Positions 1 through 64,000 of a stretch of DNA of 64,000 bases are shown here, one piece after another. This DNA comes from Halioglobus maricola (GTDB lineage: Bacteria; Pseudomonadota; Gammaproteobacteria; Pseudomonadales; Halieaceae). How positions within the stretch are numbered: position 1 is the first letter of the stretch; each line of letters starts with the position of its first letter. Made by a program: the position numbers and the translations under genes. The stretch lies in NCBI RefSeq assembly GCF_009388985.1, contig NZ_CP036422.1, positions 3,176,501 through 3,240,500 on the forward strand, given 5' to 3'. The notes beneath the pieces are model-generated. The model ran no database searches, was not told where the DNA came from, and saw only the letters and a list, made by a program, of their open reading frames with translations.

Positions 1-1
1 C

Positions 2-2755
2 ATAGTTGAGTCGCAGAATGGCCAGATTCTTGTAGCTGCGTATGGGATCGGAATTGTCTCTATATCGCAAAAATCGAGCCAAGCTACTTTGGCGTTCGAA
101 GATCAAGACATCAGCCTCAATTCTGTAACTGGAATTTCCAAAGGTCCAAATGGCACCATCTGGATAACTACAAGAAGTGATGTATTCCGCCTGCAAGCTA
201 ACCAACGAATATCGAAAATCGAACTTGGAATGACTGAGCCAAAGGAATCCGCGGAGTTGCTGTACATCACCCACACTAGAAATGGTGATACGTATCTTGG
301 AGGCTCCTTTGGTCTTGCAAAATATTCTCGCAAAACCAATTCTTTTCGCATCGATACATCTCTAATCAGGGACGAACACATTGTAGCTCTAGGTGAGGGA
401 CCGGAAAACTCTATTATTGCTGCCACACAATCTGGCCAGATCTATCAAATCCCTAGCAATTCCGCGACATCTCCATCGTCCAAAATTCTCGATGTCGAAC
501 AGGGTCTGCATATATCTAAACTAGCTACTAACAAAGAAAGGTTCTATATAGCCACCAATAGAGGAATCTACATATATTCATCAAACTTCTCTCTTTTTTC
601 TGTTATTAGATCAAAAGACTCCGCACTGGGGAATGACGCCATAATGAGCTTGCTCTTCGTCGGCGAAGACATCTGGATAGGTACATTCCAGGGGTTATTT
701 GCTGCAACAGAAAGGGAAGTCGAACTCTACAACAAGTCTAACGCAGAAATACACGACGAGGTCTTATCCTTTACACAGGATGCCGAAGACTACCTTTGGA
801 TTGGAACCTACAATGGACTTTATCGGGCCAACTTCAAGGGAGAACAACACTACCCTTTTGGAAGGATATACCAGTCGAAACTTACAGATCACCGGGTAAT
901 GTCTCTGGCCAGCGACAAGGATAAACTTTGGATAGGCTATCAAGAACACGGCGTTGATCTGGTTGACCTTAGCACGGGGAAAGTCACCCGGCCTTTACCG
1001 GAGGGTACAGAGAATTTCGCGGTCACAGCAATACTTCCTACTGAATCGAATACTGTATGGATTGCCACATACAACTTAGGACTCTACCGACTTTCAGGTC
1101 AGGTATTGAAGCGCTTCAGGTCTCTTGGCGAGCCATCAGTTACTGTAATAGCTCAAACCAGCAGTGGCTCGATTTACACCGTGACTGAAAAAAATTTGTA
1201 CCGACACAATGCTAGTACGGACGAGTTCCAAAGAGTCGACCTAGAGTTCGATTCATTGGAAGAGACACCACGAATCCTATCATTCGCTGAACATCCTAAC
1301 GGAGCCATTTTTCTAGGAACCAAAGACCACGGACTATTTGAACTAAATGGCGAGTTCCAGCATCTCACAGGACCGGTAAAAGCTATTGCAGTTTCAAAGC
1401 TCTCAATGAGCAATACAATTTATAGTATCGAGATCGACTCTACAGGCCAAATTTGGACTGCCACAGAGGAAGGAATTCGTGTTTTCAGCGCGAACAAAAA
1501 GCCACTGCGACACCTACTCGTTAGAGACGGCCTACAGGGCAACGACTTCAATTTCGGGGCTTCATTAGTCGACCGAGAAGGAAATTTGCTGTTTGGCGGA
1601 GTTAATGGATACAACAAAATTACGCCTAACAAGGTATCTACGGATATGGTTCCGCCTGTCCTCCGGATCACAAACATTCGAACTCTTTCTGATAATATTC
1701 AAACAAACTTTGAAAACAGCAATGGAAGAGCTTATCTAGATTACACTGACGAGTTCATCATGTTTCAGTTTTCGGTCTTGGACTACATCGCACATGATTC
1801 ATACAAGTATCGATATCGACTAATAGGGTTCAAAGACGAGTGGATCTACTCTGGATTCGAGCACTCAGCAACCTACACGAACTTACCTGCAGGGCTTTAT
1901 AGATTTGAGGTACAGTCGACCAACCTTTCAGGCGCCTGGACAAATAATCCAACGAAAGTTGATCTAATAGTTAACCAATCTCCTTGGTTAACTCCATGGG
2001 CGCACGGACTATATCTATTCGCATTTCTACTCTCAATTTTTGCGCTCAAGAAATTCTATGATGCCATCATTGTTCGTGAGAAGGCCTTGTCTTATGGGAG
2101 AGAAATGGCCGCCACGGCTGACACTATAGAGACTGAGCTCAATGAGCTATTTGACTCGCATCAGGACGACTTGAAAACAGTTAGGGTTTTTTACGCCGAG
2201 AGACTACGGTTACTCCAGCACGTATTTTCTAATCAAAAAGGTAAACAACGAGATGACATCCATGAATTGCTTAGTGCGTTCGAGCTTCTAGACCGCTACT
2301 GTGCCAGACAACCACTAAACCAAGGGATAGAACTCTGTAGCTTCACGGAACTAGTGATCGCACAAAATATCAGTGCTCAGAGTATTGAACCATCACTCTT
2401 GATTTCCATTAATCGGGTGCCAGAGCAATCTATTTCACTAGAAAGATCGCTTCACATCGCCATCTCGATTTTCGAGATGGTGCGTATCAACCTGTCCGAG
2501 ATCAAGAACGAGAAAAAGACAGTAAGGTACTTTGAAATTGAACTGACTTTTGAACCCCGAAAGAGAAGAGAGGTCGTCATCAGAATCAATACCTCACTAA
2601 GTCCAAAACCGGCGAACGAGCTGATCCAGGACGATCCAGCACTGGTACTAAACTCTATTTCCGAAATCACAGGCGGCCGCCTCGAAATCATTTCCAAAGA
2701 AAATTCACTGAACATGGAGACAAATATGACATTTGGAATCCCTCCACAAATCTAG
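2..2755 (+). CDS. Beta-propeller sensor protein with degenerate kinase-like C-terminus (5' end outside window)
   Basis: The frame is open to the left edge, so the true start lies outside; 917 residues are visible. The first ~570 residues are a series of short blades with the W-I-G/T-x-x-x-G-L pattern of two-component regulator propeller (Reg_prop) repeats (WIGTFQGLF, WIGTYNGLY, WIATYNLGLY, WTATEEGI). A Y_Y_Y-type beta-sandwich follows (~580-658), then one membrane helix near 665-690 (LYLFAFLLSIFALKKF) and a charged helical linker. Such proteins sense periplasmic carbohydrates or other ligands and pass the signal to a cytoplasmic kinase or output domain. Here the C-terminal ~230 residues only faintly resemble a His_KA_2/HATPase module: no convincing H-box or G-boxes, although EMVRIN and SEITGGRLEI sit where an N-box and the last ATPase strand would be. 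The gene is visibly more A+T-rich than its neighbours, with many ATA, CTA and AGA codons, which suggests acquisition by transfer. It could be a non-catalytic sensor. Confidence 0.75.
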   Translation: MVESQNGQILVAAYGIGIVSISQKSSQATLAFEDQDISLNSVTGISKGPNGTIWITTRSDVFRLQANQRISKIELGMTEPKESAELLYITHTRNGDTYLGGSFGLAKYSRKTNSFRIDTSLIRDEHIVALGEGPENSIIAATQSGQIYQIPSNSATSPSSKILDVEQGLHISKLATNKERFYIATNRGIYIYSSNFSLFSVIRSKDSALGNDAIMSLLFVGEDIWIGTFQGLFAATEREVELYNKSNAEIHDEVLSFTQDAEDYLWIGTYNGLYRANFKGEQHYPFGRIYQSKLTDHRVMSLASDKDKLWIGYQEHGVDLVDLSTGKVTRPLPEGTENFAVTAILPTESNTVWIATYNLGLYRLSGQVLKRFRSLGEPSVTVIAQTSSGSIYTVTEKNLYRHNASTDEFQRVDLEFDSLEETPRILSFAEHPNGAIFLGTKDHGLFELNGEFQHLTGPVKAIAVSKLSMSNTIYSIEIDSTGQIWTATEEGIRVFSANKKPLRHLLVRDGLQGNDFNFGASLVDREGNLLFGGVNGYNKITPNKVSTDMVPPVLRITNIRTLSDNIQTNFENSNGRAYLDYTDEFIMFQFSVLDYIAHDSYKYRYRLIGFKDEWIYSGFEHSATYTNLPAGLYRFEVQSTNLSGAWTNNPTKVDLIVNQSPWLTPWAHGLYLFAFLLSIFALKKFYDAIIVREKALSYGREMAATADTIETELNELFDSHQDDLKTVRVFYAERLRLLQHVFSNQKGKQRDDIHELLSAFELLDRYCARQPLNQGIELCSFTELVIAQNISAQSIEPSLLISINRVPEQSISLERSLHIAISIFEMVRINLSEIKNEKKTVRYFEIELTFEPRKRREVVIRINTSLSPKPANELIQDDPALVLNSISEITGGRLEIISKENSLNMETNMTFGIPPQI

Positions 2756-2829
2756 AATGACTACTTTGTATAGTAGGTTTATGAATAAACTGTCACACTA
2801 ACGTCAACAACTACGATACTGGATCGCAA

Positions 2830-3735
2830 ATGACCACCAAATCCAGACTCCAAACCTTCGGTCGCTCATGTTCCCTTGTCATCACTGGCTCTGGAGATAA
2901 TGAAGACGAACTCGTGGCAGCTGCTGAATCGGAACTGAGGCGGATTGAGAGTAAGTTCTGCTCTTATCAGCAGAGTTCGCTCGTTAGTCAGATTAACCAG
3001 GCGGCGGGGACAGGTGCCTTTGTTGAACTGGATGCTGAGGCGCGCGGTTTGTTCGACTTCGCCTCACGCCTTTGGGGGCAAAGCAATCATGTTTTCGACC
3101 CTACTACCCGCTTGCTGCAGAATTGCTACTCGGAAGGTGGTGAACTCATCGCCACTGAATCTCAGTTGCAGCAGCTGCTATTAATCATTGGTTGGTCCAA
3201 GCTTGAGGTCACAGACCAAGGTGCGAGGCTCGCGCACACGGGCATGCTGATAGATCTCAACAGCATCGTGTGTGCCTATGCCGTCGACGCGGTGCGCAAA
3301 CTCCTGACCAAAAAAGGCGTCACCAGCGCCCTGATCGAGCTTGATCAGGATGTCGCGACGATCGGCAAAGCCGCAGACGGTGCGAACTGGCTGGTGGGTG
3401 TACGCCATCCGCAGGGCGCACGCACTGCGATTGCCCGGATCAAGGTTAACAATGCCGGTTTTACCCGGCGTGGTGACTTCGAAAAACGCATTGCGTTCAA
3501 GGGCGAAAATTTCGGCCGGGGCCTGAGCCCGGTAGACGGCCACCCTGTGCCGGGGCTTCTCAGTGTGATGGTCGTCGCCGAGAATTGTCTCGCCGCCTGT
3601 GGTGCAGCCAGCATCGCAAGGCTCAAAACTGAAAAAGCCGCGATGCAGTGGCTGGATGCTATCGGGATGAAGTGGCTCGCTATCGACAGGGATCTAAACT
3701 GCCATGGGCCGCTCGCGCCGGGCGACGGCTACTAG
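2830..3735 (+). CDS. ApbE-like protein, probably catalytically impaired
   Basis: This 301-residue protein matches the ApbE fold (FAD:protein FMN transferase) along its length. The N-terminal part has the family pattern for the flavin pocket (KFCSYQQSSLVSQINQ), then HVFDPTTRLL, a central DLNSIVCAYAVD block and a C-terminal block around ENCLAACGAAS. Active ApbE enzymes attach FMN to Thr or Ser of redox proteins such as Nqr and Rnf subunits, using Mg2+. Several normally conserved positions are changed here. The KGYAVD lysine-glycine is CA near residue 148. The usual GGD is DQD. The ADalaT metal-binding motif is ACGAAS near residue 256, losing both Asp and Thr. The fold assignment is fairly secure; the enzymatic activity is doubtful. 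The last four bases overlap the convergent crotonase gene. The start ATG has only a weak upstream purine stretch. Confidence 0.75.
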   Translation: MTTKSRLQTFGRSCSLVITGSGDNEDELVAAAESELRRIESKFCSYQQSSLVSQINQAAGTGAFVELDAEARGLFDFASRLWGQSNHVFDPTTRLLQNCYSEGGELIATESQLQQLLLIIGWSKLEVTDQGARLAHTGMLIDLNSIVCAYAVDAVRKLLTKKGVTSALIELDQDVATIGKAADGANWLVGVRHPQGARTAIARIKVNNAGFTRRGDFEKRIAFKGENFGRGLSPVDGHPVPGLLSVMVVAENCLAACGAASIARLKTEKAAMQWLDAIGMKWLAIDRDLNCHGPLAPGDGY

Positions 3736-4490
3736 CTTCCTGTGAAATCTGGCGCGCGCTTCTCGCGTTGCGCTGCAAATCCTTCCTGCAGGTCATCAGA
3801 TTCCAGGCACCTGTGTGAGAGCACGCTGGCGGCCTCAGGATCGATGCCTGCGCCGGCAGCTTGCTGCAGAATTTCTTTCATAGCACGTACCGCCAGTGGC
3901 GCAAGACCGGCAATGTGCTGAGCGAGTTCCTGGGTCTTCTCAACCCGTTCTGAAGGCGCAACTAAATGATCGACAAAGCCAATCTCGAGCATGGCCTGCG
4001 CCGAGAACTGCTCAGACGCCACCAGGATACGCTTGGCCAAGTTGACTCCCAGACGCTCCACAAATCGGTTAATGCCGCTGATCGGGTAACACAGGCCGAT
4101 GGCGGCAGCGGGAACCCGCATTCGGCTTCCCTCTATACCGATACGGAAGTCGCAGCTCAGGGCCAGCTCCACCCCACCGCCGAATACATTGCCATTGAGG
4201 GACGCAATCGTGGGTATAGGCAGGTGCGCCAGCATATCTGTAGTGGCCTGGAAGTGGTCGCCACTGATTTTGCCGGCACCCAGTTCGTTCAGCGCCGCAC
4301 CCGCACAGAAGGTCTTCTCCCCTGCCCCGGTCACGACCAGTACCCGCACATCGCGGTCGGCTTCTACTTCACGGAGGTAGCCCTGAATCGCTTCCAGTTC
4401 TTCCTGACCAAGGGAGTTGTGCTTTTCGGGTTTATTCAGGGTAAGTTCAGCAACATGGCCGCTGCGGCGATAGAGAATAGTGTCAGTCAT
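3732..4490 (-). CDS. Enoyl-CoA hydratase/isomerase family protein (crotonase)
   Basis: A 252-residue crotonase-superfamily protein beginning MTDTILYRRSG; an in-frame start 13 codons upstream exists but adds residues without family similarity. The oxyanion-hole segments are clear: CAGAALNEL near residue 62 and NGNVFGGGVELALSCDFRI near 100-117. Rat mitochondrial enoyl-CoA hydratase uses two glutamates. The first (GGGVE, residue 109) is present. The second, in the family pattern PExxxG, is Ala-128 here (PAAAIG). It is therefore unlikely to be a standard hydratase and may be an isomerase, a decarboxylase-like or a thioester-handling enzyme acting on a CoA substrate in the cytoplasm. It is divergent from tag and convergent with the ApbE-like gene, so it is probably a single transcription unit. 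Confidence 0.85.
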   Translation of the reverse strand: MTDTILYRRSGHVAELTLNKPEKHNSLGQEELEAIQGYLREVEADRDVRVLVVTGAGEKTFCAGAALNELGAGKISGDHFQATTDMLAHLPIPTIASLNGNVFGGGVELALSCDFRIGIEGSRMRVPAAAIGLCYPISGINRFVERLGVNLAKRILVASEQFSAQAMLEIGFVDHLVAPSERVEKTQELAQHIAGLAPLAVRAMKEILQQAAGAGIDPEAASVLSHRCLESDDLQEGFAAQREKRAPDFTGS

Positions 4491-4609
4491 TGCGGTTTCA
4501 ACAGCGTGAGGGGACGCAAAGTTTGGCACAGCCCGGTTCGCTACACCAGTACTCGCTAGACAGCACCGTGGAGCGGGACCATACTGCTACCCCACACGGA
4601 GAGATGACC

Positions 4610-5194
4610 ATGACCAAGCGCTGCACATGGTGCGGAGATGACCCTTTATACGTCAAGTACCACGACGAGGAGTGGGGAGTGCCAGTGTGGGACGATGAGA
4701 CCTTGTTTGAGTTTCTCATTCTGGAAGGCGCCCAGGCGGGGCTTTCCTGGATCACCATCCTGCGCAAGCGCGAGGGCTACCGCACGCTGTTCGATAACTT
4801 CGACGCCAAAAAAATCGCTCGCTATCGCGACAGTAAACTCGACAAAATCCTGCTGGACCCGGCGATCATCCGCAACAAGCTGAAGGTATACGGTGCACGC
4901 AAGAATGCGCGCGCTTTTCTAGAGACCCAGGCCGAGTTCGGCAGCTTCGCCAACTATATGTGGGATTTCGTCGACGGGACGCCCATTCAGAACCGCTGGA
5001 AGAGTATGAAACAGGTTCCAGCGACTACGCCTATCTCAGATGCCATCAGCAAAGACATGAAAAAGCGCGGCTTCACTTTCGTAGGCTCAACCATTATGTA
5101 CGCTCACATGCAGGCCACCGGCATGGTGAATGACCACACCACAGATTGCTATCGCCACAAGGAATGCGCTGCGCTGGGCAAGAAGGCCCGCTGA
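4610..5194 (+). CDS. tag: DNA-3-methyladenine glycosylase I
   Basis: Tag removes 3-methyladenine from alkylated DNA, starting base-excision repair in the cytoplasm. The 194-residue product matches the length of E. coli Tag and carries its signature: CTWCGDDPLYVKYHDEEWG at the N-terminus, QAGLSWITILRKRE in the middle, and KKRGFTFVGSTIMYAHMQA-x-G-x-VNDH at the C-terminus. The Cys/His residues of the zinc site (N-terminal Cys, YHDEEW His, NDHTTDC His and Cys) are present. Two starts six bases apart are possible (4604 and 4610). I prefer 4610 because GGAG lies at a better distance from it; the frame continues upstream but that part is not Tag-like. The stop codon directly abuts the ATG of the MATE exporter, so the two are cotranscribed. 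Confidence 0.93.
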   Translation: MTKRCTWCGDDPLYVKYHDEEWGVPVWDDETLFEFLILEGAQAGLSWITILRKREGYRTLFDNFDAKKIARYRDSKLDKILLDPAIIRNKLKVYGARKNARAFLETQAEFGSFANYMWDFVDGTPIQNRWKSMKQVPATTPISDAISKDMKKRGFTFVGSTIMYAHMQATGMVNDHTTDCYRHKECAALGKKAR

Positions 5195-6538
5195 ATGCCT
5201 GCTGATTCGCAAGACTCTGGCTCCACCAGCCGCCGCGTCTGGCAGCTTGCCTGGCCCACTATCATCTCCAACCTGCTGTTCACCACGGTAGGTTTTCTGC
5301 ATATCAAGATCGCATCGCCACTTGGCGCCAGCGCCGTAGCGGCCGTAACGACCGGCCACCGGGTCTTCTTCCTGATCCAGGCGGTACTCATGGGCCTGTC
5401 TGTGGCCACGGCAGCGGTGGTAGCCCGCAACTGGGGGGCCCAACAGCCGTCAGAAGCGGCGATGGCCACCTGGACATCTATGGCCATGGCCGTGTTCTTC
5501 GGCTTTGTACTGGGCCTGCCAGCGCTCCTGGTACCGGAAGTCATCGTGGGCTGGTTTGGCCTGGATGCCGAGACCACTGCCTCGGCAGCCAGCTTCATAT
5601 TCTGGCTGGGGCTATTCAATGTGTTCTCTGCCTTGAACACGATTCTTTCCACGGCCCTGCGCTCAACAGGCGATGTGATTACCCCACTGTTGTTTCTTTT
5701 TTGTAGCTCGGTGCTGAATATAATCGCAGCCTGGGTACTGGCCACCGGGGTCGGCGGCTTACCCGCCTTCGGGGTTCAGGGTATCGGCCTGGGAGGGAGT
5801 GCAGCCGCCGCAATTATTACCACAGTCTTTATCGCCATCTGGTGGCGTGGCGCGTTTAACATCAAGCCAGTCAAGCGGCTGCGCATTAATGTGCTCACAG
5901 CCCGCCAGCTCGTGAGCATCGGCATTCCTTCTGTCGTAGAGCAGGGCTTCGTCCAGACAGCGTTTCTCGTGTTCTTCGGTCTGGTCGCCACCTACGGTAC
6001 CAAGGCCTACGCCGCCTATGGCATAGGCATCAGCCTGGTATCGTTTTCCATCGTGATCGGTTTTGGCTTTGGCATCGCGGCGGCAACCCTCGTAGGACAA
6101 CAACTCGGTGCCGGCAAGCCCGAACTGGCAATGAAGGCGGGATGGCGCGGCCTGCGAATGGCGTTAATCGCGATGGTATCGCTCTCCATCGTGATGGCTT
6201 TCTATGCCGGTGAGCTCGCGACTTTCATGATTGAAGACACGGAGGCTGCCGAGTTCACCACCGCGTTTATCTACGTGATTGCGCTATGTCAGCCGCTGAT
6301 GGCTGTCGATGCGGCGATTGGCGGCGCTCTGCGCGGTGCTGGCGATACGCGCTTCCCACTGCTGGCAACGGTGAGCGGCATCATGATGGGGCGTTTACTG
6401 CCCGCCAGCCTTATTCTCATGATGGAGCTATCGATCTACTGGATGTTCCTGGTGATGTTCCTGGACTACCTGATCAAGGCCATCCTTTTGTTGTGGCGCT
6501 ATCGGTCACGCAAGTGGATGCAGGTCAAAGTGCGCTAG
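5195..6538 (+). CDS. MATE family efflux transporter
   Basis: A 447-residue inner-membrane protein with about twelve hydrophobic segments in two similar halves, typical of MATE (multidrug and toxin extrusion) transporters. Family features visible are an N-terminal WQLAWPTIISNLLFTTVGF helix, G-rich TM loops, and the second-half segment IGIPSVVEQGFVQTAF followed by GIAAATLVGQQLGAGKP, the repeat of the conserved VAxxxGQxxGA pattern. These exporters use Na+ or H+ gradients to expel cationic compounds; the substrate cannot be read from sequence. The ATG follows the tag stop codon without a gap, with AAGAAGG as ribosome-binding site inside tag. The 3' end overlaps the convergent phosphatase gene by four bases. 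Confidence 0.92.
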   Translation: MPADSQDSGSTSRRVWQLAWPTIISNLLFTTVGFLHIKIASPLGASAVAAVTTGHRVFFLIQAVLMGLSVATAAVVARNWGAQQPSEAAMATWTSMAMAVFFGFVLGLPALLVPEVIVGWFGLDAETTASAASFIFWLGLFNVFSALNTILSTALRSTGDVITPLLFLFCSSVLNIIAAWVLATGVGGLPAFGVQGIGLGGSAAAAIITTVFIAIWWRGAFNIKPVKRLRINVLTARQLVSIGIPSVVEQGFVQTAFLVFFGLVATYGTKAYAAYGIGISLVSFSIVIGFGFGIAAATLVGQQLGAGKPELAMKAGWRGLRMALIAMVSLSIVMAFYAGELATFMIEDTEAAEFTTAFIYVIALCQPLMAVDAAIGGALRGAGDTRFPLLATVSGIMMGRLLPASLILMMELSIYWMFLVMFLDYLIKAILLLWRYRSRKWMQVKVR

Positions 6539-7242
6539 CGGTAACTGACCAGGTTCTCGCCCTTCTCAAGGCTTAACATTTGCAGAAATGAGCGATCGTT
6601 AAAGTAGGACAGGGAAACGTTGTCGCCGCTGTAGAATAATTGGGTCACTGAACAATTGAAGATAGGTTCGTAAAACTCGTACACCTTTTCACCGGGCAAG
6701 CCCAGGACATGGGCTACCAGCGTCGCTATGGTGCCGCCTGAGGTAAAAATTCCTATCGTCTTGCCAGAGCCTTCATTCGCCATAACCTCGCGCAAGGCCG
6801 AGTGCGCCTTGCTGGAGTAATCCTCCCAGGTCTGGATACCATAGTGAGCGCAGTCGTTGCTGACCCAGTAGTTAAAGACCGCACGGATGATTTTCTGATA
6901 GTCCTTGCTGACAAGCTTTTCACTGGACATCAGGCGAGCGAGTTCATCATTCTCTTTCGCTAACACCACTGCCAACTCACGCACTTGTTCGTCGTTATCG
7001 ACCTCGTTAAAACGGGGGTCGATATGATGTGGCACGCCCTCAGCCTGCCCTGCCAGTGCGCGAGCACAGGTCTCCCGCTGGCGCGAAAGGTCGCCACTAT
7101 AAGCGGCGTCCAGTTTAATTCCCACGCTCACCAGATACTCTGCCGTGGCATCCGCCTGACGCTGACCAAGCTCCGACAGCTGATCATAATTGGCCGCGCC
7201 AAAGGACGCCTGTCCGTGGCGAATCAGATAAATCGTTGCCAT
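6535..7242 (-). CDS. Histidine phosphatase (phosphoglycerate-mutase-like) family protein
   Basis: This 235-residue protein begins MATIYLIRHGQASFG, the RHG catalytic motif of the histidine phosphatase superfamily, with the phosphorylated His at residue 9. The second histidine-containing motif is less clear (FTSGGTIATLVAHVLG replaces the usual SHG). The superfamily contains phosphoglycerate mutases, phosphatases of small metabolites and phosphoprotein phosphatases; the substrate is not predictable. It is the last gene of a five-gene minus-strand operon, its ATG overlapping the SDR stop codon by one base (TGATG), so it is translationally coupled. In this context it may act on a coenzyme-A or sugar-phosphate intermediate, but that is a guess. 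Confidence 0.85.
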   Translation of the reverse strand: MATIYLIRHGQASFGAANYDQLSELGQRQADATAEYLVSVGIKLDAAYSGDLSRQRETCARALAGQAEGVPHHIDPRFNEVDNDEQVRELAVVLAKENDELARLMSSEKLVSKDYQKIIRAVFNYWVSNDCAHYGIQTWEDYSSKAHSALREVMANEGSGKTIGIFTSGGTIATLVAHVLGLPGEKVYEFYEPIFNCSVTQLFYSGDNVSLSYFNDRSFLQMLSLEKGENLVSYR

Positions 7243-8051
7243 CAGCTCGTTCCCAGATTCAGCATGCGGCGCATCTTGCGCATTCCGCCGATCCAGCGGC
7301 CATAGTCTTTTGCTTTGTTGGCGCGGTACTGCGCCACTTCCGGGTGCGGCAGAATCAGAAACTCGTCCTCCGCCAGCCCCTGAATCACAGACGCGGCAAC
7401 AACCTCGGGGCTGATCACGCCATCCACTCCGGCTGTGCCACCCACCATGTCGCCATCGCTGTCGTCACCGACACCCACCATTCGGGTGGCCACCGCCTGG
7501 GGGCATAACACCGACACCTTGATGCCGTCGTCGCCGTGCGTGATAGCCAGCGATTCAGCGAAGCCAATAGCCGCGTGCTTGGTCGTGGAGTAAGCTGCAT
7601 CACCGATCTGGCTCAAAAGGCCAGCCGCTGAAGCAGTATTGAGAAAATAGCCTTCTCCCCTCTCGAGCATGCCAGGCAGACACGCCCGTGCAGCATAGAC
7701 ATGCGACATCACATGGATGTCCCACATGGCTTGCCAGGTTTCATTGGGCGCTGAGGTTGCCCACCATGGCTCACCATCGAGAGCGATGATGCCGGCGTTG
7801 CTGCAAAACAGGTCAATGCGTCCGTACTTCTGCTCCACGTCGGACACCATAGCGGCAATCGCCGCCTCGTCCCGCACATTCACCTCATAGGCATCAGCAT
7901 CGATCGTCGCTGCAAACGCGCGGGCGTTATCGCCTTCAAGGTCTGCTACCACTACCTTTTGTGCGCCTTCGCGATGAAAGCGCTCACACAGGGCGCGGCC
8001 GATACCGTTCGCGCCCCCGGTGACAATAACGACCTTGCCGGCCAACTCCAT
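7242..8051 (-). CDS. Short-chain dehydrogenase/reductase (SDR)
   Basis: A 269-residue classical SDR. The Rossmann nucleotide-binding motif TGGANGIG is at residues ~11-18, NAG follows near 92, and the catalytic Ser...YSTTK motif is present (TASAAGLLSQIGDAAYSTTK). These enzymes oxidise or reduce hydroxy/keto groups with NAD(P)H. An acidic residue after the second strand (VVADLEG) suggests preference for NAD(H). The start codon overlaps the stop of the LLM oxidoreductase by one base, and its own stop overlaps the phosphatase start, which shows a tightly coupled operon. Together with two acyl-CoA dehydrogenases it probably handles a hydroxyacyl or cyclic alcohol intermediate in degradation of a lipid or terpenoid; the substrate is unknown. 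Confidence 0.9.
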   Translation of the reverse strand: MELAGKVVIVTGGANGIGRALCERFHREGAQKVVVADLEGDNARAFAATIDADAYEVNVRDEAAIAAMVSDVEQKYGRIDLFCSNAGIIALDGEPWWATSAPNETWQAMWDIHVMSHVYAARACLPGMLERGEGYFLNTASAAGLLSQIGDAAYSTTKHAAIGFAESLAITHGDDGIKVSVLCPQAVATRMVGVGDDSDGDMVGGTAGVDGVISPEVVAASVIQGLAEDEFLILPHPEVAQYRANKAKDYGRWIGGMRKMRRMLNLGTS

Positions 8052-9085
8052 CAGAGCATTTCCTGGGCCAGCAATTCCAGAACTTCGGGGTCATGGACGC
8101 CAAGCAGCATAGTGCCGACTTCGCCGCGCTTGCCCGCTTCTTTCCAGGGCTGCAGACGGTCGCGAATACGGTCCTTGGAACCGACCAGAGAAACCTCGTC
8201 CAGCAGTTCGTTGGGCACTGCTGCTGCAGCTTCGGCCTGCTTGCCGTCCAGGTAGAGGTCCTGAATCTTCTTGGCCGCGTCGCCATAGCCCAGGCGAGTG
8301 GCATAGTCGTTGTAGAAGTTCTTGTCGCGTGCGCCCATGCCACCGATATACAGGGCCAGCCAGGGGCGCAGGGAATCGAATGCGGCGTCCAGATCGTCAT
8401 TCATAGCTACCGATACAAACGGCGCGATGTCGAAGTCTTTCAGGGTGCGACCGCTCTTCTCGAGACCAGTGCCGATATGATCACCAATTACCCCGTACTT
8501 GTTCGGGTCCATCCACACCGGAAATACGCCATCGGCTACTTCACCTGCACAGCGCAGGCCGGCGGGAGTGATTGACGCGGTGTAAATCGGGATATCCGGG
8601 CTGCCATCCAGAATGGACTTCAACGGCTTGCCCATACCGGTAGTGCCCTCACCCTTGTTCGGCATTTGATACATCTTGCCATCAAATTCCACGGGGCCGG
8701 ACCGCTCAAAAATCTTGCGCACAATCTGGATGTATTCCCGGGTGCGGGTCACAGGCTTGCCGTAGGGCACACCATGCCAGCCTTCTACCACCTGCGGACC
8801 AGAGGCACCAAGGCCCATGATGAAACGGCCATCGGAAAGCTGGTCAAGGGACATGGCTGTCATGGCCGCCATGGCAGGTGTGCGAGCAGGCATCTGCATG
8901 ATCGCGGTACCTACCTTGATCTTTGATGTCTGCGCCAGAATCCAGGACGCGGTAGTGATGGAGTCGTTGCCATAGGCCTCGGCGGTCCATACCGAGTCGT
9001 AGCCCATGGATTCCGCCTGTTTAATCAGATCCATGGGAATATGTATTTGCTTGCCGGAATAGCCGAGCAGGAAGCCTAGTTTCAT
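8051..9085 (-). CDS. LLM-class (luciferase-like) flavin-dependent oxidoreductase
   Basis: The 344-residue product has the TIM-barrel signature of luciferase-like monooxygenases/F420-dependent reductases: MKLGFLLGYSG at the start, GYDSVWTAEAYGND, KVGTAIMQMPARTPAMAAMTA, LSDGRFIMGLGASGPQVVEGWHG and a late DGVFPVW. It probably uses FMNH2 or F420 to oxidise or reduce a carbonyl or alcohol; cofactor and substrate cannot be decided. A GGAG ribosome-binding site lies eight bases before the ATG. The gene sits between an acyl-CoA dehydrogenase pair upstream and an SDR downstream, an arrangement seen in lipid and steroid catabolism clusters of actinobacteria and marine gammaproteobacteria. Confidence 0.9.
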   Translation of the reverse strand: MKLGFLLGYSGKQIHIPMDLIKQAESMGYDSVWTAEAYGNDSITTASWILAQTSKIKVGTAIMQMPARTPAMAAMTAMSLDQLSDGRFIMGLGASGPQVVEGWHGVPYGKPVTRTREYIQIVRKIFERSGPVEFDGKMYQMPNKGEGTTGMGKPLKSILDGSPDIPIYTASITPAGLRCAGEVADGVFPVWMDPNKYGVIGDHIGTGLEKSGRTLKDFDIAPFVSVAMNDDLDAAFDSLRPWLALYIGGMGARDKNFYNDYATRLGYGDAAKKIQDLYLDGKQAEAAAAVPNELLDEVSLVGSKDRIRDRLQPWKEAGKRGEVGTMLLGVHDPEVLELLAQEML

Positions 9086-9112
9086 TGGAGTTCTCCTTTG
9101 ATGGGACAGCTA

Positions 9113-10249
9113 TTACTTATAGCGCAGTGCGTTGAATTTTGCCTGATGATAGTCGCCGTCACCAAACGTGGCATTAATCATCATCAGACGCTTGGCGTAA
9201 TGGCCAATATCCAGCTCGTCGGTAATACCCATACCGCCGTGGATCTGAATCGCCTCACCAAAAATATGTTTGCCCGATTTGCTGATCATCACTCGCAGGG
9301 CGTGAATGGCCTGGGTGGTATCTCGCTCGTCGTCTGTCAGTGCACAAACCGCCCGATACAGCAGCGACTTGGCTTGCTCAAATGACATAAAGGTATCGAC
9401 CATGCGGTGCTGCAGTGCCTGGAAGCTGCCGATCGCTGTACCGAACTGCTCGCGAGTGCGCGCATATTCGACAGTCTTGGCATTAAGCGTTTCCATAATG
9501 CCGATGGCTTCGGCAGAGAGCGCCAGGTTGGCCTCGAGCACAACTTCCTCAAGGATGCCCCAGGCTTCCCCTTCGGTGCCGATTAAATTGCCCGCGGGCA
9601 CGGAAACATTCTCCAGCACGACATTGGCGACAACCTGGCCGTCCATCATGCGGTAACTGACCCGCGATACGCCCTCAGCGGACGCTGGCACCAGAAACAG
9701 GCTAATGCCTGCTTCGTCGCTCTGCTCACCGCTGGTGCGAGCGGAAACCACCAGATAGTCGGCGTTGGCGCCATTTACCACAGCGACTTTTTCGCCGCTA
9801 AGCACATAGCCGTCGCCTTCTTTGCCGGCGGTAGTCTTGATATCCGCCATCTCGTAGCGACCCTGGCGTTCCAGATAGGCAAAAGCGCCCAGCTCGGAGC
9901 CATCGATAATCGCGGGAATCCTCTCTGCTTTTACCTCGTCGGTCGCGCCTTTCTGCAACAAGCCGCCGTACAGCAGGACCGTCGAAAGGAATGGCTCAAG
10001 CACCAGGCCTTTGCCCAGCTCTTCCATGACAACCATCACATCGACGGCGCCGCCGCCGAAACCGCCGTACTCTTCCTCGAAGGGAATAGACAACCAGCCC
10101 AGCTCGGCAAAGGTCTGCCACTTGGCTCGATCGATACCCGTGTCGGAATCAGCGATTCCGCGGCGGGTATCAAAATCGTAGTCGTCCTGCACATAGCGGG
10201 CCACGCTGTCACGCAGCATCACCTGCTCTTCACTGAAATCAAAATTCAT
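9113..10249 (-). CDS. Acyl-CoA dehydrogenase
   Basis: This 378-residue flavoprotein begins MNFDFSEEQVMLRDSVARYV, typical of acyl-CoA dehydrogenases, and has the C-terminal FAD-binding block GEAIQIHGGMGITDELDIGHYAKRL. It would introduce an alpha,beta double bond into an acyl-CoA, passing electrons to ETF. In the central beta domain the usual substrate/FAD loop is divergent, as is common in the smaller subunit of heteromeric (alpha2beta2) dehydrogenases acting on bulky CoA esters. It lies 15 bases after a second, larger acyl-CoA dehydrogenase in the same operon, so the two may form a heteromer, as FadE pairs do in steroid side-chain degradation. That pairing is inference. GGAG is well placed before the ATG. 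Confidence 0.93.
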   Translation of the reverse strand: MNFDFSEEQVMLRDSVARYVQDDYDFDTRRGIADSDTGIDRAKWQTFAELGWLSIPFEEEYGGFGGGAVDVMVVMEELGKGLVLEPFLSTVLLYGGLLQKGATDEVKAERIPAIIDGSELGAFAYLERQGRYEMADIKTTAGKEGDGYVLSGEKVAVVNGANADYLVVSARTSGEQSDEAGISLFLVPASAEGVSRVSYRMMDGQVVANVVLENVSVPAGNLIGTEGEAWGILEEVVLEANLALSAEAIGIMETLNAKTVEYARTREQFGTAIGSFQALQHRMVDTFMSFEQAKSLLYRAVCALTDDERDTTQAIHALRVMISKSGKHIFGEAIQIHGGMGITDELDIGHYAKRLMMINATFGDGDYHQAKFNALRYK

Positions 10250-10264
10250 TGCGATACTCCCTGC

Positions 10265-11449
10265 TTACAGACCGAGAACGGCCTTGGCGATAATGTTGCG
10301 CTGCACTTCGTTGGAACCACCGTAGATGGTAGCGGCGCGGCCATACATGTACTTCTTGAACGCTCGAGTACCAAACTCATGACCGAGCTCTTCCGGCCCA
10401 GGTGCACCTGGGCGCACGCCCTGGTAGTGAGCCGCTACGTCCATCAGCAGTTCCTGGCTGGCCTGCTGCAGTTCGGTGCCCTTGATTTTCAGCAGGGAAG
10501 ATTCGGCGCCGGGCGCTCCACCCTTGGCCACTGAGGCCAACACGCGCAGCTCTGTGAATTCCAGCGCCATCAGCTCAATCTCAACATCGGAGACACGCTT
10601 CTGGAACAGCGGATCATCAATCAGTCGCTTGCCACCATTGACCTCGGTAGCAGCGTACTCTTTAACCATCCTGACCCAACGTGTGGTGTCAGCAACATCC
10701 GCAATGGCGGTACGCTCGTGGGCGAGCAGCGCTTTGGCGTAAGTCCAACCCTTGTTCTCTTCACCGATAAGGTTGGCCACTGGCACACGCACATCGTTGA
10801 ACTCCACCTCGTTGAGGCTGTGGTGATCATCGATCGACACAATCGGATTCACCTTGATGCCGGGTGACTTCATGTCGATCAACAGGAAGGAAATCCCCGC
10901 CTGTTTCTTACCTTCATTGCTGGTGCGTACGAGGCAGAAAATCCAGTCGGCAAACTGCGCGTAGCTTGTCCAGATTTTGGCACCGTTAATAATGTAATCG
11001 TCGCCGTCGCGAACCGCGCGGGTCTTCAGGGAGGCGAGATCAGAGCCCGAGCCGGGTTCTGAATAACCCTGGCACCACCACTCGTCGCTGGCGAGAATCT
11101 TGGGCAGGAAGCGCTCTTTCTGCTCATCCGTGCCAAAGGTATAAATGACTGGCCCTACCATCTTCAACCCAAACGGCAGGACGTCGCGGATACCGCGGGC
11201 GGCCCGTTCAGTTTCGTAAATAAAGCTCTGGGTGGCGTTCCAACCCGTGCCACCAACGGCCTCAGGCCAGCCGGGCGCTATCCAGCCCTGGGCATGCAGG
11301 CGTTTCTGCCACTCGACAATTGCCAGGGGGAAAACCTCCGGGTCGGGGTTGTTCAGGCGGGCTTCAAGCTCGGCGTCATAGGCCTTGTCGAAAAACGCGC
11401 GTACCTCGTCGCGAAACGCCAGTTCTTCGGCGCTGAAAGATGTATCCAC
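10265..11449 (-). CDS. Acyl-CoA dehydrogenase (first gene of catabolic operon)
   Basis: A 394-residue acyl-CoA dehydrogenase. I chose the GTG at 11449 because a full AGGAGGT lies six bases upstream and the protein then begins (M)DTSFSAEELAFRDEVRAFF, as in the family; the longer frame adds 35 residues without similarity. Visible blocks are QGYSEPGSGSDLASLKTRA, NGAKIWTSYAQFADWIFCLVRTS and a C-terminal YGRAATIYGGSNEVQRNIIAKAVLGL, in which the YGGSNEVQRN segment contacts FAD. This is the longer, usually catalytic type. It leads the operon that continues with the second dehydrogenase, LLM oxidoreductase, SDR and phosphatase. The 145-base leader before it carries an inverted repeat (11508-11526). 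Confidence 0.93.
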   Translation of the reverse strand: MDTSFSAEELAFRDEVRAFFDKAYDAELEARLNNPDPEVFPLAIVEWQKRLHAQGWIAPGWPEAVGGTGWNATQSFIYETERAARGIRDVLPFGLKMVGPVIYTFGTDEQKERFLPKILASDEWWCQGYSEPGSGSDLASLKTRAVRDGDDYIINGAKIWTSYAQFADWIFCLVRTSNEGKKQAGISFLLIDMKSPGIKVNPIVSIDDHHSLNEVEFNDVRVPVANLIGEENKGWTYAKALLAHERTAIADVADTTRWVRMVKEYAATEVNGGKRLIDDPLFQKRVSDVEIELMALEFTELRVLASVAKGGAPGAESSLLKIKGTELQQASQELLMDVAAHYQGVRPGAPGPEELGHEFGTRAFKKYMYGRAATIYGGSNEVQRNIIAKAVLGL

Positions 11450-11507
11450 TGTGTTACCTCCTGGGCTATTTGTGCGCGGGAATTTGGGCAAAAACCCATA
11501 CCGGCCA

Positions 11508-11526
11508 GTACCATAGCGAGTGGTAC
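11508..11526. promoter_or_regulatory. Perfect inverted repeat upstream of the acyl-CoA dehydrogenase operon (possible operator)
   Basis: GTACCA and TGGTAC form a perfect six-base inverted repeat around a seven-base spacer, 59-77 bases before the GTG start of the first gene. A repressor dimer (for example TetR- or FadR-type) could bind here, but no regulator gene is adjacent and no experimental counterpart is known to me. Confidence 0.35.
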
Positions 11527-11594
11527 CGGGAGGCACAATGTTGACAGGTATCACAATAATTGACCGCAGCGTACGCGGCCATTAGCAGGAGGGA

Positions 11595-12449
11595 TCAGTA
11601 GAGCAGACTGTAGAGCTTGCGTTGGTACTCTGCGGCGAGGGGATCGCCTTTGCCAAGGCTGGCAATTGTGTCTAGCAGCGCCTTTTTGGTGGCACCATCT
11701 CCGTGATTGAGGTCCTTGCGCAGAATGGTCACCAGGTGCTCCATCGCGTCTTTGAACCGCCCGCCACTGGTAAGCTGCACCGCCAATTCGGCCATGATGT
11801 CGAGATTGTCCGGGTCTGCTGCCAGCTGTTGTTCGAGCGCATCCACCTCGGGAGACTTCGCCGCCTGGCGTTTGATCTCGAGCTGCGCGCGCAGTTGCTC
11901 GTAGGCAGCGTCCTGGTCCGCCATGCGCACGCCATCCAGCAGCGTTGCGGCCTCGTCCAGGCGCAAGGCCTCGATCAGACAGTGACAGTAGGCCACGGTA
12001 ATTTCGTACAGCTGGCCCGATTCATCCCAGGCCTGGCGCAGCGGCGTGAGCGCAGCGGCAAAATTGCCCTCGTCCATCGCTTCTTTCGCCAGTTGCAGCA
12101 GTCCGTCCCAGGGTTTGGGAAGGTATTTGCCGAGCAGTGCCCGGATTTCATTCTCTGTCTGGGCACCGGCGAAGCCGTCCACCGGTTGACCATCTTTAAT
12201 CACCATCACGGTGGGCAGGCTGCGCACACCGAACTGCTGGGCAATCATGCCCTGCTCGTCGGCATTCACTTTCGCCAGCAGAAATGCACCGTTGTACTCG
12301 TCGGCAATTTTTTCCAGCAGCGGCATGAGCACCTTGCAGGGCTCACACCAGTCCGCCCAGAAATCCACCACAACCGGGCGGTTATGGGACTCCTCGATCA
12401 ACAACGCCGCGGCGTTGGTTTCATCAATATTGACGATATGTTCAGACAT
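11595..12449 (-). CDS. cnoX: Thioredoxin-domain co-chaperone CnoX (YbbN-like) with TPR tail
   Basis: The 284-residue protein has an N-terminal thioredoxin fold (~1-110) followed by a helical TPR-like half, the architecture of CnoX/YbbN. In E. coli CnoX acts as a holdase and redox protector that hands substrates to GroEL and DnaK. Unlike the E. coli protein, which has SxxC at the active site, this one keeps a complete C-x-x-C (W-C-E-P-C, Cys-35 and Cys-38) and the cis-proline segment SLPTVMV, so it may be an active thiol oxidoreductase as in some other bacteria. AGGA precedes the ATG. It follows dapB after nine bases, at the end of the dnaK-dnaJ-dapB run, consistent with co-expression in heat stress. 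Confidence 0.9.
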   Translation of the reverse strand: MSEHIVNIDETNAAALLIEESHNRPVVVDFWADWCEPCKVLMPLLEKIADEYNGAFLLAKVNADEQGMIAQQFGVRSLPTVMVIKDGQPVDGFAGAQTENEIRALLGKYLPKPWDGLLQLAKEAMDEGNFAAALTPLRQAWDESGQLYEITVAYCHCLIEALRLDEAATLLDGVRMADQDAAYEQLRAQLEIKRQAAKSPEVDALEQQLAADPDNLDIMAELAVQLTSGGRFKDAMEHLVTILRKDLNHGDGATKKALLDTIASLGKGDPLAAEYQRKLYSLLY

Positions 12450-12458
12450 AAAGTGTTC

Positions 12459-14401
<1,943 letters not shown>

Positions 14402-14442
14402 GGCTTCTCAGCGTGCTTTTTTCAGCTAATCCTTAAATGACT

Positions 14443-14502
14443 ACGCGGGCAGCTAGGGCCCGCGTGGTCGAACTTGAATCGTAGGCGCCGCTATAGCGGC
14501 GC
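14443..14502 (-). other. Two G+C-rich hairpins between dnaK and dnaJ
   Basis: Within the 123-base dnaK-dnaJ gap are an 18-base perfect palindrome at 14485-14502 (GCGCCGCTA/TAGCGGCGC) and an 8-base stem with 7-base loop at 14443-14465 (ACGCGGGC/GCCCGCGT). Neither is followed by a T run on the minus strand, so they are not standard terminators. They may protect the dnaK mRNA 3' end, act as a processing site or reduce read-through so that DnaJ is made in smaller amounts than DnaK. Confidence 0.6.
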
Positions 14503-14524
14503 TCACGGGGATAAAGTGCGGGAC

Positions 14525-16444
14525 TTACTTCTTGTCGTCCTGTACTTCCTCGAACTCGGCGTCCATGACATCTTCGCCCTGGGGCTCAGCCTGTGCAGCG
14601 CCTTCAGCAGCCTGGGCCTGTTCGGCCTGGGCAGCGTACATCTTCTGCGCTACAGGGCCGGTGGCTTCAGTCAGCTTTTCAGCCGCAGCGTCAATGGCTT
14701 CCTTGTCGTCGCCCTTAACAGTTTCCTCTGCTTCAGTGACGGCGGCTTCAATCGCGGCCTTCTCTTCGTCAGTGGCGTGCTCGCCGGCTTCTTCAAGCGT
14801 GTTCTTGGCAGCATGGATCAAGCCCTCGCAAGTATTGCGGGATGTGATCAGCTCCTCGAACCTGGCGTCTGCTTCAGCATTCGCTTCAGCGTCTGCGACC
14901 ATTTGCTCGATGTCTTCATCGCTCAGGCCACCCGAGGCGGTGATACGAATCGACTGTTCTTTACCGGTTGCCTTGTCCTGGGCAGACACGTGCAGGATAC
15001 CGTTGGCGTCCAGGTCGAAGGTAACTTCAATCTGGGGCATGCCGCGCGGTGCGGGCGGAATGTCGGCCAGGTCGAAGCGACCCAGTGACTTGTTGCCCGT
15101 GGCCTGCTTGCGCTCACCCTGGACCACGTGAATGGTCACGGCAGTCTGGTTGTCGTCCGCAGTGGAGAACGTCTGTGACTTCTTGGTCGGGATCGTAGTG
15201 TTCTTCTCGATCAGCGGCGTAGCCACTCCACCCATGGTCTCAATACCCAGGGTCAGAGGAGTCACGTCCAGCAGCAGTACGTCTTTTACGTCTCCGGACA
15301 GCACCGCACCCTGGATGGATGCACCCATGGCCACAGCTTCGTCAGGATTCACGTCTTTGCGCGGCTCTTTGCCGAACAATTCTGCAACCTGGGTCTGCAC
15401 CATCGGCATGCGGGTCTGGCCACCGACCAGGATCACATCGTCGATCTCGGAGGGAGACAGGCCGGCATCCTGCAGAGCTGTTTTTACAGGCTCCATGGAG
15501 CGCTTGACCAGGTCTTCGACCAGGGATTCCAGCTTGGCGCGAGACAGTTTCACAACCAGGTGCTTGGGACCCGTAGCGTCTGCCGTGATATAGGGCAGGT
15601 TCACTTCAGTCTGCTGACTGGAAGAGAGCTCGATCTTGGCTTTCTCGGCAGCTTCCTTCAGGCGCTGCAGTGCCAGCGGATCGTTGTGCAGGTCGATGCC
15701 CTGCTCTTTCTTGAACTCGCCTGCCAGATATTCGATCAGGCGCAGGTCAAAGTCTTCACCACCGAGGAACGTGTCGCCGTTGGTAGAAAGCACTTCAAAC
15801 TGGTGCTCGCCATCGACTTCCGCGATCTCAATGATGGAGATATCGAAAGTACCGCCACCCAGGTCGTATACCGCTACGGTGTGGTCGCCCTTGGCCTTGT
15901 CCATACCGTAGGCCAGTGCTGCAGCTGTCGGCTCGTTGATGATGCGCTTTACTTCGAGGCCAGCAATTTTACCGGCGTCTTTGGTCGCCTGGCGCTGGGA
16001 GTCGTTAAAGTAAGCGGGAACAGTGATAACCGCTTCGGTCACCGGCTCGCCCAGGAATTCCTCGGCGGTTTTTTTCATCTTACGCAGCACTTCAGCTGAC
16101 ACCTGAGGGGGTGCCATCTTCTCGTCGCGTGCCTGTACCCAGGCGTCGCCATTGTCGGCGGCGATGATCTTGTAGGGGACCATGCTGATGTCTTTCTGTA
16201 CGACATCGTCCTTGAACTTACGGCCGATCAGGCGCTTCACCGCGAACAGGGTATTGGTGGGGTTAGTCACCGCCTGACGCTTGGCGCTCTGGCCTACCAG
16301 GATTTCACCGTCGTCGGTGTAACCCACGATGGATGGTGTAGTGCGATCGCCTTCAGCGTTCTCAATGACGCGCGGCGCGTCGCCGTCCAGTACGGATACA
16401 CACGAGTTAGTGGTACCCAGGTCGATTCCAATAATCTTGCCCAT
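14525..16444 (-). CDS. dnaK: Chaperone protein DnaK (Hsp70)
   Basis: The 639-residue Hsp70 begins [21 protein letters not shown] with the phosphate-1 loop. Further motifs are [28 protein letters not shown] (phosphate-2 loop) and [11 protein letters not shown] near 340-350. The substrate-binding domain and a Gln/Ala-rich lid follow, ending [17 protein letters not shown], a DnaK-typical acidic tail. It folds nascent and stress-damaged proteins in the cytoplasm with DnaJ and GrpE. A sigma-32-like promoter lies just upstream (16500-16527), and a GGCGCC inverted repeat sits in the leader between that promoter and the start codon. Confidence 0.99.
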
Positions 16445-16499
16445 TGTTAATCTCCAGTTTGGGTGGCGCCTCGGCGCCTTATCAATTGCGTTGTTCTGT

Positions 16500-16527
16500 A
16501 TCTGGGGTCAATCTGGCCGGATTCAAC
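16500..16527 (-). promoter_or_regulatory. Sigma-32-like heat-shock promoter of dnaK
   Basis: On the minus strand GTTGAAT (16527-16521) and CCCCAGAT (16507-16500) are separated by 13 bases. This agrees closely with the sigma-32 consensus CTTGAAA / CCCCATNT and its usual spacing. It starts within 10 bases of the grpE stop codon, giving dnaK a promoter independent of grpE. Confidence 0.75.
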
Positions 16528-16536
16528 CCCCCTTGT

Positions 16537-17139
16537 TTATTTACTGACCATCACCATCGCGGGACGAATCAAGCGGCCGTTGAGGGTGTAGCCCTTCTGC
16601 ATCACCGCGATCACGGTGTTGGGCTCAACCTCGGGGTTCTCGATCATGCTCATGGCCTGATGCAGGTTCGGGTCGAAGGGCTCGCCGTTGGGGTCGACCA
16701 CCTCGATATTCTGCTTGCCCAGCACATCAATCAGGCTTTTCAGGGTGAGCTCTACGCCTTCGGCGATAGGCTTGATCACCTCGTCATCGCCGGAAGCGCT
16801 TTCCAGAGCGCGCTCCAGGTTGTCGGCTACCGGAAGCAGATCGCCAGCAAACCGCTCGAGCGCGAATTTACGGGCCTTTTCAATGTCCTGCTCTGCACGG
16901 CGCTTGGCGTTCTGAACCTCGGCCTGGGCCCGCAGAACGGCGTCTTTGGCAGCGGCGAGTTCTTCATGCAGCTGCGCTACCTCGTCGTCCTCAGCGGGCT
17001 CCGGGGCGATCTGTTCAGCCGCCTCGGCCGCGGCTTCAGCTGCTGCGATTTCTTCGGCGGTTTCCAGCTCAACCTCGGGAGTATTTGGCTGGTCTTCCTG
17101 GGTGTTGTTTTCCGGCTGTTTTGAGTCTTGCTCGGCCAC
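16537..17139 (-). CDS. grpE: Nucleotide exchange factor GrpE
   Basis: GrpE releases ADP from DnaK. The product (200 residues from the GTG at 17139) has an acidic, disordered N-terminus, a long coiled coil (~45-110, rich in Ala/Glu heptads), and the C-terminal beta domain with [13 protein letters not shown] and the terminal block [49 protein letters not shown]-type signature (key residues H-Q-A, G-Y, R-P-A-M-V). The GTG is chosen because GGAG lies seven bases before it; an ATG at 17160 is possible but has no Shine-Dalgarno sequence. It is preceded by a near-consensus sigma-32 promoter and follows hrcA on the same strand. Confidence 0.95.
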
Positions 17140-17180
17140 GTTTGCACTCCGTAATGGCATCAATTCAGGGGATGCAAGGG

Positions 17181-17210
17181 ATATGGGGGCAAATTGGGGG
17201 GGTTCAAGGG
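17181..17210 (-). promoter_or_regulatory. Sigma-32-like heat-shock promoter of grpE
   Basis: The minus strand has CCCTTGAAC (-35, 17210-17202) and CCCCATAT (-10, 17188-17181) with a 13-base spacer, nearly identical to the sigma-32 consensus. It lies in the hrcA-grpE gap, 42 bases before the chosen GTG start, so grpE can be induced separately from hrcA. Confidence 0.8.
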
Positions 17211-17268
17211 GTGATTCGAGGGGTTTTTTGGCGGTTTTGCGCGGGCAGAACTGCGCGGAGGAATCGAG

Positions 17269-18303
17269 CTATTTAGCGAGCGCCTGGCTCAACATCTTGG
17301 CGGTGACATCGACTATCGGAATAACACGTTCATAGGCCATGCGCGTGGGGCCAATCACCCCCAGCACACCCAGGGTTTGCACCCCATCACTGTAGGGTGC
17401 GGTCACTACAGAGTAGTCACCAAAGACCTCGTAGCCGGCCTCTTCCCCAATGAATACCTGTACCCCGTCGGCGCTGGAACAGCGGTCAAGCAGGTGCAGC
17501 AGGTCTTTCTTCTGCTCGAATGCATCAAACAGCTCGCGCAGCTTGAGCACTTCCTCGGCGGTCGCATTGCCGATGAGCTTGCTCTCGCCGGCCATGACGT
17601 ATTCTTCCTCGTTCACTTCCTGGTCCAGCGCCTTACTGGCCAGTTCCAGAGAATCGCGTAAATAGGCGTCAATCTGGGCGCGGGCATCGTGCATTTCGCG
17701 CAGGATATCCTCCTGGGCAATGTTTAGCGGCCGGCCGGCGAAGCGCTGGTTGACCATGGCGGCCGCTTCCCGTAACTGTTCTTCAGTAAAAGGCCGCTCG
17801 GTATAGATGATACGGTTCTGCACCTCGCGCTCATTCACCACGAGAATCACCAGCACCCGGTTGCCCGAGAGGGGCAGAAACTCCACCTGGCGCAACTGAT
17901 GGGCCTCCTGCCGGGGCACTGTTACCAGGCCGGCCTGGGCAGAGATATTGGCGAGCAGGCTGGAGGCACTCTGCACCAGTTCATTGGCGGATTTATCCGG
18001 ATTGAGTTCATGCCGCAGTGCCGAAACGGCTTCAGAGTGCAGCGGCTGCACCTGCAGCAGGCTGTCGACGAACAGGCGATAGCCCATCGCCGTAGGGATG
18101 CGACCCGCGGAGGTGTGCGGAGAGATCAGAAAGCCGCGATCCTCGAGATCGGACATCACATTGCGAATAGTGGCGGCACTCACCGGCAGGCCGGCCTCCT
18201 CCATCAGCGTTCGCGAGCCAACGGGCTGCCCGTCGCGAATGTGGCGCTCAACCAGGGTTTTGAGCAGAACGCTGGCGCGGTCCGATATCACATCAATTGT
18301 CAT
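17269..18303 (-). CDS. hrcA: Heat-inducible transcription repressor HrcA
   Basis: HrcA represses heat-shock genes by binding CIRCE elements and is thought to be kept active by GroE. The 344-residue protein begins with a winged helix (SDRASVLLKTLVERHIRDGQPVGSRTL... AATIRNVMSDLEDRGFLISPHTSAGRIPT), containing the HrcA signature PHTSAGRIPTxxGYRxFVD. A GAF-like middle and the C-terminal GVLGVIGPTRMAYERVIPIVD block follow. It is divergent from recN and upstream of grpE-dnaK. No complete CIRCE (TTAGCACTC-N9-GAGTGCTAA) is seen near hrcA, grpE or dnaK, so its target (possibly groESL) is probably elsewhere. Confidence 0.96.
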   Translation of the reverse strand: MTIDVISDRASVLLKTLVERHIRDGQPVGSRTLMEEAGLPVSAATIRNVMSDLEDRGFLISPHTSAGRIPTAMGYRLFVDSLLQVQPLHSEAVSALRHELNPDKSANELVQSASSLLANISAQAGLVTVPRQEAHQLRQVEFLPLSGNRVLVILVVNEREVQNRIIYTERPFTEEQLREAAAMVNQRFAGRPLNIAQEDILREMHDARAQIDAYLRDSLELASKALDQEVNEEEYVMAGESKLIGNATAEEVLKLRELFDAFEQKKDLLHLLDRCSSADGVQVFIGEEAGYEVFGDYSVVTAPYSDGVQTLGVLGVIGPTRMAYERVIPIVDVTAKMLSQALAK

Positions 18304-18427
18304 GCCCCGGTTGTATCACAGCAGGCGCGATTTACAAAACCTGCACCGGAAAGCGACAGGTTAACGCCGATGATGTTTATGCAGATCGGCATCTGGGGTA
18401 TAACTGCTGAAACCATCGGGGAATCCC

Positions 18428-20080
18428 ATGCTCAGCCATATCAGCATCAGTAATTACACCATCGTCTCGGAACTGGAGATGGAATTTGCTCCGGGTATGA
18501 CCGTGATCACCGGCGAAACCGGCGCCGGCAAATCGATCACCCTGGACGCCCTGGGCCTTTGTCTGGGAGACCGGGCCGACCCGAAAGCCGTGCGCCACGG
18601 CGCACCGCGAGCCGAAATTGCCGCCACCTTTGATATCAGTCACATCCCCGCGGCCACCGCGTGGCTCAACAGCCGCGACCTGGCTGGCGGCGATGAATGC
18701 CTGCTGCGCCGGGTGATCACCGCCGAGGGCCGCAGTCGCGCCTACATCAATGGCTCCTCATCCACGCTACAGGACTGTGCCGAACTGGGTGCCTTACTGC
18801 TGGACATCCACAGCCAACACGCCCACCAGTCGCTGTTGCGTAAACCCGTGCAACGAGCACTACTCGATGCCTACGCGGGCCACCAGAAACTTGCCGGCGA
18901 AGTGGAACAAAGCGCGTCAGACTGGCTCCGCGCCCAGCGCGAGCTCGAATTACTCACCGGTTCAGCCGATGAGCACGCCTCCCGCGCCCAGTTACTGGCC
19001 TACCAGGTGGAAGAGCTGGACCAGCTGGATCTGGGCGAGAACGAGCTACAGGCACTGGAGCAGGAGCAGAAACTGCTAGCCAATGCCGAACAGATTCTCT
19101 CCTCCGCCCACTCCGCGCTGGACCTGTGTGACGAGCAGGAAAATGGCACTCGCCAGGCCCTGCAATTGATCAGTGACGATGCTCACGCCAGCGATGCCGC
19201 CGGCAGTGCACGGGAGTTACTCGACAGCGCCGCCATCCAGATCGCCGAGGCCCGCAGCGAAATCCAGCGCCATCTCGATGCCGTGGAAATCGACCCGGAG
19301 CGCCTCGACGCCGTGCAACGCCGGCTCGAAGCCATTTACGATGTAGCGCGAAAACACCGGGTGATGCCCGAACAGGTGGCAGAAGTGCACCAGCGCCTGC
19401 GTGAGGAACTGGACAGCCTCGCCGGGAGCGAGGAGCGCATCAACGAACTTCAGGCGGAGATGGTCCAGCTTGAGGACACCTACGCCAAGCAGGCCAGGAA
19501 ACTCAGCAGCGGCCGGGCCAAAGCCGGCAAGAAACTGGTGAAGGCCGCGCAGGAAATTCTTGCCACACTGGCCATGGCCCAGTGCACCCTGGAAGTATCG
19601 CTAAAGCCTCGCGAGACCGAAGCGCCCCACCCTCACGGCGTGGAGGACATTGAACTCCTGCTCAGCACCAACCCCGGTGCTGCACCGCAGAGCCTGGGCA
19701 AGATAGCCTCTGGCGGTGAGCTCTCACGCATCAGTCTTGCAATTCAGGTTGTGACTGCCAGCGCCGGCACCGTGCCCAGCATGGTGTTTGATGAAGTAGA
19801 TGTGGGTATCGGCGGCGCCGTGGCGGAGGTTGTAGGCAAATTGCTGCGAGACCTCGCCAGCACCGCCCAGGTACTGTGCGTAACCCACCTGCCCCAGGTG
19901 GCGGCACAGGGCCACCAACACCTTCAGGTGAGCAAGCGCTCCAGTAAGGAATCCGTGGAAACCAGCCTCAGCGAGCTGGCCGCCGAGGAGAAGGTAGAAG
20001 AAATCGCCCGGATGTTAGGCGGAGTGAAGATTACCGAACAGACCCTGGCGCACGCCCGGGAAATGTTGGAGAGCGCCTAG
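18428..20080 (+). CDS. recN: DNA repair protein RecN
   Basis: RecN is an SMC-like ATPase that helps hold and repair DNA double-strand breaks. The 550-residue protein starts MLSHISISNYTIVSELEMEF, with Walker A in TGETGAGKSITLDALGL. Two coiled-coil stretches (~155-230 and ~320-370) flank the middle, and the C-terminal half carries the ABC signature LGKIASGGELSRISLAI, Walker B MVFDEVDVGIGG and the H-loop VLCVTHLPQVAA. All motifs needed for activity are present and the length is standard. It diverges from hrcA and converges with fur, with seven bases between the stop codons. I could not find a LexA box (CTGT-N8-ACAG) in the 124-base upstream region. Confidence 0.98.
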   Translation: MLSHISISNYTIVSELEMEFAPGMTVITGETGAGKSITLDALGLCLGDRADPKAVRHGAPRAEIAATFDISHIPAATAWLNSRDLAGGDECLLRRVITAEGRSRAYINGSSSTLQDCAELGALLLDIHSQHAHQSLLRKPVQRALLDAYAGHQKLAGEVEQSASDWLRAQRELELLTGSADEHASRAQLLAYQVEELDQLDLGENELQALEQEQKLLANAEQILSSAHSALDLCDEQENGTRQALQLISDDAHASDAAGSARELLDSAAIQIAEARSEIQRHLDAVEIDPERLDAVQRRLEAIYDVARKHRVMPEQVAEVHQRLREELDSLAGSEERINELQAEMVQLEDTYAKQARKLSSGRAKAGKKLVKAAQEILATLAMAQCTLEVSLKPRETEAPHPHGVEDIELLLSTNPGAAPQSLGKIASGGELSRISLAIQVVTASAGTVPSMVFDEVDVGIGGAVAEVVGKLLRDLASTAQVLCVTHLPQVAAQGHQHLQVSKRSSKESVETSLSELAAEEKVEEIARMLGGVKITEQTLAHAREMLESA

Positions 20081-20087
20081 CTCGCTA

Positions 20088-20498
20088 TCAGCTCTTCTTG
20101 CGGACGTAGAGCACCAGCGAGTGATCAGCCAGTTCGAAGCCGTGTTGCTCGGCAATCTCGCGCTGACGCTGCTCGATAAGCTCATCGTGAAATTCAATAA
20201 CATCACCTGACTCCACGTCCACCATGTGGTCGTGGTGCTCGCCCTTGGCAAGTTCGAATACGGAATGGCCCGTCTCGAAATTGTGCCGGGTCACCAGGCC
20301 TGCAGTCTCAAACTGGGTCAGCACCCGATAGACCGTGGCAAGGCCCACATCCTCACCCGCATCCAGCAGCGCGCGATAAACGTCTTCCGCGCTCATATGA
20401 TGGGGGCCCCGGTCAGCTTCGAGAATCTGCAGGATCTTGACGCGGGGGAGTGTCACCTTCAGGCCTGCTTTACGCAGTTCCTGGTTTTCTTCGGCCAT
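20088..20498 (-). CDS. fur: Ferric uptake regulator Fur
   Basis: Fur is the iron-responsive repressor. The 136-residue protein has the N-terminal winged helix (LRKAGLKVTLPRVKILQIL... VYRALLDAG... GLATVYRVLTQFETAGLV) and the metal-binding dimerisation domain with GEHHDHMVDVESGDVIEF and a C-terminal ADHSLVLYVRKK. The CxxC pairs of E. coli Fur are absent (DVESG replaces the Cys motif), as in Pseudomonas Fur, so this is a lineage feature, not damage. It is divergent from bamE and convergent with recN. Confidence 0.97.
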   Translation of the reverse strand: MAEENQELRKAGLKVTLPRVKILQILEADRGPHHMSAEDVYRALLDAGEDVGLATVYRVLTQFETAGLVTRHNFETGHSVFELAKGEHHDHMVDVESGDVIEFHDELIEQRQREIAEQHGFELADHSLVLYVRKKS

Positions 20499-20571
20499 GC
20501 TTCGGGGCTTCTAGTTAGGATTGAGTAGCGGTATGATGCCACCCCAGTTAACGAAGTGGAAGTTTTACCCG

Positions 20572-20907
20572 ATGCGTATTGCCCTGTTAGTCCTCACCCT
20601 CACCTGCCTCAGCGCCTGCGGCGCCGTGGGTTTCCCAGGTGTGTATCGGATCGACGTTGAACAGGGCAATATCGTGACCCCGGACATGGTAGAGCAACTG
20701 GAGCCCGGCATGAGCAAGCGCCAGGTGCGCTTTATCCTCGGTACACCGCTGGTAGAAGACCCCTTCAACAACAACCGCTGGGACTACACCTACCGTCGCA
20801 GCAACGGCCTGGACATCCTGTCTGAGAACCAGCTGACCGTGGTTTTTGAAAATGATGTGTTGGTGGAAGTACGCGGCGATGCCTCCGAGGATCGCGCAGG
20901 GGCCTGA
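20572..20907 (+). CDS. bamE: Outer membrane protein assembly factor BamE (SmpA/OmlA lipoprotein)
   Basis: BamE is a small lipoprotein of the BAM complex that inserts beta-barrel proteins in the outer membrane. I start it at MRIALLVLTLTCLSAC, which gives a signal peptide and a lipobox LSAC with Cys at residue 16; the frame is open 51 bases further up but without signal-like sequence. The mature part has the SmpA/OmlA pattern: YRIDVEQGN, LEPGMSKRQVRFILGTPLVEDPFN, RWDYTY and LTVVFENDVL. The length (111) fits. It is divergent from fur, as in Pseudomonas. Confidence 0.95.
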   Translation: MRIALLVLTLTCLSACGAVGFPGVYRIDVEQGNIVTPDMVEQLEPGMSKRQVRFILGTPLVEDPFNNNRWDYTYRRSNGLDILSENQLTVVFENDVLVEVRGDASEDRAGA

Positions 20908-20924
20908 ACCCCGGCAACTGAGCG

Positions 20925-21227
20925 TTAGCCCTTCGCCCGCTTCTCTTTAGCCCGCGCCGCCCGCGCCTTGCGCACCTCTTTCGGATCGGCAATCAGCGGC
21001 CGGTAGATCTCTACCCTGTCGCCCTCATGCAGCACCTGGGTGGGTGCCACTACCTTGGAGAAGATGCCGAGCTTGGCGTTCTCCAGATCGATCCCTTCGA
21101 ACTTCTCAGTGATGCCCGACTGCTCTGCCGCCGCAAGCGCTGTAGTGCCTTCGGCCACATCCAGCGCGAGGATCATCTGTTTGCCTTCCAGCGCATAGGC
21201 CACTTCCACATGAATGGTTTCGCTCAT
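20925..21227 (-). CDS. rnfH: RnfH family ubiquitin-like protein
   Basis: A 100-residue beta-grasp protein of the RnfH/UPF0125 family: IHVEVAYALEGKQMILALDVAEGTTALAAAEQSGI, then AKLGIFSK and GDRVEIYRPLIADPKEVRKARA, the family's C-terminal signature, followed by a basic tail. The role of RnfH is not settled; it is often encoded beside ratA, as here, four bases after the ratA stop on the same strand. It is convergent with bamE. Confidence 0.93.
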   Translation of the reverse strand: MSETIHVEVAYALEGKQMILALDVAEGTTALAAAEQSGITEKFEGIDLENAKLGIFSKVVAPTQVLHEGDRVEIYRPLIADPKEVRKARAARAKEKRAKG

Positions 21228-21231
21228 CAGA

Positions 21232-21663
21232 TCACCCGTACAGTTGCTTGGCGCGCTTTTCCACTGCGCTCACCAGATTAATCGTTACAGAATCAAACAG
21301 CTTGGCTGCCGCAGCGCCCAGCACCGCGTTGTTCACTTTGAAACTCAGTTCAAGGCTTACCTTACAGGCTTTCTCACCGAGGGGCAGGAATTCCCAACTG
21401 CCCTCAAACTGGTTGAAAGGGCCGTCGACCAGCTCCAGCGCGATATGACGCGAATCTACCACCCTGTTGCGCGTTGAGAAGCTCTGCTTGATGCCGCCCT
21501 TGGCCAGATCCAGCCGCGCTTCGACGATATCGTCAGCGCGGTGCAGCACCTCGGCACCGACGCAGCCTTCCATATAGCGCGGATAGGCTTCGATATCGTT
21601 GACGAGATCAAACATCTGTTTGGGCTTGTAGGGCAGCAGCGCACTACGCTGGATATTAGTCAT
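21232..21663 (-). CDS. ratA: RatA family (START/polyketide cyclase-like) protein
   Basis: The 143-residue protein matches RatA/YfjG: SALLPYKPKQMFDLVNDIEAYPRYMEGCVGAEVL at the N-terminus, FSTRNRV, GPFNQFEGSWEF, and a C-terminal amphipathic helix (FDSVTINLVSAVEKRAKQLYG). It is a SRPBCC fold with a hydrophobic cavity. In E. coli it was described as a toxin blocking 70S association, while homologues are linked to ubiquinone handling (Coq10-like); the cellular role is therefore uncertain. It forms a pair with rnfH and is 43 bases from the NSS transporter on the same strand. Confidence 0.93.
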   Translation of the reverse strand: MTNIQRSALLPYKPKQMFDLVNDIEAYPRYMEGCVGAEVLHRADDIVEARLDLAKGGIKQSFSTRNRVVDSRHIALELVDGPFNQFEGSWEFLPLGEKACKVSLELSFKVNNAVLGAAAAKLFDSVTINLVSAVEKRAKQLYG

Positions 21664-21729
21664 GGCTGATCGTGGGTGTTCGCGTATTTTGCATTAAAAA
21701 TGTCGTTACTAAAGTGGTTTCAATCGGTG

Positions 21730-23079
21730 TTACAGCAGCCGTGCCAGAACCAGGGCAACAATGGCCAGCGGCGCAATATACCGCAACAGCCCCCGCCAGA
21801 GCGAGAACATAGCATCCGACTCGCGGCTCAACTGCTCGCGCAAGACCGCAGGGTGCAACCGCCAGCCCACCAACAGCACGGTGAGCAAACATACCAGAGG
21901 AATCAGGATTTCGGTGGCCAGCTCGTCAAATACCAGTAACAGGTTGTGATTTCCAAACCACCCCTCCCCGGCTAATGACGATGTGATCGCCGCCGCCAGC
22001 AACCAGACCACGCCAGCACACACCAGCACCGCCGCCCAACGCTGGCCGCGCAAGGCCTGGCGCAGCGTACCGATTGCCGGTTCCAACAGCGCGAGGCCGG
22101 CCGCTAGCGCTGTGATCACGGTGAGCAGAAAGAATGCGACCCCGAAACCCTCGCCGTGAGGGATATTGCCAAAGGCATAGGGCGCGCTGATGAACAGCAG
22201 CCCCGGCCCACCATTAGGCACCAGGTTGTTGGCCAGAATCAGCGGGTACACGGCGAGCCCCGCCAGCAGCGCAATCGCTATATTAAAGATCGCCACCGCG
22301 AGGATGGATCGCAGCACCGGGATGCGCCGCGGCGTGTAAGCGCCGTAGGCCATGCCAACGCCGAGGCCCAAACCGAAGGTCAACAGCGCGTGGCTCACCG
22401 CGGCGAGCACCGCCTCACGGGTAAAATCAACGGCCTTCACACTGAACAGAAACTCGCGCGCCAGCACCAGGTTGCCGTTATCAAGGTTAAAGCGCACCAG
22501 TACCGCGAGCAGCGTAATCAGCAGAGGCACCGCGAGCCACACAAATATGCCCAGACCGCGCCGCACCCCCTGGGCACTGACAATCAACAGCACCGCTACA
22601 AACAGGGTCTGCCACAGCAACTGACGCGAGGGGTCGGCCAGCAGCGCTGTGAACGCATCTGCCACCATCGGTGCGCTGGCGTCGGAGAAAGTATTACCAA
22701 GCATCAGCGGGATATAGGCCAGCGCCCAGCCAGCCACCACTACCAGGCAAGCTGCCAGCAGCAGCCCGCTCACCGAGGCCAATACGCCCAGTGCCATCCA
22801 GCGGCGGGAAATAAGGTTGCGGTCAGCCACCCGCCGAAGTGCCAGCGGCGGCCCCGCTCTGCCGTGGCTACCGATCACGATCTCCGCGACCATGATCGGC
22901 ACACTCAATAACAACAGGGAGGCGACGTAAGTCAGCATGAACGCGCCGCCACCGTTGGTGCCCATCAGCCAGGAAAAGCGCCAAAGGCTACCCATCCCGA
23001 TGGTGGCCGCCGCCAGCGCCAGCACGAAGGTCGTGCGTGAGTGCCAGCCGGGCGAGGTACCCCACACTGCTGCTACCAC
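21730..23079 (-). CDS. Sodium-dependent transporter, NSS/SNF family
   Basis: The 449-residue polytopic membrane protein carries the NSS (LeuT-fold) TM1 signature GMGSLWRFSWLMGTNGGGAF, in which the unwound helix binds Na+ and substrate, and about eleven or twelve membrane segments. Bacterial members import amino acids or related compounds with Na+; the substrate is not predictable. The start used is GTG (23079), with AGG some way upstream; a second GTG four codons downstream is possible. It is divergent from smpB and precedes ratA-rnfH. Confidence 0.9.
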   Translation of the reverse strand: MVAAVWGTSPGWHSRTTFVLALAAATIGMGSLWRFSWLMGTNGGGAFMLTYVASLLLLSVPIMVAEIVIGSHGRAGPPLALRRVADRNLISRRWMALGVLASVSGLLLAACLVVVAGWALAYIPLMLGNTFSDASAPMVADAFTALLADPSRQLLWQTLFVAVLLIVSAQGVRRGLGIFVWLAVPLLITLLAVLVRFNLDNGNLVLAREFLFSVKAVDFTREAVLAAVSHALLTFGLGLGVGMAYGAYTPRRIPVLRSILAVAIFNIAIALLAGLAVYPLILANNLVPNGGPGLLFISAPYAFGNIPHGEGFGVAFFLLTVITALAAGLALLEPAIGTLRQALRGQRWAAVLVCAGVVWLLAAAITSSLAGEGWFGNHNLLLVFDELATEILIPLVCLLTVLLVGWRLHPAVLREQLSRESDAMFSLWRGLLRYIAPLAIVALVLARLL

Positions 23080-23173
23080 TAAAAAATACCTAGAATTATC
23101 ATGAGTTTAGATTGCACCAGCGACACCGGAGTGAAAAGGGAAAGATTACCGTTTATGTCCTTTCCCGCGTCCG

Positions 23174-23184
23174 TATAATGCGCG
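23174..23184 (+). promoter_or_regulatory. -10 element and GC-rich discriminator of smpB
   Basis: A perfect TATAAT (23174-23179) is followed by GCGCG. The transcription start expected ~7 bases downstream falls at or next to the A of the smpB ATG (23187), implying a leaderless or nearly leaderless mRNA. The same 11 bases (TATAATGCGCG) occur before ssrA at 34259. No good -35 hexamer is seen. Confidence 0.6.
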
Positions 23185-23186
23185 CC

Positions 23187-23669
23187 ATGGCTAAAAAGAA
23201 ACACAAGACACCGGAAAACGTTATCGCCCAGAACAAACGGGCGAGCTTCGACTACCAATTGCTGGAGACCTTCGAGGCGGGCGTCTCGCTGGCCGGCTGG
23301 GAAGTCAAAAGCCTGCGTGCAGGCAAAGCCGATCTGGCGGATTCCTATGTATTCATGCAAAACGGTGAAGCCTTCCTGCTGAATGCACATATCACCCCGC
23401 TGCTCAGCGCCTCCACTCACTACGTGACGGAGCCCACTCGCAACCGCAAGTTGTTGCTGAACAAGAAGGAGCTGGCCAAGATCCTGGCGGCCACCACTGC
23501 CAAGGGCCAGACCTGCGTGTGCACGTCGCTGTACTGGAAGGGCCATCTGGTGAAAGCAAGGATCGCGCTCGCCGTGGGTAAAACGGCGCACGACAAACGC
23601 GACACAGAAAAAGACAAAGACTGGAACCGGCAAAAGCAGCGTATTATCCGCGACAACGTTAAGCAGTGA
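23187..23669 (+). CDS. smpB: SsrA-binding protein SmpB
   Basis: SmpB binds tmRNA and brings it to stalled ribosomes. The 160-residue product begins MAKKKHKTPENVIAQNKRASFDY and contains the family signature EAGVSLAGWEVKSLRAGKADLADSYV, then LLNAHI, RNRKLLLNKKEL and the C-terminal basic tail KRDTEKDKDWNRQKQRIIRD that reaches the decoding centre. The start is chosen at this ATG because the protein matches SmpB from here; the frame extends upstream but covers the promoter. It lies in the same window as ssrA, 10.6 kb away. Confidence 0.98.
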   Translation: MAKKKHKTPENVIAQNKRASFDYQLLETFEAGVSLAGWEVKSLRAGKADLADSYVFMQNGEAFLLNAHITPLLSASTHYVTEPTRNRKLLLNKKELAKILAATTAKGQTCVCTSLYWKGHLVKARIALAVGKTAHDKRDTEKDKDWNRQKQRIIRDNVKQ

Positions 23670-23690
23670 CGTTCTTAGACTAACTCGGTC

Positions 23691-23937
23691 TATAAATCGC
23701 CTTGCCGAACCTGGAGACCGGTACCATAGTTAATACTGTGAGTCCCCGAGCTATCTCCGCCCCTGGAGCAGAAGGGGTAACTCACGTGGTATACGGTGAT
23801 AACCGCAATACTCTCCCATGGAGGAGAGCACCTGGCGGAAGGCCCTGACGATAGCCGTCTATTGCTAGCTGTCATCCCCCGTCAAAGGTCACCACTTAAC
23901 CGCAGTCGACTGCTCCCCTGTATTCGATTGCGGTTTT
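23691..23937 (+). ncRNA. Candidate structured RNA downstream of smpB
   Basis: The 284 bases between smpB and the convergent permease contain no convincing reading frame but are rich in paired segments: GTGAGT/ACTCAC (23738-23743 with 23780-23785) enclosing CCCCT/AGGGG; CTCTCC/GGAGAG around CATGGA (~23811-23828); TGAC...GTCA with ATAGC/GCTA inside (~23845-23873); and a final 10-bp stem followed by TTTT. A TATAAA box lies at 23691 but lacks a good -35. It could be an independent small RNA or the structured 3' UTR of smpB. It does not match the parts of 4.5S RNA, RNase P RNA, 6S RNA or common riboswitches that I can recall. Confidence 0.35.
23899..23937 (+). terminator. Rho-independent-like terminator after smpB/candidate RNA
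   Basis: CCGCAGTCGA (23900-23909) pairs with TCGATTGCGG (23924-23933), ten pairs including one G-T, with a 14-base loop, then TTTT. It is oriented for plus-strand transcription; the minus-strand copy has only TT after the stem. Confidence 0.6.
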
Positions 23938-23953
23938 CCGTTGCCGGTAAACT

Positions 23954-24766
23954 TTAGCCGAACGCCCGTGCCAGCATGCGCACCGACACAATCAGCAGAA
24001 AGACACCAAACAGTAAACTCAACTGGCGCTGATTAAGCTTGTGCGCAAGCTTTGCACCCAGCGGCGCCATCATCACCGTCATCGGCGAAATAGCCGCCAC
24101 GCCAATCAGGTTCACGTAGCCAATATTCATCGCCGGCAGGCGCGGGTCACCCCAGCCGTTGATGATGAAACCGATGGTGCCCGGAATGGCGATCAACAGC
24201 CCGAAGAACGCCGCCGTTCCCACCGCCCGGTGAATGGGCTGGCTCATCATGGTCAGCGCCGCCACACTGAAGGTGCCACCACCGATACCCATCATCGAGG
24301 AAAGCCCGCCGATCATTGTCGGCAAGACAATTGCGGCCGGGCGCCGGGGCACATCTTTCCAGGGCCGAAAATTTTCCAGCGGCAGCATCATGTGAATGGC
24401 GATGACCAGGGCCACCACACCGAAAATACCGGCGAGCACGATACTTTGCACCTGAGCCGCCAGCACCGAACCCATCAGCGAACCGACAAAAATGAACGGC
24501 CCCCAAAACTGGACCAGGCTGACATCCACCGCGCCCTTGGCATGATGGGCGCGTGAGGAAGAAATCGAGGTGAAGATAATGGTCGCCAACGACGTCCCCA
24601 CCGCGATATGCATACGGATGGCGGGGTCGACCCCGCGCAGTGCTAGTGCGGTATCGAGCACCGGCACAATCACGATGCCACCACCCACACCGAGCAGCCC
24701 GGCGATAACACCCGCCACCGCACCGGTAGCGAGCATGGTAAGAATCAAGGGAATGAGGCCTTCCAC
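23954..24766 (-). CDS. TauE/SafE family permease (sulfite/organosulfonate exporter type)
   Basis: The 270-residue protein has about eight membrane segments in two repeats with the family's Gly-rich motifs: AGVIAGLLGVGGGIVIVPVL in the first half and GGLSSMMGIGGGTFSVAAL in the second. TauE/SafE proteins are assigned to export of sulfite, sulfonates or related anions across the inner membrane, but substrates differ widely. The GTG start has AAGGAG seven bases upstream. It is followed in the opposite direction by the candidate RNA and smpB, and preceded on the same strand by the dihydrodipicolinate-reductase-like gene (53-base gap), so they may be cotranscribed. Confidence 0.9.
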   Translation of the reverse strand: MEGLIPLILTMLATGAVAGVIAGLLGVGGGIVIVPVLDTALALRGVDPAIRMHIAVGTSLATIIFTSISSSRAHHAKGAVDVSLVQFWGPFIFVGSLMGSVLAAQVQSIVLAGIFGVVALVIAIHMMLPLENFRPWKDVPRRPAAIVLPTMIGGLSSMMGIGGGTFSVAALTMMSQPIHRAVGTAAFFGLLIAIPGTIGFIINGWGDPRLPAMNIGYVNLIGVAAISPMTVMMAPLGAKLAHKLNQRQLSLLFGVFLLIVSVRMLARAFG

Positions 24767-24819
24767 GGGCAGCTCCTTATGAGATCAGCCGGCAGAATAC
24801 ACCGCACAGACAGCCAAGC

Positions 24820-25884
24820 TCAATCGGGACGGTAGAGGCCCTTACCCGTAATCTTGGGAAGATCCATCGCTGCAACCAGGCCCGGCGTGTGATTGACAAC
24901 CGCGGGAATGGCATTAACGATGGCCGTGGCGGTTTGAATCACACCCGCCACCGCGTGGTCGCCGTTGCGATCCTCCATGTCCATGGTAATTTCCATGCGT
25001 GGCTCACCTTCAATAATGGCCCGGTAACCTTTACCGCGGGGCCAGTCGGGCGCGATGTCTTCGGTGAGGCGAGTGACATGCTCCAGGACAATCGCGTCGC
25101 GGCCGTCAATCACCCCACGCACCTCAAAGCGCATTGCGCCTGTCGTGCCCGCTTCGAACAGGCCCATGCCGTTCGTCACGTCCTCATTCAGAGGGAGCCG
25201 CTCATGAACTTCATAGACCCGATCAAGCGTCACGCCCAGCCCCTCGGCGACGGAGTGCACTGCCCCACCCCACCCCAGCGACAACATGCCTTCCTGGAAC
25301 AACATACAGTCGTGGTCGGTCGGATAGCCGAAGCCCATCACTTCGCGAATGGTGTGTTCCTGTTCGTAAGTGGAGTAATTGATAACCTCCTGCATGCGCA
25401 CACTGGTCCAGTACTCGGACAGCCCGGTAAAGACCAATGGCATGGTGTCATTCGCAAAGCCGGGATCGATACCATTGTTGAAACAGGTGACACCGCCCTC
25501 CTCGCACGCGGCTGCCAGAGGGTCCGCCAGAAATGCGATTGAGGGGTTGCGCGGACACTGCAACATGAAGAGTGAACTGGCAACCACATTGATCCCGGCC
25601 CGCAAGCAACGCGTCTGATCTTCAGCCGCTTCCATCATCCGGGTTTCGGAATGCGCGGTGTACACGACACAGTCAGGGCCCAGGGCCAGTGCAGCGTCGA
25701 TGTCATCGGTGGCAAGGATACCCGTCGGCTCTCCGAGGCCCGCCAGTTCGGCCACATCCTTGCCCGCCTTGTTTTCGCTGGAAACAATATGCCCAATCAG
25801 CTCCAGTTCAGGGTGATTAAGCACAGCTCGCACTGCGTACTGGCCGACGTTACCCGTACCCCAGGTCACCACATTGATTGTCAT
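24820..25884 (-). CDS. Dihydrodipicolinate-reductase-like NAD(P)-binding protein
   Basis: A 354-residue protein with an N-terminal Rossmann fold (INVVTWGTGNVGQYAVRAVL; GTGNVG is the dinucleotide motif) resembling the N-domain of DapB and of amine/2,4-diaminopentanoate dehydrogenases. It lacks the HHxHKxDAPSGTA active site of true DapB, whose gene is at 12459-13265, so it is not the lysine-pathway enzyme. Families of this type are numerous in mycobacteria and marine gammaproteobacteria, often near lipid or steroid catabolism genes, but their substrates are mostly unknown. A GGGAGAA ribosome-binding site precedes the ATG. Confidence 0.75.
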   Translation of the reverse strand: MTINVVTWGTGNVGQYAVRAVLNHPELELIGHIVSSENKAGKDVAELAGLGEPTGILATDDIDAALALGPDCVVYTAHSETRMMEAAEDQTRCLRAGINVVASSLFMLQCPRNPSIAFLADPLAAACEEGGVTCFNNGIDPGFANDTMPLVFTGLSEYWTSVRMQEVINYSTYEQEHTIREVMGFGYPTDHDCMLFQEGMLSLGWGGAVHSVAEGLGVTLDRVYEVHERLPLNEDVTNGMGLFEAGTTGAMRFEVRGVIDGRDAIVLEHVTRLTEDIAPDWPRGKGYRAIIEGEPRMEITMDMEDRNGDHAVAGVIQTATAIVNAIPAVVNHTPGLVAAMDLPKITGKGLYRPD

Positions 25885-25942
25885 TATCTATTCTCCCGGT
25901 GATTGATTGTCATGAAACGTACGTAAGTGAGCCGCATCCGGA

Positions 25943-28309
25943 CTAGAGCCGGGTCACCAGGCCGCTATCCCCATCGAGGCGGACCCGGTCACCGGTTTGC
26001 AGAACACGCGTGCCGACACGTGTATTCACCACGCAGGGCAGCCCATATTCGCGCGCAATCACCGCACCATGGGACACTGAACTCCCAAGGTCAGTCACAA
26101 GCCCTGCGATCATGCTGAAGTACGGCGTCCACCCGATATCAGTGATAGGGGTAACCAGGATTTCTCCGGGTTGCAGGCTCGCTGCATCCGCCAGGGTTAG
26201 CGCCACCCGCGCCGTACCCTCGACGACACCTGTCGACGCGGGGCGCCCTTCCAGCGCACCATCGCCCGCTGCTGCAGCGGCGACTTCCACAGGCTGCGGC
26301 TTGCCCACTGAAATTTCAGGAAACGATAACTTCTGCTGAAACGGCAAGGCCTTGCGTCGCAGCTCTGCCTGCGCCACGCGTGCGTCACCTGGCGCGGCTA
26401 CAAATGCCGCCAGTTCGTCCATGCCAAAAAAGTAGACCAGGTCTGCATCGGGCAGATGGCCTTCCTCTGCAAGCAATGCGCCCAGTTGCGCAAACGCCAG
26501 CTTGAACCTGTGCGCTGCTCGCACCAGATGTGACTTGGTGTGCTCCCGCCGGCGAATAGCATTATGGGCGCGCGGCAGCACAAAACGCAGCCCGCGGCTA
26601 AGGCCGACCTCGTCGATCGGGGCGTGCGACGCCTGCTTGATAACGCCCCCGGCGAGCCGGGCACTCACTGCAGCCTGCATGCTCTGCACAAGCGTGGCGG
26701 GGTCATCGCCCCAGGAGGGATCGCGAACACAAAGTTCACGGTAGCCACGATGGCCATGGTCGCGAAGAAACGTCGATAGCCCTTCAGCCAGATCCGGTTG
26801 GCTGCGCAGCCAGCTGAGCGCGTCCTCAATGGAAGCTTGTGCAAAGCCAGTGGGCGCTTGAGGATGCTCCGCCACTTGCGCGACCAGCTCATCCAGCTCT
26901 GCCAACATCATCGCGCTCTCAACTTCGCTGGCACCCGCCAACAAACGCACGGCCTCAGCCTGCTCCTCCAGGCTCGCCTGGTTGGAACGCCTGGCGACCA
27001 TGTTTTCCACAATGGCTGACGTGAAGCCAGACAACGCAGAGCTCTGAATATGAACCGCCATAGCGTGATTGAAGAACCACGCCTTGCCTTCGATCTCGGC
27101 CCACTGTTCACGGCTGGTGGCGCACGACGCCAACTGGAATGCCGCCATCTCTGCATCAAAATCTTGCACCACACTGGGCGCTCGCCAACAGTAGTGCAAA
27201 AGCTTTCCGGTATTGATGACCCTGCGCCACAGCGGCTGTGGCGGCAGCGGTTTGAGCTCGGGCACCACGCGGCCACACAATGTCTGGGCCGTCTGTTCCA
27301 CACTCGAACCAAGCACAGCCGCGCCCATCACCACGTTACCGGTAAGGTTCAAAAAGAGATGGCCGAAGCCCCAGGCAGTGACCTGCCAGGCCGGGTCTAT
27401 GGCAGCCCGCGCACCGACCTTCACCTGCATGTCCTGCAAGCCGTAGTCGATACCCCAGCCGGTAAATGACCCGGTGAGCGGGCTCACGGCACCGGGCATC
27501 ATTTCGCTCACATTGGAGATGGTGAGCACGTCGTCCGGCCGCGGGAGCTCAGTATCGAATTCACCCAAATCTGCTGGCAATGTCGTGATAGGTCGGGCCT
27601 GTAACCAGTACAACACACCTGCTTCATCGATCGCCCACTCCAGGTCCAGAGGCTGCCCCGCGACTGCCTCGGCGCGTCGGGCATCCGCTGCAATTTCCTC
27701 GAGGGCTGTAGCGTCCAGCAACAATTGATCACCCGCCGAGTGACTGGCGACGCGAACACCGTCAGGGTCGATGACATAATGATCCGGCGTCGCTTCACCG
27801 CTCACCAGTGCCTCGCCAAGTCCAGCCACCGCATCGATCACAAGATGATCCCGGCGCGCACTCACCGGGTCAGCGGTAAACACCACGCCGGCATAACGTG
27901 CGTTGACCATACGCTGCACAACCACATTCATGACTGCACCAGCGTTGCCCGTCTGGCGCTGCTGATAGGCTTCAGCCCGGGCATCACCTGCAGATTCCAC
28001 GCACTGACGAATCGCAGCCTGCACCGCGTCTTCGCCCTGGACGTTCAGCACAGTATCGTACTGGCCGGCAAAGGACGCCTCGGCGCCGTCTTCACCCTGA
28101 GCGGACGACCGCACGGCAACAGGACCGGTGCCCAGGGTATTAAGGTGCGTGGATAGATCAGCCGGCGGCGCATCAGCACTGGCAGCGAGAATAACGAAGG
28201 CCGGCGGCACTCGCAGGCCCATGGATTGCAGTTGGGCCAGGCCGTGAGCCTTACCCCCGCATGAATCGTCCGTGATCTGATCGAGCGTTATTATTTTGGA
28301 CGTGGTCAA
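25943..28309 (-). CDS. PEP-synthase-like / rifampicin-phosphotransferase-like enzyme
   Basis: The 788-residue protein has an N-terminal ATP-grasp (pyruvate-phosphate dikinase N) domain: GGKAHGLAQLQSMGLRVPPAFVI, VAVRSSAQGEDGAEASFAGQYDTVL, MVNARYAGVVFTADPVS, LDLEWAIDEAGVLYWLQARPI. At the extreme C-terminus is a phosphohistidine domain (VTDLGSSVSHGAVIAREYGLPCVV, His in SHGA). ATP-grasp, a variable middle and a terminal His domain is the order found in rifampicin phosphotransferase and related PEP-utilising enzymes; the pyruvate-binding TIM barrel of PEP synthase is absent. It probably phosphorylates a small molecule via phospho-His; the middle domain (~290-660) that would bind it is unfamiliar. 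The TTG at 28309 is preferred because GGAG lies seven bases before it; a TTG 13 codons upstream has no such site. Confidence 0.8.
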   Translation of the reverse strand: MTTSKIITLDQITDDSCGGKAHGLAQLQSMGLRVPPAFVILAASADAPPADLSTHLNTLGTGPVAVRSSAQGEDGAEASFAGQYDTVLNVQGEDAVQAAIRQCVESAGDARAEAYQQRQTGNAGAVMNVVVQRMVNARYAGVVFTADPVSARRDHLVIDAVAGLGEALVSGEATPDHYVIDPDGVRVASHSAGDQLLLDATALEEIAADARRAEAVAGQPLDLEWAIDEAGVLYWLQARPITTLPADLGEFDTELPRPDDVLTISNVSEMMPGAVSPLTGSFTGWGIDYGLQDMQVKVGARAAIDPAWQVTAWGFGHLFLNLTGNVVMGAAVLGSSVEQTAQTLCGRVVPELKPLPPQPLWRRVINTGKLLHYCWRAPSVVQDFDAEMAAFQLASCATSREQWAEIEGKAWFFNHAMAVHIQSSALSGFTSAIVENMVARRSNQASLEEQAEAVRLLAGASEVESAMMLAELDELVAQVAEHPQAPTGFAQASIEDALSWLRSQPDLAEGLSTFLRDHGHRGYRELCVRDPSWGDDPATLVQSMQAAVSARLAGGVIKQASHAPIDEVGLSRGLRFVLPRAHNAIRRREHTKSHLVRAAHRFKLAFAQLGALLAEEGHLPDADLVYFFGMDELAAFVAAPGDARVAQAELRRKALPFQQKLSFPEISVGKPQPVEVAAAAAGDGALEGRPASTGVVEGTARVALTLADAASLQPGEILVTPITDIGWTPYFSMIAGLVTDLGSSVSHGAVIAREYGLPCVVNTRVGTRVLQTGDRVRLDGDSGLVTRL

Positions 28310-28421
28310 CTTTGGCTCCAGCGGCTTGTGACAATCAGCCTCGCACAACCAATGCGCAGGTCAATTTACCGGGAACGCCTATTTAAACCACGTTGTTGGA
28401 TTTACCTGGTTGCAATAGCTC

Positions 28422-31400
28422 TCAGCGCGCAGCGGACCCGCGCGCTGAGTTAAGGCGACGACCACCTGCAGCCATCAACAGCATGGCGATCAACCACACC
28501 ATACCCTGCGGACCAACCGGAATCGCCTGCGGGGTATTGGTGTCGGTCGTTGTGGGCGAACCGGGTGCAGGCGCTGGAGAAGGCGCAGGCAATGTGCCGG
28601 GAGGCTGTGTCAGACAAGCCGGCGTCGCCGGTGGATAACCCAGCGTTACTTCCACTTCCGGATTCACGCTGAGTCGCAGAACCAGTTCTGGTACCCGGTC
28701 ATCTGGCACTTCTGACCATACGCCATCTTCTTCGATCCAACCCGGCCAGCCCACACCATTGTCGAACGCATCGACCACCATACCGGGCCACAGAACGGTG
28801 CCTGTAGATGGCTGATTCTGCAGGCGCTGGACCAGACGGCCTTCAGTGCTGAGTAGCTCCACCGTCACATCAGAGCCGTCGTAGTTCAGCAGTTCATAGT
28901 CGATATACGCCGCATTCTGAATACAGGCAGAAGCGCTGCTGACCAACAGATCGACGGCCGACAGGTTCTCCCCAAAGTTGTTGTCGACACTATCTTCACC
29001 GGGTGCGAGGACAATCACACTAATCACGTCATCCACCGAATCATCGCCGCGCGAGACACCGTCGACGGTGCCCGCGGTATCCTGCCCATCGGTCCAATCC
29101 TCTGGATGCGTTTCAGTCACGGTGTACTCGCCCGGAGGCAGCCCTTCAAAGCTGTAACTGCCGTCCGGGCCAGTTACCACCACCAGGTTCACAGGCCCAG
29201 TCAGAGTGATAGTCACACCTTCTATACCCGCTTCACCCGGGTCAAAGACGCCGTCATCATTGGCGTCAAAATAGACATTGCCGGAGATGCTGACAGGCAG
29301 TACCTCGGAGAAATTGTTATCAGGAGAACCACTCACCTCGGCAGCATCACCACTGTCGGTAAGAATAATCTCTGCAACCTGACTGGTAGGGCTACCGCTC
29401 ACGGGATTGGAAGCCACACCTGGAGTGCCGCCGCTACCCGCATACGTCTCGATGGTGCCGGGCGTTGTAACGCTGTTGAGTGTATCGTCGGGTTGAGTTG
29501 GCTGGCACACCGAGTAAGTATCGGCAGCCAGCTCACTAAAGAGGTAATTGCCCTGGTCATCCGTCAGCGTCGAATCCAGAAGAGCGCCGCTACAATCAGC
29601 CCCAGTGCGCAGTTCGATCACGTTTCCGGGTATGGGCGTAGAGTCCCCTGCCAGATAAGTGCCGTCTGGTACCAGTTGGTTGTCCAGGAACACCTTGCCG
29701 GAAATGTAGCCCAGCGTGCTGACCTTGAGAGGCCCATTCGCTGGCGCGAGGTTAGTACCAAAGTTAGTCACCAGGGCACCAACAGGAATGCTGTTGAGAT
29801 AGTCACCTGCCTCGGGTGCTGTCACGTCTACGGACACCACACAGCCCCCTTCAGGGACCACCGTGCCACTCGCAATGGTAATTACAGACTCTCCGGCATC
29901 TGCATCAACTATGCCGGTTCCATCCGGACAGCTTGTCGTTATATTGGCGGGGTCGGCTACCACCATCTGCGCAGGATCACCTGGCAGATTATCAACAAGA
30001 TCTGCCTCCAGCGTCATCTCCGCTTCATTGTCATTGCCGATAACAATAGTCAGTGTTGAGGCAACGTCCGGCGCTACCACAGGTGGCGCAAATCCCTTGC
30101 TGACGGCCGGTGGTTCAGCCACAACAATTTGCGCCTGGGTGCCAGGCAAGTTATTGATGCCTTCGAAACTGGTGACTTCCCCTTCCGCAATTTCATTAAT
30201 GTAGGTACCCGGGATGTTACTGACGACATTGGCAGTGACAGTACAGATGGCACCGGTTTCACCCGCAGGTGGCAGGGTCGCTCCCGTCAGACGCAACTCA
30301 CGCCCGGCAGCTACGCCAGTGACGAGGCCATCAATACAGGTCGTTGCAATATCAGGCACGTCCGCCAACACCAGTCCATCTGGCAGGCTGTCGACAAAAT
30401 TCACCTCCGTCAGCGTTCCGGTATTCGGGTTTTCCAGACGGATGGTCAGAGGGGCGTCTGCGCCAGGCAGCCTCGCTGCCACGCCGGTGGTAAAGTCGAA
30501 GGGATCGTCCGCATCGAGGGTGAGGTCATCGAAGGCCTTGGTAACGATCAAGCGTTGACGCACTTCAAGACGGGCGGTGGTTTCCGGGTGAGGAACTGTC
30601 AAGCCGTTGGAGGTCAGGGAGTCTGCCTCGATGACGTTGAGATAGCTGTCTTCCACCGTGGAGTAGACATCAACTTCGAGATAACAAGATGCCGCTTCAG
30701 CACCCTGGGCCGGACCGATAGAACCACCGCTGAGGCGTACACTGGCAGCATCAGGGAAGTCCACCAGGGCACCGCCGCCGCAGTTGGAGAAGGCATTGGG
30801 TTCGTCCGCCACGAGCAGCCCAGAGGGAAACTGATCAACCAGCTCCATCGCGGTGATACTCTCGGCACGCGCATTGAATATGGTGATGCGCAGTGTTGAA
30901 ATCTCATTGGGGCCCACGACTGACGGCGTGAAGGTCTTGCTGATACCCGCGTCAGACGTTGTACTGAGATTGCTCTGGGCAAAGGAACTTGAGTTCGTCG
31001 CTCCCTGATCGGACTCGATGCTGTTTTCCGGGATTGTATTTGTAATGGTACCGACAGTCGTAGAAGTGACTCTTACCTGAACAGTACAACTGGCATCTGC
31101 CGCCAGGCTTGCTCCAGACAAACCGACACTCTGGGACCCAGGCGCCGCTGACACAATGCCGCCCGGGCAAGTGGTGGTCGCCTCAGGCGCTGCTGCGATC
31201 CGCATGCCGTTGGGCAAGGTACCGGTGGTGCCATCCATGGTGAAGTAGTCAGTGACCTGAACATTGGTGAGGTCCTGGTCTGCGTTGCGAATCTCAATTG
31301 TCAGCAGAGAAGATTCACCTGGCACAGCCACACCGGGTTCAATCGATTTGGAGATCAGCGGGACTTCCAGCGGGATGTAGTTCAACGTGGCGCTGATAGG

Positions 31401-34010
31401 ATTCCGATTGAGTAGGCCACCATCGGCCGTGACACCGCCAGCGGGAATCTCGTTAACCCAGTTCTCAGTGCCGGTCGCGATAACATCAAAGCGCAGTTCA
31501 CAACTCGCCAGGGGCGCCAGCGTTGCACCGCTGAAGGCGACACTGCTGTTTCCCGGCACGGCGTCGATAACAGTTGGGCCGTTACAGGTGGTGTAGCTGT
31601 TATCTGGATCTGCCACCAGCATGCCTGCGGGCAAATCATCCGTGAAGGCGACACCCGTAATCGGACGGGAGGCGTCCAGACTCACCAGCTCGATGCTGAC
31701 GGTGGAACGGCCGCCGGAGCCCGCCGAATCCGGCAGAAACAGTTTGCTCACTGCCAGCGCATCCGTGTAGGTGAGCGTGGCATCGTCCGATTCATTCAAG
31801 ATGGTCGTCGTTCCATTGGCGTTTTGGCGCACTGCAGAACTATTGACCGTATTTGGATACTCACCCGCAGGCCCAACCACGTCGACGGCGACCATGCAGG
31901 TGCCCGGGTCTGAACCATCGTAAGCTGGCACAGTGCCACCATTCAGCGCAATCGACGTTGAACCGCTTACCGCGGTCACCGAGCCGCCACAGGTATTGCT
32001 GATGTTCGCCGGGCTTGCCACACGCAGCTGCTGGAATGCACCGGCAGACGGCAAAGTGTCACTCAGGGTCAGACTGGACAGACTGCTGACAGAGCGATTT
32101 GCAACCGTGAAGCTCACACGCGAGGGAGTGCCCTCATTTACCGCAACGCTGTCCTCGCCATCGAACTGCTTGAGCACGGTCATGGTATCCAGCGGATTCA
32201 CCTCTGTGGAGCCAGACCCAACGTTATTACAGATGCGCGGAACAGTGCCGTAGCAAACATCGCCGGCAGCTATTTCATTTTCAGTGTCGCCACTGCCGTC
32301 AGGGTCGAGCATCGCCCAGAAAGAAATCGTACAAGTGCCAGGGGTGTTGGTAGCGGCACTTCGTCCCGGCACCGTTGGGATAGTAAAGGTGAATGAGCTG
32401 GCGCCAGGTGATGCGCCATTCAGATCCAGAGCGCCACAAGCTGGGCTGAGCGTGGGAGCAAAACCACCACTGAGAAGCAGGGTAGAGCCGTTCTGTAAGC
32501 TGTCGGTGACATCAACATCTGAAAGCACGCTGGTGGAGTAGTTCTGAATTTCCACCTCGTAGTTCACCGGGTCACCTGGTGATGCATCCTCCGGGCTAAC
32601 CTGTTTGAGCACTCGCAAGCGGTCAGCCACCAGCACAGTTGCAGACTGCGCCTGGCTCACGACACCATCCACCGTATCCACTGCGCCAGCAGGTATCTCG
32701 TTCGTATAGGTGGTTGGCGTGTCTGCGCCAGGCGTGGTGCCTGTATAAGCCACCCTGATGACACATTCGCCGCCACCGGGGATATCAAACCCGGCAACAT
32801 TGAAGCCCTCGCCACCGCTCTCGAGTGAGGTGCTGCCACCACAGCTGTTAGCGATATCAGCGGAGGAGCCGATCAAAAGGTTGCCGACGTAGGGAGCTGC
32901 TGAAATAGGATTGTCCGTAAAGCCATCAACGGTCAGGTCAGCTGAACCGCTATTGGTCAGCGTAATAGTGAATGTATTCTCTTCACCACTGGCGACAACT
33001 CCGGGGTTAAATCGCTTGCGAACGGCGAGCGGCGAGCGGGCGCGCACACGCTGGGACGCATCGCTGGCCGGGGCCAGGCCCTCGTCGCTGGTGAAGGTGT
33101 CAGTAGAAATGGTATTTGTGCGGGAGCGGGTGTAAACGCCATCAGAGTGGCGGGCCCGTACCTCCACATCGATCGTGCAGCTGGTATCTGGCGCCAGATT
33201 AATACCGGACACCGCCACCTGGGCCGCAGCACCTGTAGTCAAGTCGACTGTGCCACCACAGGTGCCCCCCACCGGGGTGCCTGCAGGCTCGATAATTGCA
33301 CCGTCAGAACCGGCCGTCGGGAATATATCCAGAAACCCGATATTGTTGAGGGAGACAGTGGAATCGCGATTATGCAGAGTAAAACGCAGCGTCTTGAGGG
33401 CACCTCCGACGATGACAACGTCGTCGCCCACGAATGATTTCTCCCACTCGGGTTGATCAGCGGACTGCAGCGTGATGCCTTGTGGGCCACCCGTATTGTT
33501 GGCGCCCTGGTCAGAATCGACCTCGCCCCTCAGCAGCGAGTAGACCAGCGTGGAGCTTTCGCCATCCACAGAATAGGCGACGATCGGAATATCCAGGTAA
33601 CAGAGCCCCAGTGCCGGGATGGTCAGGCCTGCGAGAGAAATATCTGGATTGCCCGGGGTGGTCGTGAGCACGCCTCCGCACTCTCCCTCATCAACAATGC
33701 TTGCAGGCCCGTTGACCAGCAGTCCGTTGAGCGCATTTGTCGGCAATGCCTTGCTGAAGTTGACGCCAGTAATAGGCGTGGCGGAGCCATTCGACAGGGT
33801 AACTCGCAGGCTCGTCGCCTCGCCCGGGTACACCAGAATACTGTTGGGTGTCGTCGCTCCCGGATTAACATTGACGCTGAAATCGGCATTGGTCGCCTGG
33901 GCCAACACCCCCTGCGACATGGCAAGCGACGCTAGGGCGACCACTGCACGAAACGAGGTATTGGACGGAATACGCCGGCCTATATTGCGGATAATGTTGC
34001 GGAATTTCAC
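28422..34010 (-). CDS. Very large secreted repeat protein (DUF11/DUF7933-type repeats, SdrD_B-like domains, C-terminal sorting-like helix)
   Basis: I take the GTG at 34010 as start: AGAGG lies upstream and the product then opens with a basic stretch and signal peptide ending SQGVLAQA. The 1862-residue protein has about ten consecutive beta-sandwich repeats of 120-150 residues, each with a K-x-F/L-x-P opening, 'LT(I/V)xxxN', 'TDxLPxGLxVA', a Cys in S/TTCGG, 'LSGAxLxxxxSC' and 'NxIPAGxVxS'. Each normally has two cysteines that could form one disulfide. Two SdrD_B-like domains follow; the second has FDANDDGVFDPGE, a calcium-loop-like motif. The C-terminus has a Pro/Thr-rich spacer, IPVGPQG, a hydrophobic helix and RRLNSARG, resembling the IPTL-CTERM class of sorting tags. 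It is probably an anchored surface adhesin or matrix protein, on the opposite strand to ssrA. Confidence 0.85.
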   Translation of the reverse strand: MKFRNIIRNIGRRIPSNTSFRAVVALASLAMSQGVLAQATNADFSVNVNPGATTPNSILVYPGEATSLRVTLSNGSATPITGVNFSKALPTNALNGLLVNGPASIVDEGECGGVLTTTPGNPDISLAGLTIPALGLCYLDIPIVAYSVDGESSTLVYSLLRGEVDSDQGANNTGGPQGITLQSADQPEWEKSFVGDDVVIVGGALKTLRFTLHNRDSTVSLNNIGFLDIFPTAGSDGAIIEPAGTPVGGTCGGTVDLTTGAAAQVAVSGINLAPDTSCTIDVEVRARHSDGVYTRSRTNTISTDTFTSDEGLAPASDASQRVRARSPLAVRKRFNPGVVASGEENTFTITLTNSGSADLTVDGFTDNPISAAPYVGNLLIGSSADIANSCGGSTSLESGGEGFNVAGFDIPGGGECVIRVAYTGTTPGADTPTTYTNEIPAGAVDTVDGVVSQAQSATVLVADRLRVLKQVSPEDASPGDPVNYEVEIQNYSTSVLSDVDVTDSLQNGSTLLLSGGFAPTLSPACGALDLNGASPGASSFTFTIPTVPGRSAATNTPGTCTISFWAMLDPDGSGDTENEIAAGDVCYGTVPRICNNVGSGSTEVNPLDTMTVLKQFDGEDSVAVNEGTPSRVSFTVANRSVSSLSSLTLSDTLPSAGAFQQLRVASPANISNTCGGSVTAVSGSTSIALNGGTVPAYDGSDPGTCMVAVDVVGPAGEYPNTVNSSAVRQNANGTTTILNESDDATLTYTDALAVSKLFLPDSAGSGGRSTVSIELVSLDASRPITGVAFTDDLPAGMLVADPDNSYTTCNGPTVIDAVPGNSSVAFSGATLAPLASCELRFDVIATGTENWVNEIPAGGVTADGGLLNRNPISATLNYIPLEVPLISKSIEPGVAVPGESSLLTIEIRNADQDLTNVQVTDYFTMDGTTGTLPNGMRIAAAPEATTTCPGGIVSAAPGSQSVGLSGASLAADASCTVQVRVTSTTVGTITNTIPENSIESDQGATNSSSFAQSNLSTTSDAGISKTFTPSVVGPNEISTLRITIFNARAESITAMELVDQFPSGLLVADEPNAFSNCGGGALVDFPDAASVRLSGGSIGPAQGAEAASCYLEVDVYSTVEDSYLNVIEADSLTSNGLTVPHPETTARLEVRQRLIVTKAFDDLTLDADDPFDFTTGVAARLPGADAPLTIRLENPNTGTLTEVNFVDSLPDGLVLADVPDIATTCIDGLVTGVAAGRELRLTGATLPPAGETGAICTVTANVVSNIPGTYINEIAEGEVTSFEGINNLPGTQAQIVVAEPPAVSKGFAPPVVAPDVASTLTIVIGNDNEAEMTLEADLVDNLPGDPAQMVVADPANITTSCPDGTGIVDADAGESVITIASGTVVPEGGCVVSVDVTAPEAGDYLNSIPVGALVTNFGTNLAPANGPLKVSTLGYISGKVFLDNQLVPDGTYLAGDSTPIPGNVIELRTGADCSGALLDSTLTDDQGNYLFSELAADTYSVCQPTQPDDTLNSVTTPGTIETYAGSGGTPGVASNPVSGSPTSQVAEIILTDSGDAAEVSGSPDNNFSEVLPVSISGNVYFDANDDGVFDPGEAGIEGVTITLTGPVNLVVVTGPDGSYSFEGLPPGEYTVTETHPEDWTDGQDTAGTVDGVSRGDDSVDDVISVIVLAPGEDSVDNNFGENLSAVDLLVSSASACIQNAAYIDYELLNYDGSDVTVELLSTEGRLVQRLQNQPSTGTVLWPGMVVDAFDNGVGWPGWIEEDGVWSEVPDDRVPELVLRLSVNPEVEVTLGYPPATPACLTQPPGTLPAPSPAPAPGSPTTTDTNTPQAIPVGPQGMVWLIAMLLMAAGGRRLNSARGSAAR

Positions 34011-34258
34011 TACAGACTGCCTCTTACATTTACGTGCTTCACGCCATGGGGACTGAACTCCGCCAGTTTTCTCACCCGATTCGCCGCGACTATACAGAGT
34101 ATGCTTACGCAAGTTTTGCCCAAAACGATGAGTTGTGGACCAGGTCACGAAACCCGCTAGATAGCGGTAATAAGCACGAGAAATAGATAATTTTGACTAA
34201 GTTTCACGACCCCAGGATGACTCGTCCGGAAATTTCCGCATTCAGGTGCCAAATTGGG

Positions 34259-34264
34259 TATAAT
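34259..34264 (+). promoter_or_regulatory. -10 element of ssrA
   Basis: TATAAT followed by GCGCG, 12 bases before the mature tmRNA 5' end; precursor transcription would begin near 34271. No strong -35 is visible; the GC-rich discriminator is typical of stable-RNA promoters under growth-rate control. Confidence 0.7.
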
Positions 34265-34276
34265 GCGCGGTTCTAC

Positions 34277-34667
34277 GGGGGTGATTTGGATTCGACGACG
34301 GATACAAAACCTTCTGGTGCATGTCGTGATGACAGCCAATCACGTTAATCGAAAGCTGTAACTTTATAGTTGCCAACGACGACAACTACGGTGCTCAGCT
34401 GGCTGCGTAAGCAGTCAAAAGACACCATCTAGTAGCTTCGGCTCTAGCGGTCATAAACAAGGTGCCAGTACCGCGCTTACTGACTGTCATATAGAACTGG
34501 ACCGCAGCAAGGTATGTTCTGGGCTTTGCTGTTAAAAATTACAGAACTCGCCAATCACGTCCTGCCCGTTGGGCTGTGTGCGGTTAACTTAATTAACGGA
34601 ATCTAAGCATGTAGAGCCAAAGGCAGCGGTCTGACGGACGCCGGTTCAATTCCGGCCACCTCCACCA
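34277..34667 (+). ncRNA. ssrA: Transfer-messenger RNA (tmRNA, SsrA), one-piece
   Basis: tmRNA rescues stalled ribosomes with SmpB, adding a degradation tag. The gene begins GGGGGUGAUUUGGAUUCGACG and ends with a T-arm (GGUUCAAUUCC) and CACCUCCACCA. The first seven and last seven bases pair to form the acceptor stem, including a G3-U pair, the alanine identity element, so alanylation by AlaRS is expected. CCA is genome-encoded. The 391-base length is within the usual range for one-piece tmRNA. The tag reading frame lies at 34372-34410. A Rho-independent terminator follows at 34681. The 3' end is repeated in diverged form at 35771. Confidence 0.98.
34372..34410 (+). other. tmRNA tag-peptide reading frame
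   Basis: The resume codon GCC begins a 12-codon frame encoding ANDDNYGAQLAA, ended by TAA. Its last residues LAA form the recognition end for ClpXP/ClpAP as in other bacteria; the DDNY start fits the gammaproteobacterial pattern, with an extra GAQ compared with the E. coli/Pseudomonas tags. Confidence 0.95.
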
Positions 34668-34673
34668 ACTCAA
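34643..34673 (+). repeat. Repeat copy 1: 3' end of tmRNA (att-like)
   Basis: These 31 bases, from the T-loop of tmRNA through CCA and six bases beyond, recur at 35771-35801 with 26 of 31 identical and no gaps. The first 11 and last 8 bases are exact. Tyrosine recombinases commonly integrate at exactly this part of ssrA. Confidence 0.7.
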
Positions 34674-34680
34674 GAAAAAC

Positions 34681-34703
34681 AGCCCCTTAACCGGGGCTTT
34701 TTT
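34681..34703 (+). terminator. Rho-independent terminator of ssrA
   Basis: AGCCCC (34681-34686) and GGGGCT (34693-34698) form a stem with a six-base loop, followed by six T. It ends eight bases before the ATG of the next gene. Confidence 0.9.
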
Positions 34704-34711
34704 ATGCGAGC

Positions 34712-35755
34712 ATGAAACTTACACACATCAGCGACACTCTCCTCGATGAGGCCAGCTCCCCCGCCCTACTGCGTGAGGCGCTGGACGCGTTCAGCGACCT
34801 TTGCAGTGCAGCCAGCGGCATCGTGCCCGACCGCAGCTTTGATGCCTGGGCTGGAGACTCGCTGCTGGACAACGGGGTAGCCATTAACCCACAGGCCGCC
34901 GCCCACTGCGTAACCGACTATCAGCGTAGTGTGATCTATATACGCGGTGCCTATGCGGCAATTAAAGCCGCCCGTGAACGGTTCAACGGCCCGATTCAGA
35001 TCCTGTACCCCGGCTGCGGCCCATTCGCCACATTGCTGCTGCCACTGCTGGAAAAATTCCACCCCGACGAACTCGAAGTGCACCTACTGGACATCCACCA
35101 GCAATCACTCGAAAGTGTTAGCGCGCTCATTCAGATTGTTGGCCTGGACGGGTATCGCATCACCTACGTGCAGGACGATGCCTGCCATTATCAGCACCCC
35201 ACTCGCCCCCACGTCATCATCGTTGAGACGATGCAGAAGTCGCTGGAGCAGGAACCGCAATTCGCCGTCACCGCAAACCTGGCGCCCCAGTTACACGAAC
35301 GTGGAATATTCATACCCCAGAAAATCGAGGTTGAGTTGTGCCTGGCTGATCTGGACAGTGAGACAGCTGCATTTAAACAAGGTGCGACGCTGGACCCTGA
35401 CATGCTGACAAAGACGGGCAAACGCCACCCACTGGACACTGTGCTCAGCCTCACACCCCAGCGCGCTGCCGCGCTGCTACAAAATGCTCAACAAGACGAC
35501 ACCACTGGCGCAATAACGCTGAACCCGGTGTACGTCACAATTCCTCCACTCGCCAAACTTGAAAATTTTGACGCCGTTTTGTTTACGCGTGTGCAGGCGT
35601 TTGAGCAGTACCAGCTACTGGACTATGAATCGGAGATCACCCTGCCGCTACGCTGCAGTGAACTGGCGCCGCTGCGGGCTGGAACGAGCTACCGGGTTAG
35701 TTTTCGGCTTGGGAGCTATCCGAAGTTCTGCATTGATCAGGGTGAGGATGAATGA
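34712..35755 (+). CDS. Methyltransferase-like (Rossmann-fold) protein, possible element cargo
   Basis: The 347-residue protein has an N-terminal helical region and a central Rossmann-type motif I, IQILYPGCGPFATLLLPLL (~95-113). Then come LEVHLLDIHQQSLES (motif II-like, Asp in the strand end), a second acidic segment YVQDDACHY and HVIIVETMQKSLEQEPQ, the usual order for S-adenosylmethionine-dependent methyltransferases. The C-terminal ~100 residues are beta-rich, as in PRMT-like enzymes. The substrate is unknown. The gene lies between the two copies of the tmRNA 3' end. The leader after the ssrA terminator is only eight bases and no clear Shine-Dalgarno sequence is seen, so how it is transcribed and started is unclear. 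Confidence 0.6.
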   Translation: MKLTHISDTLLDEASSPALLREALDAFSDLCSAASGIVPDRSFDAWAGDSLLDNGVAINPQAAAHCVTDYQRSVIYIRGAYAAIKAARERFNGPIQILYPGCGPFATLLLPLLEKFHPDELEVHLLDIHQQSLESVSALIQIVGLDGYRITYVQDDACHYQHPTRPHVIIVETMQKSLEQEPQFAVTANLAPQLHERGIFIPQKIEVELCLADLDSETAAFKQGATLDPDMLTKTGKRHPLDTVLSLTPQRAAALLQNAQQDDTTGAITLNPVYVTIPPLAKLENFDAVLFTRVQAFEQYQLLDYESEITLPLRCSELAPLRAGTSYRVSFRLGSYPKFCIDQGEDE

Positions 35756-35770
35756 GGGGCTGTGGGTTTG

Positions 35771-35801
35771 GGTTCAATTCCCGCCGCCCCAAACAACTCA
35801 A
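35771..35801 (+). repeat. Repeat copy 2: diverged tmRNA 3' end (relic attachment site)
   Basis: GGTTCAATTCC...CAACTCAA repeats the tmRNA 3' end at 34643-34673 with five substitutions, two of which alter the CCA region, so it cannot act as a functional acceptor end. It lies 16 bases after the methyltransferase stop. Bases 35802-35940 beyond it are A+T-rich and without a gene. Confidence 0.65.
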
Positions 35802-35940
35802 TACCGGTAATAATGTATGTGTTGTTTCAACATTTCCCGGAAATCCGAACTGGAAGTAACGAAGAGCAACTAGGGAAGTTAACGAATTTAACGGGAATGA
35901 ACTTAGATATCGTAATGTAGCGGTCAGCTTATCCTCTGGT

Positions 35941-36264
35941 CTATTTGTACGATTTACAAAAACCACCTGAGGTATACATGCCTGTCGGGCACCTATCCCC
36001 CACCTTTTCGATCACTTCCTCTTCCGCCGCCTTTGCACCATAGGCTTTGCAGTAGCCTCCCGATTTGTACCAGCCCGTTGGGCACCGGCCACCCGAGGTA
36101 TTCGCGACTATCTTGATGCCACGCTTATCCGTGCTGGAAAAGGTCTTGCAGTAATCGCCGGAGGAATAGCTCCCGGTGGGGCAGTCGCCATCTACTTTCG
36201 GGAATACGTCAGCGTGGGTGTACGCGGAGAACAACAGGCAGGTGATCAGTAGTTTCGATTTCAT
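35941..36264 (-). CDS. Small secreted protein with three Cys-pair repeats
   Basis: I start it at MKSKLLITCLLFSAYTHA, which gives a typical signal peptide; the open frame further upstream is not needed. The mature ~90 residues consist of three copies of a 15-residue unit with pattern C-P-T-G-x-Y-x-S-G-x-Y/F-C-K-x-Y/F: CPTGSYSSGDYCKTF, CPTGWYKSGGYCKAY and CPTGMYTSGGFCKSY, separated by ~18-28 residues. Each unit could close a small disulfide loop in the periplasm or outside. I do not recognise a function; it resembles short Cys-repeat peptides of unknown role. It lies on the A+T-rich side of the ssrA-linked scar and is divergent from the DUF427 gene. Confidence 0.65.
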   Translation of the reverse strand: MKSKLLITCLLFSAYTHADVFPKVDGDCPTGSYSSGDYCKTFSSTDKRGIKIVANTSGGRCPTGWYKSGGYCKAYGAKAAEEEVIEKVGDRCPTGMYTSGGFCKSYK

Positions 36265-36443
36265 AGGACTAAGGATAATGCCTTGGGGCGCCAAATAAAC
36301 CGTGTACGCATATACATGTCGGCTTTTCAGGCGTGTTCGGTCGAGTAAACAAACCTGCGCCAATCCTGCGCCACGCAATCAGGCACTGAGCTGATTCATA
36401 TCTCCCTCCGTATCTACCGTATAGCGTTCGCGGAGATCAACCC

Positions 36444-36956
36444 ATGTGGCAATACACTGGCAAACAGCGCCCACCCTTCGCCGATGAGCCCGGCCCGGAC
36501 CAGGAATCGGTATGGGATTACCCACGGCCACCCGCTCTGGTGCCCTGCGATGCGCTCGTTGAGGTATTCGATGTGAGCTTACTGTTGGCGTCTACCACGT
36601 GCTCACTGCGCATTTTGGAAACTGCCAGCCCACCCACCTTTTATCTGCCGCCTGACGCCGTGGACTGGAGCCAGCTGGTGGAAGTGCAGGGCTCGTCTTT
36701 CTGTGAATGGAAAGGGGCCGCCACTTACTGGTCTCTGGCAAATGATCCAGGTGGCCCTATGGTGGGCTGGAGCTATGAGCAACCCAGCAGCAGCTTCGCG
36801 GCGATCATGGGCTACACCTCCTTCTATCCTCGTCTCCTAAAGTGCCATGTTGACGGCGAGCGTGTTCAGCCACAGCCCGGGGGCTTTTACGGAGGATGGA
36901 TCACCAGCAAGGTAGCGGGCCCGTTCAAAGGCGAGCCGGGCACCGGGCACTGGTAA
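36444..36956 (+). CDS. DUF427 domain protein
   Basis: The 170-residue protein matches DUF427 from end to end: MWQYTGKQRPPFADEPGPDQESVWDYPRPP, LETASPPTFYLPPDAVDWS, CEWKGAATYW, GYTSFYPRLLKCHVDGERVQPQPGGFYGGWITSKVAGPFKGEPGTGHW. DUF427 proteins are small beta-rich cytoplasmic proteins of unknown biochemical role, frequent in actinobacteria and proteobacteria. GGAG with a suitable spacing precedes the ATG. It is convergent with the DM13 gene and divergent from the Cys-repeat protein. Confidence 0.88.
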   Translation: MWQYTGKQRPPFADEPGPDQESVWDYPRPPALVPCDALVEVFDVSLLLASTTCSLRILETASPPTFYLPPDAVDWSQLVEVQGSSFCEWKGAATYWSLANDPGGPMVGWSYEQPSSSFAAIMGYTSFYPRLLKCHVDGERVQPQPGGFYGGWITSKVAGPFKGEPGTGHW

Positions 36957-36968
36957 CAACGCCCGGGA

Positions 36969-37448
36969 CTACTGTCGATACTGCGCGGCCGTAATGAACT
37001 GCCCAAACGATTCGCACCACACTATGACCGTGTTGTAGTCTTCGATGCTCACGCCAGGGGGTACGTTGACCACAAAGTTTTCAAACGTATCGATATTACC
37101 GACCTGCTCCATCTGCGGCTTCAGGGCCTCGAAGGCAGCCTCGGTTTCCACAAAGCGCGGTGACAGGTAGAGCCGGTAAGCGGGGCCGGGTGCCAGAGAG
37201 CCCCTGAACACCACGGCGTCTGGCGACAGAGATACTGTCCCCTCGCCCCAGTGAAGAAAATCACTGTCCTCGAGATCGCGCCTGAATTCGCCCTGGTATT
37301 GGGCGCCCTCCTCTACCGCGCTTACCTGCCCGAGTTCGGGAGGCGCCGGGGCCATCAGGATCGGCAGGGTGTAGATGCCCAGCACGAAGCCAAGCACCCC
37401 GATACCGAGGTGGGACACTATCAACAGGAGTTTTCTTGCGATCGTCAT
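36969..37448 (-). CDS. DM13 domain protein, membrane-anchored
   Basis: The 159-residue protein has an N-terminal membrane helix (LLLIVSHLGIGVLGFVLGIYTLPIL). The DM13 domain follows: FLHWGEGTVSL, VVFRGSLAPGPAYRLYLSP, GNIDTFENFVVNVPPGVSIEDYNTVIVWCESFGQFITAAQY. DM13 is proposed to be a redox or electron-transfer-related domain with a nearly invariant Cys (here in VWCESF). It would face the periplasm. It may form a unit with the DUF3429 and DCC proteins upstream on the same strand, but 25 bases separate it from the former and no clear ribosome-binding site is seen. Confidence 0.8.
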   Translation of the reverse strand: MTIARKLLLIVSHLGIGVLGFVLGIYTLPILMAPAPPELGQVSAVEEGAQYQGEFRRDLEDSDFLHWGEGTVSLSPDAVVFRGSLAPGPAYRLYLSPRFVETEAAFEALKPQMEQVGNIDTFENFVVNVPPGVSIEDYNTVIVWCESFGQFITAAQYRQ

Positions 37449-37473
37449 AGCGCTGATTGGCGGGGAGTTTCCA

Positions 37474-37905
37474 TCACGCAGGTAACTGCAGAACCGACAA
37501 CATCAGAGCCAGGCTGGCCACCGCGCTGAGGCGCAGCCGCAAGGTAGCGTAGTAATCAGGCTGCGGCCCGAACATCGGGTGCATGCGTTCGACAACTATG
37601 GCCCCTGCCAATAGCAACGCCTGCAGGAGCAGGTTGGCCCGCAGGCCCAAGAGCACAAAACCAAGGCACGCCGCGATCACCACCACATTGCTGGCGACCA
37701 GGATAACCGGAGCCTGACGCAACAGCGCAATGCCCCACCAGGCGCCCATCAGAAAGCAGACAATGGCTAGGCTATAGGCAGCTATCGCGGGGCCGACAAT
37801 CTCCGCGGGGTTTGTCGATACAGACACCGCCAGCGGCGCCGCAAGAAACGGCAGTAAGCCGGCCCAGCCCAGACGCGAGGCTGTGCGGGCGGTCGCCGTG
37901 GCCAT
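37474..37905 (-). CDS. DUF3429 membrane protein
   Basis: This 143-residue protein has four or five hydrophobic segments and the DUF3429 pattern: RLGWAGLLPFLAAPLAV, YSLAIVCFLMGAWWGIAL, RMHPMFGPQPDYYATLRLRLSAVASLAL. The inner-membrane protein family is of unknown role. The start is the ATG overlapping the stop of the DCC gene by one base (TGATG), so the two are translationally coupled; the longer frame upstream lies inside the DCC gene. Confidence 0.8.
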   Translation of the reverse strand: MATATARTASRLGWAGLLPFLAAPLAVSVSTNPAEIVGPAIAAYSLAIVCFLMGAWWGIALLRQAPVILVASNVVVIAACLGFVLLGLRANLLLQALLLAGAIVVERMHPMFGPQPDYYATLRLRLSAVASLALMLSVLQLPA

Positions 37906-38285
37906 CAGGGCTGGCCTTGTTGTACAGCGCAGCCATACATACGCGCATACCGCCTCTGGGCCCACACATTGTAGGCGCGTTCCGCCACCCACCTGATCCC
38001 GGGCAACATCAGAATCCGCCACAAAATTCCGAAAGAGGTGTGCTGCCACATGGCAACGTTGGCTGCCAGACCAGTCACCATGGCACCGTCATCGCGCTGC
38101 AAGTGCAGTGATCTCAACAGCGCATCCGTGGACGGCAAGTTGTCGCCGCTCGCGGTGTGGATATTCTGGAAGCCAAGAGTCGGCCGCGCGAGTCGCTGCA
38201 ACAGGGCGACCTCTCGGCGGCACAGGGGGCAGCTACCGTCGTAGAACAAGGTGTCCATTTCCAACCATTCTCCGTTCATCGTCAT
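37905..38285 (-). CDS. DCC family (DUF393) thiol-disulfide oxidoreductase-like protein
   Basis: The 126-residue protein carries the family motif LFYDGSCPLCRREVALLQRL with a D-G-x-C-x-x-C arrangement (Cys-19 and Cys-22), from which the DCC name comes. Members are predicted small thioredoxin-like proteins. The C-terminal half has PGIRWVAERAYNVWAQRRY, also typical. The start could be the ATG two codons later. It lies nine bases after the photolyase stop on the same strand and is coupled to DUF3429, so photolyase, DCC and DUF3429 are probably cotranscribed. Confidence 0.88.
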   Translation of the reverse strand: MTMNGEWLEMDTLFYDGSCPLCRREVALLQRLARPTLGFQNIHTASGDNLPSTDALLRSLHLQRDDGAMVTGLAANVAMWQHTSFGILWRILMLPGIRWVAERAYNVWAQRRYARMYGCAVQQGQP

Positions 38286-38294
38286 GCAGTTATT

Positions 38295-39857
38295 TCACAC
38301 CGAAACAGGGGGCACCAGACGCTCGAGTTCCGTATCTGCCCACGTCAGAATCGCGAGCTGGTCATCCCGGTCTTTGCGCCGCCAGTTATTCAAGGCCAAA
38401 CCCAGCCGTGGATTGTCACCCAGTTTCTCGGCGTGGCGATTGATGAAATGCCAGTAAAGGCTGTTGTATGGGCAGGCACCCGGGCCTGTCATCTTCGCGG
38501 GCTGGTAACGGCAGCTGGCGCAATGGTCGCCCTGGCGCTGAATGTACTTGCCGCTGGCCGCATACGGTTTGCTGGCCATCAAACCTCCGTCGGCATACAG
38601 CGCCATGCCCAGCGTGTTGGGTAGCTCGACCCATTCAAAGGCATCCACATATACCGCGAGATACCATTCGCACACCTGCTGCACCTGCAAGCCGGCGAGC
38701 AAGGCAAAGTTGCCAATGATCATCAGCCGCTGAATATGGTGACCATAGCCCAGGTCGAGTGACTGCCGCAGGGCCTTCTCCAGGCAACGCATATCGGTTG
38801 CGCCGGTCCAGAACCACTCCGGCAGTGGCCTGTGCGCGTCCAATGCATTCCTGTCGGCGTAGGAAGGTGCTGTCATCCAGTAGATACCGCGGACATATTC
38901 GCGCCAACCCAGTATCTGCCGAATAAAGCCCTCCGCTGCTGCCAGGCTGCAGCGTTCTTCGCGCCACGCCCGCTCTACGGCACGACACACCTCCAGCGGG
39001 TCAAGCAGCCCGGTATTGATGTACGCTGATATCAACGCGTGATAGAGCCACGGGGATTCCTCCGCCATCGCATCCTGATACTCGCCGAATTTTGGTAAAC
39101 CCTGGTCGATAAACCAAAGTAGCTGGCTCTGCGCCTGCGCGGCTGTGACGCCCAGATAAAATTGGTCGAGGTCGCCGGGATGGTCAGGAAAATGTTCGGT
39201 TACCAGCGCGATCACCTCGGCGGTAATGTTGTCCACCTCGATCGTTGGCCGGACCGGAATCGTGTCCTTACCACGCCAGCCCTTGCGGTTCTGCTTGTCG
39301 TAATTCCAATTCTCGCCCTCGGGCTTACCCTGAGCGTCGATCAGGATTTCATACTTACGCCGCATAGTGCGATAGAAGTATTCCATGCGCAGTTGTTTTC
39401 GGCCTTTGGCCCAGTCGGCGAAGTCGTCCCCCGAAGCGAGAAAACGGTCGTCTTCAACCAGTTCGACCGGCACTGCCAGATGCCACTCTGACATTGCTTC
39501 GAGCAATCGGTATTCGCCGGGCTTACAACAACGCACCCGTTCCGCTGGGCACTCTTGCAGCGCGGAGTGCACTGCATCCAGCAGCGAAGTCTTGCCCGCT
39601 TCATAGGGGTAATAGATCACCTCAAATCCTGCGTTTTGCAGTTCGTCGCGAAAGTGACGCATCGCTGAAAAAATAAAGACGATCTTGTGACGATTGTGGC
39701 GAACGTAAGAGGCTTCCTCCGCCACTTCCGCCATCACGACGGTGTCTATACCGGGCCGGGCGTCTTTGAGTGCGCCTTTACCTGCCGTCAGCTGGTCGCC
39801 GAGCACCAGGATCAGTTCGGGTGGGTTCATTGCCGGGCTATGCTCATGAGTTTTCAT
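38295..39857 (-). CDS. Photolyase-related protein, FeS-BCP type (bacterial (6-4) photolyase/cryptochrome)
   Basis: A 520-residue member of the deoxyribodipyrimidine photolyase-related (FeS-BCP/CryPro) family. The N-terminal antenna-type domain starts PPELILVLGDQLTAGKGAL and continues KIVFIFSAMRHFRDEL. The FAD domain has GYGHHIQRLMIIGNFALLAGLQVQQVCEWY. Four cysteines for a [4Fe-4S] cluster are placed as in Agrobacterium PhrB: VCEWY, then CASC and ACPYN. Such enzymes repair UV (6-4) photoproducts with blue light. Its ATG lies 14 bases inside the sigma-factor gene upstream, so the two are translated together and probably respond to the same light or oxidative signal. Confidence 0.92.
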   Translation of the reverse strand: MKTHEHSPAMNPPELILVLGDQLTAGKGALKDARPGIDTVVMAEVAEEASYVRHNRHKIVFIFSAMRHFRDELQNAGFEVIYYPYEAGKTSLLDAVHSALQECPAERVRCCKPGEYRLLEAMSEWHLAVPVELVEDDRFLASGDDFADWAKGRKQLRMEYFYRTMRRKYEILIDAQGKPEGENWNYDKQNRKGWRGKDTIPVRPTIEVDNITAEVIALVTEHFPDHPGDLDQFYLGVTAAQAQSQLLWFIDQGLPKFGEYQDAMAEESPWLYHALISAYINTGLLDPLEVCRAVERAWREERCSLAAAEGFIRQILGWREYVRGIYWMTAPSYADRNALDAHRPLPEWFWTGATDMRCLEKALRQSLDLGYGHHIQRLMIIGNFALLAGLQVQQVCEWYLAVYVDAFEWVELPNTLGMALYADGGLMASKPYAASGKYIQRQGDHCASCRYQPAKMTGPGACPYNSLYWHFINRHAEKLGDNPRLGLALNNWRRKDRDDQLAILTWADTELERLVPPVSV

Positions 39858-41136
39858 AATCTCGATACGCTTGTTTTACCACCTTGTCTTTGCGCAATTT
39901 ATCCAGAGCGGAACTTTCTATCTGCCGAATACGCTCGGTGGAGACATCGAACTGCGCCGCGATTTCCCGCCGGCTCAGAGCTGGCATATCGGACAAGCCC
40001 CAGCGCAATGTAATGACCTTCTGCTCTTGCTTGGTCAGAACGTACAGGCTGCTCATCAAACAACGGTGCAGCGACTTCTGTTCGGCTTGGAGGGCAGGCG
40101 CGGGGTAGGTCCAGCCACTCATTTTTTCACCCATGGTAAGCCCGGCGGGATCATTGTCGGAAGGTTGATCCAACGAGACCGAGAGATTCCCCATACTTCT
40201 CCACTCTCTTACCGTCTCGGGTTCCGTCCCCAGCTTGTCGGCCAGATACTGCACGCTAGGCTCACGTCCATTGATACTGATATACGACAGGCGCTCCCTG
40301 TAGAGCCTGTTAACGCTGGCTGCCACATTCGCGGGCATCCTGACCACGGCGCGCTGTTCTTCCAGAAACCGGCGCGCTGCCTGGCTGATCCAGTTATAAG
40401 CGTAGGTGCTAAACCGATGCTCTGATCTGTAATCGTATTTTTCAGAGGCTCGAATAAGGCCCACAATGCCGCTCTGCACCAGGTCCGGGAACGCGACTGT
40501 CGCCGTAGCCAGCCTTTTGGCGATCGAAAACACCAGCCGCAGGTTATGATTAACAAGGCTTTCGCGGGATGAAAAATATTCGCGCAGCCAGCGGCGCAAG
40601 TCGTCATCGCCGCTCAACTTCGAGATCGTAGAAAACTCCACCGTTTCAAGCCAGGATGCCTGCCAGTCACGCAGGGCCTGTGCCATTTCACAAGCGGGCT
40701 CTGTATTGACCGCCAGTTGCGCAAAACCAGCAACCAACGGCGGCGAAAGTTCCAAATCTTTCAGGGTGTTTCCAAGCTCCCTATTGGCGAGTTCATCACC
40801 CGCTTTTTCAAACGCTATGTGGAGTTTCTTAAGTTGCTCTTTTCCCACCTTGCTTGTGCGCAACTCTCCTTGCTCACGGCGCAGCAGATAATAATTACTC
40901 CTGTCCGCAATGCTTTCCAGCGATGGGGGGTTATCCAGGATATTACTTGTCCAAAGGCGGAGATAGGATCGCCCTGCACTTTCGGCAAGGAGAAGCTTTA
41001 ACAGCTCGTCGCGCGACTCCCATTTTCTCGCATCTATTTCCCGTTCTTCTACAGCACTCAGTAAGGGGTAATCACGGGCCTTCTCGAACAGCCACTCTAC
41101 GCCACTGTCGTCCTGAGTTCTCTTCGCTGAGTTCAC
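39844..41136 (-). CDS. Alternative sigma-70-family factor (RpoD/RpoS-like)
   Basis: Starting at the GTG (AGGAGG eight bases upstream), the 430-residue protein shows region 1.2-like helices (EEREIDARKW), a ~150-residue non-conserved section, region 2 (SRESLVNHNLRLVFSIAKRLATATVAFPDLVQSGIVGLIRASEKYDYRSEHRFSTYAYNWISQAARRFLEE-type, with core-binding and -10-reading segments), region 3, and a region 4 helix-turn-helix (LSRREIAAQFDVSTERIRQIESSALDKLRK). It is not an ECF factor because region 3 is present. The primary sigma must be encoded elsewhere, so this is likely an accessory factor. Overlap with the photolyase gene suggests control of light- or oxidative-stress genes. A hairpin at 41219-41242 separates it from the upstream operon. 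Confidence 0.88.
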   Translation of the reverse strand: MNSAKRTQDDSGVEWLFEKARDYPLLSAVEEREIDARKWESRDELLKLLLAESAGRSYLRLWTSNILDNPPSLESIADRSNYYLLRREQGELRTSKVGKEQLKKLHIAFEKAGDELANRELGNTLKDLELSPPLVAGFAQLAVNTEPACEMAQALRDWQASWLETVEFSTISKLSGDDDLRRWLREYFSSRESLVNHNLRLVFSIAKRLATATVAFPDLVQSGIVGLIRASEKYDYRSEHRFSTYAYNWISQAARRFLEEQRAVVRMPANVAASVNRLYRERLSYISINGREPSVQYLADKLGTEPETVREWRSMGNLSVSLDQPSDNDPAGLTMGEKMSGWTYPAPALQAEQKSLHRCLMSSLYVLTKQEQKVITLRWGLSDMPALSRREIAAQFDVSTERIRQIESSALDKLRKDKVVKQAYRDYENS

Positions 41137-41218
41137 TCGGTGTTCCTCCTGTTGCATATCTTGATACGGCAACAGGAATCGTTCGGGTGAGGATTGTGGG
41201 ACGAAGACCCAGACAGAA

Positions 41219-41242
41219 AGCCAACGAAAACCCGCCTTGGCT
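41219..41242 (-). terminator. Hairpin between HsaA-like operon and sigma-factor gene
   Basis: On the minus strand AGCCAA...TTGGCT forms a six-base stem around a 12-base loop, followed by TTCTG. The T run is short, so this is a weak terminator or an attenuating hairpin before the sigma-factor gene. Confidence 0.4.
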
Positions 41243-41253
41243 AATATTGCCGG

Positions 41254-42441
41254 CTAGACGAAAAAATCTCCGTTTCCCGCGCCCAGTTGGGTGGCCCCTA
41301 AATTGCGGGCAAAAGACGTGGGATTATTCGCGACATGCGCGCGAGCGGTATGGATATCAAGAAAGCGCTGCTGGATTTGGCTGCCAACAAACACCGAGGA
41401 ACCACCCGCCGAAGAGAACAGGGAGTCCACTACCTCAATGGATTTCTCTATCACCAGGGAAGCCTGGAAGCGGTAGAGAATGCGATCATCGATCTCGATC
41501 TTCTCGCCCCTGCGCAGGGTTTCCATCATCGTATCGAAATTGGATAGCATAACGCTGCTCATCTCTTCAATGCTGTTGCGAGCCCGGGCGATACGCATCT
41601 GAGTGCCTGTGTCCTGTGCCAGCTTCGTGATATCGCCGCTGGCCTTGCCCTTCACCAGGGCACAGTACTGCGCTAGCGCATCACGTGCAGCACCAATGGC
41701 TGGCGTAGACACGACACGAATAAACAGCTGTGCCCAGGGCATGTGATACAGCTCCGCACTATCCGAAGACACGCCCGGGTTAGTGCCCGCGAAACCGTCC
41801 GACTGTTTGTGGGTGCGGTAGTCAGGCACAAAAGCGTCTTCCACAACAATATCGTTTGACCCGGTACCCTGCAGACCCATGGAATGCCAGGTATCTTCGA
41901 TGCGGTAATCGCTCTTGGGCAGCAGGAACGTGCGATACGTTCCGTCCGGCAAAATGCCGCCCAACAGCACCCAGGTGCAGTGATCGCAGCCGCTGCTCCA
42001 ACCCCAACGGCCGCTGAAGCGGAACCCACCCTCAACCGGCTCTACCTTGCCCATGGGGGCATACGACGATGAGACCCGGGTGTGGATATCATCGCCCCAC
42101 ACATCTTCCTGCGCCCGGGGATCCATCAGGGCCAGCTGAAAGGCATGCACCGCCACAATCCCTGACGCCCACGCAGTGGACATACACGCTTCGGCAATGG
42201 CCATCTGCATCTGGAAAAAACACTGGGGATCCACTTCTGCACCGCCCCATCGGGCCGGCTGCAATGCCAGGAAAAATCCCGCGTCCTGCAGCGCTTGAAT
42301 GTTCTCTGAAGGTACTTTGCGTTCAGTACGCGCCGCTTCCGCATTATTGCGAAACAAAGGCTGCAGCGCCTGCACCCTGGCCAACATCGCGGCGCCCGTC
42401 TCATTCGTTTCCTGCAGGTTTTCGTCAACCGCTATATTCAC
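41254..42441 (-). CDS. HsaA-like flavin-dependent monooxygenase (acyl-CoA dehydrogenase fold)
   Basis: The 395-residue protein belongs to the acyl-CoA-dehydrogenase-fold monooxygenases typified by HsaA, the oxygenase that hydroxylates the phenolic ring of secosteroids using reduced flavin. It has the HsaA-type segments RFSGRWGWSSGCDHCTWVLLGG, WHSMGLQGTGSNDIVVEDAFVP and FSSAGGSSVFVGSQIQQRFLDIHTARAHVANNP. A separate flavin reductase is encoded just upstream in the same direction, as needed by such two-component systems. The substrate cannot be read; a phenol or steroid-derived ring is plausible. It is last in an operon that begins with a cytochrome c and a membrane protein, an unusual combination for this family. 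Confidence 0.85.
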   Translation of the reverse strand: MNIAVDENLQETNETGAAMLARVQALQPLFRNNAEAARTERKVPSENIQALQDAGFFLALQPARWGGAEVDPQCFFQMQMAIAEACMSTAWASGIVAVHAFQLALMDPRAQEDVWGDDIHTRVSSSYAPMGKVEPVEGGFRFSGRWGWSSGCDHCTWVLLGGILPDGTYRTFLLPKSDYRIEDTWHSMGLQGTGSNDIVVEDAFVPDYRTHKQSDGFAGTNPGVSSDSAELYHMPWAQLFIRVVSTPAIGAARDALAQYCALVKGKASGDITKLAQDTGTQMRIARARNSIEEMSSVMLSNFDTMMETLRRGEKIEIDDRILYRFQASLVIEKSIEVVDSLFSSAGGSSVFVGSQIQQRFLDIHTARAHVANNPTSFARNLGATQLGAGNGDFFV

Positions 42442-42480
42442 TGTCTTTCCTCTCTCTGGTTATTTATTTTTCTACTGGGA

Positions 42481-43110
42481 CTATATTTGCCGAGGTGGCA
42501 TGCCCGGCTTGGCATACGCCATGCGCTTCAGCTCAACACCCTCGTGATAGGCGTCCAGGCCAGACAGCGCAACGCTGCCCGCCGCCACCAGGTCGAGAGA
42601 CCCATCCGATCGCTGCGAGCCTTCCGGCACCTCCGCCAGCACGACTTCTCCTATCACCAGGTGAGTGTTGTTCACTTCCAAGGGCATATGCTCTCGCAGT
42701 TCCATGCCCAACCTCACTTTGGCCTCGAGCACCAAGGGGGCCGCGAACCCGTCTTCCCAGGTTGGCGTCAGCCCGGCCTCGTCGAATTCCGAGGTTTCCG
42801 ATGGATAGCGGGCCGCAGTCTGGTGGGCCGCTGCAATGAAATCTGAGTGCACGTGATTGAGGCTATACACCCCTGTCTCAAGAATGTTTCTCAATGTATG
42901 GCGCTCATCCCCGCCCGGCCGCACAACCAGCCCCAGCAGGGGTGGGTGAGAGCCCAGGTGCACGGTTGAACTCATAATCGCGAGGTTCGTCTTTCCCTCG
43001 GCGTTACGGGTTCCCACCAGATTCGCCGATTTAAAGCCGGACAGGCAATTCACAAAGGCGGCGCGCGCCCTCGTTTCCATGCCCGCCAAATCTTCTGCTT
43101 TGAGCTTCAT
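42481..43110 (-). CDS. Flavin reductase-like protein (reductase partner of the monooxygenase)
   Basis: The 209-residue protein has the flavin-reductase-like split barrel: VNCLSGFKSANLVGTRNAEGKTNLAIMSSTVHLGSHPPLLGLVVRP, then a DERHTLRNILETGVYSLNHV block. It is expected to bind FMN or FAD and supply reduced flavin to the HsaA-like oxygenase encoded 39 bases downstream. Family members of this subgroup also include non-reductase flavoproteins, so direct partnership is inference from position. It follows the small membrane protein by 12 bases. Confidence 0.8.
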   Translation of the reverse strand: MKLKAEDLAGMETRARAAFVNCLSGFKSANLVGTRNAEGKTNLAIMSSTVHLGSHPPLLGLVVRPGGDERHTLRNILETGVYSLNHVHSDFIAAAHQTAARYPSETSEFDEAGLTPTWEDGFAAPLVLEAKVRLGMELREHMPLEVNNTHLVIGEVVLAEVPEGSQRSDGSLDLVAAGSVALSGLDAYHEGVELKRMAYAKPGMPPRQI

Positions 43111-43122
43111 AGAGACGCGGCG

Positions 43123-43656
43123 CTATGCCTCGCTATCCAGCTGCCAGACACAGCGGGATGCGTGGGAAAATTGCCCAGCAGATGCCGTATCTGCGCCCAG
43201 TGCACGCTCACTCTCCTTGAAGACCGCCACTGTGAACGCAGCGCCACCAAATACCAGCAAGTGAGCAACCCATACCAGGCCGAAATTGTAGATAGAAAGA
43301 AACGAGAGGCTAAACACCATGCTCCACATCCACGCTAATACCTGCATGAAGTAGTGCTGTGATGCGAGATCAAGATGCCTCAAGGGGTTGCGTCGGTTGT
43401 CCATCACCACGCCCCAGCAGTCGACAATAAATTTTGTCACGGGCGACGGCCCTTTGCGCCGCTTGCCAGGTGATGCAGTCATCGGCCTCTCCTCGACCGC
43501 CGCGCTGTGGTGCGCGTCTGGAACGCCGTTTTCAGCGTACCACTGCTCCCACTCGTAGGGCGTGAGCGTAGTTGGCACACCCTTCTCCATGGCCCTGCGC
43601 ATCGACTTGCCACGCAGGCTGTTGTCTGTTTTCTTGCTCGATTCGTTACCGGACAT
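43123..43656 (-). CDS. Small membrane protein of unknown function
   Basis: I choose the ATG at 43656 since AAGG lies eight bases before it, giving 177 residues. The N-terminal ~100 residues are charged and soluble, containing LTPYEWEQWYAENGVPDAHH. A hydrophobic part then forms two membrane helices (FMQVLAWMWSMVFSLSFLSIY and LVWVAHLLVFGGAAFTVAVF). I recognise no domain. Its place between the cytochrome c gene and the flavin reductase suggests a membrane anchor or partner in an electron-transfer chain. Confidence 0.65.
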   Translation of the reverse strand: MSGNESSKKTDNSLRGKSMRRAMEKGVPTTLTPYEWEQWYAENGVPDAHHSAAVEERPMTASPGKRRKGPSPVTKFIVDCWGVVMDNRRNPLRHLDLASQHYFMQVLAWMWSMVFSLSFLSIYNFGLVWVAHLLVFGGAAFTVAVFKESERALGADTASAGQFSHASRCVWQLDSEA

Positions 43657-43672
43657 ATGCATCACCTTCCCT

Positions 43673-44107
43673 TTACAGGGTTTCAACAAATGCGGCGATA
43701 TTGTTCATATCATCGTCGCTCAACATGGCGGACTGCCCCCACATGAGGGCACTCTGGTTACCTCGGGTCTCCCCGTTCTTGTATTGGACCAACTTTTCAT
43801 AAATCTCTGAGGCTGTCTGACCAGCGAGCGCTGGCCCCACGCCCCCCTCGCCTTTTTGACCGTGGCAGGCGATGCATCCAGCATATGCAGCCTTACCCAG
43901 TTCGGTTGGCGAAGCGGCCGCCCGGGCCTCTGCCTGAGCCGCAGCCATCATCACCACGCCGCCTGTTTCGTCTTTCCACTTCTCGTAACACTCACCGACA
44001 CAGCCATGAACGCGCGGCTGCTGAAAAGAGTTCGTCTCCATGGCGATCAGAGGCAAGCCAAGGGAAAAACAGGCGAACAGCCAAAGGTGAAGGTTTCGTT
44101 TGAACAC
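43673..44107 (-). CDS. Periplasmic c-type cytochrome (class I)
   Basis: A 144-residue exported cytochrome. The N-terminal signal peptide (LWLFACFSLGLPLIAMET) is followed by an extra Cys pair (GCVGECYEKW), a single haem site C-I-A-C-H (Cys-78, Cys-81, His-82) in GKAAYAGCIACHGQKGEGGVGPALAGQ, and a distal methionine candidate in MWGQSAMLSDDDMNNIAAFVETL. The fold and length resemble c5/c553 type cytochromes, which carry electrons between membrane complexes or enzymes. It is the first gene of the operon with the membrane protein, flavin reductase and monooxygenase. Confidence 0.9.
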   Translation of the reverse strand: MFKRNLHLWLFACFSLGLPLIAMETNSFQQPRVHGCVGECYEKWKDETGGVVMMAAAQAEARAAASPTELGKAAYAGCIACHGQKGEGGVGPALAGQTASEIYEKLVQYKNGETRGNQSALMWGQSAMLSDDDMNNIAAFVETL

Positions 44108-44423
44108 AGCGTCCAGCTCCGAGATGCATAGTAGTTATAGCAACGTACGCCCGCTGCTGAACCCCGGACGTTCCAGTGCAGAGGCAATGCTGGTCAAAAG
44201 GCGGACGGCATGCTCGGCGAGCAAGAAGGGCGACAGCGGCTAATTCAGGCGCGCGCAAGCCCGAATTGGCCAAAAAGTAGAGAAAACCCCGCCGCAAAAG
44301 TGACCCACTACTCATTTTGCCAATCTCCGGGTTTCCCCTCCCCAGCGAGGGCTCTAACATCGGCTTTATAAACTAAGAAACCGCGCCAGCAACGACCTGA
44401 CGCGATATCGCAGGGAACCCTAC
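44108..44423. other. Intergenic region between cytochrome operon and PilZ gene
   Basis: These 316 bases separate divergent genes and hold no convincing reading frame. A TATAAA box (44367-44372) could serve the PilZ gene, but its -35 is poor. A hairpin with stem 44242-44250/44259-44267 (AATTC-GG-C against G-CC-GAATT, one mismatch, eight-base loop) lies in the middle and may be an operator. Nothing else is recognised. Confidence 0.5.
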
Positions 44424-45371
44424 ATGAAACCACGCCAAGACTCCCTTCTGGGCCAGGCCTCCGAGGAAGAACTCACCGCCTGCATTCGCTTGCTGGCCCT
44501 GAACGTGGTGCAACACCGCTCCGCCGGCAGCTTTACCTCATTCCGCGACTCTGCAGAAATGCTGCGCCCCGGGAGCGCCGATCCTAACAAGCTCGATCTC
44601 ATCGTGGGCAGCCGCGACGTGGTGGAAGAAGCACTGGAAGTCGTGCGGACCATCGCCGCTGAGAAAAAACCGACCGAGGACGAACCTGAAGCCTCTGCTG
44701 AGGAGCGCCGGAAGCACCTTCGCATCTCTGTCACTGCACCTATCAAACTGATCTGGCCCGGTGAAGACACACCGACAGACGCAAGGCTGCAGGACATCTC
44801 ATGGGGAGGTGCCGCGATCAAAGTAGACAAAGTGAGAATGGCCAGTGGCGATACACTGATCGTCGTGATTCCCGGCACCAATGGCCAGCCCATCCACATC
44901 GAAGCCAAATACCTCCGAAGCTGGAAAATGGATGATCGCGGCGGCGAAGGCCTCGCGGTACGTTTCTCCAGCATTGCAACGAGTGACGAAGACGAACTCG
45001 AAGCCGTACTGCAGATGCTTGCACAATCAGGCGACAGCGACGGCCTGCGCGCACACGCCCGCCTGCATCAAAGGCTGGACCTCCAGTTCGAAGGCGATGA
45101 GCTCAAGGCATCTCTCGAGGATATCTCGGCGGGTGGCCTCGGTGTCACCGTGCCGGAACCCCTGCAGATCGGCCAATCTCTACAAGCGATCATCAGCACC
45201 TTTGATGAGAAGCACAGCCTGAAGCTGCGCGCCCGCGTGGTGAGGCAGGAAAAGATCAGTATGGGCAAGGCAGAGCTTTACCAGGCGGGGCTGAAATTTG
45301 AGCACCCCTCGGAAGAACTGGCTGAGCTCACCCAGGCGTTGATTAGCAAGATGGCGCGCAGCGGGCGCTAG
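44424..45371 (+). CDS. Tandem PilZ-domain protein (c-di-GMP binding)
   Basis: The 315-residue cytoplasmic protein has two PilZ-like domains. The first (~95-195) has RRKHLR followed by DISWGGAAI, the second (~205-305) has RLHQR followed by DISAGGLGV; these are the RxxxR and D/NxSxxG motifs that bind cyclic di-GMP. Both copies are intact. The N-terminal ~90 residues are helical with no known motif. PilZ proteins change motility, exopolysaccharide or adhesion in response to c-di-GMP; the output partner is not obvious here. The AGGGAA ribosome-binding site is well placed. The rbs operon follows on the same strand after 61 bases. Confidence 0.88.
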   Translation: MKPRQDSLLGQASEEELTACIRLLALNVVQHRSAGSFTSFRDSAEMLRPGSADPNKLDLIVGSRDVVEEALEVVRTIAAEKKPTEDEPEASAEERRKHLRISVTAPIKLIWPGEDTPTDARLQDISWGGAAIKVDKVRMASGDTLIVVIPGTNGQPIHIEAKYLRSWKMDDRGGEGLAVRFSSIATSDEDELEAVLQMLAQSGDSDGLRAHARLHQRLDLQFEGDELKASLEDISAGGLGVTVPEPLQIGQSLQAIISTFDEKHSLKLRARVVRQEKISMGKAELYQAGLKFEHPSEELAELTQALISKMARSGR

Positions 45372-45432
45372 CTGATAACCGATTGACGGAAGCAGGTATA
45401 CTCACGACAGCCCACCACCACAGGGACTCGTC

Positions 45433-46350
45433 GTGTCCAACAACAAAGTCACCGTCATCGGCTCCACCAACTGGGACATCTGCCTCTACCTCCCCAGCTT
45501 ACCGACCCCCGGCGAAACCGTGGGCGGCGGCGACCTCAAGTCCAATCTGGGTGGCAAAGGCGCCAATCAAGCTGCCGCGGCCCATCTGGCAGGGGCAGAG
45601 ACGACGTTCATCAGCTGTCTGGGAGACGACGGCAGTTCAGCCGACATCCTCGCCCAATTCGAAACGCTGGGCCTGCCCGCCCACGGCATAACCCGGATCC
45701 CCAGCACGCCCACCGGCACCGCATGCATATTCATTGATGCCAACGGCGAAAACTGCATTGGGCTGACTGCCGGGGCAAACAGTGCACTGACCCCAGCGCT
45801 GCTGGATGAAAAATCTGGCTTACTCACTTCCGCGGACGTGGTGGCACTCCAGCTGGAGATCCCCATGGAGACCGTTCTACACGCTGCGACACTGGCCAGT
45901 GCGCAAGGGCAGCTGCTGATCCTCAATCCAGCACCGGCCCAGTCGCTGCCGGAAGAAATCTACCAGCACATCACCCTGCTCACCCCCAATCGGGGGGAAC
46001 TGGCCACCCTCACCGGCATGCCCACAGCAAACGCCACAGAGATTCTGGCGGCAGCTTCAGCGCTGCTCGCGAAAGGTGTAAGCGCGGTCGTCGTTACACT
46101 CGGTGGCGAGGGGGCGATGCTCGTGACAGCGGGCGGAGAAAAGCACTTCCCTGCCCAATCCGCAGACGTCGTCGACACTACTGCAGCGGGCGATTGCTTC
46201 AATGGTTATCTCGCGGCCCACCTGGCAGCGCACGGCATGGCCGATATCGAGCACGCCATCACAATCGCTATCGCCGCCTCGGCGATTGCGGTGAGCCGGC
46301 CCGGGGCAGTCGTATCATTGCCACGCGCGGAGGAAGTCACCGCGCAATAG
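45433..46350 (+). CDS. rbsK: Ribokinase-type PfkB sugar kinase
   Basis: A 305-residue PfkB-family kinase starting with GTG (AGGGA upstream). The substrate loop GGKGANQAAAAHLAG near residue 38 and the C-terminal active-site motif DTTAAGDCFNGYLAAHL (catalytic Asp in GD) are intact; the normal AAGDTF is AAGDCF. Ribokinase phosphorylates D-ribose to ribose-5-phosphate. Identification as ribose-specific is supported by its place ahead of an rbsB-rbsA-rbsC importer, but other pentoses or nucleosides are possible. Confidence 0.9.
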   Translation: MSNNKVTVIGSTNWDICLYLPSLPTPGETVGGGDLKSNLGGKGANQAAAAHLAGAETTFISCLGDDGSSADILAQFETLGLPAHGITRIPSTPTGTACIFIDANGENCIGLTAGANSALTPALLDEKSGLLTSADVVALQLEIPMETVLHAATLASAQGQLLILNPAPAQSLPEEIYQHITLLTPNRGELATLTGMPTANATEILAAASALLAKGVSAVVVTLGGEGAMLVTAGGEKHFPAQSADVVDTTAAGDCFNGYLAAHLAAHGMADIEHAITIAIAASAIAVSRPGAVVSLPRAEEVTAQ

Positions 46351-46406
46351 GGCTGAGATTCATCTATGATTCCTGTCATACGACACAAACAACGGGCACC
46401 ACAATA

Positions 46407-47363
46407 ATGCTTCAAAAAGCCACTACGCTAGCAACAACTCTATTGTTCGCACTGACCCTCGCAGCCTGCGGTTCAGAGCAGCCAGCTTCGACCGAGACGG
46501 CAGCACCGGACGCGGAAAAGCCCGTCAGAGTGGCCTTGATCATGAAGTCCCTCGCCAACGAATTCTTTATCAATATGGCCGACGGCGCCAGGGCCCACCA
46601 GGCCGAGAACGGCGGCTACGAACTGGTCGTAAATGGCATCAAGAATGAGAGCGACCTCGCCCAACAGGTGTCGCTGGTCGAACAAATGATGGCCACACGC
46701 GTGAATGTCATCGTGATTGCTCCGGCCGATTCCAAGGGCTTGTTGCCGGTGGTGAAGCGCGCGATGGACGAGGGCATTGTGGTAGTGAACATCGACAACA
46801 AGTTTGACAACGCGATTCTGGCGGACATGGGCATCAGGGTGCCGTTCGTGGGGCCCGACAATCGCGAGGGCGCAAAGCTGGTGGGCGATGCGCTGGCCGC
46901 AAAACTCGAGGCGGGCGACCAGGTCGCCATTATCGGCGGCATACCGGGCGCGTTTAATGCCCAGCAGCGCCAGCTAGGTTTCGAAGACGCCATGCAGGCG
47001 GCAAACATGGAGGTAGTCTCCACCCAGGCCGCAGACTGGGAGCAGGCCAAGGCAGCGAGTGTCGCGGGTGCCATTCTGGTGGAAAACCCCGAGCTGGCCG
47101 CCATTCTTGCGGCCAACGACAGCATGGCCCTGGGCGCTGTTGCCGCGGTGCGCCAGGCCGGCAAGACCGATGACGTACTTGTCGTCGGCTTCGACAATAT
47201 CTCCGCCGCCAACGACCTGGTACAGAGCGGCGAGATGCTCGCCACCGCCGACCAGTTCGGCGACCAGCTCGCGGTGTTCGGCATCGAGTACGCCCTGCAG
47301 ATTCTGGCATCCGGCGATATACCCGAAGATCGTAAAACACCCATCGAACTCATCACGAAATAG
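46407..47363 (+). CDS. rbsB: Sugar ABC transporter substrate-binding lipoprotein (RbsB-like)
   Basis: The 318-residue protein starts MLQKATTLATTLLFALTLAACGS, a lipoprotein signal with LAAC lipobox (Cys near 21), so it is tethered to the membrane facing the periplasm; E. coli RbsB is free. The mature part is a type-I periplasmic binding fold: VRVALIMKSLANEFFINMADGARAHQAENG, VIVIAPADSKGLLPVVKRAMDEGIVVVNIDN, AAILAANDSMALGAVAAVRQAG. Ribose is the likeliest ligand by neighbour, not by visible contact residues alone. Its stop overlaps the rbsA start by one base. Confidence 0.93.
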   Translation: MLQKATTLATTLLFALTLAACGSEQPASTETAAPDAEKPVRVALIMKSLANEFFINMADGARAHQAENGGYELVVNGIKNESDLAQQVSLVEQMMATRVNVIVIAPADSKGLLPVVKRAMDEGIVVVNIDNKFDNAILADMGIRVPFVGPDNREGAKLVGDALAAKLEAGDQVAIIGGIPGAFNAQQRQLGFEDAMQAANMEVVSTQAADWEQAKAASVAGAILVENPELAAILAANDSMALGAVAAVRQAGKTDDVLVVGFDNISAANDLVQSGEMLATADQFGDQLAVFGIEYALQILASGDIPEDRKTPIELITK

Positions 47364-48910
47364 TGCACTTGAGGGACTCAGCCAAGCCCCTGCTAAGCCT
47401 CAGGGGGATGTATAAATCCTTCGCATCCCCCGTGCTGACCAACCTCGACCTGGATATTCTCCCGGGGGAAATTCACGCCCTCATGGGCAGCAACGGCGCC
47501 GGCAAGAGCACGCTGTGCAACCTGATCACAGGCATTCATCCGCCCAACGCTGGCAATATGGAATTTGATGGCCAGCCACACGCACCAGCCACCCTCAAAG
47601 CCGCCGAAACTATCGGCATCCAGATGGTGATGCAGGAACTGAACCTGTTCCCCACCCTGAGCGTGGCGGAGAATCTCAGCTTCAGCAGCCTCGGTGGGCG
47701 CGCCGGCCTGATCAACCACAGCAGCGTGGTGGAACGCGCCAGGCATATGCTGGCCCAGCTTGAAATGGATGACATGGACCCGGAGACACCGGTGTCCGCT
47801 CTGGGCGTCGGCCACCAGCAGCTGATAGAAATTGCCAGAGCGATCAGCCAGGACGTCAAGCTACTGATCCTGGACGAACCCACCGCGTCCCTCACCGACC
47901 CGCAAATCGAGACTCTGTTCAAACGCCTCAATGCCATGCGCGAAAAAGGTGTGAGCGTAATTTACATCTCGCACCGCATGGACGAGATCGCGCGCATCGC
48001 AGACCGGGTGTCGGTGTTACGCGATGGCGAATTGGTGGCCACCCTGGCCATTGCCGACGCGGCTCCGGATACCATCGTCAACCTGATGGCAGGTGAATTA
48101 CCCGAGCAGGACGAGCACTCCTCCCACAAGACGTCGGCCGAAACTTCCGCGGAGGTTTTGCTACGCGTAGAAGGCCTGAGCGTGGCCGGTTCTATCGACA
48201 ACGTCAGTTTTGACATCCGCGCCGGCGAGGTACTGGGCATTGGCGGCCTGATCGGCTCGGGCCGCACGGAATTGCTCAGAGCCATCTTTGGCGCGGACAA
48301 GGCTTCGGGCGGCCGACTCAAGTTCGCATCCGATGGTTTGAGTAGCTCTCGCCTGATGCAATCCCCTCGCGAGGCTATTGCCGCAGGCATCGGCCTGGTA
48401 GTGGAAGATCGCAAAGACCAGGGCCTGCTCCTGGGCGACACCATCTCGAGCAATATCTGTCTTGGTCAGCTGCAGGGCCTCAGTAACCGCGCTGGTGTCA
48501 TCGCCGCCGACAAAGAAGCGGCGATGGCCACCGACGCGGCGCAGGAGCTACAGATAAAATACGATGACCTGCAACAGCCTGTGACCCAACTCAGCGGCGG
48601 CAACCAGCAAAAAGTCCTGATTGCCCGCTGGCTGCTGAATGACCTTCCGATTCTGTTGTTCGACGAACCCACTCGCGGGGTGGATGCCCGGGCCAAAGCC
48701 AGCATCCAGGCACTGCTGCGGGAGCTGGCGGCAAAGGGCAAGGCGGTCGTGGTGGTCTCCAGCGAGACCGACGAATTGATCAAGGTGTCCGACCGTATCC
48801 TGGTGATGTCCAACGGAAGGCATGCCGGTGAGTTCAATGCCGCAGATGTCACCGAAGAACAACTGCTCGAAGCGAGCTTCAAACACTATTCCAAGGCCCA
48901 GCATGCATAA
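47363..48910 (+). CDS. rbsA: Sugar ABC transporter ATPase (RbsA-like)
   Basis: The 515-residue protein contains two ABC cassettes in one chain, as in RbsA/MglA/XylG. First cassette: Walker A GSNGAGKST (~45), signature VGHQQLIEIARA and Walker B LLILDEPTA. Second cassette: a degenerate Walker A (GLIGSGRTEL), signature TQLSGGNQQKVLIARWL and Walker B ILLFDEPTRGVDARAK. The pair energises sugar import with RbsC. The GTG start overlaps the rbsB stop; the 3' end overlaps the rbsC start by eight bases. Confidence 0.95.
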   Translation: MHLRDSAKPLLSLRGMYKSFASPVLTNLDLDILPGEIHALMGSNGAGKSTLCNLITGIHPPNAGNMEFDGQPHAPATLKAAETIGIQMVMQELNLFPTLSVAENLSFSSLGGRAGLINHSSVVERARHMLAQLEMDDMDPETPVSALGVGHQQLIEIARAISQDVKLLILDEPTASLTDPQIETLFKRLNAMREKGVSVIYISHRMDEIARIADRVSVLRDGELVATLAIADAAPDTIVNLMAGELPEQDEHSSHKTSAETSAEVLLRVEGLSVAGSIDNVSFDIRAGEVLGIGGLIGSGRTELLRAIFGADKASGGRLKFASDGLSSSRLMQSPREAIAAGIGLVVEDRKDQGLLLGDTISSNICLGQLQGLSNRAGVIAADKEAAMATDAAQELQIKYDDLQQPVTQLSGGNQQKVLIARWLLNDLPILLFDEPTRGVDARAKASIQALLRELAAKGKAVVVVSSETDELIKVSDRILVMSNGRHAGEFNAADVTEEQLLEASFKHYSKAQHA

Positions 48911-49871
48911 GATCAAACTCCCCTGGAATTCGCTTGGCCTGGTCGCCGTGCTTCTGGCGCTGGTATTGTTTTTCAGTGTCTCCAGCGAATACTTCTTCAC
49001 CGGTGTCACCTTCCGCACCCTGGCAAACCAGATCCCTACCCTCACCGTGATCGCAGTGGGAATGACCTACGTGTTGCTGATTGCCGGTATCGATCTGTCC
49101 GTGGGATCGGTGATGGCACTGTGCTCTGCCGTCATGGGCGTGGTGATTGCAGACATGGGTATGCCTCTACCGGTTGCGATTGCGGCGGGCCTCGTCAGCG
49201 GCCTCCTCGCCGGTCTCGTGAACGGCGCGGTCAGCGCGCGCTGGGCCATCCCCTCCTTCGTGGTGACATTGGGCATGCTGGAAATCGCGCGCGGTGGTGC
49301 CTACCTCGTCACTAATTCAGAAACACGCTACCTCGGTTCAGCCGTCGAAGTCATTGGCTCGCCTATCGCTGCCCTCGGCGTTTCCCCGGCGCTGATCCTC
49401 GCCATTCTGGTGGTGATCATCGCCCAGTTCGTACTGAGTAAAACCGTGTTCGGACGCTACATGATCGCCATTGGCACCAATGAAGAAGCAGTGCGCCTTA
49501 CCGGTATCAATCCGGTTCCCTGGAAAATTCTTGTGTTCTCGCTTTGCGGCCTGCTGGCCGGCCTCGGTGGTGTGTTTCAACTGGGCTACCTGCAAACGGC
49601 AGACCCTAACGCCGGGATTGGTCTCGAGCTCTCGGCGATTGCCGCTGTCGTGATTGGCGGCACCAGCCTGGCAGGTGGCCGTGGTTCGGTGGTAAACACA
49701 TTTATCGGCGTGCTGATTATCGCCGTCATCCAAACAGGTCTCGCACAGATGGGTGTCTCTGAACCTTCCAAGCGCATTATCACTGGCGCGGTCATCATTG
49801 CCGCCGTGCTGTTCGACCAGTTCCGGGAGCCTGTAGGGAAATGGCTTGGCGCACGGCTATCTCGCGAGTAG
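48903..49871 (+). CDS. rbsC: Sugar ABC transporter permease (RbsC-like)
   Basis: The 322-residue membrane protein has about nine or ten helices and the family motifs TVIAVGMTYVLLIAGIDLSVGSVMAL and GLAGLGGVFQLGYLQTADPNAGIGLELSAIAAVVIGGTSLAGGRGSV (EAA-like loop contacting the ATPase). It forms the channel with RbsA. The start ATG lies within rbsA; AAGG precedes it. No rbsD mutarotase, rbsR repressor or pentose isomerase gene is adjacent. Confidence 0.94.
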   Translation: MHKIKLPWNSLGLVAVLLALVLFFSVSSEYFFTGVTFRTLANQIPTLTVIAVGMTYVLLIAGIDLSVGSVMALCSAVMGVVIADMGMPLPVAIAAGLVSGLLAGLVNGAVSARWAIPSFVVTLGMLEIARGGAYLVTNSETRYLGSAVEVIGSPIAALGVSPALILAILVVIIAQFVLSKTVFGRYMIAIGTNEEAVRLTGINPVPWKILVFSLCGLLAGLGGVFQLGYLQTADPNAGIGLELSAIAAVVIGGTSLAGGRGSVVNTFIGVLIIAVIQTGLAQMGVSEPSKRIITGAVIIAAVLFDQFREPVGKWLGARLSRE

Positions 49872-49964
49872 TCGCATAAATCGCGGCCTTCGTCGCATCG
49901 GTCAGCACATTCGGCGCAACTGGCCTATTATCAAAACTCACTTGGAATCTCAGGGCTTCGTTGC

Positions 49965-51071
49965 ATGCGCGTGCTAAAAACTATTCTGCTGTCCATCTTC
50001 GGGCTTTTGCTGGTCGCTATTTTGGCGCTCGGTTTTGTCATAAGCCGCACTGATGACTGCCCCACCCCTCCGGTAGCCTCGACAGCTAAAGAAACCGCCA
50101 CCGTGATCACTTACCAGTGTTACGGTGGCACTGAAGTCCTGCAGCAAACTGTGATCGAGAAACCTGTACCCGGCCCTGAAGAAGTGCTGGTGAAGGTGCA
50201 CTACGCCGGTGTTAACCCGCTGGACTGGCACCGCATGCGCGGCTCTCCCTATATCATGCGCCTGAGCAGTGGCCTGGGCGCGCCGGAGTCTCATCGTATT
50301 GGCGCTGACTTCGCAGGCACGGTGGAAGCCGTGGGCGAGACAGTGAGTGCTTTCAAGCGTGGCGACCGCGTCTTCGGCGGCAAGACCGGTGCGTTCGGCT
50401 CACACATTGTGATTAACGAGGGTAGCGCCATCGCCCACGTGCCGGACAACGTGACCCTGGAACAAGCCGGAGTCATAGGCATCGCCGGTGTCACCGCTCT
50501 ACAGGCACTGGTAGAGCACGGCCAGCTCGAAGCGGGAGACACGGTGTTGGTCAATGGCGCCTCCGGTGGCGTTGGTACCTTTGCCGTACAGATTGCTAAA
50601 GCGCTGGGCGCGCAAGTGACGGGCGTTAGCAGCGCGCGTAATCACGAGACCGTGCTCGGCCTCGGTGCCAGCACCATGATCGATTACAAAACTACCGACT
50701 ACACCGACCTTCCTGCGCGCTATGACCTCATCATAGACATGGTGGGCAACCACTCGCCGCTGGCAAATAGTGGCGTACTGAAACCCGACGGCAAGCTGAT
50801 TCTTGTCGGCGGGGCTAAGGGCGACTGGATCGGGCCGCTGCAAGGTCCCATCGCCTCGATATTCAGCGGGCCCTTCATGGATCAGGAGGCGATCGTACTC
50901 TTTGCTGAAATGCGCAAAGAGACGCTGGCGGAGCTGGCGAATCTGATGAAGCGCGGCGAACTCACTTCTATCGTCGGCCACCGCTACCCGCTGACGGACA
51001 TCGCCGAGGCGATGGCACTTTCAGAATCAAGCCGCGCCCAGGGCAAAATTTCAATCGCGATCGCGCCGTAG
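49965..51071 (+). CDS. Membrane-anchored MDR-family oxidoreductase (quinone-oxidoreductase-like)
   Basis: The 368-residue protein starts with a hydrophobic helix (TILLSIFGLLLVAILALGFVI), so it is anchored or exported. It continues as a medium-chain dehydrogenase/reductase with NPLDWHRMRG, GADFAGTVEAVGETVSAFKRGDRVFGG and the dinucleotide motif NGASGGVGTFAVQIAKALGAQVTGV. The catalytic zinc cysteines of alcohol dehydrogenases are not evident, so it is nearer to quinone oxidoreductases that use NADPH. If exported, its NADPH access would be puzzling; if the helix is a membrane anchor with the domain in the cytoplasm, it is not. It is separated from rbsC by 93 bases. Confidence 0.85.
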   Translation: MRVLKTILLSIFGLLLVAILALGFVISRTDDCPTPPVASTAKETATVITYQCYGGTEVLQQTVIEKPVPGPEEVLVKVHYAGVNPLDWHRMRGSPYIMRLSSGLGAPESHRIGADFAGTVEAVGETVSAFKRGDRVFGGKTGAFGSHIVINEGSAIAHVPDNVTLEQAGVIGIAGVTALQALVEHGQLEAGDTVLVNGASGGVGTFAVQIAKALGAQVTGVSSARNHETVLGLGASTMIDYKTTDYTDLPARYDLIIDMVGNHSPLANSGVLKPDGKLILVGGAKGDWIGPLQGPIASIFSGPFMDQEAIVLFAEMRKETLAELANLMKRGELTSIVGHRYPLTDIAEAMALSESSRAQGKISIAIAP

Positions 51072-51081
51072 CAGCGCCCAC

Positions 51082-51105
51082 AAAAAAGGGGCCTGCCGGC
51101 CCCTT
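51082..51105. terminator. Bidirectional terminator between oxidoreductase and katG
   Basis: GGGGCC/GGCCCC with a four-base loop (51088-51103) is preceded by six A on the plus strand, which is six T after the stem for katG on the minus strand. It is strong for katG and weaker for the plus-strand gene. Confidence 0.85.
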
Positions 51106-51128
51106 GAGTGCACTGCGCTAGCAACTCA

Positions 51129-53324
<2,196 letters not shown>

Positions 53325-53587
53325 GAGATATCCCTCTGATGGTTTTATACAAACACTGCACTTTTCCCTACAGCGTAGAGCCTGCTAGCGAGAGTGCTAA
53401 ATTGAAAAAACTGAACATGAGGATCAGATTTATGGATTACATTGAATTGACCGAGCGTTTAGCTGCCATAAAACACGGTCACGATCAGAAATATCTATCA
53501 AGTTCATTCAAATGATCAATTTGCCAGAACTATGACCTATACTTTCTAATACTCACTCAGCGTCATCCACAGCAAGGGCAGCAACCG
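53325..53587. promoter_or_regulatory. Divergent katG-oxyR control region
   Basis: These 263 bases between divergent katG and oxyR are A+T-rich compared with the flanking genes, with ATATCTATCAAGT and CAAATGATCAATTTG-type palindromic patches around 53490-53530. OxyR sites (ATAG-N7-CTAT repeats) are loosely defined, and I cannot point to one with certainty. A GAGTGCTAA (53392-53400) matches half a CIRCE but its partner half is absent. Confidence 0.5.
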
Positions 53588-54514
53588 ATGATCTCGCTTA
53601 AACAGATTCACTACGCGCTGGCCGTCGAGCGCCATCTGCATTTCAAGAAAGCGGCCGAGGAGTGCAACATCTCACAATCGGCCTTGAGCACCGCCCTGTC
53701 GGAACTGGAAAAGCAGTTGGGTTTCCAGGTCTTCGAGCGGGATAACCGCAAGGTACTGGTCACCCCCCTGGGAGAGCAGGTACTGGAACGTGCCCGGCAG
53801 ATCGAGTTGCAAATGGAAGATCTGGTCAAGCTCGCGGAGAGCACCGGTGAGCCCCTGAGTTCACCACTCGCCCTCGGTGTTATCCCCACCGTTGGCCCCT
53901 ACCTATTGCCGCGGGTCTTACCCACGCTACAACAGCAATTTCCGGCCCTCAAACTCAACATCGTGGAAGACCAGTCCGCAGAGGTACTGGACCAGTTACG
54001 CAGAGGGGCGCTCGATGCGGCGATCATCGCCCTGCCTTACGACTGTGAGGGCCTGCTAACCTTCCCTTTCTGGAGCGAGGATCTCTTCTGGATCGTGAAC
54101 CGCCGCGATGAGGCAGCCTCCCATGAAGTAGCCAGTGTTGACGACCTCTCAAGGTCCCATCTCATGTTGCTCAAAGACGGCCACTGCCTCACCGAACACG
54201 CGCTGTCGGCCTGCAAACTGGAGAGTATTTCGCCACACAGTTTCAGCGCTACGAGCCTCTCGACCCTGATCCAGCTCGTTGTGGGCAATATCGGCTCTAC
54301 CCTCGTCCCGCAGATCGCCCTGGAACAACTGGTCGGCAGCAACGAGGAATTGGCAACTGTACCTCTGGAGGAGCCGGGGCCGCATCGAGAGCTGGCCATC
54401 GCGATACGCCCCAACTACCCAGGCATGGCAAATATCGAGGCACTGCTGGCATTATTCCGCAGGGAACTGGGCACAGAACTGAATGGTAAGTCCGCTGGAA
54501 AAGTCGAGATTTAG
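53588..54514 (+). CDS. oxyR: Hydrogen peroxide-responsive regulator OxyR (LysR family)
   Basis: The 308-residue LysR regulator has the N-terminal helix-turn-helix (HFKKAAEECNISQSALSTALSELEKQLG). Its sensing domain contains the two cysteines of OxyR at residues 200 and 209, in LLKDGHCL and ALSACKL, matching Cys-199 and Cys-208 of E. coli, and a later FSATSLSTLIQLVVGNIGSTLVP. Peroxide forms a disulfide between the cysteines and turns the protein into an activator. Divergent placement from katG supports direct regulation of that gene and of itself. Confidence 0.95.
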   Translation: MISLKQIHYALAVERHLHFKKAAEECNISQSALSTALSELEKQLGFQVFERDNRKVLVTPLGEQVLERARQIELQMEDLVKLAESTGEPLSSPLALGVIPTVGPYLLPRVLPTLQQQFPALKLNIVEDQSAEVLDQLRRGALDAAIIALPYDCEGLLTFPFWSEDLFWIVNRRDEAASHEVASVDDLSRSHLMLLKDGHCLTEHALSACKLESISPHSFSATSLSTLIQLVVGNIGSTLVPQIALEQLVGSNEELATVPLEEPGPHRELAIAIRPNYPGMANIEALLALFRRELGTELNGKSAGKVEI

Positions 54515-54583
54515 CCGCACAGGTACATACCCTCGCCGCACGCTGGCATATAATTCCGGGGACTAGAATCAACGGACCACACC

Positions 54584-54853
54584 ATGGGCTTGCGAGAGAT
54601 CCTGATCCTTGGCGCAATTTTCGGCGCGGCGTACTGGTACTACGACGATAACTTTTCGCGGGGCGGCAGCGACCTGCGAGAAGCCCAATGGGAAATCAAT
54701 CGCCGGGCCATGGCAGACTGCATGGACCGCGAAAGTCGTCTCGCCACGATTGCCGGTAATGCCGGAGTGACACGCAACACGTCAAACGCTCAGGGCGTCT
54801 GTGCCGAGGAACTGGGGCTCTATTGGGAAGATGGCCGCTGGAATAGTTTCTAG
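54584..54853 (+). CDS. Small hypothetical membrane-associated protein
   Basis: The 89-residue protein has an N-terminal hydrophobic helix (LREILILGAIFGAAYWYY) and a soluble tail with two cysteines (ADCMDRESR and GVCAEELGLYWEDGRW). I recognise no family. It lies after oxyR and is convergent with the prolyl oligopeptidase gene. The short spacer GGACCACACC before the ATG gives weak ribosome-binding support, but frame and composition look coding. Confidence 0.55.
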   Translation: MGLREILILGAIFGAAYWYYDDNFSRGGSDLREAQWEINRRAMADCMDRESRLATIAGNAGVTRNTSNAQGVCAEELGLYWEDGRWNSF

Positions 54854-54874
54854 CGGCCGTTTCGATACGCGGGC

Positions 54875-57052
54875 TTAACCGCCCAACTGCCAGAACAGGA
54901 AGCTGTAGATATCCGCAGCCTCTTTCAATACCTGGGCGCGGGTCGAACCGATACCGTGGCCTGAACCAAAGTCGACTCGCAACAACACGGGCTTTTCACT
55001 CCCCGACGCCTGCAGCTGCGCCGCCATCTTGCCTGACATCCAGGGGTTCACGCGCCGATCATTAAAACCATGTGTCAGCAGCACTGCGGGGTATTCAACT
55101 CCCGGTTTCACATGGTGGTACGCGCTCATGGCATACAGCCCATCAAAGCCGCTCTGCTCTGTCACGGTGCCAAACTCCTTGATATTGGGCACACCGTTGG
55201 TGGTGGTCTCGGCGCGAATCGCATCGAGCATACCCACCTGAGCTACCGCCGCGCCAAACAGATCAGGACGCTCGGTGATAGACCGACCCACAAGAATGCC
55301 GCCGGCGCTGCCACCCATGGGAGCCATGTGCTCGGGGCTCGTATAGCCCTTCTCCACCAGGTATTCAGCAGATGCAATCAGGTCCTTCCAGGTATTGGGT
55401 TTGTTCTGCATGCGGCCAGCATAGTGCCAGGCCTGGCCGTATTCGCCGCCGCCACGCACATGGGCGATCGCGTAAACACCGCCCCGCTCTAGCCATGCAA
55501 GGCGCACGGCAGAGAAACGGACGTCCATGGAGATACCGTAGCTGCCATAGCCGTATACGATCGTCGGGTTACTGCCGTCGAGTTTCAGGCCTTTCTTGTG
55601 AATGATCGACAGCGGGATTTTCTCGCCGTCATGGCCGGGGACAAGAACCTCATGGGACACATACCCCGGCAGATTGTCGAACTCACCCTTGGGAATCATA
55701 CCTGTATCGGTGAAGCTGTCGTCAGCTGGATCGTAGCTGTACCTTGCACCACCGGTGGTCCAACCCACGGTGTAGGCGAGGATACCCGGCACCTGAGGTG
55801 ACACCGAGGACACAAAAGCGGCGCCATCACCGGGTGCTTGCAAGCGCTTCACCCTGTCGTCGCTATCTACCTGCAGCAGGATGCCCACGCCATCGTTCTT
55901 CGCATCTATGTACAGCGCATCCGCCGCCGCGTAGATACTATCGAGCACCAGCTCGCCAGCAGGAATAACTTCCGCAGCACTGGCGAGGTCCGGCTGAGAG
56001 AGGCCCGTCTTGACCAGCTTGAAGCGAGGTGCACCCTCGGCGGTTAACATGTAGATGTCACTTCCTGCTACGGCGAAATCCACGACCAGGTCGGAGGCCG
56101 AGCAAACCTGTTGCCAGGGAACATCACCACTCCGCAAGGTATTCACCGGAGCGGTGTAAATGGAAATCTCGTTGGAGTCACCGTGTTTTACTTTCAGCAC
56201 AGCGTGATCGGACCCGGGGGTAATCACAATGCTTGGAAAATCCGCTTCTGCCAGCGGCAACTTCGTGGACAACCCATAACCGGCAATAACCGGGTCTTTC
56301 GCAGCCTCGCCTCCCAGCGCGTGATACCGAACAACCGTTTTCTTGTAAATCTCGGTTGCCGGTGCATCTGCGGGCAGGTCACGGCGGCGGCTGTAATAGT
56401 AACCACTGCCATCCAGCGCCCATTGGGGCCGGTTGTATGCCGTCTCGATATTACTGATGGGCTCACCGACAAGATCGCCGGAGGCCATATCCATCACCCG
56501 GTATGTCGTCTCCTCTGAGCCGCCCTGTGCCATGCCGTAGGCAAGGTACTTGCCGTCCCAGGAAGGCATAAACACTTCCAGTGAGTAGTGCTGTTCACCA
56601 TCTTCTGCCATGGACTCAGGATCGACCAGTAAGCGCGCCTCAGTGGCGCCCGCTGGCTGATGGTAGAGCTTGGCAATATTTTCGTCGGCATTGCGGCGCA
56701 TGAAGAACATATCGCCATTGGCCAGACGTCGGACGCTGTGGGTAGTAAACGGCTTGCCCTGATCCAGCTGCTGGATACGCTCAAACAACTCATCCGCCTG
56801 CGGCAGAGAGTCGAGCACACCAGCGGCATAGCCTGCCTGCCCCTCAAACCACTCGCGCACGTAGGGGTCGTCGACGTCTTCCATGTAGCGGTAAGGGTCT
56901 TGAACTGTCACACCCCAGTGGGTGTCCACCACATTGTCCACTTTGGCAACAGGCGGCCCGGCGGGCTTGTCGGTTGAACTGCAAGCGCTGACGACAGCTG
57001 CTGCAAACGTCGCCAGGGCGAGGGATTTAAAGAGTTGATTGGCGCTGGTCAT
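54875..57052 (-). CDS. Prolyl oligopeptidase family (S9A) lipoprotein
   Basis: The 725-residue protein starts with a lipoprotein signal (LALATFAAAVVSACSS, Cys in VSAC), so it is likely tethered in the periplasm or at the outer membrane. Residues ~45-480 are the beta-propeller half and the C-terminus is an alpha/beta hydrolase: nucleophile Ser near 578 in GGSAGG, Asp near 664 in HGFNDRRVNPW and His near 697 in GSGHGIG, the S9A order. Such enzymes cleave after proline in short peptides. It precedes no other gene in its direction until oxyR's opposite strand, and follows the DUF2721/SARP pair after 49 bases. Confidence 0.93.
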   Translation of the reverse strand: MTSANQLFKSLALATFAAAVVSACSSTDKPAGPPVAKVDNVVDTHWGVTVQDPYRYMEDVDDPYVREWFEGQAGYAAGVLDSLPQADELFERIQQLDQGKPFTTHSVRRLANGDMFFMRRNADENIAKLYHQPAGATEARLLVDPESMAEDGEQHYSLEVFMPSWDGKYLAYGMAQGGSEETTYRVMDMASGDLVGEPISNIETAYNRPQWALDGSGYYYSRRRDLPADAPATEIYKKTVVRYHALGGEAAKDPVIAGYGLSTKLPLAEADFPSIVITPGSDHAVLKVKHGDSNEISIYTAPVNTLRSGDVPWQQVCSASDLVVDFAVAGSDIYMLTAEGAPRFKLVKTGLSQPDLASAAEVIPAGELVLDSIYAAADALYIDAKNDGVGILLQVDSDDRVKRLQAPGDGAAFVSSVSPQVPGILAYTVGWTTGGARYSYDPADDSFTDTGMIPKGEFDNLPGYVSHEVLVPGHDGEKIPLSIIHKKGLKLDGSNPTIVYGYGSYGISMDVRFSAVRLAWLERGGVYAIAHVRGGGEYGQAWHYAGRMQNKPNTWKDLIASAEYLVEKGYTSPEHMAPMGGSAGGILVGRSITERPDLFGAAVAQVGMLDAIRAETTTNGVPNIKEFGTVTEQSGFDGLYAMSAYHHVKPGVEYPAVLLTHGFNDRRVNPWMSGKMAAQLQASGSEKPVLLRVDFGSGHGIGSTRAQVLKEAADIYSFLFWQLGG

Positions 57053-57101
57053 GGAGCTTACCTGTCAGGAATGTAAGCCATTAACTGTATAGCAGAAAAA
57101 C

Positions 57102-57542
57102 CTAGACTTCCATTCCCCGCTGCAACACACGGGTGGCCAGTTGCACTTCCTTCAGAAACAACAACAGCGCGCAAATCAGCAGCACCATCGCGATCACGAA
57201 AAAAGCCACGATCACCTCGTCGCCGTTGAACGCCCAAACACCACCGACAAACAAACTCACCACGAGCACACACACCATCAGCGCAGACGCGGTACAAAGA
57301 CCGATGGCCCAGTTGATGATTTTTATCCGCCGCCACAGCGTGCGCAATTCGACGTTCGCCAGTTCGAGGCGCACCGATTCTTCCAGCTCGGCAACCCGCG
57401 CCTCCAGGACCCGAGCGCGGTCAACAATGCGACCCAGGCGCGAAGACAACACATTCAAAAATCCGGCGATACCTGCCAATAGAAATACAGGGGCCACGGC
57501 GGTCTGAATGGTCACGGCCAATGCAGTTGCGGTTACGTCCAT
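57102..57542 (-). CDS. DUF2721 membrane protein
   Basis: The 146-residue protein has an N-terminal hydrophobic segment (ATALAVTIQTAVAPVFLLAGIAGFLNVL), a charged helical middle (RLGRIVDRARVLEARVAELEE) and two further helices, the pattern of DUF2721. The role is unknown. Its ATG overlaps the stop codon of the regulator upstream by one base (TGATG), so the two are translationally coupled; an earlier TTG is possible but not needed. Confidence 0.85.
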   Translation of the reverse strand: MDVTATALAVTIQTAVAPVFLLAGIAGFLNVLSSRLGRIVDRARVLEARVAELEESVRLELANVELRTLWRRIKIINWAIGLCTASALMVCVLVVSLFVGGVWAFNGDEVIVAFFVIAMVLLICALLLFLKEVQLATRVLQRGMEV

Positions 57543-59527
57543 CAAGGCATTCCAAGTCGAGTGAGTGCACCTTCCAGCAACGCGCGGCGCACCGGATCAC
57601 GATGGGGGAAGCTGCGAAAGAATACTTCGCGAGTGTAGCCCGGGTGACGCTCGTGAGCCATCGCCAACTGGGCCAGCGCGTCTTCGCGCCTGCCCGTCAG
57701 CTCAAGGCATATGGCGGCAATGGTGAATATATGAAAATGCGCATTGGGCTGGCGGGTGGCTCGCAGAGCCCAACGTGCCGCCTCCTCGGTCTGACCGCTG
57801 GCTGCCAGCGTAAGCGCACGGGCCGAAGTAATGGCAAAGGTAAGAGGGTCAAACGGGCTGAGGCGTTGTGCCATATCAAGGTTTTGGAGGATGCTCACAT
57901 CCTCGCCCGCGTGAAAACCAATGTACCCCTTGGCGTAATGGCCCTGGGCATTATTCGGGTTTACCAACAGCGCATCGTCCATGGATGCCATCGCGAGGTC
58001 ATGTTCATGGCTCAACAGGTGGGCACGGCCTAGGGACCAATGACCCATGGCGTCGCGGCCATCCAGGCTCACACTTTCTTGCGCAGTGGCGTGGGCCATT
58101 GCTATCTCCCGATCGATGTCGTCGCTCGCATTGAGGAAAGCGCGCGAAAAATGCACCAGCGACATCGCCGCATGAGCACGGCTGAATTGAGGATCCAGCT
58201 CTAGCGCTCGCGCAAGGAAACTATTCGCGCGCTCGGTATCACCTGCCGTGAACCGGAAGCTGTGCCACAGGGCCATATGGAAGTTTTCCCAGGCGTCCAG
58301 GCTCTCCGGTGGTTTCAGGCTCGCTCGATTGTATTCGGCGCGCTCGATCTCGGGTTCCACGGCGGAGACGATTGCGCCGGCCAGCTCATCCTGCACTTCA
58401 AACAAATCGTCGCGAGTACGATCCCAGGATTCAGACCACAGCTGCGCTCCGCTGGCAGCATCTACCAGTTCTGCGTGCAGCCGGATACGGTTGCCCTGTT
58501 GCTGCGCCGATCCGTGTACCAGATAGCGCACCCCAAGACGGCGGCCCACTTCCTGATAGCTCGTCCTGGCCGGGTCGAACTGTGTAGAGGAGCCACGGGC
58601 AATAACGAACAGACCCGAGAGACGCGACAGGCGGCTGATCAGGTCGGCGGTTAGGCCAACGCTCAAAACGCTGGGCTCCCCTATGTCATCAAAACCCAAC
58701 ACAGCCACCGACGGCTTGGAGGGTAGCTCGGGAAGCGCGATTTCAATATCGGCAACGGGCCCTGAAGAATCGGTCTGGATATCAAACGTCTGCACCGCGC
58801 CACTGGCCTGACCTGAAAGGCCAAGCCACCCCTGCAGCAGCGGTGCGTCGTCCATCTTCTCATCGCGCAGTTGCTCGCGCGCCCGGTCGAGTTGGCGGCG
58901 GGCACTGGCCATCCCCTCTCGAACAAGCAGAGCCTGGCAGAGGTCGAGGTTGGCGGCGGTGTCCAGTGGGTCCAGTCCTACTCGACGGCGCGCGAACACC
59001 AGGCGCATGGTCGGGTCGTCGGCGCAGGCCTGTTGAAGGCGGGCAAGCACATCGAGATGGCTCTGACGCAGTTGGTTGCGCTCGGTCTCCAACCACTGTT
59101 CGAACACCGGGTTGCCGTCGCAATCAATGCCGGGAAGATAACCGCCATCCAGCGCTGCCTCCGCCTCGCGGAGTTGATCGGGGTCGGGAGTGTCCGTGAG
59201 AAGCAGGTTTTGGAGGGCGCCGAGGTCACTGTTAAAAGCATCGGCATCCAGGGCTACCGATTCGCGGTCTGCCACCAGGGCATCCCCGAGGTTGCCACGC
59301 AGTTTGCTAAGCGCCCAGCGTAGACCCCCGCGGGGGTCGTCGGTGTCGGCCCAGAGCAATTCACACAGGGCCTCACGGCGGTGGCTACGGGGATTTAGCA
59401 CAAGCCAGGTCAATAGCGCGCGACACTTACGCGACGCGGGTAACGGGCAGGCTTCGCCCTGCGAGTATACGGCCAACTCGCCCAACAGCCGGATATGAAG
59501 CCCCTCTCCCGGGGATTCTTGTGTCAT
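57542..59527 (-). CDS. SARP-like regulator with TolB-like and TPR domains
   Basis: The 661-residue protein has an OmpR/SARP-type winged helix at the N-terminus (~10-105: LHIRLLGELAVYSQGEACPLPASRKCRALLTWLVLN), a BTAD-like helical domain (~115-250), a TolB-N-like segment (~270-400: PSVAVLGFDDIGEPSVLSVGLTADLISRLSRLSGLFVIARGSS) and a long set of TPR repeats to the end. This order occurs in regulators of the adenylate-cyclase/CadC-like kind that activate neighbouring genes. No ATPase motif is present. Whether it controls the coupled DUF2721 gene or the peptidases is unknown. It is divergent from the cupin gene, with which it shares a 125-base upstream region. Confidence 0.85.
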   Translation of the reverse strand: MTQESPGEGLHIRLLGELAVYSQGEACPLPASRKCRALLTWLVLNPRSHRREALCELLWADTDDPRGGLRWALSKLRGNLGDALVADRESVALDADAFNSDLGALQNLLLTDTPDPDQLREAEAALDGGYLPGIDCDGNPVFEQWLETERNQLRQSHLDVLARLQQACADDPTMRLVFARRRVGLDPLDTAANLDLCQALLVREGMASARRQLDRAREQLRDEKMDDAPLLQGWLGLSGQASGAVQTFDIQTDSSGPVADIEIALPELPSKPSVAVLGFDDIGEPSVLSVGLTADLISRLSRLSGLFVIARGSSTQFDPARTSYQEVGRRLGVRYLVHGSAQQQGNRIRLHAELVDAASGAQLWSESWDRTRDDLFEVQDELAGAIVSAVEPEIERAEYNRASLKPPESLDAWENFHMALWHSFRFTAGDTERANSFLARALELDPQFSRAHAAMSLVHFSRAFLNASDDIDREIAMAHATAQESVSLDGRDAMGHWSLGRAHLLSHEHDLAMASMDDALLVNPNNAQGHYAKGYIGFHAGEDVSILQNLDMAQRLSPFDPLTFAITSARALTLAASGQTEEAARWALRATRQPNAHFHIFTIAAICLELTGRREDALAQLAMAHERHPGYTREVFFRSFPHRDPVRRALLEGALTRLGMP

Positions 59528-59652
59528 TCTCTTTGCAATCCCTGCCCCTGACTGAGCTATGGTCCCTCAATTACCACGCCTGTTGCAACGGTCGTTTACA
59601 CTCTGGCAGGAAACACTGTACCAGTGATAAAACCAACCCGAGGGAACATCCT

Positions 59653-60093
59653 ATGAAGAAGCACATGGAATCGCTGTTAATTACAGGCTGCTGCGCACTG
59701 GCACTATCCACGTCTGCCATGGCTGCGGGCCCATTGGCCATCACCGGCACAGATAAGAACATTCAGTGGGCACCCTGCCCTCCGTTCTTTGAGCAAACCT
59801 GTCGACTGGGGGTGTTGCACGGCAACCCGGCTGAACCGAACGCGGATGTATTCTTTCGCCTTGATGGCGGTGAAGCGTTCCCCACCCATACCCACTCCTC
59901 CGCTGAACGGATGGTATTGGTTCAGGGCAAGTTGAGGGTGGAATATGAGGGTCACGATGCCGTGACCCTGGAGCCCGGCACCTATGCTTACGGTCCAGCC
60001 GAGATGCCGCACAAGGGGCAGTGCCTGAGCGAAGAGCGTTGTATTCTGTTTATCGCCTTCGAAGCACCCGTGGACGCTTTCGCGGTGGACTAA
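59653..60093 (+). CDS. Secreted cupin-domain protein
   Basis: From the ATG with GAGGGAAC before it, the 146-residue product has a signal peptide (MESLLITGCCALALSTSAMAA) and a single cupin barrel. The first cupin motif is GGEAFPTHTHSSAERMVLVQG, with His-x-His and Glu as metal ligands, and the second is PGTYAYGPAEMPHKGQCLS with His. It probably binds a metal in the periplasm; the substrate is unknown. One base separates its stop from that of the convergent peptidase. Confidence 0.85.
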   Translation: MKKHMESLLITGCCALALSTSAMAAGPLAITGTDKNIQWAPCPPFFEQTCRLGVLHGNPAEPNADVFFRLDGGEAFPTHTHSSAERMVLVQGKLRVEYEGHDAVTLEPGTYAYGPAEMPHKGQCLSEERCILFIAFEAPVDAFAVD

Positions 60094-60094
60094 G

Positions 60095-62188
60095 CTACTT
60101 CAGCTTACTCCACAGATAGGCGAACTCCAGGGCATACGACCGGGCTCGCTGCGCGTTGGTCGAACCCTTCCCGTGGCCGCCCTCGGTGTTCTCAAAGTAG
60201 AGCACGGGGTGACCCTGGCTCTGCAGCTTTGCCACCATCTTGCGAGCGTGGCCGGGGTGTACCCTGTCGTCCCGAGTCGTGGTCCAGAAGAAGGGCTCGC
60301 CATAGTCCTTGTCCTTATTCACCAGATGGTAGGGCGACCAGGTCTTGATGTAAGCCCATTCCTCCGGCTTGTCAGGGTCACCGTATTCGGAGATCCAACT
60401 CGCGCCGTTGAGCAGCTTGGTATAGCGCTGCATATCCAGTAGCGGTATCTGGCTGATGACCGCGCCGAACAGGTCCGGGCGCAACATCAGCGAGCCGCCC
60501 ATCAGCAGGCCACCCTGGGAACCCCCGCGAATGCCGAGATGTTCAGGTGCGGTGATCTTGCGCGCAACAAGGTCTTCGCCGACTGCGATCAAGTCCTCGA
60601 AGTTCTTCATGTGGTTTTCCTGCACCGCTGCCTGATGCCAGGCTGGGCCAAACTCGCCACCGCCGCGGATATTGGCCAACGCCAATACCCCACCGCGCTC
60701 CATCCAGGACTTGCCAAAAATACCGCTATAGAAAGGCGTTTTACTGATTGCAAAACCGCCGTAGGCGAGCAGCAGCACGGGGGAATTGCCATCGCTGGGC
60801 TGCTTCTCCGGGCCTACCAGAAAGTAAGGGATTTGGGTGCCATCGGCAGAGGTAGCCTGCAGCTGTCGAACTTCGAGGCCTTCGGTGTCATAGAGGGCTT
60901 TCATTTGCTTCAACTTCGAAGGCTTCGCATCGCCGCGGGTGTAATACATCGTGTCGGGCGACAGGAAGTCCTCGTACAGGTAGTAGAGCACATCGTGGTC
61001 GTAACTGAGAGTCTCCGAGGGACACCTGCAAGTGAAGGGGCTGGAAGCCACTCCCAGTCCGGGCAACTCGATTGCGCTGGATTCCCAACCCGTACTGCTG
61101 CGGTTCGCTCGATACAGACGGCTGGTCACATTATCCAGGGTGGCGTAGAAGAGTTCACCATTCAATGCATGAATCCAGTCCAGCGAGACGCGCTCAGATG
61201 GCGTGAACAGTAGGGTTGGCGCAATCTTACCTGCAAGCAATTGCTCGATATGTACCGAGACCAGTGAACCCATGGCAAAGGTTGTGCCGGCAACGGACCA
61301 TTCCCGAGGCACTTTGAGGATCAACTCGTCGCCGAAAAAAGCAAGAATCTGTATGTTCTGGGGCAGCGCGAGCTTGTGAACTTCTTCGCCATCCCAAATA
61401 AACTGCTCGCCGTTGAAAAAATCGATAGCGCGAGTAAGCACAAAGTAGGTCTTGCTGCTGGTATATGCTGGGCGACCATACGCGACGACATCCTCCCGGC
61501 CTACCTCGAACAGCAACTCGGCGTCCGCCAGATCCTGGCCGCGTCTAAGCACTTTGAGCTGGCGCGGCAAGGTGGAGACAGTGAGGCTACCTTCGCCCCA
61601 GTCGGTGCCGATCAACCAGCTGTCTTCATCAATCCACTCAACGTCACTCTTGGCCGTGGGCAGGTGCAACCCGCCTTTGACAAAGGTCTTCGTTTCCAGA
61701 TCAAATTCGCGTATCTGAGATGCGTCACTCCCGCCGGGGGAAAGCTTCAACAGGCAGCGCTTGTTGGCAGGTGCAAAACACTCCATCTCCTTGTACACCC
61801 AGGGACGATCTTCCTCTGCAGAGAGAGCATCCAGGTCGAGCACCGTTTCCCACTCGGGCTTGTTCGCGCGGTAGGCAGCACTGCTGGTACGGCGCAGAAT
61901 CCCGCGCGGGTGAGCTTCGCTCTGGTGATAGTTGTAAATGTCATCACCCACCGGGATAGGGGTCTGAATAAGATCATCTGAATCAAGAATCTCTAACGTG
62001 GCGTCATAGGCCTGCTGGTAGGCCGGCTCGGCCATCAACCGCTTGGTGGACACCGCATTTTGCTTTTCTACCCAGGCCAGGGCTTTCTCACCCTGGACAT
62101 CTTCCAGCCAGATAAAGGGATCTTCATTCGCGGTCACCACAATCGGCACCACCAGCACAGCGGCCAGCAGCAGAGGTTTGAACGTCAT
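60095..62188 (-). CDS. Secreted prolyl oligopeptidase family protein (S9A)
   Basis: The 697-residue protein has a signal peptide (PLLLAAVLVVPIVVTANE) followed by DPFIWLEDVQGEKALAWVEKQN, the S9A opening. The beta-propeller half ends near 430 and the hydrolase half carries GGSQGGLLMGG (Ser near 557), TRDDRVHPGH (Asp near 637) and EGGHGKGS (His near 671). It is more like the bacterial oligopeptidase subgroup than the lipoprotein at 54875. It is 33 bases after the phosphodiesterase gene in the same direction, so it is probably cotranscribed with it and with the oligopeptidase B gene further upstream. GGGAG precedes the ATG. Confidence 0.93.
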   Translation of the reverse strand: MTFKPLLLAAVLVVPIVVTANEDPFIWLEDVQGEKALAWVEKQNAVSTKRLMAEPAYQQAYDATLEILDSDDLIQTPIPVGDDIYNYHQSEAHPRGILRRTSSAAYRANKPEWETVLDLDALSAEEDRPWVYKEMECFAPANKRCLLKLSPGGSDASQIREFDLETKTFVKGGLHLPTAKSDVEWIDEDSWLIGTDWGEGSLTVSTLPRQLKVLRRGQDLADAELLFEVGREDVVAYGRPAYTSSKTYFVLTRAIDFFNGEQFIWDGEEVHKLALPQNIQILAFFGDELILKVPREWSVAGTTFAMGSLVSVHIEQLLAGKIAPTLLFTPSERVSLDWIHALNGELFYATLDNVTSRLYRANRSSTGWESSAIELPGLGVASSPFTCRCPSETLSYDHDVLYYLYEDFLSPDTMYYTRGDAKPSKLKQMKALYDTEGLEVRQLQATSADGTQIPYFLVGPEKQPSDGNSPVLLLAYGGFAISKTPFYSGIFGKSWMERGGVLALANIRGGGEFGPAWHQAAVQENHMKNFEDLIAVGEDLVARKITAPEHLGIRGGSQGGLLMGGSLMLRPDLFGAVISQIPLLDMQRYTKLLNGASWISEYGDPDKPEEWAYIKTWSPYHLVNKDKDYGEPFFWTTTRDDRVHPGHARKMVAKLQSQGHPVLYFENTEGGHGKGSTNAQRARSYALEFAYLWSKLK

Positions 62189-62221
62189 GGAATGCTCCCT
62201 GTTATTGCACAGTGCCGGGTA

Positions 62222-63607
62222 TTACTCGCAACTGCGCTGATCGGCCGGGGTATTGAGCAGTTCTTCCAATAGAATCGGCCGGTCTGTCATGATGGCATCC
62301 ACTCCGAATGCCATCATGCGCAGCATTTCCTCACAGGTATTAATCGTCCACACCTGTACCGCGAGATTCGCAGCGTGAGCATCTGAGACGAAGTCATCGG
62401 TGACTACCTCAAGAAAGAAATCCTCAGGCAACTGGCCCGGGCCGGTGATCTGACTGGTGTCTGGTGGCACCTGGAAAGCCACATGCTCGGGCACGGGAGG
62501 TATTACGCCATCGCCGAGTGCACCCAGCACCAGCGCCGAACCCTGGTTCAGGGGGATAGAGGTGTGCACGCAGGGAGCAACAGCCTTGAATGTCATCGCA
62601 GCATCATCCACAAACGACGCCGCAATGACATCGGTCTGGCGACCGTAACGTTGCAGCACCTCTGCGATCTGGCTCTCGTAATCACCCTGTCCATCCACAT
62701 CGGGCTTCAGCTCCACATTGAGCAGCTTGTGAGGGAAGCGCTGCAGCGCCTCCTCCAGTGTGGGTATGCGAAAGTCCTCAGCGCTATAGCCCGGGGGGGG
62801 CGGAATATCGCCGGTGGCTACACCGCGATAAACATAGTCCTCGTCGGGTCGGTCGTGGGGCGTACCCTCGCCCGGCACAAACCAGTAGGCAGCATCCAAT
62901 TGGCGCAGTTCGGCCAGGGTAAGGTCAACAACCATGCCCGTGCCATTGGTGGTGCGGTCCACATCGAGATCGTGCAATACCACCAGCTGATTATCGGCCG
63001 TCTGGTAGACATCCATCTCCAGAACGTCCGCTCCCGCCAGTGCCACTTCGCCGTAGGCGAACAGGGTGTTCTCAGGGAAATCAATCACACCACCCCGGTG
63101 CGCATAGTTGAGCGGATCCGCACCGTACACACGCCAGGGGTTTTCGGTATAGCTGTAAGGGGCATCGCAGGCCGTATCGTCGTTCGAGATCGTGCCCGTG
63201 GTCGTCTCGGAATAGAGCCTCGCGTTACCAGCCACCGACAGCTCCAGGGCAAAGGTTTCAGCGGGCTCTTCATCGGCGTCGCCAAATAACTCAACCGGGA
63301 TCGAGGCTGCCAGCGTACCTGCGGTAATCACCACCTCCCCCGAGGTGTGCAGGTAGTCATCCCCATCTGTGGCCGTCTGCGCTACCGTGCTGTAATTCAG
63401 GGTGACATCCCGGGGCTGGGGAACATCCAGCATGGCGCGGAATGTGAGCACCGGCATTTCCCCTGGCGCGCCCTCGGGGTAGGCCACCGGCATAACACTG
63501 AGCAGGGAAGGATCGACCGCGGGCCGCGGGTTGCTGTCGGAACAACCCACCAGCAGCGGCGCGGCGATGCAGGCGATGCCCAACCCGAGAGATTTAAAAC
63601 TAATCAA
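62222..63607 (-). CDS. Glycerophosphodiester phosphodiesterase lipoprotein with Calx-beta domain
   Basis: The start is TTG, supported by GGAG seven bases upstream. The 461-residue protein has a lipoprotein signal (CIAAPLLVGCSDS), a Calx-beta domain (~30-140: DVTLNYSTVAQTATDGDDYLHTSGEVVI) and a glycerophosphodiesterase TIM barrel with AHRGGVIDFPENTLFAYG, DVLEMDVYQTADNQLVVLHDLDVDRTTNG and a late INTCEEMLRMMAFGVDAIMTDRPILL. The His, Glu-x-Asp and His residues for metal and catalysis are there. It would release glycerol phosphate from lipid-derived diesters in the periplasm. Confidence 0.92.
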   Translation of the reverse strand: MISFKSLGLGIACIAAPLLVGCSDSNPRPAVDPSLLSVMPVAYPEGAPGEMPVLTFRAMLDVPQPRDVTLNYSTVAQTATDGDDYLHTSGEVVITAGTLAASIPVELFGDADEEPAETFALELSVAGNARLYSETTTGTISNDDTACDAPYSYTENPWRVYGADPLNYAHRGGVIDFPENTLFAYGEVALAGADVLEMDVYQTADNQLVVLHDLDVDRTTNGTGMVVDLTLAELRQLDAAYWFVPGEGTPHDRPDEDYVYRGVATGDIPPPPGYSAEDFRIPTLEEALQRFPHKLLNVELKPDVDGQGDYESQIAEVLQRYGRQTDVIAASFVDDAAMTFKAVAPCVHTSIPLNQGSALVLGALGDGVIPPVPEHVAFQVPPDTSQITGPGQLPEDFFLEVVTDDFVSDAHAANLAVQVWTINTCEEMLRMMAFGVDAIMTDRPILLEELLNTPADQRSCE

Positions 63608-63624
63608 CTTGGACTCCGTAAAAA

Positions 63625-64000
63625 TCAGTGCGAGGCATTGGGTGTCTCAACACCGAGTTGCGTCAATATGAACGAATATTCCTCCGCCCATTCGTACAGG
63701 GATGCATAGCGACCCGTCTTGCCCTTGTGGCCCGCGCCCATATTGATCTTCATGATCAGCTCGTTGTCATCAGTTTTCAGGGCGCGCATTTTCGCAGTCC
63801 ACTTGGCGGGTTCCCAGTAAGTGACTCGCGGGTCATTGATACCACCAGAGACCATCATCGCCGGGTAGTCGCGAGCTTCAATATTGTCGTAAGGGCTGTA
63901 AGACTGGATCAGCTCAAAGGCGTCCTTCGATTCGATCGGGTTGCCCCACTCCAGCCACTCTGGGGGCGTCAGTGGCAGGGTGTCATCCAGCATGGTGTTT
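63625..64000 (-). CDS. ptrB: Oligopeptidase B, C-terminal part (5' end outside window)
   Basis: The visible 124 residues are the end of an S9A oligopeptidase B: MLDDTLPLTPPEWLEWGNP, IQSYSPYDNIEARDYPAMMVSGGINDPRVTYWEPAKWTAKMRAL (Asp of the triad in INDPRV) and INMGAGHKGKTGRYASLYEWAEEYSFIL (His in AGHKG). The nucleophile Ser and the propeller lie beyond the right edge. Oligopeptidase B cuts after basic residues. The frame is open to the edge, and the gene leads the operon with the phosphodiesterase (17-base gap) and the second peptidase. Confidence 0.9.
   Translation of the reverse strand, partial: NTMLDDTLPLTPPEWLEWGNPIESKDAFELIQSYSPYDNIEARDYPAMMVSGGINDPRVTYWEPAKWTAKMRALKTDDNELIMKINMGAGHKGKTGRYASLYEWAEEYSFILTQLGVETPNASH

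Follow-up and report, generated by a model that had tools for sequence, protein, structure and literature searches.

Displaced ssrA ends are an accepted sign of genomic islands (PMC4383910). The locus analyzed here lies in a window of 64,000 nucleotides (the whole stretch of Halioglobus maricola DNA under study), and resembles the tDNA islands of Islander in that the target gene, ssrA (tmRNA), is regenerated and a 3′ fragment, correctly oriented and configured, is displaced. The integrase filter and the 2-kb minimum size that Islander applies would, however, reject the unit in the window (PMC4383910). Set against the Islander criteria, this unit has a displaced same-orientation 3′ fragment, no integrase and a length of 1128 bp, below 2 kb. 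In Dehalococcoides, ssrA islands likewise form tandem units downstream of the gene with direct repeats of the ssrA 3′ end, and 15 reported islands lack an integration module (PMC3146451). They differ from the window unit (1.1 kb, one gene, no recombinase) in that 16 islands have an integration module with a serine recombinase, DsiB (PMC3146451).

A second group of systems involves homing endonucleases. In fungal mitochondria (Allomyces atp6, Glomus), PMC3630166 describes mobile endonuclease ORFs that bring a new in-phase gene end and leave the native end downstream, and the unit proposed for the window would be alike in this respect; the mitochondrial cases concern carboxy-terminal parts of protein genes, whereas here an RNA gene of a bacterium would have its 3′ end exchanged, and an endonuclease is missing from the window unit. 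Group I introns in the tmRNA T-loop, some with LAGLIDADG genes, share both the target and the endonuclease class found in relatives of our organism (PMC11915505); there the endonuclease genes lie inside the introns (36 of 883 intron forms), whereas here they lie outside, after interrupted as well as uninterrupted ssrA genes. Collaborative or intronless homing, in which a free-standing endonuclease gene sits near an intron site, is matched by the interrupted ssrA loci reported below, although PMC3984707 describes collaborative homing in phages; in the bacterial loci cleavage is putative, and the window has neither intron nor endonuclease. In the literature searched, with subscription journals mostly beyond reach, no endonuclease gene next to ssrA but outside an intron turned up.

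Results

The ssrA Gene of the Window Has a Second, Displaced 3′ End

The features of the locus, all on the forward strand, are:

34277–34667 (+): ssrA (tmRNA) with tag ANDDNYGAQLAA; ARAGORN, and Rfam RF00023 at 180.5 bits
34643–34673 (+): copy 1, the resident ssrA 3′ end from the T-loop to past the CCA, with a T-stem unlike the family form
34681–34703 (+): terminator hairpin and T-run directly 3′ of ssrA, within the putative inserted unit
34712–35755 (+): intact methyltransferase-like gene of 347 amino acids (ORF), the single gene seen between the copies
35771–35801 (+): copy 2, the displaced ssrA 3′ end, with a 4-base deletion before the CCA and an AACAAC flank

Copy 1 and copy 2 are identical at 26 of 31 positions (84%) and lie 1128 bp apart. 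The recurrence of these 31 bases had been noted in the original prediction, and copy 2 proved to be unique in the genome outside ssrA: when the whole genome (4,306,437 bases, one contig) was searched with up to three mismatches to the family-consensus ssrA end GGTTCAATTCCCGCCGCCTCCACCA, only two places matched, ssrA itself and copy 2, and the reversed-pattern control gave no matches. This two-place match is far beyond chance. ARAGORN detected no tRNA at copy 2. The stretch following ssrA (34668–34711) gave a folding z-score of −3.09, in line with its terminator; a candidate terminator hairpin in the flank of copy 2 was rejected, its z-score being −0.46. The earlier description of the DNA beyond copy 2 as A+T-rich stands in direction, as the G+C content of 35802–36400 is 49.9% vs 57.7% over the window, but the enrichment is only mild.

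The Displaced End Resembles the Family Form and the Resident End Departs From It

Copy 2 with its flank matches the ssrA end and flank of one relative (G013) at 30 of 31 positions with one 4-base deletion (TCCA before the CCA); against copy 2, the organism's own ssrA end, at 26 of 31, ranks only fourth of 67 by alignment score. Up to one C/T difference, the family form of the T-arm (GCGGGTTCAAYTCCCGC) is present in 51 of 60 loci without an interrupted T-loop, and the resident T-arm of the window (GCCGGTTCAATTCCGGC) is one of the nine that depart from it. AACA directly follows the CCA in 11 of 51 cases. Because copy 2 keeps the family T-arm form and the resident end does not, the resident end looks derived and copy 2 looks the older of the two; copy 2 was presumably once a working ssrA end. 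It had been called simply a diverged copy, a description that needs correcting, as it is the resident T-arm that departs from the family form.

The acceptor strands add a complication. The resident strand reads GCCACC, with its partner U, as in the nearest congener (G002), and copy 2 reads GCCGCC. The immediate native end should have read GCCACC, so that the insertion may be older than this change, or copy 2 may have come from elsewhere.

The Gene Between the Two Ends Is Intact and Patchily Distributed

As predicted, the single gene between the copies (ORF 34712–35755) is methyltransferase-like. Its product had no match in Pfam, NCBIfam or PDB sequences. A structural model (pLDDT 79) searched with Foldseek had PRMT5 as the best hit (E = 1.8e-12, but with a TM-score of only 0.46 and an rmsd of about 11), and PRMT6 structures were recovered too; the fold is tentatively predicted to be like that of protein arginine methyltransferases. 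The double-E loop of these enzymes has two glutamates nine residues apart, and E172 and E181 of the methyltransferase-like protein are invariant among eight sequences. Compared with the homolog of HTCC2148 (L067), the reading frame is kept, with dN 0.20 and dS 1.10; a dN well below dS points to selection for function.

Homologs were found in 10 of 57 relatives besides the organism itself, including 3 of 7 congeners, and at 20 named loci. This patchy distribution agrees with the expectation that the gene would not be at this site in all relatives. At none of the 20 named loci is there an ssrA-end copy above 10 bits, and neighbors of the window gene (at least 100 aa, E ≤ 1e-15) are common to none of the 19 other loci compared. 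One genome (G018) has the methyltransferase gene on the ssrA strand, 12.8 kb downstream. In a tree of 19 rows, for which two of the 20 loci (L085 and L086) were omitted, the window protein groups (100/99) with the congener HTCC2148, HTCC2080 and three metagenome-assembled records, apart from the congeners Pseudohalioglobus lutimaris and Co_bin.268; the grouping is compatible with transfer or with old paralogy. Among viruses (IMG/VR), 72 pattern matches yielded no confirmed homolog; on plasmids, four Pseudoalteromonas records matched at about 30–32% identity over 44–63% of the protein.

The start codon lies 8 bases past the T-run of the terminator, and no sigma-70-like site was found in 34100–36500 (shuffles average 1.7). 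Since the start adjoins the T-run and such a site was not found, expression of the methyltransferase may depend on read-through from ssrA.

An Uninterrupted ssrA End in a Congener, and the Surroundings of the Locus

The original prediction proposed that a relative lacking the methyltransferase should have a single uninterrupted ssrA end, followed by the sequence found here after 35801. The first part is borne out by the congener G002, which has a family-form ssrA end, no copy in 13.9 kb downstream and no methyltransferase match; the second is not, as the downstream DNA of G002 differs, and colinearity with the window resumes only at about 42484. No congener has the sequence found after 35801 downstream of its ssrA. 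The interval 35757–38290 has matches in four of eight genus genomes (our own included), the other three being short or DUF427-like and away from ssrA. The DUF427 gene itself (36444–36956) was considered as a right anchor and rejected: 14 of 57 relatives have it, but in G002 ssrA is about 1.4 Mb away.

Upstream, the block of genes that congeners have in front of ssrA reaches as far as 24784 in the window, and about 9.5 kb of other DNA follows before ssrA. This DNA (24823–34148), between a TauE-family gene and ssrA, includes a PEP-synthase-like ORF and an ORF of 1908 amino acids. In 5 of 7 congeners about 0.5 kb separates the end of the TauE-family gene from the ssrA 3′ end. The DapB-like gene at 24823–25887 has a close relative 2–3 kb downstream of ssrA in G024.

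The ssrA 3′ End Appears as an Insertion Hotspot Across the Family

A tmRNA search of the family gave some match in 109 of 115 genomes, with 80 over the cut-off. Oriented ssrA genes with 163 to 17,676 bases of downstream sequence were available as 67 loci; the other 13 of the 80 genomes had a partial match, or a contig end at or soon after ssrA. These 67 loci (735,761 bases, both strands) were searched with a weight matrix of family ssrA ends, in which copy 2 scores 22.4 bits; the reversed control gave one match above 12 bits. With ssrA itself set aside, 20 matches exceeded 12 bits, of which 18, in 16 of the 67 loci, lie downstream on the ssrA strand and two elsewhere. As many contigs end soon after ssrA, 16 of 67 is a lower bound. 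Judged from these sequences, insertions strike the ssrA 3′ end repeatedly, which makes it a hotspot in the family. Two further candidates fall outside the 18 matches: one at +157 in L049 (17.2 bits with the first matrix, below 12 with the second) and one at +794 in L050 (17.1 and 10.0 bits).

The inserts include tyrosine-integrase islands, units of about 155 bp (some in tandem) and one-gene units. In four genomes (G008, G014, G023, and G033) a PF00589 domain starts about 0.8 kb downstream of ssrA, and relatives of the integrase of L063 lie directly downstream of ssrA in further family loci. Far copies of the ssrA end are present in L063 (+7387) and L136 (+7341), where the similarity starts at CGCCGCCTCCACCA, without the T-loop. 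Copies that are part of further inserts are located at +607 in L061, where no ORF in the 607-bp interval could be named, at +10190 in L102, and at +6525 and +9141 in L120; the first gene of the L120 island is a tyrosine integrase (PF00589, 35.4 bits vs a cut-off of 27.1). One-gene units were seen in the window (1128 bp), in G001 (662 bp) and in G006 (640 bp). In G001, ssrA is followed by a terminator, a single endonuclease ORF and the displaced copy; G006 has a unit of about 155 bp first, and then the endonuclease ORF and its displaced copy.

The small units, of which 13 from 11 loci were aligned, consist of a terminator, an inverted T-arm-like stretch, GGTGGCCGAGCG..GCGAGGTCTG and an ssrA end from the middle of the T-loop. 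They are conserved, sometimes tandem, and occur in several genera: downstream of ssrA in L049, L050, L051, L052, L099, L100, L101, L122, and L133, near +7.4 kb in L063, and at 14030–14185 (−) in L059. Rfam returned weak sub-threshold matches only. Another contig of G005 (L168, around 1501) has a further ssrA-end copy together with a 155-bp unit, perhaps the far end of an ssrA island.

Displaced Copies That Include the T-Loop Coincide With Changed Resident T-Arms

A displaced copy that includes the T-loop (GGTTCAAYTCCCGC...; T-loop-type) is found in 4 of the 60 loci without an interrupted T-loop. Such copies accompany 4 of the 9 changed resident T-arms and none of the 51 unchanged ones (Fisher p = 2.6e-4), and in the 45 loci with at least 1.2 kb of downstream sequence the numbers are 4 of 6 vs 0 of 39 (p = 1.0e-4); three of the four loci belong to one genus and are not independent, so that the p-values overstate the case. 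No T-loop-type copy was detected upstream of ssrA or on the other strand. In one genus, the resident T-arm is changed in 7 of 8 genomes examined. Both marks are present in the window, where the displaced end includes the T-loop and the resident T-arm is changed, and the same marks are found in L120. There the fourth T-loop-type copy (+6525) bounds the island that has the tyrosine integrase as its first gene. As this insert carries an integrase, the T-loop boundary does not single out an endonuclease, and the notion of an endonuclease as the exclusive cause of T-loop-type copies was rejected.

A LAGLIDADG Endonuclease Family Resides Beside ssrA

The one-gene units of G001 and G006 encode a LAGLIDADG protein of 144 amino acids. 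The G001 form matches LAGLIDADG_1 (E = 7.8e-6) and LAGLIDADG_3 (E = 1.2e-5) in Pfam, and PDB profiles gave weak matches to I-MsoI and I-CreI. A search of 140 family genomes gave nine with a member, and one of 390 order genomes gave six; five are shared, so that the total is 10 genomes; our own genome has no match. Nine of the 10 have the gene and ssrA on one contig, about 1 kb or less apart. In the tenth, G003, the gene stands at the beginning of a contig, and the contig with ssrA runs on for 163 bp past ssrA before it ends. The terminator of ssrA in G003 appears to be split by a transposon-like insertion at the point where the assembly breaks (end of L048, start of L155). Four of seven congeners (G001, G003, G004, and G006) have the endonuclease gene at ssrA; for G003 and G004 no displaced copy was found in the sequence available, the G004 contig ending 60 bp past the gene. 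The family is not confined to ssrA in all life: 52 viral loci and nine phage records hold distant relatives, at 24–50% identity.

In 7 of the 67 loci (L141–L147) the ssrA T-loop is interrupted by about 250–295 bases, after which the acceptor strand is restored. Five of the seven have a complete or broken LAGLIDADG gene immediately 3′ of ssrA and outside the interruption. We checked one of the seven, L145, against Rfam: no intron was reported at the gathering score, while with permissive settings RF00028 aligned over its full length (28 bits vs a cut-off of 50; E = 3.1e-5 in a 501-base search). On the basis of this sub-cut-off alignment, the T-loop interruption and the introns described in PMC11915505, the interruptions are probably group I introns.

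Single-motif LAGLIDADG proteins act as dimers on near-palindromes. The T-arm is near-palindromic and may suggest a target for such a dimer.

Discussion

We consider it likely that a short DNA unit entered the ssrA 3′ end at the T-loop, supplied a new end and displaced the old one. In support of this, the displaced end is unique in the genome, the cargo gene is intact, and relatives have been hit repeatedly at the same site. The suggestion that copy 2 is an insertion scar thereby gains weight, with the ssrA 3′ end as a hotspot in the family. Besides a new ssrA end, the unit would have comprised a terminator and a single PRMT-like methyltransferase gene, still intact. It would have entered at the T-loop, and its own ssrA end would now complete the functional gene; the previous end would have been pushed 1128 bp downstream, where it then lost 4 bases.

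Which enzyme made the insertion we can only infer. Homing-type 3′-end replacement and the remnant of an integrase island come out about equal, with a slight lean to homing-type break repair. The agent would be the repair of a break after cutting by a LAGLIDADG homing endonuclease, such as resides at this spot in four congeners. As the endonuclease is absent here, the reading requires either action in trans or loss of its gene. Counting against this is that the window unit has neither a recombinase nor an endonuclease gene. The GCCGCC strand of copy 2, the missing displaced copy in the available sequence of the endonuclease-bearing G003 and G004, and the different DNA after ssrA in all congeners also weigh against the favored explanation. 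A broader version of this reading, which we regard as doubtful, is that the single-motif LAGLIDADG family, found in its 10 bacterial genomes beside ssrA only, spreads by replacing the ssrA 3′ end with an uncut T-arm version, together with or instead of a T-loop group I intron, and that repair of its cuts may also install other one-gene units, including the methyltransferase unit.

A serious competitor, which we place somewhat short of probable, is that a tyrosine-integrase island integrated at ssrA and that deletions removed the integrase and most of the cargo, leaving the methyltransferase between attL and attR. A tyrosine integrase was also the agent named in the original prediction. In favor of such a remnant are the integrase domains about 0.8 kb past ssrA in G008, G014, G023, and G033, the L063-type integrases of further loci, the far ssrA-end copies of L063 (+7387) and L136 (+7341), and the position of tmRNA as the most enriched tDNA target in Islander (PMC4383910). 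The closest parallel is L120, where a T-loop-type copy stands behind a Pfam-confirmed integrase and the resident T-loop is changed, as in the window. The copies of L063 and L136, which combine an L063-type integrase with a far copy, nevertheless start at CGCCGCCTCCACCA without the T-loop, whereas the window copy includes it. The window holds no integrase trace: ssrA-adjacent integrases used as tblastn queries gave no convincing match there, and of the six PF00589 matches in the genome, the three that were listed are more than 400 kb from ssrA. For the proposed integrase, then, L120 with its displaced copy of the same kind speaks for it, and the lack of a convincing match in the window and the LAGLIDADG gene at this spot in 4 of 7 congeners speak against it.

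An event without any mobile agent, in which tandem duplication or local rearrangement placed a copy of the ssrA end after a neighboring methyltransferase gene, strikes us as quite improbable. The region has been rearranged, given the roughly 9.5 kb of other DNA between the end of the conserved block at 24784 and ssrA, and in G018 ssrA does have a methyltransferase gene 12.8 kb downstream in the same orientation; a recent tandem duplication would, however, give near-identical ends, while copy 2 has the family T-stem strand and the resident end does not, and the same arrangement with other cargo is seen at the same junction in G001 and G006. That copy 2 arose by chance or is a piece of some ordinary tRNA gene is scarcely credible. 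In its favor, the T-arms of tRNAs have GGTTCAANTCC in common, but the similarity extends through the tmRNA acceptor strand into the flank and reaches 30 of 31 with one gap against a relative's ssrA end and flank; no other place in the 4.3 Mb matches with up to three mismatches, and ARAGORN finds no tRNA there.

What the window contains is a genuine scar of a known kind, small and limited to one gene, and unusual as a variant. One-gene units at ssrA are missed by island finders that, like Islander, require an integrase and a length of 2 kb or more (PMC4383910). The presence of one endonuclease family beside interrupted and uninterrupted ssrA genes would offer a test of how introns meet free-standing endonucleases at one target. 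If the homing-type reading is true, a bacterial RNA gene would have been colonized by the 3′-end replacement known from fungal mitochondria, and this would explain why the tmRNA T-arm is changed in 7 of 8 genomes of one genus while the same form is kept in 51 of 60 loci without an interrupted T-loop.
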